Shown: positions 1 through 64,000 of the stretch, piece by piece
Position numbering within the stretch: the first letter of the stretch is position 1
How the letters are laid out: each line of letters begins with the position of its first letter
Assembly: GCF_030704535.1 (NCBI RefSeq)
Contig: NC_081810.1
Coordinates: forward strand, 1,958,501-2,022,500
From: Vitis vinifera
Taxonomy: Eukaryota; Streptophyta; Magnoliopsida; Vitales; Vitaceae
DNA: 64,000 bases
Reading direction: 5' to 3'
Position numbers and translations under genes: made by a program
The notes under the pieces: model-generated
What the model was told of the DNA's origin: nothing
Databases searched by the model: none
What the model saw: the letters and a program-made list of their open reading frames with translations, nothing else

Positions 1-328
1 TTTTCTTAATCTCAAAGCTAAGAAAGAAGTTTCTGTTCTTAAGTTTCTTTACAGTTTTCTGAGATTCTGTTTCCCACTGTCTGCTGCTGCAGATGCCAAC
101 TTTATATTTTCTTTCTTTTATACATACATGTGTGTACTGATATGTATCGGCTCATAAACCACTACAATTGACTTAATTATGGCCTTTTTTCTACTCTTTC
201 GGCTAGAGCTATTATATATCTGTACTTAAGCAATTCCTAAAATTCAGCATATGTATGATATTTAATAATTACACCATATTCAAGGAGTTTCTTCTCTTAA
301 GCAAATACACTGTGTCCTAATCATGCAG

Positions 329-2682
329 CTATTAGTGAGGCAGAAACTGCACTCTCACACTACAATTCAATTTGTGCCAGCATCCCTGGCCAACCTATTT
401 GGGCTGTTGCAGAGAATTACCGGTTTGAACCTGCTTTTGTTGAGGTAATTCTTTTTAGCATAAGTGATTTAATTCCCACTACCCTGCTTGTAAGACAAAT
501 CATTATTGATTCCACAGTGCAAGAAACTAATGGAAGAGATTGGAGATATGATGAGCATCCAAGTTATTGTTGAGGGATCAATGAACAGTTCAAACCCTTA
601 TTTCTCAAGTTCTTGGAGACGCAATTTTACAGTGAGTATATGTTCCATAGTTAAGCAGATTACTATAAATAATTCAATGATTTACCAGAGAATTTCCATG
701 GCAGATATACTTTTTGGAACAATCAATGACAAAGTTTATTTTCTATGTGATAATTATAATATACATGTGCTCTCATCTACTGAATTGATACATACAATGT
801 TAAATTGCAAGAAACCCTTAGTGATTATTCACATTGTTATGGTTTCCTTCTTATTCCTTGTAGTAAGTATATGATAAACTAGTTGAATTCTGAATTTTCA
901 GGGATGTCTCTCCTGTTCTTTGATTGTTTAACCTAACCATCTTCCTCGGACATTATCATACTTAAACTGCCCATTTGTGTCTTATGCTGATAATGATGTA
1001 ATCAATTTGTCAGGGTGGTTTCATTCTGGATATGGGGGTACATTTCATTGCAGGATTGAGGATGGTGAGCTCAAATATCTATTATACCTAATGGCAAATT
1101 AATTATACTTTTGGTTATTTTGGTAAAAAGGTTTACTGATAGGACCGATTCTGTTATTTTTGTTTCAAATTTTGAAAACATTAAAGCTTTCAATTGTCGA
1201 AGTTGCTAATGGGTTAAAAATTAGGTATGAGAAAAAAGTTGGCAGTGGTAACATGGTTAACTCTCAACATACTGTCCATCAGTGATTCTGAAATAGCTTG
1301 CTTGAGTTTGCAGTCTTGCAAAAAGCTCTTAATATTTCAACATTTGTCTTGAATTGTGAAACTTGTATATTGTCAACTCACCAGCCTTGCTATTTCACAA
1401 TAGTAAAATAAATTTCTTGTATGAGTATTGTTTGGACCATTAATCTGATTCTAAATGTGATTTATCTGGTTCACATGAACAGCTTGTTGGATGTGAAATT
1501 GCCTCAGTTTCGGCTATCACTTCTCATGTAGATACGATGCTGCCTCCACCGGATAACATATCCTCTGTCTTGTATGTTTCTAGAGCATGAATTTAATTTT
1601 CCAATAAATTATTTTCTGATGCAATTGAAAGTCTAAAGGTGACAGTTTGGATTTCCCCTTGCCTCATTAGTCAACTGGAGAATGGATGTTCTGGTGTCTT
1701 TGTAATGGTAGTTTCCACGAGGGCTCCTAAGGCATGTGGTGAAATGATACTTTTAGTTCAAATTTCCGTTCTTCACAAATATAAATTATTGTTACTCACT
1801 TGTAGTCCTTTATACCTTCAGATATTCTGGCGAGTTGTTGGCTTAAAAGGAACACTGCAACTTGAGCGAGGGAACAAAGAGGGAAGTCATGGTTACCAGG
1901 TATATTGAAATTCTTCGAGTCTTATTCCATTAATGGGAATTATATGACAGTTTTGAAGGTCTTTAGTGCTTAATGTGCCTGAGAAGCTTGAGTTTCATTA
2001 GGACACAAAAACCATGTACTTAGATTATGAGAAATTACAACCTGCTTTTGATATCTTTCAATCCTATGACAGTTTTCATTTCATGGTGCTGATGGGCAAT
2101 GCAAAAGCTCCTTCTACCCGTTCAGTGGGGTGACTGAGGAATTAAAAACTTTTATACATGACATTTCACAGGCCACCCTTAAGGTAGTGTAAAATGTTAT
2201 GGATGTCATGATGATGCTTATACATCCATTCACAAGTTGTTTCTAGATTCATCCTTTGAAAGCTGGGCTGCTTTGGTTCACTTCACCCCCAAAAAAGAAA
2301 AAAAAAAAAGCTATCCTCTTTCCTCTCTTCCCTTCTTCAATATGATAATAGCTTGTTCAGATGCTTTCCTGAGAGAGGAGTTCTTCTGAGCTTGATAGCA
2401 TTTTGTCATCTTATTTTCACAAGCCTTTAACCATTCTGGCCCATTGTGGAAATAGTCAAATTTAATTCAGTCTAATTGCAGTTGATGTCTCTAAAACATT
2501 GACTTATTTTAGTGGGAACCAATCCTCTGATCCCATTTGCTACATCTTTACAGAAGGGAAGTAGCTATGAAGCCGAAACCCGCCTCTCCTTTGTTGAAGG
2601 TGCCCGGGATGTTGCTATTCTAGATGCAATGCTTGAATCTGGGATGAGGCAGGGAGCCCTTATTCAGGTGAAAAAGTTTTAG
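329..2682 (+). CDS. GFO/IDH/MocA-family oxidoreductase, 3' part of gene (last seven exons)
   Basis: Seven consecutive exons join in one frame: 329-444, 518-631, 1014-1064, 1483-1571, 1671-1731, 1822-1899 and 2554-2682 (stop TAG at 2680). The joined peptide has GQPIWAVAENYRFEPAFVE, then GGFILDMGVHFIAGLRMLVG, a GCSGVF strand and a WRVVGLKGTLQLERG stretch. These are the alpha/beta substrate domain and C-terminal part typical of plant NAD(P)-dependent GFO/IDH/MocA oxidoreductases; GGFILDMGVH carries the usual Asp and His of the substrate pocket. The Rossmann NAD-binding N-terminus lies upstream of the window. The intron after 1731 appears to use a GC donor. The last exon reads on past a possible GT at 2668 to end in VKKF, which I take as the true C-terminus. 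Substrate unknown. The family call is firm; exon edges are by eye. Confidence 0.82.
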
Positions 2683-5600
2683 CTTATTGATGCAGATCCC
2701 TCTGTTGCTGACATGGTTATATCAGCTATGAAGATGATTTTTTAGGTGCTTTAGAATCTCCATCCCTTTTAAGATTAATATATGAATTCACCCTTGTTAT
2801 GGATATTATTTCTTTTGCCCACTCAATCCTATAAAGCAAAGTTGAGTTCTATATCTTTACAATTTCTAGCATGTGATGTTAAGCATGAAGATTGAAGAGA
2901 TCGTGAGGAAGATTTGAATTGGTGATGAATGATACAGAGAAAGGGAAGGAAATGAGAGGCTTGTGAGGTGAGAGATATGATGAAGGATGCCATTAGAGAT
3001 GAGGAAGGTCTCAAGGGTTCCTCTATGAATGCCATGGATGAACTCTTGAATGCTGCATTTTCTGAGAGATAGATTTCATTACTTTGATTCTAACTTCACT
3101 GAGCTCTAGCCTCTAGTAGCTACACGAAAAAAACTGCCATGATTGTCTGCAGAAACTTTACAAGCCGCATAAAATTTCATTACTTTGGCACCCACTAAAC
3201 CAACAAGAAACAAAAAGCTCAAAAGGACAATCACAACTTGCTACAAAACTATACCCATCTCTATATACAGAATTATACAAAAGGAAAACATGTGAAATCA
3301 TGATAAATTTTTATTAAAAATGTTTTACTTTGCTACTGATAGAAAGGAAGAAAACCCTTAATGTTATATAAATATTGACTTTTCTTAACTTTATAGATAC
3401 AATTTAAAATTGGGAGGACTTCTTTAAGCTTAGTGCAGACAATATATAAATGATTGGGTGTGGGTCATTATATGAATGAATACGGGTTTGACCAAATAGA
3501 ATTTGGACCGAACCAAATAGAATTCGAGCCACCAAACTTTAACAATATTATATTAATGAATTATCATTTTTGTTTAATTATTAAAAAATGCATGAACCTC
3601 GAAACTTGAATTTGAAGATTATTATTCACATTGAAATACCAACTAACGACATATTTTTATGTTTTCATACATATTAATTATTTTTTAATTTCTTATTCTA
3701 TAATCAAATTTATGTTTTATGATTTTAAAATAATTATTTTATTGGTTGGGAGACTAGGAATTTAAAACTAACCCTAGGTGGGGTTTGAGACATGGATATA
3801 TTGAACCAATTGATGGAAGGTCTGATACAAACCTGTCTTCTCAAATTCGAAATTTTTTAGGGTTATCTTATTCTTCACCTGCAAAGTGTTGACTCCATGT
3901 CAAAAGATGCTTTCTGAGGTTCCTCTATATAAGATACGGTTTTAAGTTTCTTTAAGGGGCTTCTTCCATATTATATTTTGTTATACTCTGGTTGTTAAGT
4001 CCAGCTATTCAAACTAGACTAGGTGCAGAGAAAGAACCATAATCTTTGGATCAGAGTTTGAGTTCAAAAAAAAAAAAACAAAAAAGCAAAAAAAAATTGT
4101 AGAATCTTTCTCCCATATTTGGTTGGAAGGCCTGTTTGGCCAGTAGCAGAAGAAGTGCATATGCCCACATGCTGATCATCAATAAGACAATACAGTTACA
4201 ATGACCCCATTTTGTGCCTTGACAAAAGGCCTATTCTTTTCTACTATTTCAGAAGTAGTTGCCTAAAGAAAACAACATCCGTCCAATTTTTCTACAGAAA
4301 ACAATCATCTGCTAGCCTGTCTCTCACTGTTAATTATTTCGTAAGTTGTTGCCCAGACAGCGACATCCTCCCACCGTGTCGGTGGAACCGGATTCCTCTG
4401 CCGACGAACACTGGTGAAAATTCATGCCTTGGTTGCATGGTTTCCATTGTCCAACCATCTGGACTTTGTCTTCCCCTTGTGGAAGCTTTTGGTTCAAGCG
4501 TTTTGGGGTTGTAATGAAACTTGTCACCAAACAAGGAGTAAGCCCATGTTTGTTGGTTGAAAAATTGATTACTGCCGAGATGGTCCCAAACACCATCTCC
4601 TCTCAGGCCCTGGATCAGCTAGCACATCCTTTTCAGGAGTTAGAAAATGGAAGAAAATGAAGTTACCCTCTCAATTTTCTGCTCTCTAGGTGTCTTGTGG
4701 CCACTTTTTTCAGACCATCACTACAAGAAATTTACCTAAACCCTACGCTTGGTAGTTCACCAAAGATCTACTAAGTCAGTTCCTTACAAAATTAATCATA
4801 CTCTCTCTCTCTATATAATAAAAAAATATTTTCAAAAAATAGGAAGAACAATTTTTGGAAACTATCCATTCTTTGATTTTCAAGTCGTTCTATTCTGAAT
4901 CATTTCTACAACCAAAAATATTTAAACCCCAGGGTTTTCTGACTTGATTTCTTTATCCCAACACCACACAAGGATCTGAAGCTTGAAGCCCACTTCCAAG
5001 ACATTAATAACACAGTACACAGTACTGTGCTTTTATTAGTGGTATATTTTTGGTGCAGTTGCTTTTCCTGGTAACCAATCAGACATCTAAGTATCTAACC
5101 CAAACCGTTGCCATCAAGCCAACTGTCATAGAAAAAGGGGAAAAAAAAATTACCATCTACTGCATGGAATGATGGACATGTCATGGACCTCATGGCATGG
5201 TATTGTCAAAAAAACTTTCAATCCACATGATTTTAGATGCTGGGATTCGTTTTTGTTTGATGATAATCTTAATAATCCCAAAAGGGTTTTTTATTTTTAT
5301 TTTTTTAACAATAAAAATTTTATTTTCCCCACTAATATTTTTTATAAGATTTTTTTTAATTATTAAATTAAATAAATATTTTCTTTGACAAACCTATCAC
5401 ACCTACCACTCATTCTTTCTCATTATTTTCTCAACTGCTACACCAAAGTTGATTGAGTACAAGTTTGGCAGGCATTTTCTCACCAAACAATGAGGGAGTT
5501 CATTTTGGAACCCTTGAAAGCTACTAATCTTATGACTTTTTGTTTAAGATTATGGACAAAATTAAAAGCACCACTCTGCTAGCTTTGTTTCAAAATGGGG

Positions 5601-6840
5601 CCAAACCACAATTTTAACTTTCAAAATTGATGTCTAGGATTTTTCTGTCTATAAGAAGTCATTTTGATAACATATCCAAAAATGATGATTAATCAAAATG
5701 GATTATTCTCACATTTTTTATATTTTGATATTGGTGTAGGCCCTTTTTTTCGAGTGTCTCAGGCCATGTTTGGTAACCATTTTTAAAAATAACTCTTAAA
5801 AACAGTTTTTAAAAATTGTTTTATAATGTTTTATAAAACAAAACTCTGTCCGAAACCTTAAATGTTTTTAAATATATTTTAGAAATAAATCTTATGTTTA
5901 ATGTTTATTTTTAATTATTCTAAATGTTTATATAATTATTTTTTAAATTAATCATAAAAAATAAGTAAAAATAACTAAAACTATTAAAATATATTTTTTG
6001 AAAACATATTTTTTTTATACAGTTACAAATCTTTATTCTCATTTATTTGTAATAAAGTTTGTTTCACTATTCGCTCAATCGATCACATTTTGCTATACAC
6101 ATTAAAAACGCCCTAATATTTCTAGATTTTTATTACTATTTTTAATTTTATTTATTTTATTGATAATATAAAATTTAACATTACAAATATTCCTTAAAAA
6201 GCAATATTTAAGTATTTTTAAAATAAGACATATTAAATAAAAAAAGGCAAAGTCTTAAATGTAACATTCCCCACACACATTATGAATTAATATATATATA
6301 TATATAACAACATTTCACTAAAATGCTTCTTCAAACAAAAATAAAATATTTCGATAGATTAAAATTTCAATTAAACTCTTATCTAAGTTTATTTTTCGGT
6401 AACATTCTTGACTTAATAACGATATCGTAATGGCTAAATTATATGATTGTAAAACGACATCTGACTTTATTATTTAAGCCAATCATTAATTTGTATTTAT
6501 AGTAACTATCACCTAAACATGTAAAATCTCAATTATTACAAATATGGAATTTAATTCATGATGTGAAGTTTCATTAATGAAGTTACATGAGGGCCATACA
6601 ACACACTGGATTTCTATTTCAATAATTTTTCTGAGTCCCATTTTTTCACGATGGTCCGAGTCATGAGGCCCACGATCAATTAATTAAATTCAATCAGCAT
6701 TTCCTTCACGCGCTTCACAAGAGCGTCACAAAAATTGCATCTACTACTGCGGTGGACTCCCCAGAACGGACGCAACACACTCCATTTCCCTACAATCGGG
6801 TAAAATCTCAAGTATATTGCAATTGGCTAGTTGTCAGCTT
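2683..6840. other. Intergenic AT-rich stretch, no gene recognised
   Basis: No open frame here shows codon structure or a recognisable domain. There is a slightly GC-richer segment around 4330-4640 whose overlapping frames on both strands resemble nothing I know. A short (AT)n tract lies near 6290-6306, and poly-A/T runs are frequent. The sequence near 5765-5830 begins like the ends of grape MITEs (GCCATGTTTGGTAACC), but I could not find a matching inverted end. Confidence 0.5.
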
Positions 6841-6847
6841 TTTGAGC

Positions 6848-7125
6848 CGCCACGTCGGGACGTGCTTCAAATTGACACGTGGCGCATTTTAATTGGGAGA
6901 TAGGAATACTCTCCTATTTTACTTCAACTGAAACAAAGGCTAAAAGCATCGTACAACGTATTTCAATACAAGGTTAAATTGGCACAACTTTATAACTACC
7001 TATTTGAAAATAAATTTACAAGAAGCAACTTAACTTCTCACGACAAATTGTGGGAACAAATCCCAATTTATCATCTCCATTGGGGAGAAGAAATAGTCCG
7101 ACCAAACCAACTGTCTCCGCACGTG
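6848..7125 (+). promoter_or_regulatory. Probable promoter region of the MCTP gene with ACGT-core boxes
   Basis: Within 300 bases upstream of the presumed 5' leader lie a CCACGTCGG box (about 6850), a G-box in ACACGTGGCGC (CACGTG at 6876-6881) and a second CACGTG at 7120-7125. ACGT-core boxes are bound by plant bZIP and bHLH factors, and pairs of them often act as ABRE-type elements. That they regulate the downstream gene is inference from position only. Confidence 0.35.
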
Positions 7126-7326
7126 CTAAAACCGACCAGAGTTCTCACATGTGTCTCTCATTTCCTTGATAATAATAGGAAAGAAGAAATGAGTTACTCA
7201 AAATTGGCTGGGCAACCTGGAGTCTATCTTTGCTCTTCTCTTCTCCACTCTTCTCCTTGCGGATCTCACTCTCATCCCAATACCACACTCTCTTCACCTT
7301 CTCCTTCATGAATCTCTCATTTTCAG

Positions 7327-7996
7327 GTACTGTCATTTCATTAACTTATATACATCTCTGTGCATGAGCATGTATAAAACATGTTTGTAGTATAGCATTG
7401 AAATTGGGTTGTGAAGATTTTGTTGAAACTTCAGTGTGTTTTGTTCAAAAATGGAAGTGGGGTTTTAGCTAAAAAGTTTGATTCTCCAGTGTGCTTGTGC
7501 TATGAGCTTACGGTACTTTTCTAGTTTTGGTTCTTTTTTTTTTTTTTTTTTGTACTGGGATCTGCAATTTTTGTCTTTTTTTTGAGGTGAATATTGCTTG
7601 TAATGAGTGGAGGGTTGCGGGTGTGTATGGGGTCTTTTTTTCACTGTTGTTTTTGCTATTTGGTTGCTGAGAAAGTCCAGGAAAAGAAAAGAAAGGAAAA
7701 GGAAGGAGGATTTTGAATCACTATGGGTTACGGTTTTGGGTTTCCAAAAAGTGGCAGGGTAGTTGAAGAGTAAGTGAGAATGGTGTTGGATTAGTTGAGT
7801 GATGTTTCTTGTTTACTTGGTCCCAGATGATGTAAATGGTTTGAAGGGTGTGTTCTCTTTAACTTATTTATTTGTATGTTATGTTCTCATTTTCTCAGCA
7901 ACCAAACAGAGCATTGGAGTCCTGTTTGTCTGTTGTTTTAAAATTGTAGTGTCTTGTTTCTAACTTATTTTGGTCTCCTTTCATTTCATTTTACAG
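7327..7996 (+). other. Probable 5'-UTR intron of the MCTP gene
   Basis: A good donor (TTTCAG|GTACTG at 7327) and a pyrimidine-rich acceptor (CATTTTACAG, ending 7996) bound a 670-base, T-rich stretch with no coding potential, just upstream of the intronless MCTP CDS. A leader intron in front of a single-exon CDS is common for plant MCTP genes. No transcript was available to confirm it. Confidence 0.5.
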
Positions 7997-8310
7997 GTTT
8001 TTGCTCAATGTGACCTGAAGCTTTCTGAGAAAAGCTTTTAGCCTCGGAATTTGAACCATTCTAGCTCAAAAGAACTTGAGTTTCTTGGTCATTGACTGTC
8101 CAGTTGAGTTCTTGTTTGGGAAATTTAGTTTCCATACCACTCGAAAACCCTTAGATTTTCCTGTTTCAGGGCATTTGTGAAGGCCAATGTCATATTGGGA
8201 GTAACAAAAGCTCTGTTTGTTCTAGTTCTTATTTCAAACTTTCTAGATTTTGAAAGTCATTGGCTGCTTCTTCCTGGTTTTCACTTTCCTGGGTGAGTGA
8301 AAACGACAAA

Positions 8311-10635
8311 ATGCAGAAGCCTCCACCTTCGGTCGAATTTGCTCTGAAGGAGACAAAGCCCCAACTTGGCGGGGGCAGTGTGATTGGGGACAAGCTCACA
8401 TGTGCCTATGACCTAGTTGAGCAAATGCACTATCTTTATGTCCGGGTCGTTAAAGCCAAGGATTTACCCCCAAAAGATGTAACTGGCAGTTGTGATCCTT
8501 ATATAGAAGTGAAACTCGGGAACTATAAGGGGGTTACCAAGCATTTTGAGAAGAAGACGAACCCTGTATGGAATCAGGTTTTTGCTTTCTCAAAAGATCG
8601 GCTTCAAGCTTCAGTTCTTGAAGTTGTGGTGAAAGATAAGGATTTTGTGAAAGATGATTTCATGGGTAAGGTTAGTTTCGATCTCCATGAAGTCCCAAGA
8701 CGTGTGCCACCGGATAGCCCATTGGCTCCACAGTGGTATAGGCTGGAGGATAGGAAGGGGGAGAAGGCTAAGGGAGAGCTCATGTTGGCTGTCTGGATGG
8801 GAACTCAAGCAGATGAGGCTTTTCCAGATGCCTGGCATTCAGATGCAGCAACAGTCAGCATTGAAAACATTACCCACATTCGATCCAAGGTATACCTTTC
8901 CCCCAAGCTTTGGTATCTTCGGGTCAATATCATCGAAGCCCAGGACTTGGTGCCTAGTGACAAAAGTAGGTACCCTGAAGTTTTTGTGAAGGGCACCTTA
9001 GGAAATCAGGCTTTGAGAACCAGAACATCTCAAATCAAGAGTATTAACCCAATGTGGAATGAAGACTTGATTTTTGTAGCTGCTGATCCATTTGAGGAGC
9101 CTTTGGTTTTGACTGTGGAAGATAGAGTGGCATCTAATAAAGATGAAGTCTTGGGTAAGTGTGTGATTGCTTTACAGAATGTACAGAGGAGGTTGGACCA
9201 TAAGCCCATTAATTGGAGGTGGTACAATCTTGAAAAGCATGTGCTTGTGGATGGGGAACTGAAGAAGGAAACCAAATTTGCTAGTAGGCTTTGTATGAGG
9301 ATCTGTTTGGAAGGTGGGTATCATGTCTTCGATGAATCTACACAGTATAGTAGTGATTTTAGGCCAACGGCAAAGCCATTGTGGAAGCCTAGCATTGGGA
9401 TTCTGGAAGTGGGGATTCTAAGCGCTCAAGGACTGGCTCAGATGAAGACGAAAGATGGGAGGGGAACAACGGATGCTTACTGTGTTGCTAAATATGGGCG
9501 GAAATGGGTTAGGACAAGGACAATCATAGATAACTTCAACCCAAAATGGAATGAGCAGTACATTTTTGAGGTCTTTGATCCATGTACTGTTATTACCTTA
9601 GGGGTTTTCGACAATTGTCACTTACATGGGGGCGATAAAACTGGAGGGACAAAGGATCTGATAATCGGTAAGGTCAGAATCCGGCTGTCTATTCTTGAGT
9701 CTGAGCGGGTTTACACACACTCATATCCTCTTATAGTGCTGCAATCTAAAGGGGTGAAGAAGATGGGTGAAATACAGTTAGCTGTGAGATTCACATGTTC
9801 AACTTTAGTTAACATGTTGTATCTTTATTCACAGCCACTGCTGCCGAAAATGCACTATATTCATCCACTGTCTGTGATTCAGGTTGATAGTTTAAGGCAC
9901 CAGGCGACTCAGCTTCTCTCAGTGAGACTGGGCAGGGCTGAGCCACCCCTGAGGAAGGAGGTGGTGGGGTATATGCTGGATGTCGATTCGCATATGTGGA
10001 GTATGAGGAGGAGTAAAGCTAATTTCTTCAGAATCATGGGGGTTATAGGTGGGCTGATTGCAGTTGGAAAATGGTTCAACAATATCTGCAATTGGAAGAA
10101 CCCTCTTACGACCATCCTCATTCACATCCTCTTTGTGATACTGGTCCTTTTTCCTGAGCTCATACTTCCAACGATTCTGCTCTACCTCTTTTTTATTGCT
10201 CTCTGGAACTTCCGACGGAGGCCAAGGCACCCTCCTCACATGGATATCCAACTGTCTCATGCTCATGCCGCCCATCCTGATGAATTAGACGAAGAGTTTG
10301 ATACATTCCCAACTTCAAAACCATCGGATCTTGTTAGGATGAGGTATGATCGGCTGAGGAGCATAGCAGGGAGGATTCAGACTGTGGCTGGCGACATGGC
10401 AACTCAAGGGGAGAGGTTTCAGTCTCTTCTGAATTGGAGAGACCCGAGAACTACAACTCTGTTTGCAGGCGCTTGTCTGATTGGTGCCATAGTGCTCTAT
10501 GTTACACCATTTCAAGTTTTGGCCCTTCTTGCAGGGTTTTATATACTAAGGCATCCCAGGTTTCGCCAAAAGCTTCCTTTTACTCCACTCAACTTCTTTA
10601 GGAGATTGCCTTCAAGAGCTGACAGTATGTTATAA
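8311..10635 (+). CDS. Multiple C2 and transmembrane region protein (MCTP/FTIP type)
   Basis: A single uninterrupted 774-residue frame. I start at the ATG at 8311 (MQKPPPSVEF), the usual start in this family; the open frame extends 17 codons further 5' but has no ATG there. C2 domains lie at about residues 41-140 (Ca-binding Asp residues in DVTGSCDPY and KDKDFVKDD), 201-305 and 363-478. A PRT_C phosphoribosyltransferase-like C-terminal domain follows, with hydrophobic segments at about 598-633 and 713-745. The conserved linkers KETKPQLGGG, RSKVYLSPKLWYLRVN, SQPLLPKMHYIHPL and MWSMRRSKANFFRIMG are present. The protein ends in SML. MCTPs sit in the ER at plasmodesmata, and FTIP1-type members move florigen. 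The second C2 (SDKSRYPEVF) has lost canonical Asp residues, as is common in the family. A poly-A signal AATAAA lies at 10711. It looks intact and functional. Confidence 0.95.
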   Translation: MQKPPPSVEFALKETKPQLGGGSVIGDKLTCAYDLVEQMHYLYVRVVKAKDLPPKDVTGSCDPYIEVKLGNYKGVTKHFEKKTNPVWNQVFAFSKDRLQASVLEVVVKDKDFVKDDFMGKVSFDLHEVPRRVPPDSPLAPQWYRLEDRKGEKAKGELMLAVWMGTQADEAFPDAWHSDAATVSIENITHIRSKVYLSPKLWYLRVNIIEAQDLVPSDKSRYPEVFVKGTLGNQALRTRTSQIKSINPMWNEDLIFVAADPFEEPLVLTVEDRVASNKDEVLGKCVIALQNVQRRLDHKPINWRWYNLEKHVLVDGELKKETKFASRLCMRICLEGGYHVFDESTQYSSDFRPTAKPLWKPSIGILEVGILSAQGLAQMKTKDGRGTTDAYCVAKYGRKWVRTRTIIDNFNPKWNEQYIFEVFDPCTVITLGVFDNCHLHGGDKTGGTKDLIIGKVRIRLSILESERVYTHSYPLIVLQSKGVKKMGEIQLAVRFTCSTLVNMLYLYSQPLLPKMHYIHPLSVIQVDSLRHQATQLLSVRLGRAEPPLRKEVVGYMLDVDSHMWSMRRSKANFFRIMGVIGGLIAVGKWFNNICNWKNPLTTILIHILFVILVLFPELILPTILLYLFFIALWNFRRRPRHPPHMDIQLSHAHAAHPDELDEEFDTFPTSKPSDLVRMRYDRLRSIAGRIQTVAGDMATQGERFQSLLNWRDPRTTTLFAGACLIGAIVLYVTPFQVLALLAGFYILRHPRFRQKLPFTPLNFFRRLPSRADSML

Positions 10636-10719
10636 GCCCAGTTGCCATCTCTACTTGGCCACTCCCGTTGTTGACTCTGATATGTATTCTATGCAGAAAG
10701 TGCAGCAACAAATAAAATT

Positions 10720-11800
10720 TGTTTCTTTCTCAAGTCTTTGCCGGACATGAAGAACTGGTATGCATTTCAACTTCCATTACTGTTAACTGGTAAAACCGGC
10801 AAGTTGCTGCTTGTTTATGTTGTTCATTTTAATTCTGTATCTGTAATTAATGCTTTTTGATTCAGTTTGAATAAATTTCATTGAAGTCTACTGCTAGAAC
10901 TATGTTCTTTGAATGGACTTTAAAGATGTGCCTCACTTCAACCTAATCAAAAGTAAATTTCAAGTGTTTTGTTTCCCATCAACCAAACAGTGCCTTATTT
11001 TTAACAACTAGAGTTTCTTATTGTAAATTGATATGATACCTAGAAGGGATGAACCAATCTCTCATTAAATCTTAGAAGTTTCAAGTGTATGTGATTGTTT
11101 ATATTAGGTTACAGAACTGACTATGCGATTGTGGGTGTATGACATGGGCTGGTAAAAGGCAAAAAAAAAAGTTAAATTTTGTTCGAGCATGATATACATT
11201 ATGGATCCAAATCCTAACGGTTTAACCGAAAGTCGATAACCTAATATGGTATAGTTTTGGTTAATTAGTAGTCTTTGAGTTTATTATGCACTTGCATAGT
11301 ATAAAAGAAGATTGTCTCAATCCTTATGACTTAGAGATTTTTTTTGTTTTTAAAAATAAATATAAAGACAACTTAATAGCATTAAGTTTTAAGTTGTTTT
11401 TTTTTTTTTAATTTTAATTTTATTATTATTTTATTTTAATTAAGTATTAATAGGGTGAGGGTGGTATTGATATTATATTTTGATTGTTTCATAAAGTTAT
11501 TTTTACCCTTTAATAAAAAATAAAATATTTTGACCTTTTTATTTAGTAAAAAAATTTTAAAATTTTAAATAAATCATTTAACATTTGAAAGCAAATTGCA
11601 TTTAATATTAAGTATAAAAAAGAAATATTACCTAAAATCCATAATTTAATACAACACTAAAATTTTTGTTAGTAAGATTATGTTTAGTTTCTAAAAATTA
11701 TTAAGGAAAAAAATATTAGGAAAAATAATTTTTTTTATATTTGGTTTTATATAAAAAAAATGTAAGAAACTTATATATTTTTAAATTATTTAATCTTTTA
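10720..11800. other. Intergenic, AT-rich, no gene recognised
   Basis: Low-complexity AT-rich DNA with many T and A runs. Between about 11660 and 11780 there is sequence loosely like the TTTGGTT-ended MITEs seen elsewhere in the window, but without clear paired ends. Confidence 0.4.
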
Positions 11801-12088
11801 TAAATGATTTAAAATATTTAAAATGAGTTTAAAGTAATATATAAAAATAATTTATTGATTTTAAATATATTTTTTATTTGTTGAGAGAGAAAGAATAGCG
11901 TAATATTTTATAAATGATTTAAAATACTTAAAATGAGTTTAAAGTAATATATAAAAATAATTTATTAATTTTAAATTTATTTTATATGAGAGAGGGAGGG
12001 GAGGTGGGTTTAAAGTAATATATATAAATAATTTATTGATTTTAAATCTATTTTATATAATATATGAGGGAGAGGGGTGAGTTTAAAG

Positions 12089-13600
12089 CAAGGATTGAAA
12101 TATCGGTTTTTACGGATATATCGGTACTTCAATTTTACGGATATATCGGAAATATCGGAGAAATATCGGTGGATATTTTTTCATAAATATCGGTGGAGTG
12201 AAAATTATTTAAAATTAATAGGAATGCTTGAAAAACTTCAAAAAATGATAACATAAGTAAGAATACACATTTTAAAGTTATCTTGTAAGTGTAATTGATA
12301 TATATATATATAATTAAGAAGAAAAATATCGTAAATAGAGATATATTGGTAGATTCGATATTTGAATTTTAAAAATAATATATATGAATTTTGAAAGTGT
12401 ATAAAGTTAAAATTGAGTTAAGAAATATGAGATTGCAATAGTCCTTATACTAAGAAAGATATCGATGTAGTTTCAATATATTATTAGATGAAGGGAGTTC
12501 ATCTTGTTGAAGACAGTATTTATTTTAAAAATTTTAAAATATTTTTATTAAAACATATTTTATTATATTTTAAATGAAAAATTAAATTAATTTATATAAA
12601 ATATCTTATTTGAGATTTAATTTTTAAAATTTTATTAAAAATATGTGATAATAACTTTTTCTATTAATATTAATTTATTTAATAATAAAAATAAAGGTTG
12701 ATAATTAATAATTATTTATATAGAGAGTGGAAAATTGTTCTCATGATTTTTTTACATATTTTATTATATTTTAAATGATAAATTAAATTAATTTATATAA
12801 AATATCTTATTTGAGATTTAATTTTTAAAATTTATTAAAAAATGTGATAACAACTTTTTTTATTAATATAAATTTATTTAATAATCCAAATAAAAGTTGA
12901 AAATTAATAATTATTTATAGAAAATTGTTCTCATGTTTTTTTTATTTTTTATTTTTTATTTTTTTATCTCCCCTAAATCTAAAAATAAAAAAAAATAAAA
13001 AAGGCACCCACTTCTCTCTCGGGCATCAAGAACCCTTTTCTGAAGGTGTCTTCCAGCGAGAGAATCCCTAAAAAGCCCTATTTTCCTCTGCTACTCTCAA
13101 ATCTCAATCCTCGCAGGTACTAATCTAATCATGTTATTATTATTTTTTTTTTTGCAACCCCCGTTTGATTCCCAAGAAAATCCATCCCCATTCGATTTCC
13201 GGGAAAATTCATCCTCGTTTGATTTCCGAGAAAATCCATTCAAAACTCCCAAAGAAAACCAAAAAAATTGCTTTTCTTTTGCTCCCTGTGTTTTCTGGAT
13301 CTGTTTTAGGGGTCTCTTTGCTGTTGTGCCATTGGATTTAAATTTCACGAACCCTAAATCCACGATTTTTGAGCCAGGCTGAAAAACACAACTGCGCGGG
13401 CTGGACTGGTAGGAAATATCGCGATTTTTCTCCGATTTTTCGGTGCTTCACCGATATTTCGCCGATATATCGGCGATTTTGTCGATTTTTGGCCGATTTT
13501 TCCGTCGATCGATAATCGGTGCCGTTTATCGTTTCCATGCCGCCCGATAACCGATATTTCGACGAAATATCGGCGACATTTTCCGATTTTTCAATCCATG
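12089..13600. mobile_element. Non-autonomous hAT-like transposon, 1,512 bp
   Basis: The left end CAAGGATTGAAATATCGG and the inverted right end CATGGATTGAAAAATCGG match at 16 of 18 positions. The element is flanked on both sides by the 8-bp direct repeat GTTTAAAG (12081-12088 and 13601-13608), the target-site size of hAT transposons. Both subterminal regions carry many ATATCGG/CCGATAT motifs, as hAT transposase-binding regions do. The interior has an approximately 205-bp tandem duplication (about 12540-12946) and a more GC-rich, leader-like part (12985-13400) with three 27-bp repeats. No transposase is encoded. Confidence 0.85.
13163..13243 (+). repeat. Three tandem copies of a 27-bp unit inside the hAT-like element
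   Basis: Three adjacent units of the form TTYGATTTCCGRGAAAATYC followed by a short spacer. They lie in the least AT-rich part of the element, just after a sequence resembling a splice donor (CGCAG|GTACTAATC near 13116). This may be the remains of a 5' leader of the autonomous parent element. Confidence 0.6.
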
Positions 13601-13736
13601 GTTTAAAGTAATATATAAAAATAATTTATTAATTTTAAATATATTTTTATTTGTTTTTTGAGAGAGAGAGAGGAGGGTAATATTTTTATAAATGATTTAA
13701 AGTATTTAAAATGAGTTTAAACTTTAAAGTAACATA

Positions 13737-13875
<139 letters not shown>

Positions 13876-13877
13876 TC

Positions 13878-13990
13878 CAAACAAATAAATTTTTATAATG
13901 TATCAACATTGGAAAGTGTGAGAGAGAGATCTATGAACCCAAACAAACAAACAAATAAATTTTTATAATGTATCAACATTGGAAAGTGTG
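13878..13990. repeat. Direct duplication of about 45 bp downstream of the GA tract
   Basis: The segment CAAACAAATAAATTTTTATA to GGAAAGTGTGA occurs at about 13878-13922 and again at about 13946-13990. Between the copies is a short GAGAGAGA tract like the expanded one upstream. Confidence 0.85.
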
Positions 13991-14232
13991 ACATTGTGAC
14001 CAACAATGGAAACCAAAGTGTGATTCAAATCTATCCAGTTGTCTACATTGCAGAGGAGCCTCTTATTTTCTAAACTACTCCTTTCAATATCATCTGCTTG
14101 TCCATTGCATCACTCCCCGCCTTCAAAAACGGCTGTTTGCATCATGGGAAACAGATGGAAAATTTTATTCATATGGGAAAGTGACACTCATCACCCCATT
14201 AAAAAAAAAAGGCTATTTAATTTCCCTTTTGT

Positions 14233-14452
14233 CGATTTTGGATTTGTCTGCAGGCTACAATATCCGCATCAACAATGGCATAATGGGTAACAATTGACTT
14301 TGGAGTTGCATTCACGTCATATAATTCCAATTTATTTGGATTTTGGATTTGTCCGCAGGCTACAATATTCGCATAAACAATGGAATAATGGAATAATGGG
14401 TATCAATTGACTTTGGAGTTACATTCACTTCATGTAATTCCAATTTATTTAA
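14233..14452. repeat. Two tandem copies of an approximately 105-bp unit
   Basis: Both units contain TTTGGATTTGTCYGCAGGCT, ATTGACTTTGGAGTT and AATTCCAATTTATTT in the same order. Copy 1 spans about 14233-14338 and copy 2 about 14339-14452, with scattered substitutions and a small AATGGAAT expansion in copy 2. Confidence 0.85.
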
Positions 14453-14596
14453 AAAAAGGAGAAAAGTAATTTAATAAATTCATTTAACTATATATATTAA
14501 ACTTTATTCTACTTCTTTATTTAATGACGTGGAATTTTTTTAAATATATTTTAAATAACAATAAACTAAATAAATTAAGGTTTTCAAAGGTTAAGG

Positions 14597-14817
14597 TAGT
14601 GTTTATTTTTTGATTGAATAGAAAAAATTAAAATATTTGACTTTTCTATTAAGTTAAAAGTATATTTTATTGATATTAGTCAATATAATTAAAGTGAATT
14701 CGTTATCAATAAATTTAATTTAATTATATTGGTTGGCGTCAATGAATAACTTTTACCTAAATAGAAAAAGTTAAATATTTTGATTTTTTTTATTCAACCA
14801 AAAAATAAACAGTTATA
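14597..14817. mobile_element. MITE with long inverted ends (hairpin), about 220 bp
   Basis: The left arm from 14597 (TAGTGTTTATTTTTTGATTG) and the reverse complement of the right arm ending near 14817 (TAACTGTTTATTTTTTGGTT) remain similar through about 50 bases, and inner parts also pair (GGTCAATATAATTAAA-like arms). The sequence could fold into one long hairpin. The TA at the edges suggests a TA target site, but I cannot fix the duplication exactly. Confidence 0.65.
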
Positions 14818-15160
14818 ATTCAAATCCAACTTAACATATGCCGTCAATTGAATCATGACCGTCCCTCAAGTGGGTCCCCCGGTAATAAACGGTCCTGGTC
14901 ACAACCCACTTCTGATACAGTTATGATCGTTGATGTATCGGTGTTACCCGCCAACTGTTCCCGCTCAACTTCTCGCTGTAAAATAAAATAAAAAATCCAC
15001 AAAAAAATAAAAAGAGGCTTGTGATTTCCGCCATGAACAACAATCTACCAAAATCCGACTCTCATAGTTCGTACCGAACAATCGGAATCGAAATATTCTT
15101 GTCCGATAATGGCATCTTAATTCAACTCTTTTATGTTGGAATCAGTACAGGTTAGCTTCC

Positions 15161-15887
15161 ATGGCGGACCTTTCTATTGTTGTTTGGGTGGAAGGAGAAT
15201 CTCTGGAGCGGTGGATGGGTAAAAAAGATCGGACACAACGAGAAAATTCTGAGATTATGAACAGTGGATTTTGTCATGATTTACTTGGACAGACGAAGCA
15301 TCCTGTGTATTTAAATTCGGGTATGAGATCAGCGATTGTGGTCCATGGAGAAACGGCTTCGACAATACTTTTCGATTATTTTTCGCCATTTGGCATTGAA
15401 CTTGTACCCCTTTTGCCTGTTCAAGTACTCAGGTATGTTATTTTAAGTTTTAGCTCGATCACTATCTGAATTGTTTTTTCAGATTTTGTAGTGGTATGTT
15501 ATTTTATGTCTTTGCTGAAGGACTATCTGAATTGTTTCTTCAAATTTTGTAGTGCAACTAGAAGTGGGGGAGAGAGAGAGAGAGAGAGGGAGGGAGGGAG
15601 AGAGGGAGAGATTTGAATGTGTTGGATGGGTGGGTGGGTGACAATTCTTCCCATTACTCATTTGATATTTGGTTTGAGAGAGAGGTTATAGCGGAGTGTC
15701 ATGTGTTTGAAGCGTCTGGTGCTTCGTTGAATACCTGTCTCTTTTTTCGCTATTTGAACGGTTTCTCAGTGTTCATTGACCATGGCATTGCAGGGGGAAG
15801 TGTGTAGTACTGGGTTTTGAGTTTGTCTTACCAGCTTTGAAGGCGGTGATAGTGGACATTCTTTTCTTCCCTAAGGCATGTTTCTGA
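15161..15887 (+). CDS. Possible small two-exon gene of unknown function (or leader exon with uORF)
   Basis: The ATG at 15161 has a good context (CTTCCATGG) and opens a 91-codon frame that meets a strong donor (CTCAG|GTATGT at 15433). The best-fitting acceptor, GGCATTGCAG|GGGGAAG at 15794, keeps the frame open through GKCVVLGFEFVLPALKAVIV to the stop TGA at 15885, giving 121 residues. The composition looks protein-like (SAIVVHGETAST, FGIELVPLLPVQVL), but I do not recognise any family. It ends 560 bases before the start of the large multidomain gene on the same strand, so it may instead be an upstream exon or uORF of that transcript; none of the splice joins I tried carries it in frame into that gene's ATG. 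The intron contains a diverged 61-bp tandem duplication and a GA-rich tract (15567-15610). Confidence 0.4.
15432..15553. repeat. Diverged 61-bp tandem duplication containing the splice donor
   Basis: GGTATGTTATTTTA ... CTATCTGAATTGTTT ... TTTTGTAGT occurs twice in a row, starting at 15432 and 15493. The duplication copies the GTATGT donor sequence, so two candidate donors exist. Confidence 0.7.
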
Positions 15888-16447
15888 TCATTTTATCTTC
15901 TTTCTTATGCATGATTCTTGAACTAGTCTGTATTTGGCACTTAAAAATCCCAGCCTTTCAAGATTCACGCATTGGTGAACCTCGTTCACTGCTATGTTCT
16001 TTTTTCATAAGGTTGGCCCCACGATGCCAAATGAAAATAGGGAATTTCATCCTGGTAATAAACTGTCAGAGAATGATCTAGTGTCTTACTTGACTAAAAT
16101 ATTTTGGAAAATCTTTCTTCTTAGTAGCTACATATGAAATGATCTGCTAGGAGCATTGTTTTAACCGAATAAGCTTTTGTCTGTACACAAACTTCTGTTT
16201 TTGATGTTATTTATATTATGGGCGAGCTTTCTAGTTTGTAGAAATCCTTTATATGTGATTTAACAGAAATCATAGTTATGGTTTTATAACAATAAACTTC
16301 TTCAGGAGTTTGTCTCTCTTTTATTTCCTTGATTACACTTGCATTTTGGTTAGTAAAAATTGAGTCAGAACCAGATGCATATTGGATCTCAGTTTATTAT
16401 TTGATCTCAGCAGGAATTATTGATACAAGGTCCGGGTCAAAGACTAG

Positions 16448-19400
16448 ATGGACTCGAGAAAATCAATAGAAGATCAATTCTCCAAGCTACATCCATCCCT
16501 GCCTGTGAGCACAAGAATTGGGATAGTGGGAGGTGGTCCAAGTGGCTTGTCAGCTGCTTATGCACTCGCTAAGCTTGGTTACAGTAATGTAACCGTGTTG
16601 GAGAAGTATCAAACTGTTGGGGGCATGTGTGAATCAGCAGAGATTGAAGGTACAAATTGATTATGAATATACTTTCTCTCTAGTTTTCTATGCCATCTAC
16701 TCGAGCTACATGTATACCATACTTTCCTTGCAGGAAATATATATGATCTGGGTGGCCAAGTTCTTGCTGCAAATAGTGCCCCTGTTATCTTTCACTGGGC
16801 AAAAGAAATTGGGTCAGAACTAGAAGAAATGGACTCCCACAAACTCACCCTTATTGATAGTTCTACAGGGAAGCATAAGGACATAAAAGTTGCAGATGAT
16901 TATGTATCTGTAATCTCACTGACTTTGGAACTCCAGGTCAGTTTCTAGTATATTACATAGAGTGGTTGGCTTATTCTAAAGCTTAGAATGAGTTTATTGT
17001 ATTCGTTTTTTTTTTTTTTTTTTCACAGGATAAGGCAAAGGATTCAGGTCGAATTGGGGTCCATGCTGTAAGTGAAATCGCTTCAGATTTGACTCCTGAG
17101 TTTCTTGAGGCTCGTGGATTTAAATCTGTTCCCAAGTCTGTGGCTTGTGGATACACTGCTTCTGGGTATGGGTTTGTCCAAGACATGCCTTATGCTTACA
17201 TTCATGAGTTCACCCGGACTTCCATGGCTGGAAAAATTCGACGTTTTAAAGGTGGATACATGAACTTCTGGAAGAAGCTCAGTGAAATGCTGCCGATAGA
17301 AGTTCGTTGCAACACTGAAGTATTGGCAGTCAGACGCAGCTCTGCTGGCGTTAGTGTTGATGTGAAAAATTCTAATGGAGAAGTCGAAGTTATAGAGTTT
17401 GATGAGATCATCATCTCTGGATCCTTTCCTTTCAAGAATGGAAAAACTTACAGAGCACCCCCTTCAAGTTCAGCAGGTTTCTAGTTCATTAGTTTCACAG
17501 TGTTCTCCTATTTTTCTTTTGTCCTCTTCCTTTTAGATTGACATTTTTATCTGGAAATCTTCTCTGCAGAACCTGAGACTGGGGTAATGGATATGAATGA
17601 GCTTGAAAAGAAGTTATTCAGTAAAGTACAAACAATTGATTACTATACAACCGTTTTGAAGATTAAAGGGCTGGAGCATATCCCAGTGGGATTCTATTAT
17701 TTTGAGGAATTCATGGACGATCCTGCAACTATTGGACATCCAGTTGCAATGCAGAGATTCTACAACAACACTGATGTTTTCTTGTTCTGGTCTTATGGCA
17801 ATTCTGTTGATATTAAGGGACCAACTGTTACTGAGCTCGCAATCAACACTGCTAAAAATATGGGAGGTGAAATTGAGGAGGTGGTTTTACAACGAAGATT
17901 CAAGTATTTTCCTCACATCAGCAGTCAAGGTAGTATATGCAGCAATTCACTTCTGCACAAGTTAACCCTGCCTGCTGAAGGGGACTAATTCTTTATATTT
18001 GAACACAGATATGAAGGAAGGATTTTATGAGAAAGTGGAATCTGAACTTCAAGGCATGAGGAACACTTACTATGTAGGTGGCCTTATGGCATTTGAGCTC
18101 ACAGAAAGAAACGCATCCTATGCCGTGGCTCTAGTCTGCAAGCACTTTGCAAATGACACTCCTTCACCAACATTTCCATATGTTAAGGTAATTTGTCATT
18201 ATGGATAACTGATCAATGGATAAGTATAACAAATGATGTTATGAGATGTGTTTTAGAATGAATTACTTAATCAAAGCATGTGTTTCTGCAGAGGTTGTTT
18301 CCATTGCAATCAGATGGGTGGGGTGGGAATCCCAAAATATTAGATGAATTCCCAGGAGTGAAGTTCCCCGATATTGCTTCCCTTGATGGCTATTTGAAGC
18401 ACTGGGGGACTCATGAAGTCATCCAAAATAAAACACTCTATACCTGGATTAATGAAGAAGGGGTAGTGGTGAGCCAGAGGACTTACAGAGAACTTCATGC
18501 AAATGCTTCTTGCATTGCTCATAACCTCTTGTTAAACCAGAAACCATTGTTCAAGCCTGGTGACAGGGTTCTCCTGGTCTACATTCCAGGTCTGGATTTC
18601 ATTGACGCCTTCTTTGGGTGCCTAAGGGCAAAACTCTTACCAGTTCCAGTTCTTCCTCCGGATCCACTGCAAAGAGGTGGACAGGCACTTCTGAAGATTG
18701 AAAATATTGCCAAATCATGCAATGCATTGGCCATTCTATCGACCATTAGGTATCATGCAGGTGTCTGTGCAGGTTCTGTGAAGAGTTTGATCTCATTTAC
18801 AGGAAAAAATGGGAAAAACTCAGCTCGCTGGCCTAATCTTCCATGGTTACATACAGATTCTTGGATCAAGTATTCCAGAAACTTGCTTCAGGAAGATATT
18901 GCTGATCAATCTGAACCACAGCCAGATGATCTTTGTTTTCTGCAGTTCACCTCAGGGTCCACTGGTGATGCTAAAGGAGTGATGATAACTCATGGTGGGC
19001 TTATTCATAATGTGAAGTTGATGCGGAGGAGATACAAGAGCACCTCAAAGACAGTACTCGTGAGCTGGCTTCCTCAATACCATGACATGGGGCTGATTGG
19101 AGGACTTTTCTCTGCACTAGTTAGTGGTGGATCTGCAGTTTTATTTTCTCCAATGTCCTTCATCAAGAACCCCCTCTTATGGCTTCAGACCATGAGCAAG
19201 TTCCAGGCCACTCACAGCGCTGGCCCCAACTTTGCTTTTGAACTTGTGGTTCGAAGATTGGAGTCAGGCAAGGATACAGTTCACAATTATAATCTCTCTT
19301 CCATGATTTTCCTCATGGTTGCTGCAGAACCAGTGAGGCAGAATACACTGAAAAGATTTGTGAAGCTTACCAGCCCCTTTGGCCTTTGTGAAGAGGTATT

Positions 19401-22400
19401 GGCTCCTGGTTATGGCTTGGCAGAAAATTGTGTGTTTGTAAGTTGTGCATATGGAGAAGGGAAGCCCATCTTGGTAGATTGGCAGGAAAGAGTTTGTTGT
19501 GGTTATGTGGATACAGAGAATGCCGATGTTGACATCAGAGTAGTTGATCCCGAGACTGGTGAAGAGCAAGAGGAAGTTGGAAAGGAAGGAGAGATCTGGA
19601 TTAGTAGTCCAAGTGCTGGAGTTGGGTACTGGGGCAGGGAAGAACTAAGTGGGAAAACTTTCAGAAATGAGCTTCAGAATCACCCTGGTAGGAGATACAC
19701 TAGAACTGGAGATTTGGGACGAATCATTGACGGGAAATTGTTCATAACTGGAAGGATCAAGGATCTTATTATTGTAGCTGGAAGAAACATTTATGCAGCA
19801 GATGTAGAAAAGACTGTTGAGAGCTCATCAGAACTTCTTCGCCCAGGGTGCTGTGCTGTAATTGGTGTTCCAGAGGAAATCTTATCACAAAAGGGGATTT
19901 CATTGCCGGATCATTCTGATCAGGTTGGCTTGGTCGTGATTGCAGAGGTCAGAGATGGTAAACATGTTGGTAAAGATGTTATTGAACAAATTCAAGCACA
20001 TGTTGCAGAAGAACATGGGGTTACTGTTGCTTCCATCAAGCTGATCAAACCCAAAACCATCAGTAAAACCACTTCAGGGAAAATAAAGAGGTTTGATTGC
20101 ATCAGACAGTTCTCTGATGGAACACTGAGTTTAGTTCCGGAGCCTATATTGTCAAAAAAAGTATTGCATCGGTCTTTCACAACAGGAACATGTAGGGAGG
20201 GAAATACACCTCGACCTGAGCTCAATAAATATCCTCTAACAAATCCTAGGTTGAGTAAAGAAGATATTGTTGAGTTCCTGAAGGGTTTGGTTTCTGAGCA
20301 GACAGGAATTCCTATAAAGAACATCTTTGCCTCTGAGAGCCTATCCTCTTATGGGATTGATTCAATTGGAGTAGTGAGAGCAGCTCAAAAACTTTCAGAC
20401 TTCCTTGGAGTTCCAGTTGGGGCAGTTGATATGTTCACAGCAACCTGCATCGCAGACTTGGCAAATTTCTCAGAGAATCTTGTAAGGAAGTCTCACCATC
20501 AATACATGACCGCTCCATCCTATGTTCCAGAACCTGAGACTGACTTGTCTGAGTTGGTGATGGAAATTGCACCATCTCACAAATTGGGCATTTGGTTTTT
20601 CCAACTTCTGGCCCTCATCTACATTTCTGTGTTGCTGATCATTCCTGCATATCTATCGGTTTCTGCTTTTATAAGTCTGCTCTCTACCTGCTGCAACCTT
20701 ATAGATGGAACTTCTTGGTTGGATTATTTGATTTCTTTGGCTTTTGCTCCACTTGCATGGCTACTTTGCATATTCTCCACCTGCATATGTATTGCCTACT
20801 TGGGGAATTCATTCCTTCAACCGAACTATGCCCTGACCCCAGAAATTTCTATCTGGTCAAAGGATTTTGTTAAGTGGTGGGGACTTTACAAGGTCCAAGA
20901 AGTTGCTTCAAAAGTTCTAGCAGTGCATTTGAGAGGAACAGTGTTCCTGAAATGCTGGTTTGAGATGCTAGGAGCCAGAATTGGATCGTCTGTTTTGCTT
21001 GATACCATTGACATCACAGACCCATCTCTGGTTTCAATTGGGGATGGAGCTGTTATTGCAGAAGGAGCACTGATCCAAAGCCATGAGGTGAAAAATGGAA
21101 TCTTGAGTTTCCTACCAATCAGAATTGGACAAAATTGTTCTGTTGGTCCTTATGCTCTGATCCAGAAAGGAAGTGTTTTGGCAGAAGGAGCTGAAGTACA
21201 GGCCTCACAAAAGAGTGAAGGAGGGACATCTGTATTCCAATCTAACAAGGCTAATAATGTTCCAAAGGTAAGAGCTCTCCAGATTTTCATTTACATCTTA
21301 GCATTGTCAGCTAGAAATCTTCTTTAGCTATTATGTTTCTTTATGGTTAAGTACTTCAACCACTTGTCAGCACATCATGATTCCATTACTTCATTAGATT
21401 CTATAAGGGATTTTCTTTGCCAGTTGATTCAATTTTGGCTGCCTTTTCATTGCTTACAGTAATCCTTTTACTTCAGGGTTCAGTGCTTCCAAAAGATTCC
21501 AGAAATGCTCAGATTGAGGCCATTTACCACTTCTTGGGAATTTACATGGTTGGTTTCCTCAGCTCTCTCGCAGCAGCTCTCTTCTACTTCCTCTACCTTT
21601 GGCTGTCTAGAAGTCCCCCATCCTTTCAACACTTTACTTTTCTTTGCATCTCTGGAGCCTTTCACTGGTTTCCCTTCACCATTATTGCATATACTACCAT
21701 GTTTTCAAGTGCCTCCTTGAGCCCACCTTACTTTGCCATCTCAGTTGCTGTTGCTTATCTAGCTCATGGCTTGATACTTAGCTTTCTCACCTGCACCATG
21801 ACACGCTTCCTTGCTAGAAAACCCGATACAAAGCAGAGCCACATGAAAACCTGGCTCAGACACCGAATTATGATTGCCTGCCATCTTAGATTTGCCAAAC
21901 TCCTTTCTGGAACAGAAGCCCTCTGCATTTACTTGCGGCTTTTGGGTGCAAAAATTGGCAGTCATTGCTCCATCAGAGCCATCAACCCTGTTTCAGAACC
22001 AGAATTGATTTCAATTGGTGCTGGTGTCCATATGGGTGACTTCAGCCGAATCATTCCTGGTTTCTACTCATCCAGTGGTTTTACTTGTGGGCAAATTAAG
22101 GTCGAGGATAATTCGGTAGTTGGGAGTCAAAGCTTAGTCCTCCCTGGCTCTGTCCTTCAAAAAGATGTCATTCTTGGTGCACTTTCAGTTGCTCCAATGA
22201 ATTCAGTTCTCCAAAGGGGTGGTGTTTATATTGGCTCTCAAACCCCAGTCATGATCAAGAACACACTGCATGCTTTGGATCAGAGAATAGAGGAGATGGA
22301 TGTGAAATATAAGAGAATAGTGGGAAACCTTGCTGCAAATTTGGCTGTTACAACGATGAAGGTTAAATCAAGATATTTCCATCGAATTGGTGTAGGTGGG

Positions 22401-24068
22401 AAGGGAATCTTAAAGATTTATGACAATATTAAAGGGTTTCCAGATCACAAGATCTTCCAGCCAGGAAAAAGCTACCCTGTCCTAATCCGGCACAGCAATA
22501 GCTTGGCTGCTGATGATGATGCAAGGATTGATGCGCGTGGTGCAGCATTGAGAATACTGCCAGATGAACCTGGCAGTGACTCTCCACTCCTTGACCTGAC
22601 ATTGAAAACGGGCAATGCCTTTTATGCCCGCACAATTGCTGATTTTGCAACATGGCTTGTGTGTGGGCTTGCTGCAAGGGAGGAGCATGTGAAGCGGATT
22701 CCACGAGTGCGTGATGCTGTGTGGGCTTCCCTGAGGCGAGCAGACTCATTTGCTGAGCTGCATTACTACTCAAACATTTGCAGGCTCTTTCGGTTCAAGG
22801 ATGGACAGGAAATGTATGTGAAGCTCAAGTTAAGGCCTTATGATGAAAAGTTCAGTGAGGATTCCGGTAAGATCGAACCAATTGGGATCCTCCCACCAGA
22901 AACAGGTGCAATTCCAAGGGATGATACCGACACACGCCCATTGCTCTTCCTTGCTGAAGATTTCCAGCAACGTGTGAATTCTGCTGGTGGGGTTCGCTAT
23001 GTTTTCCAGATGCAATTCCAGCCAGTTCCAGGTGATGAAGCCACCTGTGACAGTGCCCTTGACTGCACCAAACCGTGGGACGAGAATGAATTCCCACATA
23101 TCGATGTTGGGGAAATAATTGTTGATCAGATGCTTACCAGAGAAGAATCTGAGCAGCTGGAGTTTAATCCATTTCTACAGTGCCATGAAGTGGATGTCAT
23201 CCGGGCTTCATCATCTTCCCAGAGTGCTTCAATTGACCATGGCCGTTCATTGATATATGAGATTTGCCAGCATTTAAGAAACAGGGAACCACTCCCCGAA
23301 GCCTGGAGGATCTTCCTAGAGCAATCTGATTTTAAAGTAGACCTTTCTGGCTGTCCCATGGCAGCAGCATTGCAGAAAAAAGATGTCCAAAATGTGACCC
23401 TCTCAAGGACTTGGTACCAGACCTTATGGGTTATTTTTGCTCAACCATTGCTGCAAACGGTTTTGCCTTATTTCATCATGGGGCTAGTAGTCTTTGCTCC
23501 TCTAAACTGGGTCTTTTACTGGAAGAACACCAAGAAACTCCCACTTCACTGGTTGCTTCCTTTCTTTTGGCTATCTTCAGGGACTTTGGCTGCCTTGGTT
23601 TGCATAGTGGCCAAATGGGGTTTGGTCGGAAAGAAAAAAGAAGGCGAAACTGCACTGATTTGGAGTAGAAGTGTCTTCATGGACACTATATGGCAAGCCT
23701 TTAGGACACTGGTAGGGGAGTATTTCATGGAAATGATAACTGGGTCTTTTTTGTTTGCTCTGTGGATGAGGCTCATGGGATCGAATATTGAGCTGAATGA
23801 AGGGGCTTATGTGGATAGCATGGGAGCCGTGTTGAATCCTGAGATGGTAGAGATTGAGAGAGGTGGATGTGTGGGAAGAGAAGCTCTTCTGTTTGGGCAC
23901 ATATATGAAGGTGAAGGTGGGAAAGTGAAGTTTGGGAAGATCAGCATTGGGGAAGGTGGTTTTGTAGGGAGTAGAGCTGTGGTCATGCCTGGGGTGAGAG
24001 TGGAGACTGGAGGCAGCCTCAGTGATCTCTCCCTTGCCATGAAGGGAGAAATTGTGAAGCCTAGGTAA
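16448..24068 (+). CDS. Giant fusion: flavin oxidase, FAAL-like adenylation, carrier, membrane, hexapeptide acyltransferase and catalase-like domains
   Basis: Exons 16448-16649, 16734-16936, 17029-17476, 17570-17929, 18009-18187, 18292-21267 and 21477-24068 join without frame breaks into about 2,319 residues. In order: a flavin amine-oxidase-like domain (20-460; GGGPSGLSAA at 28-37, VGGMC at 57-61, C-terminal YYVGGLMAFE); an acyl-AMP-ligase domain (about 480-1080; TSGSTG at 684-689, SWLPQYHDMGLIGG, YGLAENCVF, RTGDLG, KTTSGKIKR); a carrier domain with attachment Ser1155 in YGIDSIGV; hydrophobic pairs near 1230-1305, 1478-1566 and 2102-2170; left-handed beta-helix hexapeptide modules near 1350-1430, 1605-1715 and 2215-2300; and a catalase-like domain at about 1750-2065. 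The adenylation-carrier-membrane-acyltransferase order matches bacterial Pls/PosA NRPSs. Likely role: membrane-bound activation and transfer of an acyl or amino-acyl group coupled to oxidation; substrate unknown. AATAAA at 24167. The exon 7 acceptor at 21477 was chosen because the one at 21423 runs into a stop. Confidence 0.88.
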
Positions 24069-25985
24069 AGAGTTCTTGATGCCTATATACATATATACTT
24101 TGTAATGTTACATGCCTAGCTGGTCGTATAAATAAGACATCCGCGTCAAGGTTTTGATACAACCCTAATAAAATCACTTCTCACATCTTAAGCTAGAAAT
24201 TCCAAGATTTTGATGTAAACCTAATTGCACTTGAGAATTAATTGCCCAATTAATATTAGTAGAGATTGAAACTTAATCGATATATTTTCGTTAACCATAT
24301 ATAATTCTGATACCATGTTAAATTATCAACTTTCCTATAAATTTAAACAATTAGGATTGTTTCAAATATATCGCAAGTTAACATATTACTAGTGTTTGGT
24401 ATGCACCACATATTAGTAGTGTCAAAAGAATTTCCACTATGTGTTATTTTAAAATAAAAAGTTCATTTATGAACTTTCTATTATTATATCAAGGTAGGGT
24501 ACATGGAGGAATTGCGTAACAAAAAAAGGAAAAAATAAAAAGAAGCTATCCGCATTCAAATATTTTTTTATATATTTCAGTTAAATCAATTTATATGAGT
24601 GAAGACTATAACACTTAGGTATCGAAAATACAATATTATTATGTGTCAAGACTAGAACTTATTTACATGAAAGTCAAACTTTAAATATTCAATATTTTTT
24701 TATATTTATTGAATATTTAAGTTTGTTAAAATTTTATCTTGAAGTGTAGTTTTTTTTTTGTTTGAAGAATTTTGGCCTTTATTTAAAAAAAAAAAGCCTA
24801 AAAGCAAGTTTATCTCTGCAAGTAATAGAGATTACACAAGCATTTGGGGATGATGAGTTTATTTCTTCTTTGGGAAAAAAAATAACAAAAAAAAAAGTTA
24901 AAAGCTTAAAAAAAAGTCAAAATGGAATTTAAAAAAAAAAAATGAAAAACTTGCAAGTTAAAAGCATTTTATCAACTACGAGATGCAATCCACCAAGGGT
25001 AAGGGACCTCTCATGGAGAATTTAAGTTTGGTCTCTCAAATTATTGTTTTCTTTATATAAAAATAATTAAAAAATTGGAAGGGAAGATACCCTGAAAAAA
25101 AAGAAATTGATGTTGAAATAAAAAGCTTTCTTATTAACACAATGGTTTCCTTTGATACCAAGTGGAAGGAAAGGAAGAAATAAAGCAATGTTTGATAAGT
25201 GGACAAAAATATTTTGAAATAGGAAAATTTCCTATAAAAAAGACTTCTTTAAAAAATAAAAATAAAAATTAAAGAAGATTGAAAACTCAAAAGACTAACT
25301 TCAAGTCTCATCTTGTACCTTATAAAAAAGACAATGCATATATATGTTGCACCTTAAAGTGAGGACTTTTATAGATATACAAAATCATGGTGGATTAAAT
25401 TATCACTTAATTGTTCATCAAAATTGTGACTCTTTACTTCAACAAAATCTGGGCTTGATAAGTGACAAGTCATACACATTGAACACGTGACATGCAATTC
25501 AAAAAATAACACAGCAAAATCTAGAAGGCTATAAGTTGTAAAATAAAATAAAATAATTCAAGTCAAGAAGAAATTAGAAAAAAATACTTTTTTGTTGGAA
25601 AATTTCCTAAACAAAAGGAAATAAATCTTCAAATTGAAATCAAAAGAGAATTAAAAATAAATATTCTCTTATTGAAAAATTTCTTAAATAAAGGAATCAA
25701 GCTTCCAAAATCAAAGAGCTGAATTTATTCATTTAAGCAATTAAATCTTAAGGATTCTAAATTTAATCCTCTAACTTTACCTATAAATAATGGTGGCCTC
25801 CTTTAATAAGGAGCATTGAAAAAACAACATTATAAGGGAAAAAAGACTTCATAAGGAGAAAAAAACTTCACAAGACATTTTTGAGTGAAAGAAAACACAT
25901 GAAATACTACACATGTACTTTTCACCATCCTCAAACTCATTTAGGAATAAGTTGTGCTAGGCCCTTAATTGATCTTCAACTTCAA
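24069..25985. other. Intergenic, AT-rich, no gene recognised
   Basis: After the poly-A signal the sequence is low-complexity A/T with frequent poly-A runs. Short frames near 25881-26168 show no domain. Repeats such as AAATTTCCTA and TAAATCTTC recur between about 25200 and 25700. Confidence 0.4.
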
Positions 25986-25989
25986 GAAA

Positions 25990-27550
25990 GTACACACTAT
26001 TGGGAATCCTTGGATTGCTCCATTTCTAGTTGTAGATTGATAGCGGTGACATGCAAAAATTTCCAAAAACTCTCTAAATATAATACATATAAGCATACAA
26101 GCATAAAAACCTTAGATCTAAAGGTTAGGGTGCTTTACCTTATATTTGAATGTTACGTACTATATTAAGCCTAACACAAATATGGTGATTAGGGCTCTCT
26201 TCTCTCTAGAGAGAATGAAAGACTAAACTCTTAAACCCTTAAAGGGGGGCTTCATGTGGTCTTAAGTGACTTAAGCCAATCATGAGCTTATATTACTTAA
26301 TTTAGCCCACTTAGATTCTAAATAATCAATTAGCCTTATTTGGCTCCAATTCATCAATTAGCTTAGTCTACAAAGACCATTCATAAGCCCTTGTACAACC
26401 TTGCATATTTACCAAAATGTCCTTATGCACACATGTAAATAGAGAACCTAAATACTCCTTAATAAATATGTCATCAAAGAATAAGAGTTCGAGTAGAAAC
26501 TAATGAGACTCATAGGAAAATAGTGGTTCCATCATAATTCAATTCTAAAATTGACTCAATATCCCACTACAAAGAGTCAACTTCATTTTAGCATCTTATG
26601 ATATTATAACAAAATACAAGAACTTAGGTATATGAGCTATTATCCACTATATATAGGTTCCTTATGAATTAGTGTTCATAATCTAATGAGGTGAATGTTA
26701 TCAACTGTTGGGAACCCCATATTACTTTGTTTCCATGCCCTGAATCATGGAGGGTGCATGCAAATCTATTATAGGCTCTCTAAATCTATCGCAACAGATA
26801 AACAAATATTTAAAAACAACAAGAATACCATAGAAAACATAGATCTAGAGAATAAAGCTATATACCTTGGATCCGAATGTTCCTGAATCAATTCCAATTG
26901 ATGTAGATAGTCGTAGTAGATCTCTTAAACACCATGATCTTTCACCTGATGACTCTTTCTTGTGTCTTAGCACTGAGATGGTGGAGATCTCAATGGTGGA
27001 GATCTCAATGGTGAAGGTTCGGGTTCTCTCTCTAGATTGAAGGGAAGAATGACAAGACATTGAAACCCTAACCCGTAAAGGGGTATTTATAGGTTTCTTA
27101 CTAGGCTTAAATTATTTAAGCCCACAATGGGCTTGTGTCACTTAATCTAGTCCAAAAAAGTTGCTAATTGATTAATTAACCATACAAAGCCCTAATTAAT
27201 CAATTAATCCAGTCCAAAGATGTCACTCACTTATCCCTATGGAACATTGTGTAATTACCAAAACACCCTTATTTACAAAAATGAACTAAAAACCCATCCA
27301 ACCGTCATAAACCGTGCCATCAAAGAATATGAGCTCATAGTGGAGACCATTAAGACCCATAGGAGTATTAGCTCTTTTATAATCAAATTCTGAAATTGAC
27401 TCAACATCCCACTATAGAGAATCAATTACACTCCAATACCTTATTTAAATTACAATGAGACACCAAGTGCTCAGGTCTATGACCTACTATCCATTACATG
27501 CAGACTCCTCATGAACTAGTATCCGTAATCTAATAAGGTAGTGTTATCAC
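25990..27550. repeat. Two diverged direct repeats of about 0.7 kb (probable LTR or retroelement remnants)
   Basis: Copy A (about 26100-26700) and copy B (about 26850-27545) share, in the same order: an ACCTTAGATC/ATACCTTGGATC-type start, CTCTCTCTAGA, AAACCCTTAAAGGGG or AACCCGTAAAGGGG, AGGCTTAAATTATTTAAGCC-like and CATCAAAGAATA blocks, TTGACTCAAYATCCCACTA, and a TCATAATCTAATGAGGT-like end. Copy B also has a small GGAGATCTCAATGGT duplication. The similarity is too eroded to define ends. Confidence 0.55.
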
Positions 27551-28235
27551 CTATCAAGACTACCTCTCAAATTATTGAGTTATATATCTCACTTATTATA
27601 TGATCAACTGATATACTTTAGCTCCAAGGAACATATATCAAATTCCACTAAAGGAATTATAGTGGCCATAGATTTCATGATCACATTTCCTTTGAATCAC
27701 CTAATGGGATACACTGTCTCAATCCTATGAGATATCATGGTGTCTCTATTGAGAATATTTGTTGCCGCTAGTCCCCATCAACAGTGACCCAATCCATAGG
27801 GATATATGACCACTTTAGGATCTCACCCATAGGTCAAAACCTCATGTTGATTTTGGCACATGCTCAATATCCTCTCAAGGCTGAGAGTCCATGTAATTTT
27901 GTAGCTTGGTGAATCATGACAATTGATAGCTTTGCGTCATGATTCACCATAGGTCATGTCCAATGTGCATCACATATACTAGCATACTCACCATAAGAAA
28001 CCCATCATGACGGTTAAGACAAGTCATCCCTTCAAGTAGAAGGTGGTGCACTATAATCTCAACTGGATTGCCCAAATCCATGAACTAATTGTGGACAATT
28101 TATCTACTTACAAGGAACTCGTGACTTGTATCTTTTGTGTAACTCCTAATGTACCCAAGTCATGTACAATGTAAGAGATATGAGTTGAATACTTAAATCA
28201 ATGTCAGTATACCAAGGGTATAGTTAAGTATAACT
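27550..28235. repeat. Retroelement-derived sequence between the direct repeats and the copia remnant
   Basis: Non-coding, moderately AT-rich sequence with motifs such as GGGATACACTGTCTCAATCC and AGTGACCCAATCCATAGGG that I associate with plant LTR or leader regions. No open frame. It runs directly into the copia-type coding remnant. This is an inference from style and position. Confidence 0.35.
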
Positions 28236-30945
28236 TTGTTGCATCATGTCTTATTTTTTGAGGCTCAATCCCAACATCAACCTTATCAAATATGTAAGAA
28301 AGTTGGTCACATTGCCTCTAATTATTTTTATCGTTATCATAATAATAACTATGAAACTCCTAACAATTTTAAGGCATCCTTTGTTGGACTAAGCTTAAAT
28401 TCAGACTCTTCCCAAGGTGTTGGTTCATCCACAGGTAAAAGTACTCATTGGATTGCAAACAGAGGTGCAATAATCCATGACATCTAAACCAAAACTTCTA
28501 TAAAATGTTGTGTATATAATGGTTTAGATCACGTTCTTCTGGGAAATAGTAAATCCTTATTAATTTCTAATGTTGGGAATTCTCAGCTTTTAACCTTACC
28601 TTCACCGTTGAAACTTAATCATGTTTTTTTTGTTCTTGAGTTGAAAAAAGAATTTGTTATTTATTGGATGATTTGTTCAAGATAATAACTGTGCTTTTGA
28701 ATGTTTTCCATGGGGATATTGCATCAAGGTTCTTACCATAAGGAAGACCATGTTGTCAAAATCAATTATAGGTGGTCTTTGTCTGGTCCCTTCATATGAT
28801 GTAGGGAATCAAAGAATCCAAGAAGACTTTACTTGTTCAATTCAAGTAGAAGGCTCAACCAATAATGTCATTTGGCATTGTAGATTAGATCATCCATCAG
28901 ATAACGCTTTATCTTTGCTTACTAATAAAAAAAATTCATTTCCATGTCTAATTCCAAGTTAAGAAAACAAGTTTGTGATCGATACTTGTTAACTTGGAAA
29001 AAGCCATGAGACTTCCGTTTCTTCCTTATGAGAACTCTACTGAGTATTTGTTTGATCTAATACGTTGTGATATCCAGGGACCATCTCATGCATTATCAGT
29101 TTCAAGATTCAAGTATTGATGATAGAAGTCTCTATATATACTTGGCTATATCCTATGAAGTAATGATCAAATAACTTAGGTTGTTTCAAAAAATTTCATA
29201 ATACATGTTCTAATATATTTTCAACTTCAATAAAAAGTTTTTTCAACGTGATGGAGCAAATGAGCTAGTGGAAGACAATTTCAAACATTATCTCGATGAA
29301 TGTGGCGTAGGGCTACAAATCTCGTCCTTACACACCTCAACAAAATGGCTTGATTAAAAGAAAATAATGACATATCACAGAAATGGGACTCACTTTGCTA
29401 TTTCAATCTCATGCTCTACAATTATTATGGTATGAAACCTCTTCTACTAGGGTTCTACCCACATCGGTTTTGACAATTTATCTCTACATGAAGTTGTATT
29501 TGTAACACCTCTTATTCTCATATGTGAATTTTCGGATGTGTTTGTTATCCAAATATTGAGCTACTTGTAAGGATAAATTATCTCCCACGTCGGAAATGTG
29601 TTTTCATAGGATATAGTTGGGTTCATTGTGGCTACAAATATTACAATCTCATCACCAATGTTGCCTTTATCGCCTGTCATATGGTATTTGATGAATCCGC
29701 CTTTTCTTTTACAGAAAATTAAAGCATGCCTTCAACTACTCTACACCCATCTATTGTTACTTATATACTGAAATCATGTCCATCTTCCATTACTTCCTTC
29801 CCAAACAATGATTCACAACTAGTAGTTCAGACCACTGCTTCTTCAAAATCTTCATCTAGGTTCTCCTGAAAAGAAGACTAGGATTATATTCATTCTAGTA
29901 ACTCTCACTATTTTTTTTTTCTTTCTAATTATACTGAACTTGATGTCGGAATGACTGCTCCCTCAATATCAATTGTGGTTTAACAACTTCATTTGATAAT
30001 GCACAACAGGAATGAGGAAATAGCTCCAACTAGAACCTTTACCATGACTAATTCATCTTATCATCCTATGATTACACATTCAAAGGATGGTACAAGCCGT
30101 TTAAGAGCATTTCTCTCTACTCCTTATCAATTACTATTATCTACAACTACTTCAACCAACAAACCTACATCATACACACAAGCCTCAAAGGATACACGAT
30201 GGGTTGCTACCACGCAAGGAGAATATGATGCTCGTATGCAAAATAACACGTGGACCCTTGTACCCCACTCTCCTTCCATGAATGTTGTTACAAATCGATG
30301 AGTGTATAACTAAAGGAATGTTCTTATGGCTCCATTTAGTGATTTAAAACATGTTTAGTTGTTAAGGGTTATAATTAGGAGGGGATTGATTTTAATGATA
30401 CATTCAGTCCTATGGTCAAATCTACAACTATATGTACTGTCCTTGCAATATCTACGTAACAAAACTGTCCTTGCTGGGTGTCCTAACACCGTCCATTCTA
30501 CTATGGGTCCTTGTTTGTTTTTGGGAAATAATCTTATTTCTTGGGCCACCAAAAAAGAAACATTCTATTGCTCAATCTTGCACTGAAGTTGAATATAAAG
30601 CTCTATCTATGGCTTCTTCTTACATTGTGTAGATTACTTATTTTCTTTCCAACATAGGGTTTTAGGTGCCTTACCCTATTACTCTTTATTTTGCTGACAA
30701 GGGGACCACTCAACTTGCTACCAATCCTATCTATCATGCTTGTATGAAACATATCGAAGTCTCTTATCATTTTGTTCAAGACTTGTTACCAATGGTGTTA
30801 TTCGTGTCTTATTTATTCCTTCAAAATCTCAAGTTGCAAATTTCTTCACCAAAGGACTTCTACCAATTTCTCATCACCAAATTTGCTCTAAGCTACTCTG
30901 GCTACCTCCCCATCAACTTGCAAGTGTGTGATATGAGATTTTGCT
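28236..30945 (+). pseudogene. Decayed Ty1-copia retrotransposon polyprotein
   Basis: Pieces of a copia polyprotein appear in order but in shifting frames: a gag zinc knuckle (CKKVGHIASN, first Cys in YQICKKVGH) near 28280; a GAG-pre-integrase block with IWHCRLDHPSDNAL near 28870; integrase-like stretches around 29000-29350 (LPFLPYENST, RDGANELVEDNFKHYLDECG); the start of reverse transcriptase (WVATTQGEYDARMQNNTWTL) near 30200; and RNase H blocks (GPCLFLGNNLISWATKK, CTEVEYKALSMASS, KSQVANFFTKGL) at 30500-30900. Most of the reverse transcriptase core is missing and stops and frameshifts are frequent. The purine-rich AAAAGGAGG at 31037-31045 is a likely polypurine tract ahead of a 3' LTR remnant. 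Confidence 0.85.
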
Positions 30946-31660
30946 GAATCCTATTATTGTGCCTTTTTCTTGTTAATTGTGCTTGTGATCTTCTTAATTT
31001 TCTTTTATCACAAAGATATTGTTTGAATCTCATAAAAGGAGGATATGATATCTTTTTTCTTTTTATATGGTGTTGACCCTATGTAATCTCTATTTAACAA
31101 GATTTGATGAATGAATGAATGAATGGATGGATGAAGGTATGTAGTTCTTCGATCTCTTGCTTTACTTTCAATTATTGAGCTTCAAAGTCATGCTGCCAAA
31201 AGACAACATCACCTCATATTTACAATTTTCAAGAGTATTAAAGGTACCAAAGGAATGACCTCCCTATGATTAGGAGCTTCGGATCTGAACTACTCAATGT
31301 AAGTTTGGTGTCTAACACAACCAAATAGTATAACTTGTTCACTTGTATAAGGGCATCCTCAACTATTCCCTTAGGAATCTTAAAGTGAATAATTAGCTAA
31401 TTGAAAGATAGTACTAATTGATTGAATCTTAGTATTCCTTATGACACATGAAAATGTAGTGATGATTGAATCCTTATATTTTATAGGCACTTTTTACTGA
31501 TTGATTTTACGTGCTTGCTTGACTAAAAATGCTCTCTTTTTTACATGAAGCCTATTCTTAATCATATGCTATCCTTCATAATTTGGTATAGGATAGAATT
31601 TGTCTAGTGGCATCTAAGAAGGGAGTACTAACTTTCACTTATTTGAAAACATGTAGGCTA

Positions 31661-31905
31661 TGTCTAGTTCTGGAAAGCACTAAAAAAGGCAAAAAAAAGT
31701 GAAGAAAATGATCGATTTTCTCATATTTAGTTTTATTATGGAATATAGTAAATAAAATCAAACATAAATTAGTTAAAATTTTATGTAGTAGTTTTAAATT
31801 ATTTAATCTTTATATGAAAAAATTAAAATAAATGAAATGAGTTTGAATTAATATATTTTTTATCTTTTATTTTCTTTCCTTTAAATTTTCTAGGAACTAA
31901 CATAT
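31661..31905. mobile_element. Diverged copy of the TATGTTTGGTTCC MITE family
   Basis: The left end GGCTATGTCTAGTTCTGGAAA and the reverse complement of the right end (GCGATATGTTAGTTCCTAGA) match each other and the better-preserved copy at 32086-32416. The AT-rich core includes the shared ATTATTTAATCTTTATAT. Confidence 0.55.
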
Positions 31906-32085
31906 CGCTAAAATTTTAGGGTTCAAGTATCTTCTTCCCTTGCGCTGGAAGGCTAGGGAGGAAGGCACATGACAAGGTAACTCAACAGGATCAACACTTT
32001 CGTAATTCCCTCTTATCAAAGCTAGGTTTATCCTTCTTTATCTTTTTTTTAATTTTTCTGTTCATCTTTTTACTCCCCATTCCTC

Positions 32086-32416
32086 TTGGCTATGTTTGGT
32101 TCCCAGAAAATTTGAAGGAAAATGCAAGGGAAAGAAAATACAAAGGAAAAACAGAAGGAAAGAAAAAGTGAAAGAAAATAAAAAAAATAGATTAAAAATG
32201 AATAAATTAATTTTTTTGTTACTTCAAATTCATTTTATTTATTTTAACTCATTAATATAAAGATTAAATAATTTAAATATATATAATTTTTTAATTAGTT
32301 TTAATTATATTTGATTTTCTTTGATATTTTTCATATGACTACCAAACATAAAAAAATCATTTTCCTTTGTATTTTTTTTCTTTCCTTAGTATTTTCCGGG
32401 AACCAAACATAACCAA
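32086..32416. mobile_element. MITE, about 330 bp, with terminal inverted repeats of at least 24 bp
   Basis: The left end TTGGCTATGTTTGGTTCCCA and the reverse complement of the right end (TTGGTTATGTTTGGTTCCCG) differ at two positions in 20 and continue into GAAAAT. The AT-rich core encodes nothing. A TA dinucleotide inside each end may be the target site of a mariner or Stowaway-type insertion, with the outer symmetry coincidental. Confidence 0.7.
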
Positions 32417-32599
32417 TGTTTTTCTAGGTCTCAATACGAACTCCTCTAAGGGTAGCGCCAGCATGAGCAGTAGTACCAGAGCTGCAGCTACTGGGCATTT
32501 CCCTACTTCTTGCAACCTCCTCTGGGTATTTTCTAGGCAATATTTTAGATATATGTTTCGCTGCACTTTCCAGGCATTTTGTCGCGGTTTGTCCCAGTT

Positions 32600-32830
32600 C
32601 TGCATACGTCTACCAGTTTGCGACGTGGGCTTTTAGGGAAGGTCCCGGTCCGTGACAATTTCCTCAGCAGTTACATGCTTGTTGCTGCATTTGCTTGGCC
32701 TTTCTTTTGTTTCAATGGAGAATTGAACACCTCCAGATGAACTGGAAAACAAACTAGTAGGTTTCAACTTTGTAATTGACTATGTCTTGATGTTCCAGTT
32801 GTTTATTAGCTGATTAAGCATCAGCTACTT
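32600..32830. repeat. Array spacer block X, copy 1
   Basis: The stretch from GGAAGGTCCCGGTCCGTGAC through GCAGTTACATGCTTGTTGCT, GAATTGAACACCTCCAGA and TTAAGCATCAGCTA matches 44890-45085 with scattered substitutions. It marks the left part of a duplicated block that also carries the NPF-like gene. Confidence 0.75.
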
Positions 32831-32959
32831 ATAATAAGTAAATATGATATCAATTGAAATTGTTTTTTTAAAAGATAACTTTTAATTGAATTTTTCCAAA
32901 ATGTCGGAAATTTAAAAATATCTTTTGAATTGTCATATTTTAAAAAATATTTTCTCAAA

Positions 32960-33380
32960 TTGTTGTAATTTTTTTGCAAAATCCTGAGTTGGTTAGGTTG
33001 ATAGGACTTAGACCTCCTTGGCTCAACCACAAACTTTTCCTTCCATTTTTTTTTTCCATCTTTATATATTTCCTAAAATATTAACAGACTATGCTAAGTT
33101 TTGAATGGAATTTAAGATAAAATTCCAATAAACTATCATAGGAGAGAAAATCAATGTACTTACTTTTCCCCCAAAAAATAAACTAATAATAATAATAATA
33201 TTGTTAACAAAAAATACAACATAGGTCTCAAATTGACAAGGGAATCATTTACCCTACAAGATTGTAATGATATATATAGTGTATAACATAAGAGCAGTAA
33301 CTCTCTACTATTTCATCAATGTATTCTAACATTTGCAAAAAAAATTAAAAAAAAAAAGAAGATATTCAACAATAACCATG
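32960..33380. repeat. 3' flank of the NPF-like genes, copy 1 of 4
   Basis: The block beginning GCAAAATCCTGAGTTGGTTA, with GATAGGACTTAG and GGCTCAACC, recurs near 43376, 51141 and 56873, each time to the left of an NPF-like copy. It defines the repeated unit of the array. Copy 1 also keeps TTTCATCAATGTATTCTAA near 33314, shared with copy 3. Confidence 0.8.
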
Positions 33381-33382
33381 TT

Positions 33383-35321
33383 ATTGATTACTACCAAAAA
33401 GTGGTATTTTGTAAACCTAATTATAATGGTTTTAAGCACCTTTGAGTAGTAATTATATTCATTTAACCCAATTAATTCATTAAGGTCCTTAATAATTGGT
33501 TTTAACCATTTTGTGGCAAGTTTACATGTTTTTATCAGCTTATGAATCAATTCAAGCATGCCAAATGATGGAGGAGCTACTTGGACAAGTTATGACAAAG
33601 CTTTTGGAAGCTCAAATTAATGAAGAACCAAGATTTGGAGCTCCATAGCCCTTTGCCAAAGTCGTTCAAAGTATGCAAGGAGAGAAGCAAGGAGAGAGGA
33701 AAAACAGAGTGAAGAAAATAGAGGACAAGCAGCTGCAGTCTTCATGCGCACTTTTGGAGCACTTCTCGAAGTCCATTTTCTACATTCTATATATCATTTC
33801 AAAGCTCAGGAAGTCAAGAATCCAATGCTTCAAACAGTGCGCAATTCGGAGTTGAAACGAAGAAGTTACAGCCACTGCAAGTCAATCACTCCAAAGTATT
33901 GCGAAATCAGCCTTTTGTTGCGAGAATTTCGCAGCCTTTTTGTACAGTGCTATGGAATTCCTTCTGAAGCTACCCGATACATGCCGCAAGCTGGAACGCT
34001 GAGAACCTCAAGGTGGAAGCCAATTTCGCAGTCCTGCGAGTTTAACTTGTTGTTGCGAAAATATTTCGCAGCCTTCTTGAGTGCCTGCGAAATCTTGCAG
34101 ACACCATTTTTCACCTGCGAAATGTTCCTGGAGCTTCCCGATATTTTTGCACCGACTCTTTTAGATATTTTTCTTCAGATTTTTGTGTCTAAATTTTCAT
34201 TCTTCTCCTTGTAAGCCACCAACCATAAGATTTCTTAGCTAGGAAGGTTGGAAAAACTCCTCTATATATACTCTCTTGCATCCACTGTAATAGAAAAAAG
34301 AGGTGATGTAATCCAATATATAGAATCAACGAACAGAGCACTTGCTCTGTTTTTCATATATATTCTTGTCTTCTCTTTCATTTTCATTTTCTAGCCAACC
34401 AAACTCTGAGGATTTTTCCACAGAGGATGAGAGGCTAAGCTTTTTGTCTCTTGGAGTGAGGAAAGCCGGGTAAGTTTCCACATGCATAATTTGGAAGTTT
34501 TGTTGTTTTAGTTTTTAATGAAGAGAAAGTGTGACCCGTTAATGGTTTTTATCTTTTTAGTTAACTTAAAACGCCTTTAAATCACCTGGGCCAACACTTG
34601 GTAAGGCAAGTGATCTCCGTCCATGGAGATGCACTAGTTTACCCCTTGCGAGCCTTTGGTAGGTGGTTTGAAGGTAGGATTTTCTAGAATAGCCAACACT
34701 TGGTAAGCTTTTGGACTCCAAGGAGACATCCATTAGTTATCTTTTGCGAGCTTTTGACGGGTAATCCAAGGTTAAAGATCACTTTGAATGGCAAGTGCTA
34801 GGTGAGAGGTATGAGCCATTGCAAGATGCATTAGTGAGAGGGATTTAGTGTTTGAACCCATTAATGGGAAGCATCTGTACAACACCGGTAAGAGAATTAA
34901 CTATATGTTAATTCTCTAATGCGAGGAAAAGAAGCAAGTGACCGGAACTTTCCTTTTTGTGTGAGGAATCTGAGCCTAGTGATCTGAAACTCCAAGAAAC
35001 ACTTTTCTTCATAAGTAATTCCCATTACTTTCTTTTTAGTTAGTTTAAAACCGAATCTTTTTTTTTCATTCAAGTTTATATTTTCTTTTAAAGCTAACCT
35101 TGAAATGAAAAGGCACCAATTCAACTTTGAATTAATATCATTTGTGAAGTGAAAACTCATCCCAGTGAACGATCCTAGAGCCATTATGCTATAGTAGCTT
35201 TGTCTTTGCTACCCTAGTATATGGTGTAATAGGTTATAAATTTTGTTGATTAATCCCTCAATCAAAGAGCACCAGCTGGACACGAATCAGCTGAGACACC
35301 AATTGGGCACGAATCAGTTGT
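33383..35321. mobile_element. Insertion of about 1.94 kb, probable solo LTR of a gypsy-type element
   Basis: In the third array copy, AACCATGTTGTCAC (near 51535) is continuous; here the same sequence is split by about 1.94 kb, starting TGTTATTGATTACTACC and ending CACGAATCA before GTTGTCAC. The insert has no long reading frame with a known domain. It carries repeated TTTCGCAG blocks (33900-34110) and paired CCAACACTTGGTAAG blocks (34590 and 34690), and starts TG and ends CA like an LTR. The flanking duplication is not clear, so the LTR call is inference. Confidence 0.6.
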
Positions 35322-35423
35322 CACAAAAGAATTAAAAATAATTTGTCAAAGCTCATAAGTATAGACCACTCTCTTCGAGAGATATCCATAAAAAAGGATT
35401 GAAGCAGCTAGGAAAGTTCTAAA

Positions 35424-37605
35424 TTAACCAACTTCCGCTATGATTTCTTGTAGCTGTATGCCCTCATCCGCCACCTCCTCCTTTGTTGAGTAAAATGTTG
35501 ATACGAAGAAGAACCAACATAGGTTTATCCAAGCCACGATTGTTATCATCCGGTAATAATTGTCCAAACGACTCTGGTTTAAGGTGTTGCCAAACCACCC
35601 TTTGCCTGCTGAAACACAAACTACGCTGAGGAAGCTACCAATCCCAATAGGAATTTTATTGAATACCTCTGATCCGTAGTCCTCCGTAGATTTTGAAACA
35701 TGATAACTGAAGAACTCGTCCAGCCCACTTGTAGCAAGCCCTTCCGCAAGTCCCCACAGGCAGAATTGGGAAGCCAACCGCAAGTCACTCATGGGCACTT
35801 TTTTGCCTTCTGGCACGCCATGTAATCCCCTTTCGTGAACTATTTTCAATCTCTGAATTTCAACTTGCCATGCAAAACTAGGGCATAATACAGAAAACGT
35901 CATTCCAAGACAAATTATCATTTTGAGAGCAAGATTTTGTTGGCTTCTAGAGATCCTTCTTGAAACCAGGAAGTTACACAGACAGGCACTAACTACCTTT
36001 AACACGTCCTTAGCTAAAAGGAAATAAGAAGTATCGATTTGATAACAAGAGTCCATGTTGTCATGTTGCACACTAAAGAAAGTGTCTGCAGTTGACATTA
36101 CCAGACCAAACACGATAAAAGCACTCCACATAGGAATCATTCTTAAAAGAAGCTTTCCTACATTTTCTTGTTTCACAGAACAAAGTGATGGGCTTTTCTG
36201 TTGTGCTTCTGCACCAGCAGTCGGTGATGATTCGGGCAGTTGATTACCACCGTTGTTGAAGGGCTGATCAGGAGGAAGAGTTTGATGATCATTTTTTAGG
36301 TGATACTCATCAGAAGTATCAGGGTACTTGCGATGCCTTTTGGTGCTCTCAGTTTTTGTGTCGGGATGATGTCTCTGATGGGAGAATAAGCTGCCACAGA
36401 AGGACAAGAAGGAAGCAGCTCCTACCATATACATTGAATTCAAAAACATTCTTGACCAAGGTTCATCGAAATTTAAGGGAGTGGGAAACACAACCAAGAC
36501 CCCAGCTGGGGACAACCATATTTTTGTTCGCCACTGTGCTCGATTGTAATTGATATCTGATATGTTTTCATGGCCAGCTATTAACTCATCCAAAAGATAT
36601 GTTTTTAAGAAAGACACACCTCCAGCTTTACCAACTGCTATTAGAACAGAAAGAAACATGTATAGTCCAAAACTGGTGTTTGGAATTCGGTTTGAGGCTG
36701 ATAGGTAAAACATCACAAGACCCTGTAGCAACAATTTTCGAGTTCTTTTAAGAATAAATGATCAAAACAAAATTACAAAGCAACATTCTTGACAAAACTA
36801 GACACAATAAGAGACAAAAGAAATGGATAGTAATGGGACTGTTTCCAACAGAATGAATGGGTAATCTAATATCTATTTTCTCCAATTAAAACTGTACGAT
36901 TTCTCTTATATTTCATACAATCATCACCCTGAATGTTCAATTTCTAGGGTTTCAAATCCATTACCCTGAAACCGAGATAGATGGAAGAAGAAAATAACTA
37001 AATCCATTACAAGCTCACTACCCAAAAATGAAAACACTAAGGACTTGTTTGGTACATGAAATAATGAATAGAAATAAATATTTTGTTTCTATTCCTAAGA
37101 ATGAATTTGGTAATTCTAATTTTAATATTTGGATGTCTGTACAAATGTAAAGTTGGAAAGATAATTTGTCTCTATTTCAATGTTAAGTAAAATTAAGAAT
37201 GAAAATGAGAAAAATAAATAAATAAATTGTTAATAATATTTATACACATGATTTAAAATAAACTTTTTTTATTTTTTTATTTTTTTATTTCTAAAAAACC
37301 TAACAATATACATAGTTTGAAATATTTTTTTTTTATTTAAAAAAAATCCTTGAGAGTTTTTTTTTTTTTTTTTTGCTAAATAATAAAAACCTATTTGGGC
37401 ATATGATTTTAAAAACAAATTTGTTTTTAAAAAATTTATACCATTATTGAGTTGTTGTTCTTTAAAAACAATTTATAAAAACAAAGTAAAATAGAGAATT
37501 GGTCTTCCCATTTTTTTCATTAGAGAAAATTAATTTCAAATCAAATGAGACCTTATATTGAATTTATCAATAAGTTTAATAATTTTAAAAATTAATTTAA
37601 AACTC

Positions 37606-37641
<36 letters not shown>

Positions 37642-38270
37642 GATCATAAAAAATAATAGACATAATTAATGTTTTAAATTCTTTAATAAATCTTATAATT
37701 TTTAAAAATAATTTGAAATTAAAAAAACTGATTAGTTAATCATAGATTAAATAAAAGAATTTAGAATGTCATATTGTAATTAAGCAATAAATGTTTGCAA
37801 TAACAAGAAGATTCTACTTTTTCCTACAAAATCTATGCGTTTGACTTCACTACCCACCAGAAGAAACTTACCAGAATGTAGGCAGCAGTTGAGAAGATAA
37901 TGATCTTTCTAAAACCAGACCTTCTGGCATAGGCCCACGCTTTCACCTGTATTTCTAGCCCCTCCCGCACATTCTCAAGTAGTGCTGATCTGCGTATGGT
38001 GTCTTTCTTCAAATTAAGAGTGAAGCATGTCACCAAGACACCCAGTACGTTGTAATTCACAACGTTGTGGCAGTAAACCGCAGCTGAAAGAAAATTTTAG
38101 AAAATTTTCAAATTAATGAACTCCCAGGACTTGATTTATGTAATAGTCTAAAATTAAATAACTAGCTGGGAAATACCTGTGACGAATAAGGCCACCCTAC
38201 AGAAGCAAATGTAATATTTCACCTTACCCTTGATCCATCCTCCCACCCTCTTGACAATATCTTTCTCCAT
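35424..38270 (-). CDS. NRT1/PTR (NPF) family transporter-like protein, array copy 1
   Basis: Three exons on the minus strand, 38270-38177, 38083-37872 and 36722-35424, join in frame into 534 residues from the ATG at 38270. The C-terminal two thirds match the NPF pattern: LLRMIPMWSAFIVFG, a FLLAKDVLK helix, SFAWQVEIQRLKIVHERGL, VPMSDLRLASQFCLWGLAEG, GLDEFFSYHV, IGSFLSVVC, and WFGNTLNQSRLDNYYRMI. NPF proteins move nitrate, peptides or hormones across membranes with protons. The N-terminal part is unusual: the expected ExxER motif of helix 1 is not seen (the region reads FVTAAVYCHNVVNYNVLG). At 534 residues it is a little short for the family (usually about 550-620). The second intron is about 740 bases longer than in copy 3. 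Frame and splice sites are intact, so it may be expressed; whether it transports is uncertain. Confidence 0.82.
36985..37800. repeat. Extra AT-rich sequence inside the second intron of NPF-like copy 1
   Basis: The matching intron of copy 3 (52931-53340) is 410 bases, while this one (36723-37871) is 1,149. The extra DNA starts like a MITE (GGACTTGTTTGGTACATG near 37050), has long poly-T runs and an (AT)n tract at 37610-37639. No paired terminal repeats were found. Confidence 0.55.
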
Positions 38271-38592
38271 TTCTGCACAGCAGCAGAAGCTTTTCTTCGT
38301 TTGCTCTCAACTGCTTCAACTATTGACCACAAAGAAAATTAAGGAAGAAACAGTACTGAGAGAGAGAAGATGAGATGAATCAGAAGGACTAAGGACTACG
38401 GACTAGTACTATTGATGGAAAGAAAATGAACGAGAGTACATAGTTGAATTGATCGAGTTATAGTTTTTTCTCTCTTCTTGTAGCTACTTCTATTGCAGAA
38501 ATGAATGTGAAGATGATATATATGGGAGCATGGAGTGGGAAGTTACTGTGCTGCTTCTAACCAGATGAATGTCGGCCGCCCTTCCTTAAATG

Positions 38593-41500
38593 GAGAAAAA
38601 TGCAGTCAGTTGTAGTATTTGTTTTGGTTTCGGAATCCAAAAAAGCCAGTTCCTTGGCCGCGTAAGATTCCATCACGTTGACCACAGAGGCGAGCGCCGA
38701 AATTAGTAACAGTACCATGCAGTGGCTGGCGTTTTTCCCTGCTTTTTTTTGCAGTTTCCAGGATGTGAGAGCTGGGTCAACTTCATGTCAACCCGCGTGA
38801 TTCATTAAACAAATTGGATTCCATGGTCGAAAAGTGGTTTTCGTTACCATGCCTCCACTTTTTTGACCAATGAAAATATGACACATGTAAAGTTTACATG
38901 AATAAAATTGAAAACAAACCAACACTACAACCGTGTATACTCTCACGTTCAAATTATCTTTACAACAACCAATTATATTATTCAATAAATTATTTTACAA
39001 AAGTTATAAAACATTTAAATTTTTCGAAAAATAAAAATTTTATGAAATAAAAGTTGCCACTTATTTTATGATGTAAAGTTATAACACTACGATGTTGTGA
39101 AAAAACCATTTATAAATAAATTAAAATAAGTATTTATTGTTAAAAATTAGAATAGTGATCAATTTAATTACTAATAGAAAATTGTATTAATTTTTTTTTA
39201 CTAAAAATTCTTAAAATTGAAAAAAGTATAAAATATCAAGGGTACGAAGTTTCTCACATTTTTTATACCATTATCTACATTATTGATACCATCTCCAATT
39301 TTTTAGTGATTTTTTTAGGATACTTTTTATCATTTATAAGTCTAATTAATATGGATAAACAATATTATTACATTTTCAAGTGGAAAAAAAAAATTCTTGA
39401 GATTGAAAAAAGTGTAAAATATCGAGGATACGAAATTCCTCACATTCTTCATATATTTGATTGATAAATTTAAAATCCAAAAAGTCACTTTTATTGATTA
39501 TGCATTTTGGAGAAAATAATTCTCATTTCATGCACTAGAAAAGTAACTTTATGCATGTTTCAAAGAGTGTCCTCTAACCAACTGAAAGTGGATTGCCACC
39601 TATATAAGATAAGTTATCAGGTACATTTGATTGGACCTTCTTATCGTAGTTGTCATATTATTCATTACTACTTCAACCTCTATATCAAATATACCACTAA
39701 AAATAGTAATATAATTTTTACTTAAAAGTAATTAAAAATACCATTGTAAATAGAAAGATATACTAGCCTTCTACATTAAACATGCCACTAGAGATAGTAA
39801 TATTATTTTTTCCTAAAAGTCATAATGTTAGTGATTAAAAGTACTACGGTAGATAGTTGGATGTGTTAAGCCTATTAAGTTTTTTTATTATCGTTGTTAT
39901 GAATTTGAGAGCGATTATTAAAAAATATGCCCAAAAAAATACATATAATGTACTTTTTAAAAATATTATTTATTAAAATAAAAACAATTTTAATGTTTTA
40001 CATGTTTAATTAAAAAAAATGTACCTTTTTTTACATATTTAATAAAAAAAATCATTGGATTATGATGAGAATTATGAAATTTATATTTAAAAATTTAATG
40101 GAAACACTTTTAAAATTTTAATTTTACATACCTTCAATACTAATTTTTTGAAAACTAATCATTACTAATTTTTTGTTGAATGAAATTAAAGGTAAGTTAA
40201 TATTTTTAATATTATTTTTTTGTTTTATTTTGAAGAAAACAAAAAATTTGGATGATGGTTTTTAATTTATTTATTTTTTAAAATTTAGGTTTAACATCAT
40301 ATAAAAATTTAAAAAATTGAAAATATAAAAAATGAGATCCATAATATCCAAATTATAAAAATTATAAATATAAAAATATTATGAATACCAAAAAAAATAA
40401 AATATTATATACATATATTTGAAATCAATATTATTTAAAATATTAGTATTTATTTATTTATTAGATTATTAATTATTATAGGTGCCTATATTTTTATACT
40501 AAAAATTAATTTATTTTAATGCATATAAAGAAAATGAAAAACATAATGAATAAATGAATGGTACTTTAAAAAAATAAAATTTGCTTTTTTAATTAAGTAG
40601 ATTTTCAAAAATAGGGAAAATAGGTGGGAATTATTTTATAAAATTAATTAAAATAAAAATATTAAAAAAGAACAAAACTTAATTACTATAAAACTTAATT
40701 TAATTTGGTGAGAAGGTGGGAATGGGAGGGAAAAAAAAAAGTGAAGAAGAGGGTAGTGTTGAAAATACGTAGAAAGTTATTATTCTAGTAGATAAAATGA
40801 GAATGATTTTCTCTAAAATGTACTCTTAATAAAAGTGATTTTTTTTGAGAAAAATGCAGTCAGTTAGTATTTGTTTTGGTTTCGGAACCCAAAAAAGCTT
40901 AGTAACAGTACCATAGAGGCGAGCGCCGAAATTAGTAAAATTCCGTGACCGCGTAAAATTCCATCACGTTGAACATAGAGGCGAGCGCCGAAATTAGTAA
41001 CAGTACATGCAGTGGCTGGCGTTTTACCCTGCTTTTTCGCAGTTTCCAGGATGCATGTCAACCCACGTGATTCATTAAGTAAATTGGATTCCATGGTCAA
41101 AAAGTGCTTTTCGTTACCATGCTTCTACTTTTTTGACCAATGAAAATATGACACATGTAAAGTTTACATGAATGAAATTGAAAAAAAACCAATACTACAA
41201 CCGTGTATTTTTAAAGGGAATGAATCTCGCATTTAATTTATCTTACAACAACCGATTATGTTATTCAATAAATTATTTTATAAAAGTTATAAATATTTAA
41301 AAATTTCAGAAAATAAAAATTTTGTGAAATAAAAGTTGTCACTTATTTTATGATGTAAAGTTATAACAATGTTGTGAAAAAACCATTTATAAATAAATTA
41401 AAATAAGTATTTATTGTTAAAAATTAGAATAGTGATCAATTTAATTACTAATAGAAAATTGTATTAATATTTTTTTTTTTACTAAATTCTAAAATTGAAA

Positions 41501-43290
41501 AAAGTGTAAAATATGGAGGGTATGAAGTTTCTCACATTCTTCATGCTATTCTCTACATTTTTTGTACCTTCTTTAATTTTTTAGTGTTTTTTTTTATAAA
41601 AAAATTAGGATACTTTTTATTATTTATAAGTCTAATTAATATGGATAAATAATATCATTACATTTTCAAGTGGAAAAATATTCTTGAGATTGAAAAAAGC
41701 ATAAAATATCGAGGGTACAAAATTCCTCACATTCTTCATATATTTTATTGATAAATTCAAAATCCAAAAAGTCACTTTTATAGATAATATATTTTGGGGA
41801 AAATAGTTTTCATTTCATGCATTAAAAAAGTAACTTTATGCATGTTTCTAGAAGTGTCCTTTAATTAGTTGAAGGTGGACTACCACCTATATATAAGATA
41901 AGTTGACAAGTACATTTGATTGGACTTCTGTTCATAGCTGTTATATCATTTATTACTACTTCAACTTTTATATTAAATATATCATTGAAAATAGTAACAT
42001 AATTTTTACTTAAAAGTAATTAAAAGTATCATTATATATAGAAAGATATACTAGCCTTCTACATCAAACATATCACTAGAGATAGTAATGTTATTTTTTT
42101 TTCCTAAAAGTCATAATGTTAGTAATTAAAAGTACCACTATAGATAGTAGGATGTATTAAACCTATTCAGTTTTTTATTATCGTTGTTATGAATTTGAGA
42201 GCGATTATTAAATAATATGTCCAAAAAAATAAACATAATGTACTTTAAAAAAATATTATTTATTAAAATAAATTTTTTTTTAATGTTTTACATGTTTAAT
42301 TAAACAAAAATGTACTTTTTTTTTTACATATTTAATAAAAAAACATGAGTGTTTTTTTTAATATCAATGGATTATGATATTGAGAATTCTGAAATTTATA
42401 TTTAAAAATTTAATGGAAACACTTTTAAAATTTTAATTTTACATACCTTCAATACTAATTTTTTGAAGACTAATCATTACTAATTTTTTGTTGAATAAAA
42501 TTAAAGATAAGTTAATATTTTTTTAATATTATTTTTCTATTTTATTTTGAAGAAAACAAAAATTTTGAATGGTGTTTTTTATTTATTTATTTATGTTTTA
42601 AAATTTAGGTTTAATATCATATGAAAAATTTTAAATTAAAAATATAAAAAATGAGATCCATAATATGAAAATTATAAAAATTATAAATATAAAAATATTA
42701 TGAATACCAAAAAAAAAAATTATTATATATATATATATATATTTGAAATCAATATTATTTAAAATATTAGTATTTATTTATTTATTAGGTTATTAATTAT
42801 TATAGGTGCGTATATTTTTATATTAAAAATTTATTTATTTTAATGCATATAAGGAAAATGAAAAACATAATGAATTAATAAATGAATGGTACTTTAAAAA
42901 AAATAAAACTTGCTTTTTTAATTAAGTAGATTTTAAAAAATAGGAAAAACAGGTGAGAATTATTTTATAAAATTAATCAAAATCAAAATATTTAAAAAGA
43001 ACAAAACTTAATTAATATAAAACTTAATTTAATTTGGTGAGAAGGTGGGAATGGGGCGGACGGGAGTGGGGAGGGAAAAAAAAGAGATAAAGAAAAAAGA
43101 AAAAGAGAAAAAGAGAGGTTGAGGGAGGTCCAAAAATTGTGTCGTTCATGTGAGGAAAAAAAAATAAGGTAAAAAGGAAAAAAAAAGGAAAGGGATGAAA
43201 AGGGTAATGTTGAAAATATGTACAAAGTTATTATTCTAGTAGCTAAAATGAGAATGATTTTCTCTAGAATATACTTTCAATAAAAGTGAC
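38593..43290. repeat. Tandem duplication of the 2.25-kb 5' flank of the NPF-like gene
   Basis: Copy 1 (38593-40846) and copy 2 (40847-about 43290) both begin GAGAAAAATGCAGTCAGT and stay collinear: GAGGCGAGCGCCGAAATTAG, GGATTCCATGGTCRAAAAGT, ATGACACATGTAAAGTTTAC, TACTAGCCTTCTACAT, then a long AT-rich part. They differ by point changes and small indels. Each copy also has an internal approximately 58-bp repeat (TTGAAAAAAGTRTAAAATAT, about 185 bases apart). No gene is visible. A third copy lies at 54396-56800. Confidence 0.9.
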
Positions 43291-43375
43291 TTTTTTAAGT
43301 TTTGAATTTATTGGTACTTTATGAATAAATTTTTTTACCTAATTCCCCTTTTAAAAATTATTATTTTTTTTTTCA

Positions 43376-43604
43376 AAATCTTAAGCTGGCCAAGTTGATG
43401 GGACTTGGCCACGTTTGGCACAACCAAAAACTTCTACTTCTATTTTGTATTGTATTTTTTTTTTTTTTCATCTTTGTACATTCCCTAAAATATTGGCAAA
43501 CTATGCAAAGTTTTGAATGAAATTTAAGATAAAATTCTAATAAACTCTAATAAGAGAGAAAAATCAATGCACTTACTCTTCCCCCACGAAATAAACAAAT
43601 GGGG
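43376..43604. repeat. 3' flank of the NPF-like genes, copy 2 of 4
   Basis: CAAAATCTTAAGCTGGCCAA and GTTTGGCACAACC begin this block, nearly identical to 56873 onward. It ends GCACTTACTCTTCCCCC next to a pseudogene whose C-terminal coding part has been deleted. The uninterrupted ACTTACTC here is the empty counterpart of the hAT-like insertion site at 57065. Confidence 0.8.
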
Positions 43605-44450
43605 AGCCAGCCACCAGCCACCAGTCACTCATGGGCACTTTTGTGTCTCCTGACATGCCTTTTTAATCCCCTTTCATGAACTATTTTCAATCTCTGAACT
43701 TCAACTTGCCATGCAAAACTAGGGCATAATACAGAAAACATCATGCCAAGCCAAATTCTCATTTTGAGAGCAAGATTTTGTTCGCTTTTAGAGATCCTAC
43801 TTGACGCCACAAACTTACACAGATAGGCTACAACTTCTCCTTTAACACGTCCTTAGCTAAAAGGAAATAAGAAGTAGTGATATGAGCGTTCATGTTGTCA
43901 TCAGCTTGCATACTAAAGAAAATCTTTGCAGTGGACATTACCAGACTAAACACGATAAAAGCACCCCACATAGGAATCATTCTTCTACATTTTCTTGTTT
44001 CACAGAACAAAGTGAGCTTTTCTGTTGTGCTTCTCCACCAGTAGTCAGTTGATTTGCATGGTTGTTGCCTTTTCGTGCTCTCAGTTTTTGTGTTGGGATG
44101 ATGACTCTGATGGGAGAGGCAGCTACCACACAAGGACAAGAAGGAAGCAGCTCCTACCACATACATTGAATTCAAATACATTCTTGACCAAGGTTCATTG
44201 AAATTGAAGGGAGTGAAAAACATAAGCAAGACCCCAGCAAGGGACAACCTTATATTTCTTCGCCACTGTGCTCGATTGTCATTGATATCTGATATGCTTT
44301 CATAAAGACACTCCTCCAGCTTTGCCAACTGCTATTAGAACAAAAGCAAACATGTATAGTCCAAAATTGGTGTTTGGAATTCGGTTTGAGGCTGATAGGT
44401 AAAACAGCACTAGACCCTACAGCAACAATTTTCGAGTTCTTTTAAGAATA
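43605..44450 (-). pseudogene. Truncated NPF-like pseudogene, array copy 2
   Basis: On the minus strand only the third exon survives. It runs from FYLSASNRIPNTNFGLY-like sequence near 44400, through SISDINDNRAQWRRNI, FNFNEPWSRMYLNSMY, RMIPMWGAFIVF and LLAKDVLK, then shifts frame near 43815 into LALKMRIWLGMMFSVL and AWQVEVQRLKIVHERGL, and stops. Exons 1 and 2 are absent: similarity to copy 1 ends near 44480. About 120 C-terminal codons are deleted, with VPMSD-like sequence joined directly to the 3' flank. The KTESTKR linker region is shortened too. Clearly non-functional. Confidence 0.9.
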
Positions 44451-44480
44451 AATGATCAAAACAAAATTATAAAGCAAAAG

Positions 44481-47035
44481 GCTTTTTCTCCCTCACGCCA
44501 TTTACACACTTTTCAGTTGCAGGGAAAACCGGAAATCCAGTGAAACCGCGGGAAAGAAAAGGGGAAAAAATGCAAACGGCTGGAGACGTGTGTTGCTTTA
44601 TTAAAGGACAAGATTCGATTTTCACTTGCCGACTCCCAATTTCATTAGTCCAACCTCTTCATGCTTTTACGTGCCTACGTATTTTAAAGTAGGCTGCGCT
44701 GAACCTATCCACACATGTTCATACGGTGAGAATTTATTCTTCAATTCATTTTTGGTAAAGCCCTTCATACAACTAACCAAATGTGAAATTTGTTGTAACA
44801 TTCTCGGCTTTCGAATTTTTCTGTTCATCTTCATCCCTATGTTCGTCCTCTTAGGGTCTACCATTTTTGTGATATGGGCTTCCGGGGAAGGTCCTGGTCT
44901 GTGACGATTCGCTGATCAGCAGTTACATGCTTGTTGCTATATTTGCTAGGCATTTCTTTTGTTTCAATGGAGAATTGACCACCTCCAGACGAACTGGAAA
45001 ACAAACTCGAAGGATTTCAACTTTGTAAGTGACAGTGTGTTGATTCATGTTTCAGTTGTTTGTTAGCTTCTTAAGCATCAGCTAGCAAATGAAGCAAATA
45101 TGAGGATGAATCCCAAAAGTGAGTGAAGTGCTGTGAAAAAATTAAATATGAATAAGAATTTAGTTGGAGAAATTAAAAACACACAAGCACACTTAATAAC
45201 ATCGATAATGAGACTATTTAAATATCAATTAACTTTTTATATTTTTATTAATTTAGCGCCGTTTGACCATCTTTTCCAATATTTGTTTTTAAAATCTGTT
45301 TTTATATATGTTGTCGAACTGGTCATCCATCTAACCAAAACCCAAAGCATGCTAAGGTACAAAAGATGAAAAACCAAAAGGAAAAGAAAGCACTCCATTA
45401 GAACTCTCATTATATAAAACATGTACTTCTTTTGTGCAATATATTAGTTATGACTAAAGTGAAATCCTTGCTGACGAATCAGCAACTTGAGTTGCCTAAC
45501 ATAATTAAGCTGAATATCTGATCTTTGCTGATAACCAGGAGCTTGATTTACTTATAATAATTAAGTTGATGTAAACATATAAGACATAATGGAAAAAAAT
45601 ATATGAAATATACTAAGAAATTAAATAATTTGGGATTCTAAAAGCACAGTCATAGTTCAAGTGCCCTTTTTCATTCCTTGTGTTGAAGTCACTCTAGCAT
45701 ATTGTGCTAATGTAATTGATGTGAATAAGAAACTTAAAATGAATAAAATGATTGAGTTTTCAAGTGAAAAAGGATTAATTACAGTGTTTGTTGATCTGAT
45801 GGAATTTGTTTCATGAGAAATTATTTGAAGAAATAAATAAATTCCATCAACCTGTCTAGAAATCATTAAAAAGCATGAAAGTTTATTTTGCAGATAGAAA
45901 GTATGGTAAGCATGAAAAGAAATAAATTTTGTTCCATTAAGTCTTATTTTAAAGTGAAAAGCATTTGGGCTATTTAACAGATTGTTTCATATCTAGCTAT
46001 TAAAAAAAACACGGATTTGTTTCGTTAAAACTTATTTTAGGGAAGGAGATTCATGTATTTCATGACAACAGCAATATGATGTTGATGATAATGAGATGGG
46101 CTTTGGTAATCTGGTTGTGAATGGTTGTCAGAGCAGTGTTGTTGGATAGATTAATAGGAATTGTATGAAGTTTGTATTTGTTATGATTCTATTAATGGAA
46201 AATTCTCTTCTAGAGTATTTTTATGATGTGTTATGCATCATATCCATCTAAATGTCTGTTCTTAAAATGGATGTGTGGAAACAAGAAGTTTTCCCTTTGC
46301 TATAGTTCAAAGTTCTTCCTCGCAATGAAATTCTCTACCTTGAAGTTGGTATTCACCATCTTCATCATCTCCATTGTAGTTTCGTACAATCTAAACATTC
46401 ACCAAAATCTCTTATACCACTTGTTCAATGAGAACTAATTATATACACAAGGGAGGAGATCAAATCCACTATGAACTAGTGAATTCATGTTAATTGATTA
46501 ACAAGTTGAGTTCCCATAAGAAGTAGGTCTTTAAATTCCCAACTTGTTTTCGTTACCATCCCCTACCCGCAACCCCCCGCACTCATCCTCTATGATCTTC
46601 CATTTTGGATAGGAGAAAAGTTTCTAACGTTATATATGTATAAACTCCTATAGACGTATTTTAAAGTAATGAAGGCTTCTTTACACCTAAAACAAATAAT
46701 ATTTGCATAGTTTGGAGCAAGTTAGTACAAATGGTATCAAAGTCGATCTCCAATCTCGATGTGAGGATTTGTTTGGCCTTGTGAAGGGTGTTTGCCTGTT
46801 TGGTCTCACAATCCCATGTGACACACATCGGAGGAAAAAGTTCTTAAGGCTACTTGTGTATGGGCTCCTCTTCACATTGTAAACGCACTTTAAAGGTATG
46901 AGGATCCTTTAAGTCTAAAGTGAACAATATCTATACAATTGGGGGTGTGTTCTTACATGTTTCCTCATTCCCTCTCACACACATTTTTATAATGGGGAAT
47001 GCACCTCATCAATGAGACAAATCTTGGGTCACATA
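44481..47035. other. Array spacer with block X copy 2; no gene recognised
   Basis: 44481-44650 is a less AT-rich stretch with no clear frame. 44890-45085 repeats block X of 32600-32830. From 45100 to 47035 the sequence is AT-rich and unique here. A short frame near 46351 starting MKFSTLKLVF looks like a signal peptide but is only 29 codons and unsupported. A GATACCATTTGTACT-like motif near 46720-46740 is common in plant repeats. Confidence 0.45.
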
Positions 47036-47045
47036 GGCCCATTCC

Positions 47046-48103
47046 AGATTTTTGATAAGAGTACGACAGTTTTAAGAAATAATTCTTAAATTAACGTAGT
47101 AAGAAAAATAATTCCAAATCTATCGTAGTTTTGTCCAAGTAGGAAAGAGAAAATAAATTGGAAGTGAAAAATCGTTTTTTCAAAAGGCGATTTTAAAAAA
47201 AAAATCATCTCTTGAAGAGATGATTTCCCAAAAAAAAAAAATGTATTTGGCTCCCTCACAGATAAGGAAGCATAATAGGGTTTGAGCCGCACCCACAGGC
47301 ATGATTTAGAGATGAGAAGTTGGTCATGTAAATTGCCTGTGTAATGCGACTGGCCTCATTTTTTGGGTATTGAAATTTGCACAACATTTTCAGTCCATAT
47401 TATTATATCCATCCAGTATAGGAGAAATCTAGATCTTATTGTGTTGTATCCAATTTTCAAATTTTTGGAATAGATAAATATTATTTATTTTATATTAAAT
47501 TTAGTATACTATTTATAAATTAAATTTAGTAAATAAAATTAATTAATTTTATAATATGTATTTTTAATAATTATATTATTGTATAAGTATAATAGGAAAT
47601 GGAAAAATGAATTTTTAAGGTTTTTTTTTTGTTTTTTGGAAAATCGTCTCTTAAAGACACAATTTCTAACCTTTTTGTTTGTTTTTTATTTAATAAATTA
47701 ATAATAATTTTTTTAAACTCAATTTTCACATAAAATTGATAATAATTTAAAAAAAAAATTGCAAAGTGAAAGAAAAAAAATAATATATAAATGTTATTTA
47801 TCTTATATTAAATTTAATATATTATTTATATATTCAATTTAGTAAATAAAATTAATTAATTTTATAATATATATATTTTTAATAATTGTATTATTATATA
47901 AATAGAACAAATAATGAAAAAACAGATTTTTTAAGATTTTGTTTTTGTTTTTGTTTTTTTTTTTAAGTGAGAATTTATAACTTTTGCGTTGCCCACTTTG
48001 CTTTTTGCTTTTTTTAGGATTAATTGTCATGTGAAAATCGTCTCTTGAAGAGACGATTTCCCACTTGATTTTTATTTTTCTTTTTTCTAGTGAGAATTTC
48101 TCT

Positions 48104-48137
<34 letters not shown>

Positions 48138-50995
48138 CACTACAAGAAAATTGACTTTTAGCGACAAAATATTTTGTCACTGAAAGTCTAAATTTCGTCT
48201 TCAAAAACATTCCCCAACGAAAATTCTTTCGTGCCTTGTTCATCGCCCTAGACCCGTCGCTAAAAGTTTTGTGACAAAAATCTTATTTCGTCGCCCAAAG
48301 TTTTCCTTGATGAAATAAAATTTTGTCACTGAAGGTGTTTTCCAACAAAATATTTCATCGACAAAAGTAAGAATTTTTGTCACGAAAAAAATAAAATTTG
48401 TCCCAAAAGTTGTCAATATTTAATGCCAACGAATTTTATTTTTATTGCCAAATATTTTTGGTAACAAATTAATTTCGTCGGTGATAGTCTACCGTCTTTG
48501 TTAGTTGTCTTGGCCACGCCCCAGGCCTTCGCCATTCACCCACAGTGTTAGCTCACCCGTCAAACATGTGACCAAGCTCTGATACCACTTGTAGATCGAG
48601 GTGCTCCGTACTTCCCAATGAGTCACTCATCCTAAGATTTCTTTGACTGCAGCACGCTTAACCATAGAGTATTTTATGACAAGGCCCCCATTTGTTCTGA
48701 AAACCAATTGGTGATCAGAATTGCGACCTTATATTATTTAAGGTCACTCTCCATAGTCGACATGAATTTGACTTGAACTCAATTATACTCAACCCAAAAT
48801 CATGAAAGGGTGTTAGATTCAAGTCATATTGACAAGTCATATCAAATTTTGTCACCTCTAAACAAACCTAATGTTGAATGAGAACAAATTAGAGGACTAT
48901 AGTTTATTAATAGCTAGAATAAATTCAATTCCAGACTTATGGATTAAAGTGATAAATTTGAAATATAAAATAAAAGTATAATTGAAAGACAATGTTAGGA
49001 GAATGTCAAAGTGTAATACTCATATTGACATTAATAAAATAATGATCAAAATGAAATTAGGATTTTACATCATTTTTTTTCTTTCCCTTTCTCATCTATT
49101 CCAAACAAAAATATCAAACATAATAAAACACTATAAATATAAATCATATAATAATTTATGATATATTTCAATTATTTTTATAACTACATTTGTTTTAAAT
49201 ATTTGATTAAAAATGCATACAAGTATAAAAACTCCTTTACAAGTTAATAGCCATAGAAGTTACTATTTTGCGGTATAATTTAAGATTTTATTCTTAATAA
49301 CTAATCAATTTTGATAAATTAGTAATTAATAATTAAAAATAATAAATATATAATTGATCAATAAAAAATAAAATAACCAATTATTAATAAAGATGTGGTT
49401 GAAAACTTTTAAAAAAACTTTATATTTATATAGAATTTCATATGTGCTATATATATCAGACATTTTTTATTTTGTAAATAAAAAAATAGAGCTAGGCATA
49501 TAGTACTTACAATATATTATATCATATAATATTTAACTTATACTTATTTATTTATTAATAATATATGATATCTTCGTACACATAAATAATATTTGGCATT
49601 TTATGTAGGTAGAATGTTTTTATAGATACTAGACAATTTATTTGAGAAAGTTAATTTTGACCAATTATTTAAAAACCAAGTAATAATTAAAAAAAAAATC
49701 TATTAATTTAAACTAGGTAACTAAATGTTAGTATAAATTTACTTCTTGAGTGGATAAGGTATGATTTTGAATAAATTTACTTATTCATAGCTAACATAAA
49801 TTTAATACTACATTGGACTTGTATGGATAACTTTTACCTAATATAATAAAAATCATTTAGTAGTATTTATGTATGTGTAGCACCATATAATAATATTGAA
49901 ATTTAAATAAATTTATATCATAGGATGTAATCTTACATATCTTGGATTATCTATTGTTATTATATTTATATATAAAAATATAAATAACATATTACACTAT
50001 AAATATTAATTGCTTAAATAATTTACATTTTTGTAATTTCATAACAATACTATTATTACATAATAGAACATTTAAATTTAAATAAATCTACATTCTAGTA
50101 TTTAATTTTGTGGATCCTTAATTTTTATTATTATTTATATAAATAAAATATTATAGTATAAATATTAAGTGTCAACAAATATATATTGTATTATTTCATA
50201 GTATAAATAATCTACTTATTTATTAATATTCTTTATTAATATCACAATTTAATAACATTATTTGGTGACAAAATTACTCAATTTGTCAGGAAATAATATA
50301 ATTACCGACGAAACCATTTTGTAAGCAAAAATAGATAAAAGGTTGCAACTTTTAGTGAGGAAATTATTTTCATCACCAAAAATTATAATTAGTGATAAAT
50401 ATTTTCATAGGGAAATAGTTTATTTTTGTCACAAAAGTGTTTGCGCCAAAAAAAAAACGCCAAATTTTCCCGCCACATCTTTTAGCGACAAAAATTTCAA
50501 ATTCGTTAGGAAAAGTTTGTAGAAAATTGGCATTATTGACAACATCTAAAATTTCATCGGTAAAAGTTACTTTTAGCGACAAAATTAGAATTCGCCCCTA
50601 AATTTTTGTCACGAAAAGTACATTTTCTTGTAGTTATATTATATTTTTGTGTAAATAGTCTCTTATGTGTTTTTTTTTTTTAAGTGACTCTCATATATAT
50701 ATATATATGCAAATCGTCTCATTAAGATACGATTTCTCACTTGATTTTATTTTTTTTTAAATCATTTTTTGAAAAAACGATTTCTCACTTCTTATTTATT
50801 TATTTTTTTTTGAAAATCATCTCTTCAAGAGACTATTTCTCATTTCATTTATTTTATCTTACTAATACGATTTTTCACTTTCAATTTATTTATTTATTTT
50901 TTTATTTGGACAAAAATATGATAGATTTGAATTTATTTTTCTTAAGATAATTAAGGAATTATTTTTTAAAATCCTCGTACTCTTGTCAAAAATCT
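47046..50995. mobile_element. Mutator-like (MULE) element with long inverted ends, carrying a nested CACTA-like element
   Basis: The left end AGATTTTTGATAAGAGTACG and the inverted right end AGATTTTTGACAAGAGTACG differ at one position in 20. Similarity continues for about 150 bases (AATAATTC, CAAATCTATC, TTTTGTCCAA, GAAGTGAAAAATCG). The element is bounded by the 10-bp direct repeat GGCCCATTCC (47036-47045 and 50996-51005); MULE target duplications are usually 9-10 bp. Subterminal near-palindromes of the type ATCGTCTCTTGAAGAGACGAT recur at about 47208, 48037, 50706 and 50815. A 2.5-kb CACTA-like element sits inside at 48138-50635, leaving about 1.45 kb of original element. No transposase is present. 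Confidence 0.82.
48138..50635. mobile_element. Non-autonomous CACTA-like transposon, about 2.5 kb
   Basis: It begins CACTACAAGAAAATTGACTT and ends ATTTTCTTGTAGT plus one altered base, the signature of CACTA (EnSpm) ends. It is flanked by ATA on both sides (48135-48137 and 50636-50638), fitting the 3-bp target duplication. Both ends have many TTTAGCGACAAAA/TTTTGTCGC-type subterminal repeats. The interior has a less AT-rich block (48480-48720) with CTCTGATACCACTTGTAGAT but no transposase. Confidence 0.82.
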
Positions 50996-51140
50996 GGCCC
51001 ATTCCTCTATTCTATCTATGTCACTTCAGTAGGGGGAAGTTTGATAATATCAAGAGAGCAATAGAGCAGACGGAAAATTATTATATTTTTAAAGTGTCAT
51101 AAATTTAAAAATATTTTTAAAAATTATTATATTTTTTTTC

Positions 51141-51595
51141 AAAATCTTAAGCCGGTCAAGTTGATGGGACTTAGAGGCCACGTTGGCTCAACCAAAAACT
51201 TCTCCTTCTATTTTGTTTTTTTTTTTATTTTATCTTTGTACATTTCCTAAAATATTAACAAACTTTGCTAAGTTTTGAATGAAATTGAAGATAAAATTCT
51301 AATAAACTATACTAAGAGAAAAATCAATCTCCCTACTCTTCCCCCTCGAAATAAACTAATAATAATAATGATATTGTTAATAGGTCTCAAATTAACAAGA
51401 GAATCATTTACCCTACTAGATTGTAATGATATGTATAGTGTATAACATAAGAGCAGTAGCTGTCTACAATTTCATCAATGTATTCTAATATTTACAAAAA
51501 AAAATAAAAAATAAAAATGAAGATATTCAACATTAACCATGTTGTCACGAAAGAAATAAAAAATAGTTTGTCAAACTCATAGGTATTGACTACTC
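51141..51595. repeat. 3' flank of the NPF-like genes, copy 3 of 4
   Basis: CAAAATCTTAAGCCGGTCAA starts the block; it continues collinearly with copy 1 through TTTCATCAATGTATTCTAAT and AACCATGTTGTCAC into the 3' end of the gene. It is the uninterrupted version of the site that carries the 1.94-kb insertion in copy 1. Confidence 0.8.
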
Positions 51596-51598
51596 ACT

Positions 51599-53739
51599 TC
51601 AAGAGATAAAAATGGATTGAAGCTGCGTTGAAATGTCCAAATTAACTTCCATTGTGATTTCTTGTAGCTGTATACCTTCATCCGCCACCTCCTCCTTTGT
51701 TGAGTAAAATGTTGATACGAAGAAGAACCAACATAGGTTTATCCAAGCCATGACTGTTATCATCCGGTAATAATTGTCCAAACGACTCTGGTTTAAGGTG
51801 TTGCCAAACCACCCTCCACATGCTGAAACACAAACTAAACTGAGGAAGCTACCGATCACAATAGGAATGGTATTGAATACCTCTGATCCATAGTCCTCCA
51901 TAGATTTTGAAACATGATACCTGAAGAACTCGTCCAGCCCACTTATAGCAAGCCCTTCCGCAAGTCCCCACAGGCAGAATTGGGGAGCCAGCCACGAGTC
52001 ACTCATGGGCACTTTTGTGTCTTCTGACATGCCTACTAATCCCCTTTCGTGAGCTATTTTCAATCTCTGAACTTCAACTTGCCATGCAAAACTAGGGCAT
52101 AATACAGAAAACATCATTCCAAGACAAATTATCATTTTGAGAGCAAGATTTTGTTGGCTTTTAGAGATCCAACTTGACACCAGGAGCTTACACAGATATG
52201 CTACAACCTCCTTTAACACGTCCTTACCTAAAAGGAAACTAGTAGTAGTGATTGGATGAGCCTCCATGTTGTCATCTTGCATAATAAAGAAAGTGTTTGC
52301 AGTTGACATTGCCAGACCAAACACGATAAAAGCACTCCACATAGGAATCATTCTTAGAAGAAGCTTTGCTACATTTCCTTGTTTCACAGAACAAAGTGGT
52401 GAGCTTTTCTGTTGTGCTTCTGCACCAGCAGTCGGTGATGATTCGGGCAGTTGATTTCCATCGTTCTTGAAGGGCTGATCAGGAGGAAGAGTTTCTTGAT
52501 CCTTTTTGAGGCAATACGCATCAGAAGTATCAGGGTACTTGAGATGCCTTTTGGTGCTCTCAGTTTTTGTGCTGGGATGTCTCTGATGGGAGAGGCAAGT
52601 GGCCCCCAAGGAAAAGAAGCCAGCAGCTCCTATCATACACATTGAATTCAAGAACAATCTTGGCCAAGATTCATCGAAATTTAAGGGAGTGAAAAACACA
52701 AACAAGAACCCAGCTGGGGACAACCATATATTTATAAGCCACCGTGCTCCATTACGATCGATATCTGGTATGTTTTCAGAGCCAGCTATTAACTCATCCA
52801 AAAGAAATGTTTTTAAGAAAGGCACTCCTCCAAATTTACCAATTGCTATTGGAACAGAAAGAAACATGTATAGTCCAAAATTGGTCTCTGGAATTCGGTT
52901 TGAGGCTGATAGGTATAACATCATTAGACTCTGCAACAACAATTTTGGACTTCTTTTAAGAATAAATTGATTAAAACAAAATTACAGGGCAACATAAGCT
53001 ATGTGCTTGACAAAACTAGATACAACAAGATATAAAACGAAATGGAGTAATCGCAACTGTTTCCAAACGAATTAATGGGTGATGATTTCTCTTATATTTC
53101 AATCAATCATCACCCTCAATGTTCAATTTCTAGGGTTTCAGATCCATTACCCTTTGTAAATTGATCAAATCGTCGGTAGTAGCTTGATGACTAACATTTC
53201 TGATCATGAACTTAAAATTTTCAACTACTTGATATAAAAGTAGTAGATTGGAAAAAAAATGTGAGCAATATGAAGAAGATTTTCTTTCTGCTACAAAATT
53301 TATGCGTTTCATTTCACCTACTCCAACGGAAGAAACTTACCAGACTGAAGGAAGCAGTTGAAAAGATAATAATCTTTCTAAAATTAGACCTTCTGGAATA
53401 GCCCCACGCTCTCACCACTATTTGTAGCCACTCCCGCACATTCACAAGTAGTGCTGATCTGCGTATGGTGTCTTTGTTCAAAGTAGCAGTGAAGTATGTC
53501 ACCAGGACACTCGCTACGTTATAATTCACAACGTTGAGGCAGTAAACCGCAGCTATAAGAAAATTTTAGAAAAATTTCAAATTAATGAACTCCCAGGACT
53601 TGATTTATGTAATAATCAAAAATTAAATTTCTAGCTGGAAAATACCTGTGATGAATAAGGCCACCTTACAGAAGCAAATGTAATATTTCACCTGACCCTT
53701 GATCCATCCACTCACCCTCTTGACAACATCTTTCTCCAT
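51599..53739 (-). CDS. NRT1/PTR (NPF) family transporter-like protein, array copy 3
   Basis: Minus-strand exons 53739-53646, 53552-53341 and 52930-51599 have the same phases and the same first two lengths (94 and 212) as copy 1. They give 545 residues. The motifs match: LLRMIPMWSAFIVFG, FLLGKDVLKEV, SFAWQVEVQRLKIAHERGL, VPMSDSWLAPQFCLWGLAEG, GLDEFFRYHV, IGSFLSLVC, WFGNTLNQSRLDNYYRMI. The C-terminus is extended relative to copy 1 (EITMEVNLDISTQLQ). As in copy 1, the helix-1 ExxER proton-coupling motif of the family is not seen. The 5' leader holds an expanded (GA)n tract where copy 1 has only a few repeats. The frame is intact, so it is a plausible active paralogue of 35424-38270; substrate unknown. 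Confidence 0.83.
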
Positions 53740-53807
53740 TTCTGCAAAGCAGCTGAAGCTTTTTTTCTTTAACTACTGACCACAAAGAAAAGTAAGGAAG
53801 AAACGGT

Positions 53808-53810
<3 letters not shown>

Positions 53811-53839
<29 letters not shown>
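53811..53839. repeat. (GA)n microsatellite in the leader or promoter of NPF-like copy 3
   Basis: About 14 GA repeats between AACGGTACT and GGATGAGATGAATCAGAAGG. The same place in copy 1 (about 38358-38367) has only about five, so the tract expanded after duplication or contracted in copy 1. Confidence 0.95.
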
Positions 53840-53843
<4 letters not shown>

Positions 53844-54190
53844 AGATGAATCAGAAGGACTAAGGCTAATATTTATAGAAAGGAAATAAATGAGACTACA
53901 TAGTTGAATATTGACTTAATTATAGTTTCTTCTCTCTAATCCAATGTATGTGGGCAGACAGTTGGACTAACTTGGAAGTTTGGAACCCAATCAAACCAGT
54001 TCCTTAACCGCGTAAAATTCGATCATGTTGACCATAGAGACGAGCGCTCATATTAGTAACACTACCAAACTATAGAGGGCCATTTTCCCTGCTTTTTCCC
54101 AGTTTCCAGGTTCTGTCACGGTTAGGCCCTGGTTCTGTTGTGTATATCTACCATATTTAGGTCAAGTTCATCTCTACCCACATAATCCAT

Positions 54191-54395
54191 TTAGCTTATG
54201 TTTGATTGGGGAAAATTTTGATGGAAAATGCTATGGAAAGAGAATAAAGAGGAAATACAAAATAAAAGAAAATGTAAAGGAAAATAAAATATAGATTTAA
54301 AATTAATAAATTATTTTTAAATATACTTCAAACTTTTTCATCGATTTAACTCTTTTATATATAGATTAAATCATTTAAAAATATATAAAATTTTA
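54191..54395. mobile_element. Truncated MITE of the TATGTTTGGTTCC family
   Basis: It begins CTTATGTTTGATTGGGGAAA and follows the 32086 element through GGAAAATGCTATGGAAAG, TAGATTTAAAATTAATAAAT and ATTAAATCATTTAAA. The right end is missing: it stops abruptly where the third copy of the 5'-flank repeat begins. Confidence 0.6.
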
Positions 54396-56189
54396 AATTC
54401 CGTGACCGCGTAAAATTCCATCACGTTGACCATAGTGGCGAGCGCCGAAATTAGTAACAGTGCCATGCAGTGGCTGGCGTTTTACCCTGCTTTTTCGCAG
54501 TTTCCAGGATGCGAGAGCTTGGTCAACTTCATGTCAACCCACGTGATTCATTAAGTAAATTGGATTCCATGGTCAAAAAGTGCTTTTCGTTACCATGCTT
54601 CTACTTTTTGACCAATGAAAATATGACACATGTAAAGTTTACATGAATGAAATTGAAAAAAAAACAATACTACAACCGTGTATTTTTAAAGGGAATGAAT
54701 CTCGCATTTAATTTATCTTACAACAACCGATTATGTTATTCAATAAATTATTTTATAAAAGTTATAAAATATTTAAAAATTTCAGAAAATAAAAATTTTG
54801 TGAAATAAAAGTTGTCACTTATTTTATGATGTAAAGTTATAACAATGTTGTGAAAAAACCATTTATAAATAAATTAAAATAAGTATTTATTGTTAAAAAT
54901 TAGAATAGTGATCAATTTAATTACCAATAGAAAATTGTATTAATATTTTTTTTTACTAAAAATTCTTAAAATTGAAAAAAGTGTAAAATATCGAGGTTGC
55001 GAAGTTTCTCACATTCTTCATGCTACTCTCTACATTATTCGTACCCTCTCTAATTTTTTAGTGTTTTTTTTTTAAAAAAAAATTGATACTTTTTATTATT
55101 TATAAGTCTAATTAATATGGATAAATAATATTATTACATTTTCAAGTGGAAAAATATTTTGAGATTGAAAAAAGTGTAAAATATCGAGGGTACGAAATTC
55201 CTCACATTCTTCATATATTTTATTGATAAATTCAAAATCCAAAAAAATCACTTTTATAGATAATACATTTTGGGGAAAATAGTTTTCATTTCATGCATTA
55301 GAAAAGTAACTTCATGCATGTTTCCAGGAGTGTCCTCTAATTAGCTTAAGGTGGACTATCACCTATATAAGATAAATTGACAAGTACATTTGATTGGACC
55401 TTCTTATCGTAGTTGTCATATTATTCATTACTTCTTCAACCTCTACATCAAATATACCACTTAAAATAGTAATATAATTTTTACTTAAAAGTAATTAAAA
55501 GTACCATTGTAAATAGAAAGATATACTAGCCTTCTACATTAAACATGCCACTAGAGATAGTAATATTATTTTTTCCTAAAAGTCACAATGTTAGTGATTA
55601 AAAGTACTACGGTAGATAGTAGGATGTGTTAAGCCTATTAAGTTTTTTTATTATCGTTGTTATGAATTTGAGAGTGATTATTAAAAAATATGCCCAAAAA
55701 AATACATATAATATACTTTTAAAAAATATTATTTATTAAAATAAAAACAATTTTAATGTTTTACATGTTTAATTAAACAAAAATGTACTTTTTTTTACAT
55801 ATTTAATAAAAAAACATTAGTTTTTTTTTTTTTTAATATCAATAGATTATGATGGGAATTGTGAAATTTATATTTAAAAATTTAATGGAAACACTTTTTA
55901 AATTTTTATTTTACATACCTTCAATACTAATTTTTTGAAGACTAATCATTACTAATTTTTTGTTGAATGAAATTAAAGGTAAGTTGATATTTTTTTAATA
56001 TTATTTTTCTATTTTATTTTGAAGAAAACAAAAAATTTGAATGGTGTTTTTTTATTTATTTATGTTTTAAAAATTAGGTTTAATATCATATAAAAAATTT
56101 TAAAATTAAAAATATAAAATATGAGATCCATAACATGAAAATTATAAAAATTATAAATATAAAAATATTATGAATACCAAACAAAATAA

Positions 56190-56254
<65 letters not shown>

Positions 56255-56800
56255 GAAATCAATATTATTTAAAATATTAGTATTTATTTATTTATTAGAT
56301 TATTAATTATTATAGGTGCCTATATTTTTATATTAAAAATTAATTTATTTTAATGTATATAAAGAAAATGAAAAACATAATGACTAAATGAATGGTACTT
56401 TAAAAAAAAATAAAAGTTGCTTTTTTAATTAAGTAGATTTTAAAAAATAAGGAAAATAGGTGAGAATTATTTTATAAAATTAATTAAAATCAAAATATTT
56501 AAAAAGAACAAAACTTAATTAATATAAAACTTAATTTAATTTGGTAAGAAGATGGGAATGGGACGGACGGGAGTGGGGAGGGAAAAAAAAGAGATGAAAA
56601 GAAAAAAAAGAGGTCGAGGGAGGTCCAAAAATTATGTCGTTCAAGTGAGGAAAAAAAAAAAATAATAAGGTAAAAAGGAAAAAAAAAAAAAAAGTGAGAG
56701 GGTAGCGTTGAAAATATGTATAAAGTTATTATTCTAGTAGCTAAAATGAGAATGATTTTATCTTAAATATACTCTCAATAAAAGTGACTTTTTTGGTTTT
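54396..56800. repeat. Third copy of the NPF-like 5' flank repeat
   Basis: From ATTCCGTGACCGCGTAAAAT and GGCGAGCGCCGAAATTAG through to AGTAGCTAAAATGAGAATGA the sequence is collinear with 40920-43260. It shares with copy 2 the GGACGGGAGTGGGGAGGG and GAATGAATCTCGCATTTAAT segments missing from copy 1, so copies 2 and 3 are closer to each other. A long (AT)n tract lies at about 56195-56250. No gene is visible. Confidence 0.88.
56195..56250. repeat. (AT)n microsatellite
   Basis: About 28 uninterrupted AT repeats. The equivalent site in the neighbouring copy (about 42724-42742) is much shorter. Confidence 0.97.
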
Positions 56801-56872
56801 GAATTTATTGGTACTTTATGGATAAGAAATTTTACCCAATTCCCCTTTTAAAAATTATTATATTTTTTTTCA

Positions 56873-57064
56873 AAATCTTAAGCTGGCCAAGTTGATGGGA
56901 CTTGGACACGTTTGGCACAACCAAAAACTTCTACTTCTATTTTGTTTTGTATTTTTTTTTTTTCATCTTTGTACATTCCCTAAAATATTAGCAAACTATG
57001 CAAAGTTTGAATGAAATTTAAGATAAAATTCTAATAAACTCTAATAAGAGAGAAAAATCAATGC
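56873..57064. repeat. 3' flank of the NPF-like genes, copy 4 of 4
   Basis: CAAAATCTTAAGCTGGCCAA begins the block, which stays nearly identical to 43376-43567 up to AAATCAATGC, where the hAT-like element is inserted. Confidence 0.8.
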
Positions 57065-57072
57065 ACTTACTC

Positions 57073-57663
57073 CAAGGAAGAAAATATTGCCGAAATTAGG
57101 CGATATTTCAGCGAAATATCGGTGTGTCAGCACCCACCAACACGATATATAGCACGGATATATCGCCTGATCAACGGTTGGTTAACACAGGCAGTCAACA
57201 GTCAAAGCTCAAAATTGAGCCTTTTTTTTTTCCTGCTGGGGGTTCGAATCCCCCTAACAAAAGGTTCAAAGTGCATCCCCAGCTCCACTAAGACAAATGT
57301 GCCCTTTGATAAATAATATGCACTAAAGAAATATATATCAAAACTTAGGATATAAATAAAATATTAAAAAAACACTTTAAATAACAAATTAATTATAACT
57401 ATTTTATAATTAAATGAAAATTTTTCATTTAATTGATTAGTAAAAATATATCATAATTTTATTCATAGTGTTTTTAATATTATTAATATATTAAAAATTT
57501 ATACATTTATCATCATTTATTTTATAATATATCATAATTTTAATATTAAATAGATTTTAAAATTAAACATATTATAATCACAATATTATCATCAAATAAT
57601 ATTTTATATAATTCAATAATCAATATACACTTATCAAATTTATATTTTTTATTAACATGTACA

Positions 57664-57712
<49 letters not shown>

Positions 57713-58146
57713 ATTTATTAAAAAAAATAACTTTAAAATGTATATTATGTTTTTACTTTCATTTCTAAAAGTTTTATTTTATATTTTTATAAGTTTTGAT
57801 CAATTTTAGGTTTATGGATATTTTGTGTCAAAATATCCACCGAAATATATTATAATCAAATATCACAATATAATGATCAAATAATATTTAATATAATTTA
57901 ATAATCAATATACACTTATCAAATTTATATTTTTTATTGACACTTACAATATTATATATATACATTAATTTATTTAACAAAATAACTTTAAAATGTCTAT
58001 TATACTTTAATTTCATTTCTAAAAGTTTTATTTTATATTTTTATAAGTTTTGGTCAATTTTAGGTCTACAGATATTTTATGTCAAATCCAACGATATATC
58101 TCCAATATATCTGATATATCCGTAATTACCGATATTTTCATTCTTG
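57073..58146. mobile_element. Non-autonomous hAT-like transposon, 1,074 bp
   Basis: The left end CAAGGAAGAAAATATTG and the inverted right end CAAGAATGAAAATATCG match at 13 of 17 positions. The 8-bp direct repeat ACTTACTC flanks it (57065-57072 and 58147-58154). The paralogous block at 43560-43610 has one uninterrupted ACTTACTC, an empty site that fixes both ends. ATATCGG/CGATAT motifs crowd both ends, as in the element at 12089-13600. An AT-rich interior includes an (AT)n tract (57669-57711) and a duplicated TTAATAATCAATATACACTT-type block. No coding capacity. Confidence 0.92.
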
Positions 58147-58154
58147 ACTTACTC

Positions 58155-58448
58155 TTCGCCCATAAAATAAACAAATGGGGAGCTAGCCACCAGTCACTCA
58201 TGGGCACTTTTGTGTCTTCTGACATGACTTTTAATCCCTTTTCATGAGCTATTTTCAATCTCTGAACTTCAACTTGCCATGAAAAACTAGGGCATAATAC
58301 AGAAAACATCATTCCAAGACAAATTCTCATTTTGAGAGCAAGATTTTGTTGGCTTTCAGAGAACCTGCTTGACGCCACGAACTTGCACAGATAGGTAGAA
58401 CTTCTCATCTAACACGTCTTTAGCTAAAAGGAAATAAGAAGTAGTGAT
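58155..58448 (-). pseudogene. Fragment of an NPF-like gene, array copy 4
   Basis: About 95 codons of exon 3 on the minus strand: SQQNLALKMRICLGMMFSVL, SWQVEVQRLKIAHEKGL, VPMSDWWLAPHL. The C-terminal deletion junction (GAAATAAACAAATGGGGAGC type) is the same as in pseudogene copy 2, so the two share a deleted ancestor. The upstream part is cut off at 58448, where a hAT element begins. Confidence 0.88.
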
Positions 58449-58909
58449 CATGGTTTAAAAAATCGGCCAAGTCCGATACGACTCGGTCAAGTTGTATCCG
58501 CCTCGAAGCTGACCGTGATGAGTCCGATACTAGATACCTAGACTTAGCCTGAATCAGTTGGACTCAGATGAGTCGACTGATATTCCAAGTTAACTCGGTC
58601 AACTTGGGGAAAAAAATTCAATAGATTCTCTGCAAAAAGCCCCATTACAACAAGTCTTGATTTTTCAGAGAAATCAGAGATTCCTCTGCAAAAGAAAACC
58701 TATGAAAATTTTAAACAAACCTGTGAAGATTTGAAACAAACCCGTGACCCTTTCAAAAGCCTTTAAAAAGAGGCTCGGTTGAAGAATAACTTACCTAACC
58801 CTAAATCCACCATTGCTGGAGTCTAGAATCTTCATCTTTGGTGCGGTGCCTGGTGGGAAGGTAGCAGATCTTGGTCCGATAGTCTGAGAGCGAGAGGCTA
58901 CGTCTTCGT

Positions 58910-59090
58910 GGTTTGGGGAAGAAGACAGAAGGCTGCATCTTTGTGGTATTGTTGTATTGGGGAAGAAGAAAAAGAGGGCAAAACGTCTTCGTGGTGTTGC
59001 TGTGTTGGGGGTGTTGCTATTTTGGGGAAGAAGAAGAAGACAGAGAGCAAAACGTGGTGTTGCTGTGTTGGGGAAGAAGAAACAAAGGAC
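58910..59090 (+). repeat. Short imperfect tandem repeats in the hAT leader
   Basis: Imperfect copies of CGTCTTCGTGGTGTTGCTGTGTTGGGG with AAGAAGAA tails. Frames on both strands through here are repetitive and not gene-like. Confidence 0.7.
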
Positions 59091-59109
59091 AGGAGGTTTG
59101 ACCGGCAAG

Positions 59110-60598
59110 TAATAAATTAATAAATGAATTCCTTTTCAAATATTGTTTAATATTGTTGTTATATTGTTGTTATATTGTTGCTATATATAATATGTTATTC
59201 ATTTTCAATTTAATATATGTAATTTTTGTATATGGTTGAATATTGTTGCATAATATAATATGTTATTCCTTTTCAAATATTGTTGCTATATGTCTTATAA
59301 ATTAAATAAGACATAATTAATAATTTTAAATTATTTCATGAATTTTAAAATTTTTAAAAATAATTTTGAATTTAAAAAACCAATCTAATTAATTACATAT
59401 AAAATAAATTTTTCTATAATATTATGTTCATAATTCAATTCTAAATGAGTACATGGAATGAAAATTTTGACGCATTTTTAAAAAGTTAAATTTTATTAAT
59501 TATTCAATTTAAATAAAATATTATGAAAAATTATTACTTTAAATATTTATTATTAATTTTTAACCCAAAAAATGATAAAGATGTTAATATTTTTATGTTT
59601 CTAACATATACTAAAATAGTATTTTTTTTTTATAAAAATAAAATAAAATAACCTATGATTTTATTATAATATCATATATATAATCTGTTATTCATTTTCA
59701 AATTAATATATATACTCTCTGTATATGGTTTAATATTGTTGCTATATATATTTTTAAATTATATAATCTTTATATCGAAAAATAAATAAATAAAATGAAT
59801 TAAAAGAGCCATAAAAAAATAATTTATTAACCTTAAATTTGTTTAGTTTTCTTTTTTTCCTCTAATATTCATAAACCAAATATAGCATTAGTAAATGACT
59901 TATTTAATTAAAAAGGTTATTGAAAACCCAATTTTGTAAATCTAACCCTTCATTATTTTTTTGGCATCATTTTAAAAAAACACTCTCATTTTTTCCTTAT
60001 AAAAATAATTATTTCTTTTAAAGCATACATGTAAATACTTAAAATAATCAAGGGTATTTATATATAAAAAAATGAGTTACTCTTCAAGTATAAGGATTAT
60101 ATAAAATTTTGCATAATGGTACAAAATATAATGTACAAGAAATTGTCTTGAATACTTTAAAAATATCACTCAATCTTCTATTAGTATAAATAAATTTACA
60201 TTATATTAGTGACAAAAAATTTCTCTATTACTCAATTACATTAATTCTATATTGCAAAATTAAGTTACTATACAAAATTAATAATTATTGAATTTTTTTC
60301 TTCAAATAATCATAAATGATTTAATAATACGGAATGAAGGGTATGCATTTACATGGTCAATTACATTGATTTTAATTAAAAAAAACATATAAATAAGTGG
60401 AAAACAAAAGATGATGAACTTAGGTGAGATCGAGTTTATTGCTTTTTTAGTACAATTTATTTTTATATGGTAACAATATGAAACATATAAGTGAGTGGAA
60501 AATTGAATATTATAATTCTTATATAAATGTGTTTATGTATATTTAATTTGAAAAGTAAATTGTTTTCTTTTTATACATGGTTAGGTTAAAATTTCAAA
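59110..60598. other. AT-rich interior of the hAT element, no gene recognised
   Basis: Between the leader-like repeats and the transposase start the sequence is low-complexity AT-rich DNA with repeated TATTGTTGYTATAT motifs (59140-59300). It may be a large intron of the transposase gene (the sequence before 60599 reads TTAG|GTTAAAATTTCAAA) or degenerate filler. Confidence 0.4.
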
Positions 60599-61845
60599 AT
60601 GGCTTCAAAACATGATATTGGTTGGGAGCATGCAGAACCTATTGGTGGTAGTAGAAGAACCACAAAGTGTAAATATTGTGGGAAAGTTATACATGGCGGT
60701 ATAACAAGATTAAAGCAACACATCGCACATATATCTAGACAAGTGGAAGGATGTCCACGTGTATCGGTAGAAGTGTCACATAGTGTTAGACAACATATGT
60801 CTAATACTTCAAAAGAAAAAACACAGTTAAAGAAAAAAAAAAGAACGACTTTTGAATTCCTTAAATAGAGAAATTTTCTATGAAATTGATGAGGGTGATT
60901 CTGATGATGAAATTGAGGAAGTTGCTATGACTGATTTTGAAAGAAGACAAATGAAACAAGCAATGAAAGAAAGTCGTCGAATTTTTTAAAAAGGTGGACA
61001 AGAGCATCAGAAGGGTGGTAGTTCCTCACAACCTTCTAATGCTAGGATTAAGCGCGGACTGACACGTAGCTTCAATGTAAGAGAAGGAGCTAGCATACCT
61101 CCAAAAGGAATTGATCCCTACATGTTCCCATCAAAGCAGAAATCAATAAAAAGCTTGTTTTCTACTAAAGGCGTGAAGAAAGTGGGTAAAGCTATTTCTA
61201 AATTCTTTCTCTTTAATAAAATACCCTTTAATGCAGCTGACAGTGGACCTTACTATCAATCAATGATTGATACCATAGCAAAAGCAGGTCCAAACATCAA
61301 GGGTCCCACAGGATACCAAATTGGAAATACATATTTGGAAGAGGAGGTGCAAGAGCTTGAGGTATACATAACAACATTGAAGGCTAAATGACCTATATAT
61401 GGGTGCACAATCATGTGTGATGGTTGGAGTTCTAGGACTAGAAAGCCTATCATCAATTTCATGATTTATTGTGATAGAAGTATGATATACCATTCTTCAG
61501 TTGACACTACCAACATACCTAAGACAACAGACTACATCTTTTCCCTTATGGATAAAGTTGTAGAGGAGGTTGGGGAGGAAAATGTTGTTCAAGTAGTCAC
61601 TAATAATGAGGCAAGTTTTAAAGCAGCCGGTATGTTGTTGATGGAGAAGCGGAAGCATTTGTTTTGGTCTCCTTGTGCAGACCACTGTATTGATTTAATG
61701 CTTGAAGATATTGGAAGCATGAAGCAGATTAAGGAGACATTAGATCAAGCTAAGATGATCACAGGATTTATTTATAATATCTTGAAAGTAGTGAATTTGA
61801 TGAAAGTGTTCACCAAGGATAGAGATTTGTTAAGGCTAGGGTTAT
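60599..61845 (+). pseudogene. hAT transposase pseudogene (BED zinc finger plus DUF659-type region)
   Basis: The N-terminus has a BED-type zinc finger (CKYCGKVIHGGITRLKQHIAH; two Cys, two His). An acidic linker with DEGDSDDEIEEVAM follows after a frameshift in the A-run near 60830-60845. Next come a YMFPSKQKSIKSLF stretch and the DUF659 region (PGPNIKGPTGYQI-like, CTIMCDGWSSRTRKPIINFM, VVTNNEASFKAAGMLL, WSPCADHCIDLMLEDIG). In-frame stops at about 60988 and 61389 and the frameshift inactivate it. The C-terminal catalytic and dimerisation part is missing. Confidence 0.9.
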
Positions 61846-62338
61846 TAGTTTATTGACCACATCCTTTTGCATTATGACAAGGCAAGGGTGTTGTGGGAGC
61901 TATTATTCTCTCTCTTTAGAGTTTTTTTGGGTGATGCGGTCCACAGTTAGAGAGACTCTACTAGGCTGGCATGATTCCTTTATTGGAAGAAAACGGAAAA
62001 AGGTTTGAAGGGCAACTCCTTTATACCTCTTCTGGACTATTTGGAAAGAGAGAAATAGAGGATCTTTTGAGAATGTGAAACTCTCAATCCAAAGGCTGAA
62101 ATACTTGTTTGTGTAACTTGTTAACTTAGACCAAACTGTTTATAGGTGAAAGATTGATGTCCATAGTAGATTTCATTGATTGGTTAGGGTCGGTTTGAGG
62201 GAGAGAGTGTCTTTTTGTTTTCTCTTCCTTTTTTTAGCATTTTTTGGCCACCATTGTATACATCATGTGTACTTTGGTTTGCGCTTTTTGGCGTGGTTAA
62301 TACAAATCTCATTTACTGATCAAAAGAAAAAAAAAATG
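61846..62338 (+). mobile_element. 5'-truncated L1-type LINE fragment (3' end of ORF2 plus tail)
   Basis: The frame picks up DHILLHYDKARVLWELLFSL, then (with shifts) SFIGRKRKKVWRATPL, FWTIWKERNRGSFENVK and KYLFV, the zf-RVT C-terminal region typical of plant L1 ORF2. It ends TTACTGATCAAAAG and a run of A near 62326-62337. It begins abruptly inside the hAT transposase, consistent with 5' truncation during insertion. No clear target-site duplication was found. Confidence 0.8.
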
Positions 62339-62339
62339 T

Positions 62340-63330
62340 ATGTCCCTAAATTCAGAATGATATTTTTCTAAGCTAATATGTGATAGGGAAATGCATACTC
62401 TAAAGTTGTAATTGAGATTAAATCTTCTTAAGTAAATGAAAAATCACTAGTTAGTCTCACATTTGGAAATTACTAGATGAGAAGCTAGAATATGTAACAT
62501 TTTATTTCTAATGCATTTGATCACATAAAGTAAATTGTGTCAATTTGACTTTGTTTGGTGCTTTGCCCTTGGTCCAACAATTATATTATGGGACTTCTAT
62601 GCATTTGGATTTTTAGATCAAAATTTCAATTATCAGAACCACAATTTCAATTATCAGAACCACACTTCTTCCTAGTGCAGGATAGAAGCAGTTGAGGAAA
62701 AGGTTGAGGAGTTGCCCATAGAGGTTGGAGTTCCAAAATCACCTTTTTACCTCTTCTGGTCCCTGAATCTAGAGAAGTTTATGAAATTCTGTGTGTCCAT
62801 TTACATTATCACCTTGAAGGTGTGGAATGTATTTATTGCTGATAGAAAACTTTGGCAACTATATTGATAATGATTTTTGTTTTCTTTCCATTTGTCCATT
62901 TCTTGCTTTGGGAATTATAGGATCTTTTGGCCTACCATTTTGTATCTTTTCATTGGATTGGACTTGATTTTTGACATATGCAACATTGCTGTTCATGACC
63001 ATGTTCTACTGAATACAAAAATAAAATGGTGTTAAATCTATTTTGTTGCAGACCCAAAACGGCTGGGGATAAGGTCTTGTGATGTGTACTGTTGCAAGGG
63101 GTTCTTCATTGGGGAAGAAGAAGTGTGTGAGAACACTCCCTTTATAGTACTTCTAAAGACAAACTATTTGAAAATTCCACCTGCATTCAAGCATGCATTT
63201 ATATGAAATATGCATGTACCATTTGATTCTTGTTCATTCTCTTTTGTGAACCCTAGAGGTTCATTTAGATGTTGATGCTGTTGCTGCAAGGATGGCATCA
63301 AGAAGGGCTTGGAACTAGATAATCATTTTA
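62340..63330. other. No gene recognised
   Basis: Unique-looking, moderately AT-rich sequence. A frame at about 63049-63205 (DPKRLGIRSCDVYCCKGFF and on) is short and unplaced. GAACCACAATTTCAATTATCA is locally duplicated near 62623-62665. This may be old flanking DNA of the GST fragment. Confidence 0.35.
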
Positions 63331-63332
63331 TC

Positions 63333-63596
63333 TCAATGTGGCCAGTTGCCTTTAATGATTGGAGCATCTTCAAAATCTTGCGTCCATGCAGACAACAATG
63401 GAAATTTCTCCTCATCCCCAACTGTTAGGCCAACAATCTCTTCCAATATGCTAATCATGTTGGCAAGCCAACCCAAGGCAAGATCAAGGAACCTTATCAT
63501 CTCTCCACCAAAGGACTTCTTTCCCTTCAACTTTTCTTCCAAGAACTTTAGGTACTCCATGGCTTCCTCCTGCTTTGTCCCTTGTGTGATAAACAC
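63333..63596 (-). pseudogene. Tau-class glutathione S-transferase fragment (second exon)
   Basis: On the minus strand, KQEEAMEYLKFLEEKLKGKK, SFGGEMIRFLDLALGWLANM and EEKFPLLSAWTQDFEDAPII match the C-terminal all-alpha domain of plant tau-class GSTs, which conjugate glutathione to electrophiles. The part 5' of VFITQGTKQ meets a stop, and the protein ends early after KGNWPH, so the usual last 20 or so residues are missing. No first exon with the thioredoxin fold is visible up to 64000. I read it as a pseudogene fragment. Confidence 0.8.
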
Positions 63597-63609
63597 ACTT
63601 TAAATTGAT

Positions 63610-64000
63610 GTCAAACCATACATCAAAAAACAAACGAATATCAAACTACAAGATCTTTCTGAAGCTGAAGATAACTCTACTTTTTTGGTTGATATATATT
63701 TTTGTTTGCCTATTGGGAAAAAAAAAAATCTATTTTTCTGGTTGATCAGTACACATGAAGTCAGATGCTAATATAGCTCAATTATTCTTTCAGTGTTTGT
63801 CCTTTTATTTAAAATGTTGATTTTGGAAAATGTAAAAAGGAAAAATAATATTTGCCTTGAATAATTTTATTGAATCAGGAGACGAAGATTTATACAAGAG
63901 ATTTCCTACAATTATGCTAATCTATTCTAGGTATAAAAGGCAACTGAATAAATATACAATTAATACAATATATTTTGCCATATACAATTAATACAATATT
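63610..64000. other. No gene recognised at the right edge
   Basis: AT-rich sequence. The last bases contain a short direct repeat (ACAATTAATACAATAT twice, about 63955-64000). Confidence 0.4.

Follow-up and report, generated by a model that had tools for sequence, protein, structure and literature searches.

A grape gene that may encode a membrane-anchored fatty-acyl assembly line with flavin and catalase-related haem domains

We propose that a single gene of grapevine (Vitis vinifera) encodes a membrane-anchored, single-carrier fatty-acyl assembly line, which would load a fatty acyl group, modify it and transfer it. Judged from the homologies of its domains, we give this reading a probability of about 0.55. 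The gene lies in a window of 64,000 nucleotides, the whole stretch of DNA analysed (assembly GCF_030704535.1, contig NC_081810.1, positions 1,958,501 to 2,022,500), and all coordinates below are positions in this window. From the N-terminus, the product consists of a FAD domain, an adenylation domain, a carrier (with Ser1155) and three modules, each composed of a putative transmembrane pair and a beta-helix. Homology places a further, haem-type domain between modules 2 and 3.

Gene structure and occurrence in plants

The locus is one intact spliced gene, as the first-pass annotation had already read it. Seven exons, separated by six introns that are all GT-AG, join into an open frame of 2319 residues running from ATG to TAA. 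Its features, all on the plus strand, are as follows.

16448..24068, +, coding region, 7 exons, 2319 aa and stop (spliced frame)
16448-16649, 16734-16936, 17029-17476, 17570-17929, 18009-18187, 18292-21267, 21477-24068, +, exons
16505..18175, +, FAD domain, residues 20-460, exons 1-5 (Pfam Amino_oxidase 56.7 bits; 2B9W match)
18337..20133, +, putative fatty acyl-AMP-ligase-type adenylation domain, residues 480-1078 (profile and solved-structure sequence matches)
20257..20484, +, carrier (PP-binding), residues 1120-1195; Ser1155 codon 20362-20364 (PF00550 41.2 bits)
20581..21219, +, hydrophobic pair 1 and beta-helix module 1, residues 1228-1440 (TIGR02353 positions 484-673; hydropathy)
21528..22253, +, hydrophobic pair 2 and beta-helix module 2, residues 1474-1715 (TIGR02353 positions 266-455; hydropathy)
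22299..23291, +, catalase-related haem-type domain, residues 1731-2061 approximately (1U5U E 1.5e-30)
22380-22382 and 23256-23258, +, codons of His1758 and Tyr2050, which belong with Phe1757 and Lys1833 to the haem-domain residues (residue table)
23445..24065, +, hydrophobic pair 3 and beta-helix module 3, residues 2113-2319 (TIGR02353 positions 485-687; hydropathy)

Three homologue searches listed 301 proteins. All seven segments are covered at 80% or more in 117 of them, with 68-80% identity to the grape protein; 461 matches were obtained in a homologue search, 120 of which are among those listed. Given this number of homologues, sequence comparison tells us that the 2319-residue architecture is not a product of chance. 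An assembly of gene fragments is ruled out by the single frame and the full-length homologues.

Homologues are present in many flowering plants and partly in a conifer, whose gene model shows the ligase and carriers together with the haem domain and tail, but not the FAD domain. The rarity in plants presumed by the first-pass annotation was thus overstated, all the more because a HemY-FAAL-catalase arrangement was reported in 2021. The accessible text of that report (Patil et al. 2021, PMC8460268) describes plant-only proteins of unknown function with a FAAL-like domain between HemY (FAD) and catalase domains. As far as this text shows, they belong to the same family as the grape protein.

Flavin, ligase and carrier domains

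Among 57 solved sequences compared with the FAD domain, the only full-domain match is 2B9W of P. acnes (E 9.5e-26, residues 19-451), covering the entire FAD and substrate domain. It is labelled a putative aminooxidase; we take it to be the polyunsaturated fatty acid isomerase PAI, which moves or introduces double bonds. The two proteins have in common the pattern YFPH-SS-D-K-G-YEKVE and, near the end of the domain, QG-RNT-Y-G. Unlike 2B9W, the plant domain is fused to a ligase, and its isomerase activity is putative. Relatives with E<=1e-15 occur as open frames of 426-466 aa in at least 4 of 782 genomes, a lower bound with up to four candidates scored per genome. Four plasmid records match the domain as well, and both of the two inspected contain stand-alone genes. 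The genome scans for relatives of the FAD and haem domains covered groups other than Pseudomonadota and Myxococcota, with grape as the sole eukaryote.

The acyl-AMP-ligase core noticed earlier is borne out by ligase profile matches and by its motifs, TSGSTG from residue 684 and YHDMG from residue 727. Every position of TSGSTGD, YHDMGLIGG and GYGLAEN is conserved at 97% or more (118 rows). The carrier serine is 1155, as the first-pass annotation stated, and the carrier Asp-Ser is kept in the rows examined.

As to the type of ligase, models of fatty-acid--AMP ligases score 302 (PRK05850), 287 (FadD32) and 264 bits (PRK12476). The amino-acid adenylation model TIGR01733 gives 136.9 bits against a cut-off of 317.4, versus 419-437 in four Pls/PosA controls. 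The top-scoring model, PRK05691 (NRPS/PKS, 4334 positions; 309 bits), is matched by the plant protein at positions 32-565 and by the four controls further inside, in the range 1129 to 2782. FAAL models are nearer than amino-acid adenylation models, yet the plant protein scores under their own cut-offs; indeed, none of the 25 NCBIfam models listed for it reaches its own cut-off. Solved sequences point in the same direction. Seventeen match the adenylation domain at E<=1e-30, and eleven of these carry a FadD23/28/32, acyl-CoA synthase or fatty acyl-adenylate ligase label. Polyketide or saframycin synthase is the label of the top four (7R7E-G, 3KXW), which presumably are FAALs too; the remaining two are McyG and, in last place, an amino-acid adenylation protein. 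Sequence relationships thus assign the domain to the fatty acyl-AMP-ligase type, not to the amino-acid type.

Bacterial FAALs (7R7E, 3KXW, FadD32 5EY9) are among the best solved relatives, and the plant domain differs from them in being joined to a membrane tail. Its span from GYGLAE to VDPE is also 15-17 residues shorter than in these three. We assume that the FAAL-specific insertion is located in this region, and because the region is shortened, rejection of CoA by the plant ligase is unsure.

The Pls-like tail and the haem domain

Three hydrophobic pairs follow the carrier (1228-1303, 1474-1564 and 2113-2168), as read from a hydropathy scan and not from a TM predictor. Two further hydrophobic stretches within the ligase (557-575 and 730-750) are probably strands of its core. 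Together with three stretches matching TIGR02353 (Pls/PosA), the pairs bear out the earlier description of membrane pairs alternating with three beta-helix modules. The whole-protein TIGR02353 score is 187.9 bits with a cut-off of 423.1, versus 548-773 bits in the four controls. Direct alignment of the tail to the four Pls/PosA proteins gives E 2e-21 to 1e-17 for the best piece in each.

TIGR02353 also matches in 13 of 14 control genomes (above cut-off in one), and weak matches lie at four other places in the grape genome, on four other contigs. Lone stretches are therefore weak evidence, and we base the call of a Pls-like tail on the score of the entire protein and on the direct alignment. 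A GTDB scan with the C-terminal alignment and two poor patterns returned 46 stretches with no relative among them, and a second scan 3 relatives in 85 stretches.

The Pls/PosA likeness claimed by the first-pass annotation holds in so far as the tail aligns; it does not extend to membership, the TIGR02353 score being under the cut-off. By alignment, then, the C-terminal half shares ancestry with bacterial Pls/PosA and is Pls-like without being a member. Enzymes of the epsilon-poly-lysine synthetase type show the same order of adenylation domain, carrier and three hydrophobic-pair/beta-helix modules, and their tail forms amide bonds. The plant protein differs by its FAAL-type adenylation domain, an additional N-terminal FAD domain and the haem domain before module 3. 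With the TIGR01733 and TIGR02353 scores of the four controls at hand, we rejected the amino-acid NRPS that the first-pass annotation had proposed.

Of the redox domains fused to it according to that annotation, the FAD domain is present and the catalase-related haem domain was overlooked (PF00199 31.9 bits, cut-off 25). Its match to coral allene oxide synthase (1U5U, E 1.5e-30, 109.6 bits) is far stronger than that to the best true catalase (E 3e-4, 22.9 bits), which rules out a true catalase. Invariant columns make up 22% of the domain, the highest share of all segments (3-19% in the other six), and the grape genome contains one match to it.

Parts of PMC5617202 name the haem-site residues of the coral-type enzyme. 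In coral numbering, H67, R102, Y353 and R360 are kept in 244 of 244 plant rows and R64 in 243; Thr66 is replaced by Phe and Asn137 by Lys in all 244 (the table omits 58 of the 301 proteins: 45 matched in part, 13 not at all). Because both distal-haem residues are replaced, standard allene oxide chemistry is doubtful. Sequence similarity to coral AOS-LOX (1U5U, 3DY5) and cyanobacterial haem-LOX spans the domain, including the proximal Tyr, distal His and haem arginines, and only the plant domain sits within a presumed acyl assembly line. In a tree with long branches, the plant domains group with three cyanobacterial haem-lipoxygenase frames of 825 residues each, and this split keeps SH-aLRT of 99-100 after dropping rows in three ways. 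Among 1078 genomes from three phyla, 12 contain relatives with E<=1e-10, in open frames of 364-825 aa.

Twelve listed legume homologues, forming a single clade, contain every segment except the haem domain. Because the best TIGR02353 stretch of this paralogue runs across modules 2 and 3 (positions 280-685), the haem domain looks like an element inserted into the Pls-like tail. Haem-less homologues may occur outside legumes too; the short-query search (207 matches, 120 listed) favours proteins up to about 2100 residues, including haem-less ones.

Proposed activity and alternatives

A possible model, whose catalytic steps, substrate, acceptor and step order we infer from the homologies, is the following. 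The ligase would adenylate a long-chain fatty acid, free and probably unsaturated, and load it onto the phosphopantetheine arm at Ser1155. By analogy with 2B9W, the FAD domain may move or introduce double bonds, and the haem domain may rearrange a fatty-acyl hydroperoxide. Coral AOS-LOX and its cyanobacterial relatives carry a fused lipoxygenase, whereas none of the 19 Pfam families matched by the plant protein is a lipoxygenase domain; we hence propose that the hydroperoxide would be supplied by a separate lipoxygenase. Transfer of the completed acyl group to an acceptor within the membrane or at its surface would fall to the three beta-helix modules.

It is conceivable, if unlikely, that the product is a simple N-acyl or O-acyl lipid made by the ligase, carrier and beta-helix modules, and that the role of the FAD and haem domains is confined to protection or regulation, such as peroxide disposal. 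Persistence of the legume paralogues indicates that the haem step is not essential to this core, and the Thr66 and Asn137 replacements agree with such a role. Against this reading, no segment is better conserved than the haem domain, neither its ligand nor its distal His varies among the rows examined, and the FAD match spans the entire 2B9W-like domain. We consider it improbable that both redox domains are catalytically dead scaffolds of a mainly structural or sensor protein: the same two replacements and the shortened ligase region could be read this way, but the rows examined retain the haem ligand, the distal His and the arginines, as well as the adenylation motifs and the Asp-Ser of the carrier. 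A true Pls/PosA-like enzyme polymerising or coupling an amino acid would fit the aligned C-terminal half and the three TIGR02353 stretches, and is made very improbable by TIGR01733 (137 versus 419-437) and TIGR02353 (188 versus cut-off 423). Database models of homologues are often split or partial, yet six GT-AG introns, a single frame and all segments together in 117 of the 301 listed homologues make it hardly credible that the locus holds two or three distinct genes or stems from bacterial contamination.

The fatty-acyl assembly line is thus the reading we prefer. Carrier-based acyl assembly lines are, to our knowledge, hardly known in plants. The accessible text of PMC8460268 is silent on the Pls-like tail, on which sort of catalase relative is present, on the relation of the FAD domain to a fatty-acid isomerase and on the legume paralogue, and our literature search found no published account of the tail, the kind of haem domain or the haem-less legume paralogue. 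Allene oxide chemistry in plants is attributed to CYP74 P450s in PMC8124189. As a tentative extension, to which we give somewhat less than an even chance, the family might unite three steps of a conserved pathway in one polypeptide: activation of a fatty acyl group, its oxidative remodelling by a haem domain of cyanobacterial/coral type, and its transfer. The product would be a plant oxylipin or acyl lipid of a new class, not made by the CYP74 route. In legumes, the forms that have the haem domain and those that lack it make a natural comparison. A widespread flowering-plant gene in which a fatty acyl ligase and a carrier are combined with a flavin domain resembling an isomerase and with a haem domain of coral/cyanobacterial type would point to an unexplored lipid product.

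Gene structure and the type of adenylation domain

The gene belongs to a genome of 495.6 Mb in 21 contigs. Splicing of the window DNA joins seven exons, separated by GT-AG introns of 79-209 bases, into a product of 2319 residues, for which the Pfam scan gives flavin amine-oxidase, AMP-binding, PP-binding, hexapeptide-repeat and catalase matches. Motif landmarks named in the first-pass annotation are found at their places in the spliced protein. Its AMP-binding, PP-binding and hexapeptide-repeat domains are borne out by Pfam; the catalase domain had been overlooked. The gene and its neighbors are:

8308-10632, about 6 kb upstream of the gene, MCTP-type long open frame carrying three C2 stretches and one PRT_C domain
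16448-24068 (+), gene under study
35424-36761 (-), POT-family frame (PF00854)
51599-52981 (-), POT-family frame (PF00854)
61392-61856, DUF659 frame

A shorter frame at 43828-44331 (-), similar to the POT-family pair and free of Pfam matches, looks like a third, damaged copy. DUF659 occurs in hAT-type transposons.

The gene had been read as coding for a Pls/PosA-like NRPS. In the NCBIfam profile search, which speaks against an amino-acid type, the adenylation domain scores 302 bits with the FAAL model PRK05850 and 287 with FadD32, versus 137 for amino-acid adenylation. Judged by these profiles, it is a FAAL-type domain. The best-scoring model overall is PRK05691 (NRPS/PKS of 4334 positions, 309 bits), aligned at its positions 32-565; four Pls/PosA controls align to it at more internal positions. 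The interval between GYGLAE and VDPE, which we take to be the site of the FAAL-specific insertion, is 15-17 residues shorter in the plant ligase than in 7R7E, 3KXW and 5EY9. According to an excerpt of Patil et al. 2021 (PMC8460268), FAALs with this insertion deleted gain some CoA activity and removal of another element gains more. The same paper describes proteins restricted to plants, of unknown function, in which a FAAL-like domain is flanked by a HemY and a catalase domain. Of five papers that contain the title words searched for, the four besides Patil et al. are, by their titles, not on plants. Neither the Pls-like tail nor the coral-type haem domain nor the legume paralogue is described in what our literature search, in open-licence PubMed Central, brought up.

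The tail and the redox domains

TIGR02353 aligns to the plant tail in three stretches, and the hydropathy scan places hydrophobic stretches of the tail in three pairs. Single TIGR02353 stretches are weak as proof, because the model also responds in 13 of 14 control genomes, in one of them above its cut-off. The Pls/PosA controls are four records with that annotation, taken from the 39 plasmid records with a match to the tail. They align with it in pieces, at 20-33% identity, and modules also cross-match out of order, as expected of repeats. Their hydrophobic stretches are clustered much as in the plant tail, most clearly in L032 and L034. All four exceed cut-off (TIGR02353 548-773, TIGR01733 419-437 bits); the plant protein stays under it (188 and 137 bits). 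On this comparison, the tail resembles a Pls-type tail and the protein is not a Pls/PosA member. Pls tails form amide bonds.

The N-terminal FAD domain aligns across residues 19-451 with 2B9W (E 9.5e-26), which we take to be the P. acnes polyunsaturated fatty acid isomerase (PDB label: putative aminooxidase). With the remaining 56 solved sequences matched (57 in all), the best stretch is confined to roughly the first third of the domain or to a smaller part of it.

The allene oxide synthase domain of coral (1U5U) aligns with residues 1731-2061 at 109.6 bits, versus 22.9 for the best catalase. An excerpt of PMC5617202 lists R64, R102, R360, H67, T66, N137 and Y353 as haem-site residues of the coral enzyme. 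H67, R102, Y353 and R360 are kept in 244/244 plant rows of the residue alignment and R64 in 243/244; T66 is replaced by Phe and N137 by Lys in all 244. The cyanobacterial frames L020-L022 retain Thr at T66 and have Ser at N137. In the tree, plants and L020-L022 are split from coral, L012 (another relative), Bacteroidota and remaining relatives with support 100/99, and the split persists at SH-aLRT 99-100 with long rows removed three ways. Pairwise scores with the haem domain of the window are 185-194 bits for L020-L022 and 122 for L012. In L020, the one of the trio taken into the domain scan (L021 and L022 are frames of equal length), the haem domain is followed by a lipoxygenase domain (PF00305 33.9 bits, cut-off 23.6), and PF00199 reaches 19.4 bits, under cut-off. 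Other coral-type relatives (L013, L014, L023-L027; L014 from Actinomycetota, the rest from Bacteroidota) have Ser at Thr66 and an alignment gap, possibly a misalignment, at the haem-ligand Tyr.

Distribution of the fusion

The whole-protein search gave 461 matches; among the 120 listed, 116 have plant names, including Magnolia, Tasmannia and Aristolochia, and four have no organism. Three monocots (Acorus, Dioscorea and Eleusine) and the conifer Cryptomeria come in addition from a second protein search, all four as partial models; the Cryptomeria model shows no FAD domain and has 48% identity (50% to exon 7). Public names for some pieces of the plant protein (P0121, P0126-P0128, P0139, P0140) are borrowed from bacterial relatives, for example linolenate 9R-lipoxygenase-like or y4iK-like, although these pieces have no lipoxygenase domain listed.

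Bacterial relatives of the haem domain occur in 5/386, 1/396 and 6/296 genomes (three phyla, frames of at most 825 residues), the centre genome being counted in each time, and those of the FAD domain in 3/386 and 1/396 (frames of 426-466 residues). Among the genomes searched with the haem domain (386, 396, 296) or the FAD domain (386, 396), none turned up a counterpart of the fusion.

Proposed activity and the legume paralogues

The finding is real, and its interest differs from that first claimed: the protein is likely an assembly line for fatty-acyl groups that includes a haem domain, rather than a poly-amino-acid synthetase. From the observed gene, domain order, homologies and conservation we suggest a possible course of reaction. 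A fatty acid would be loaded onto Ser1155 and undergo a flavin-dependent double-bond change; the haem domain would alter a hydroperoxide that comes from a separate lipoxygenase, and the tail would perform the transfer. The invariant Phe and Lys beside the haem argue against the domain being a plain allene oxide synthase and point to another outcome.

Twelve of the 301 proteins listed, every one legume-named, have all segments except the haem domain:

P0273, P0275, P0280, P0285, P0286, P0288, P0290, P0291, P0292, P0294, P0295, P0300

Their genera are papilionoid. A tree built from alignment columns outside the haem domain joins them in a single clade (SH-aLRT 100), and two carrier domains are present in five of the 12. 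In the Medicago copy, the best TIGR02353 stretch (280-685, 211 bits) is below cut-off. P0239 from Cicer (1126 aa), which also belongs to this family, is a partial model with four PP-binding domains. Legumes also have copies with the haem domain, and such pairs, with and without it, are a natural experiment.
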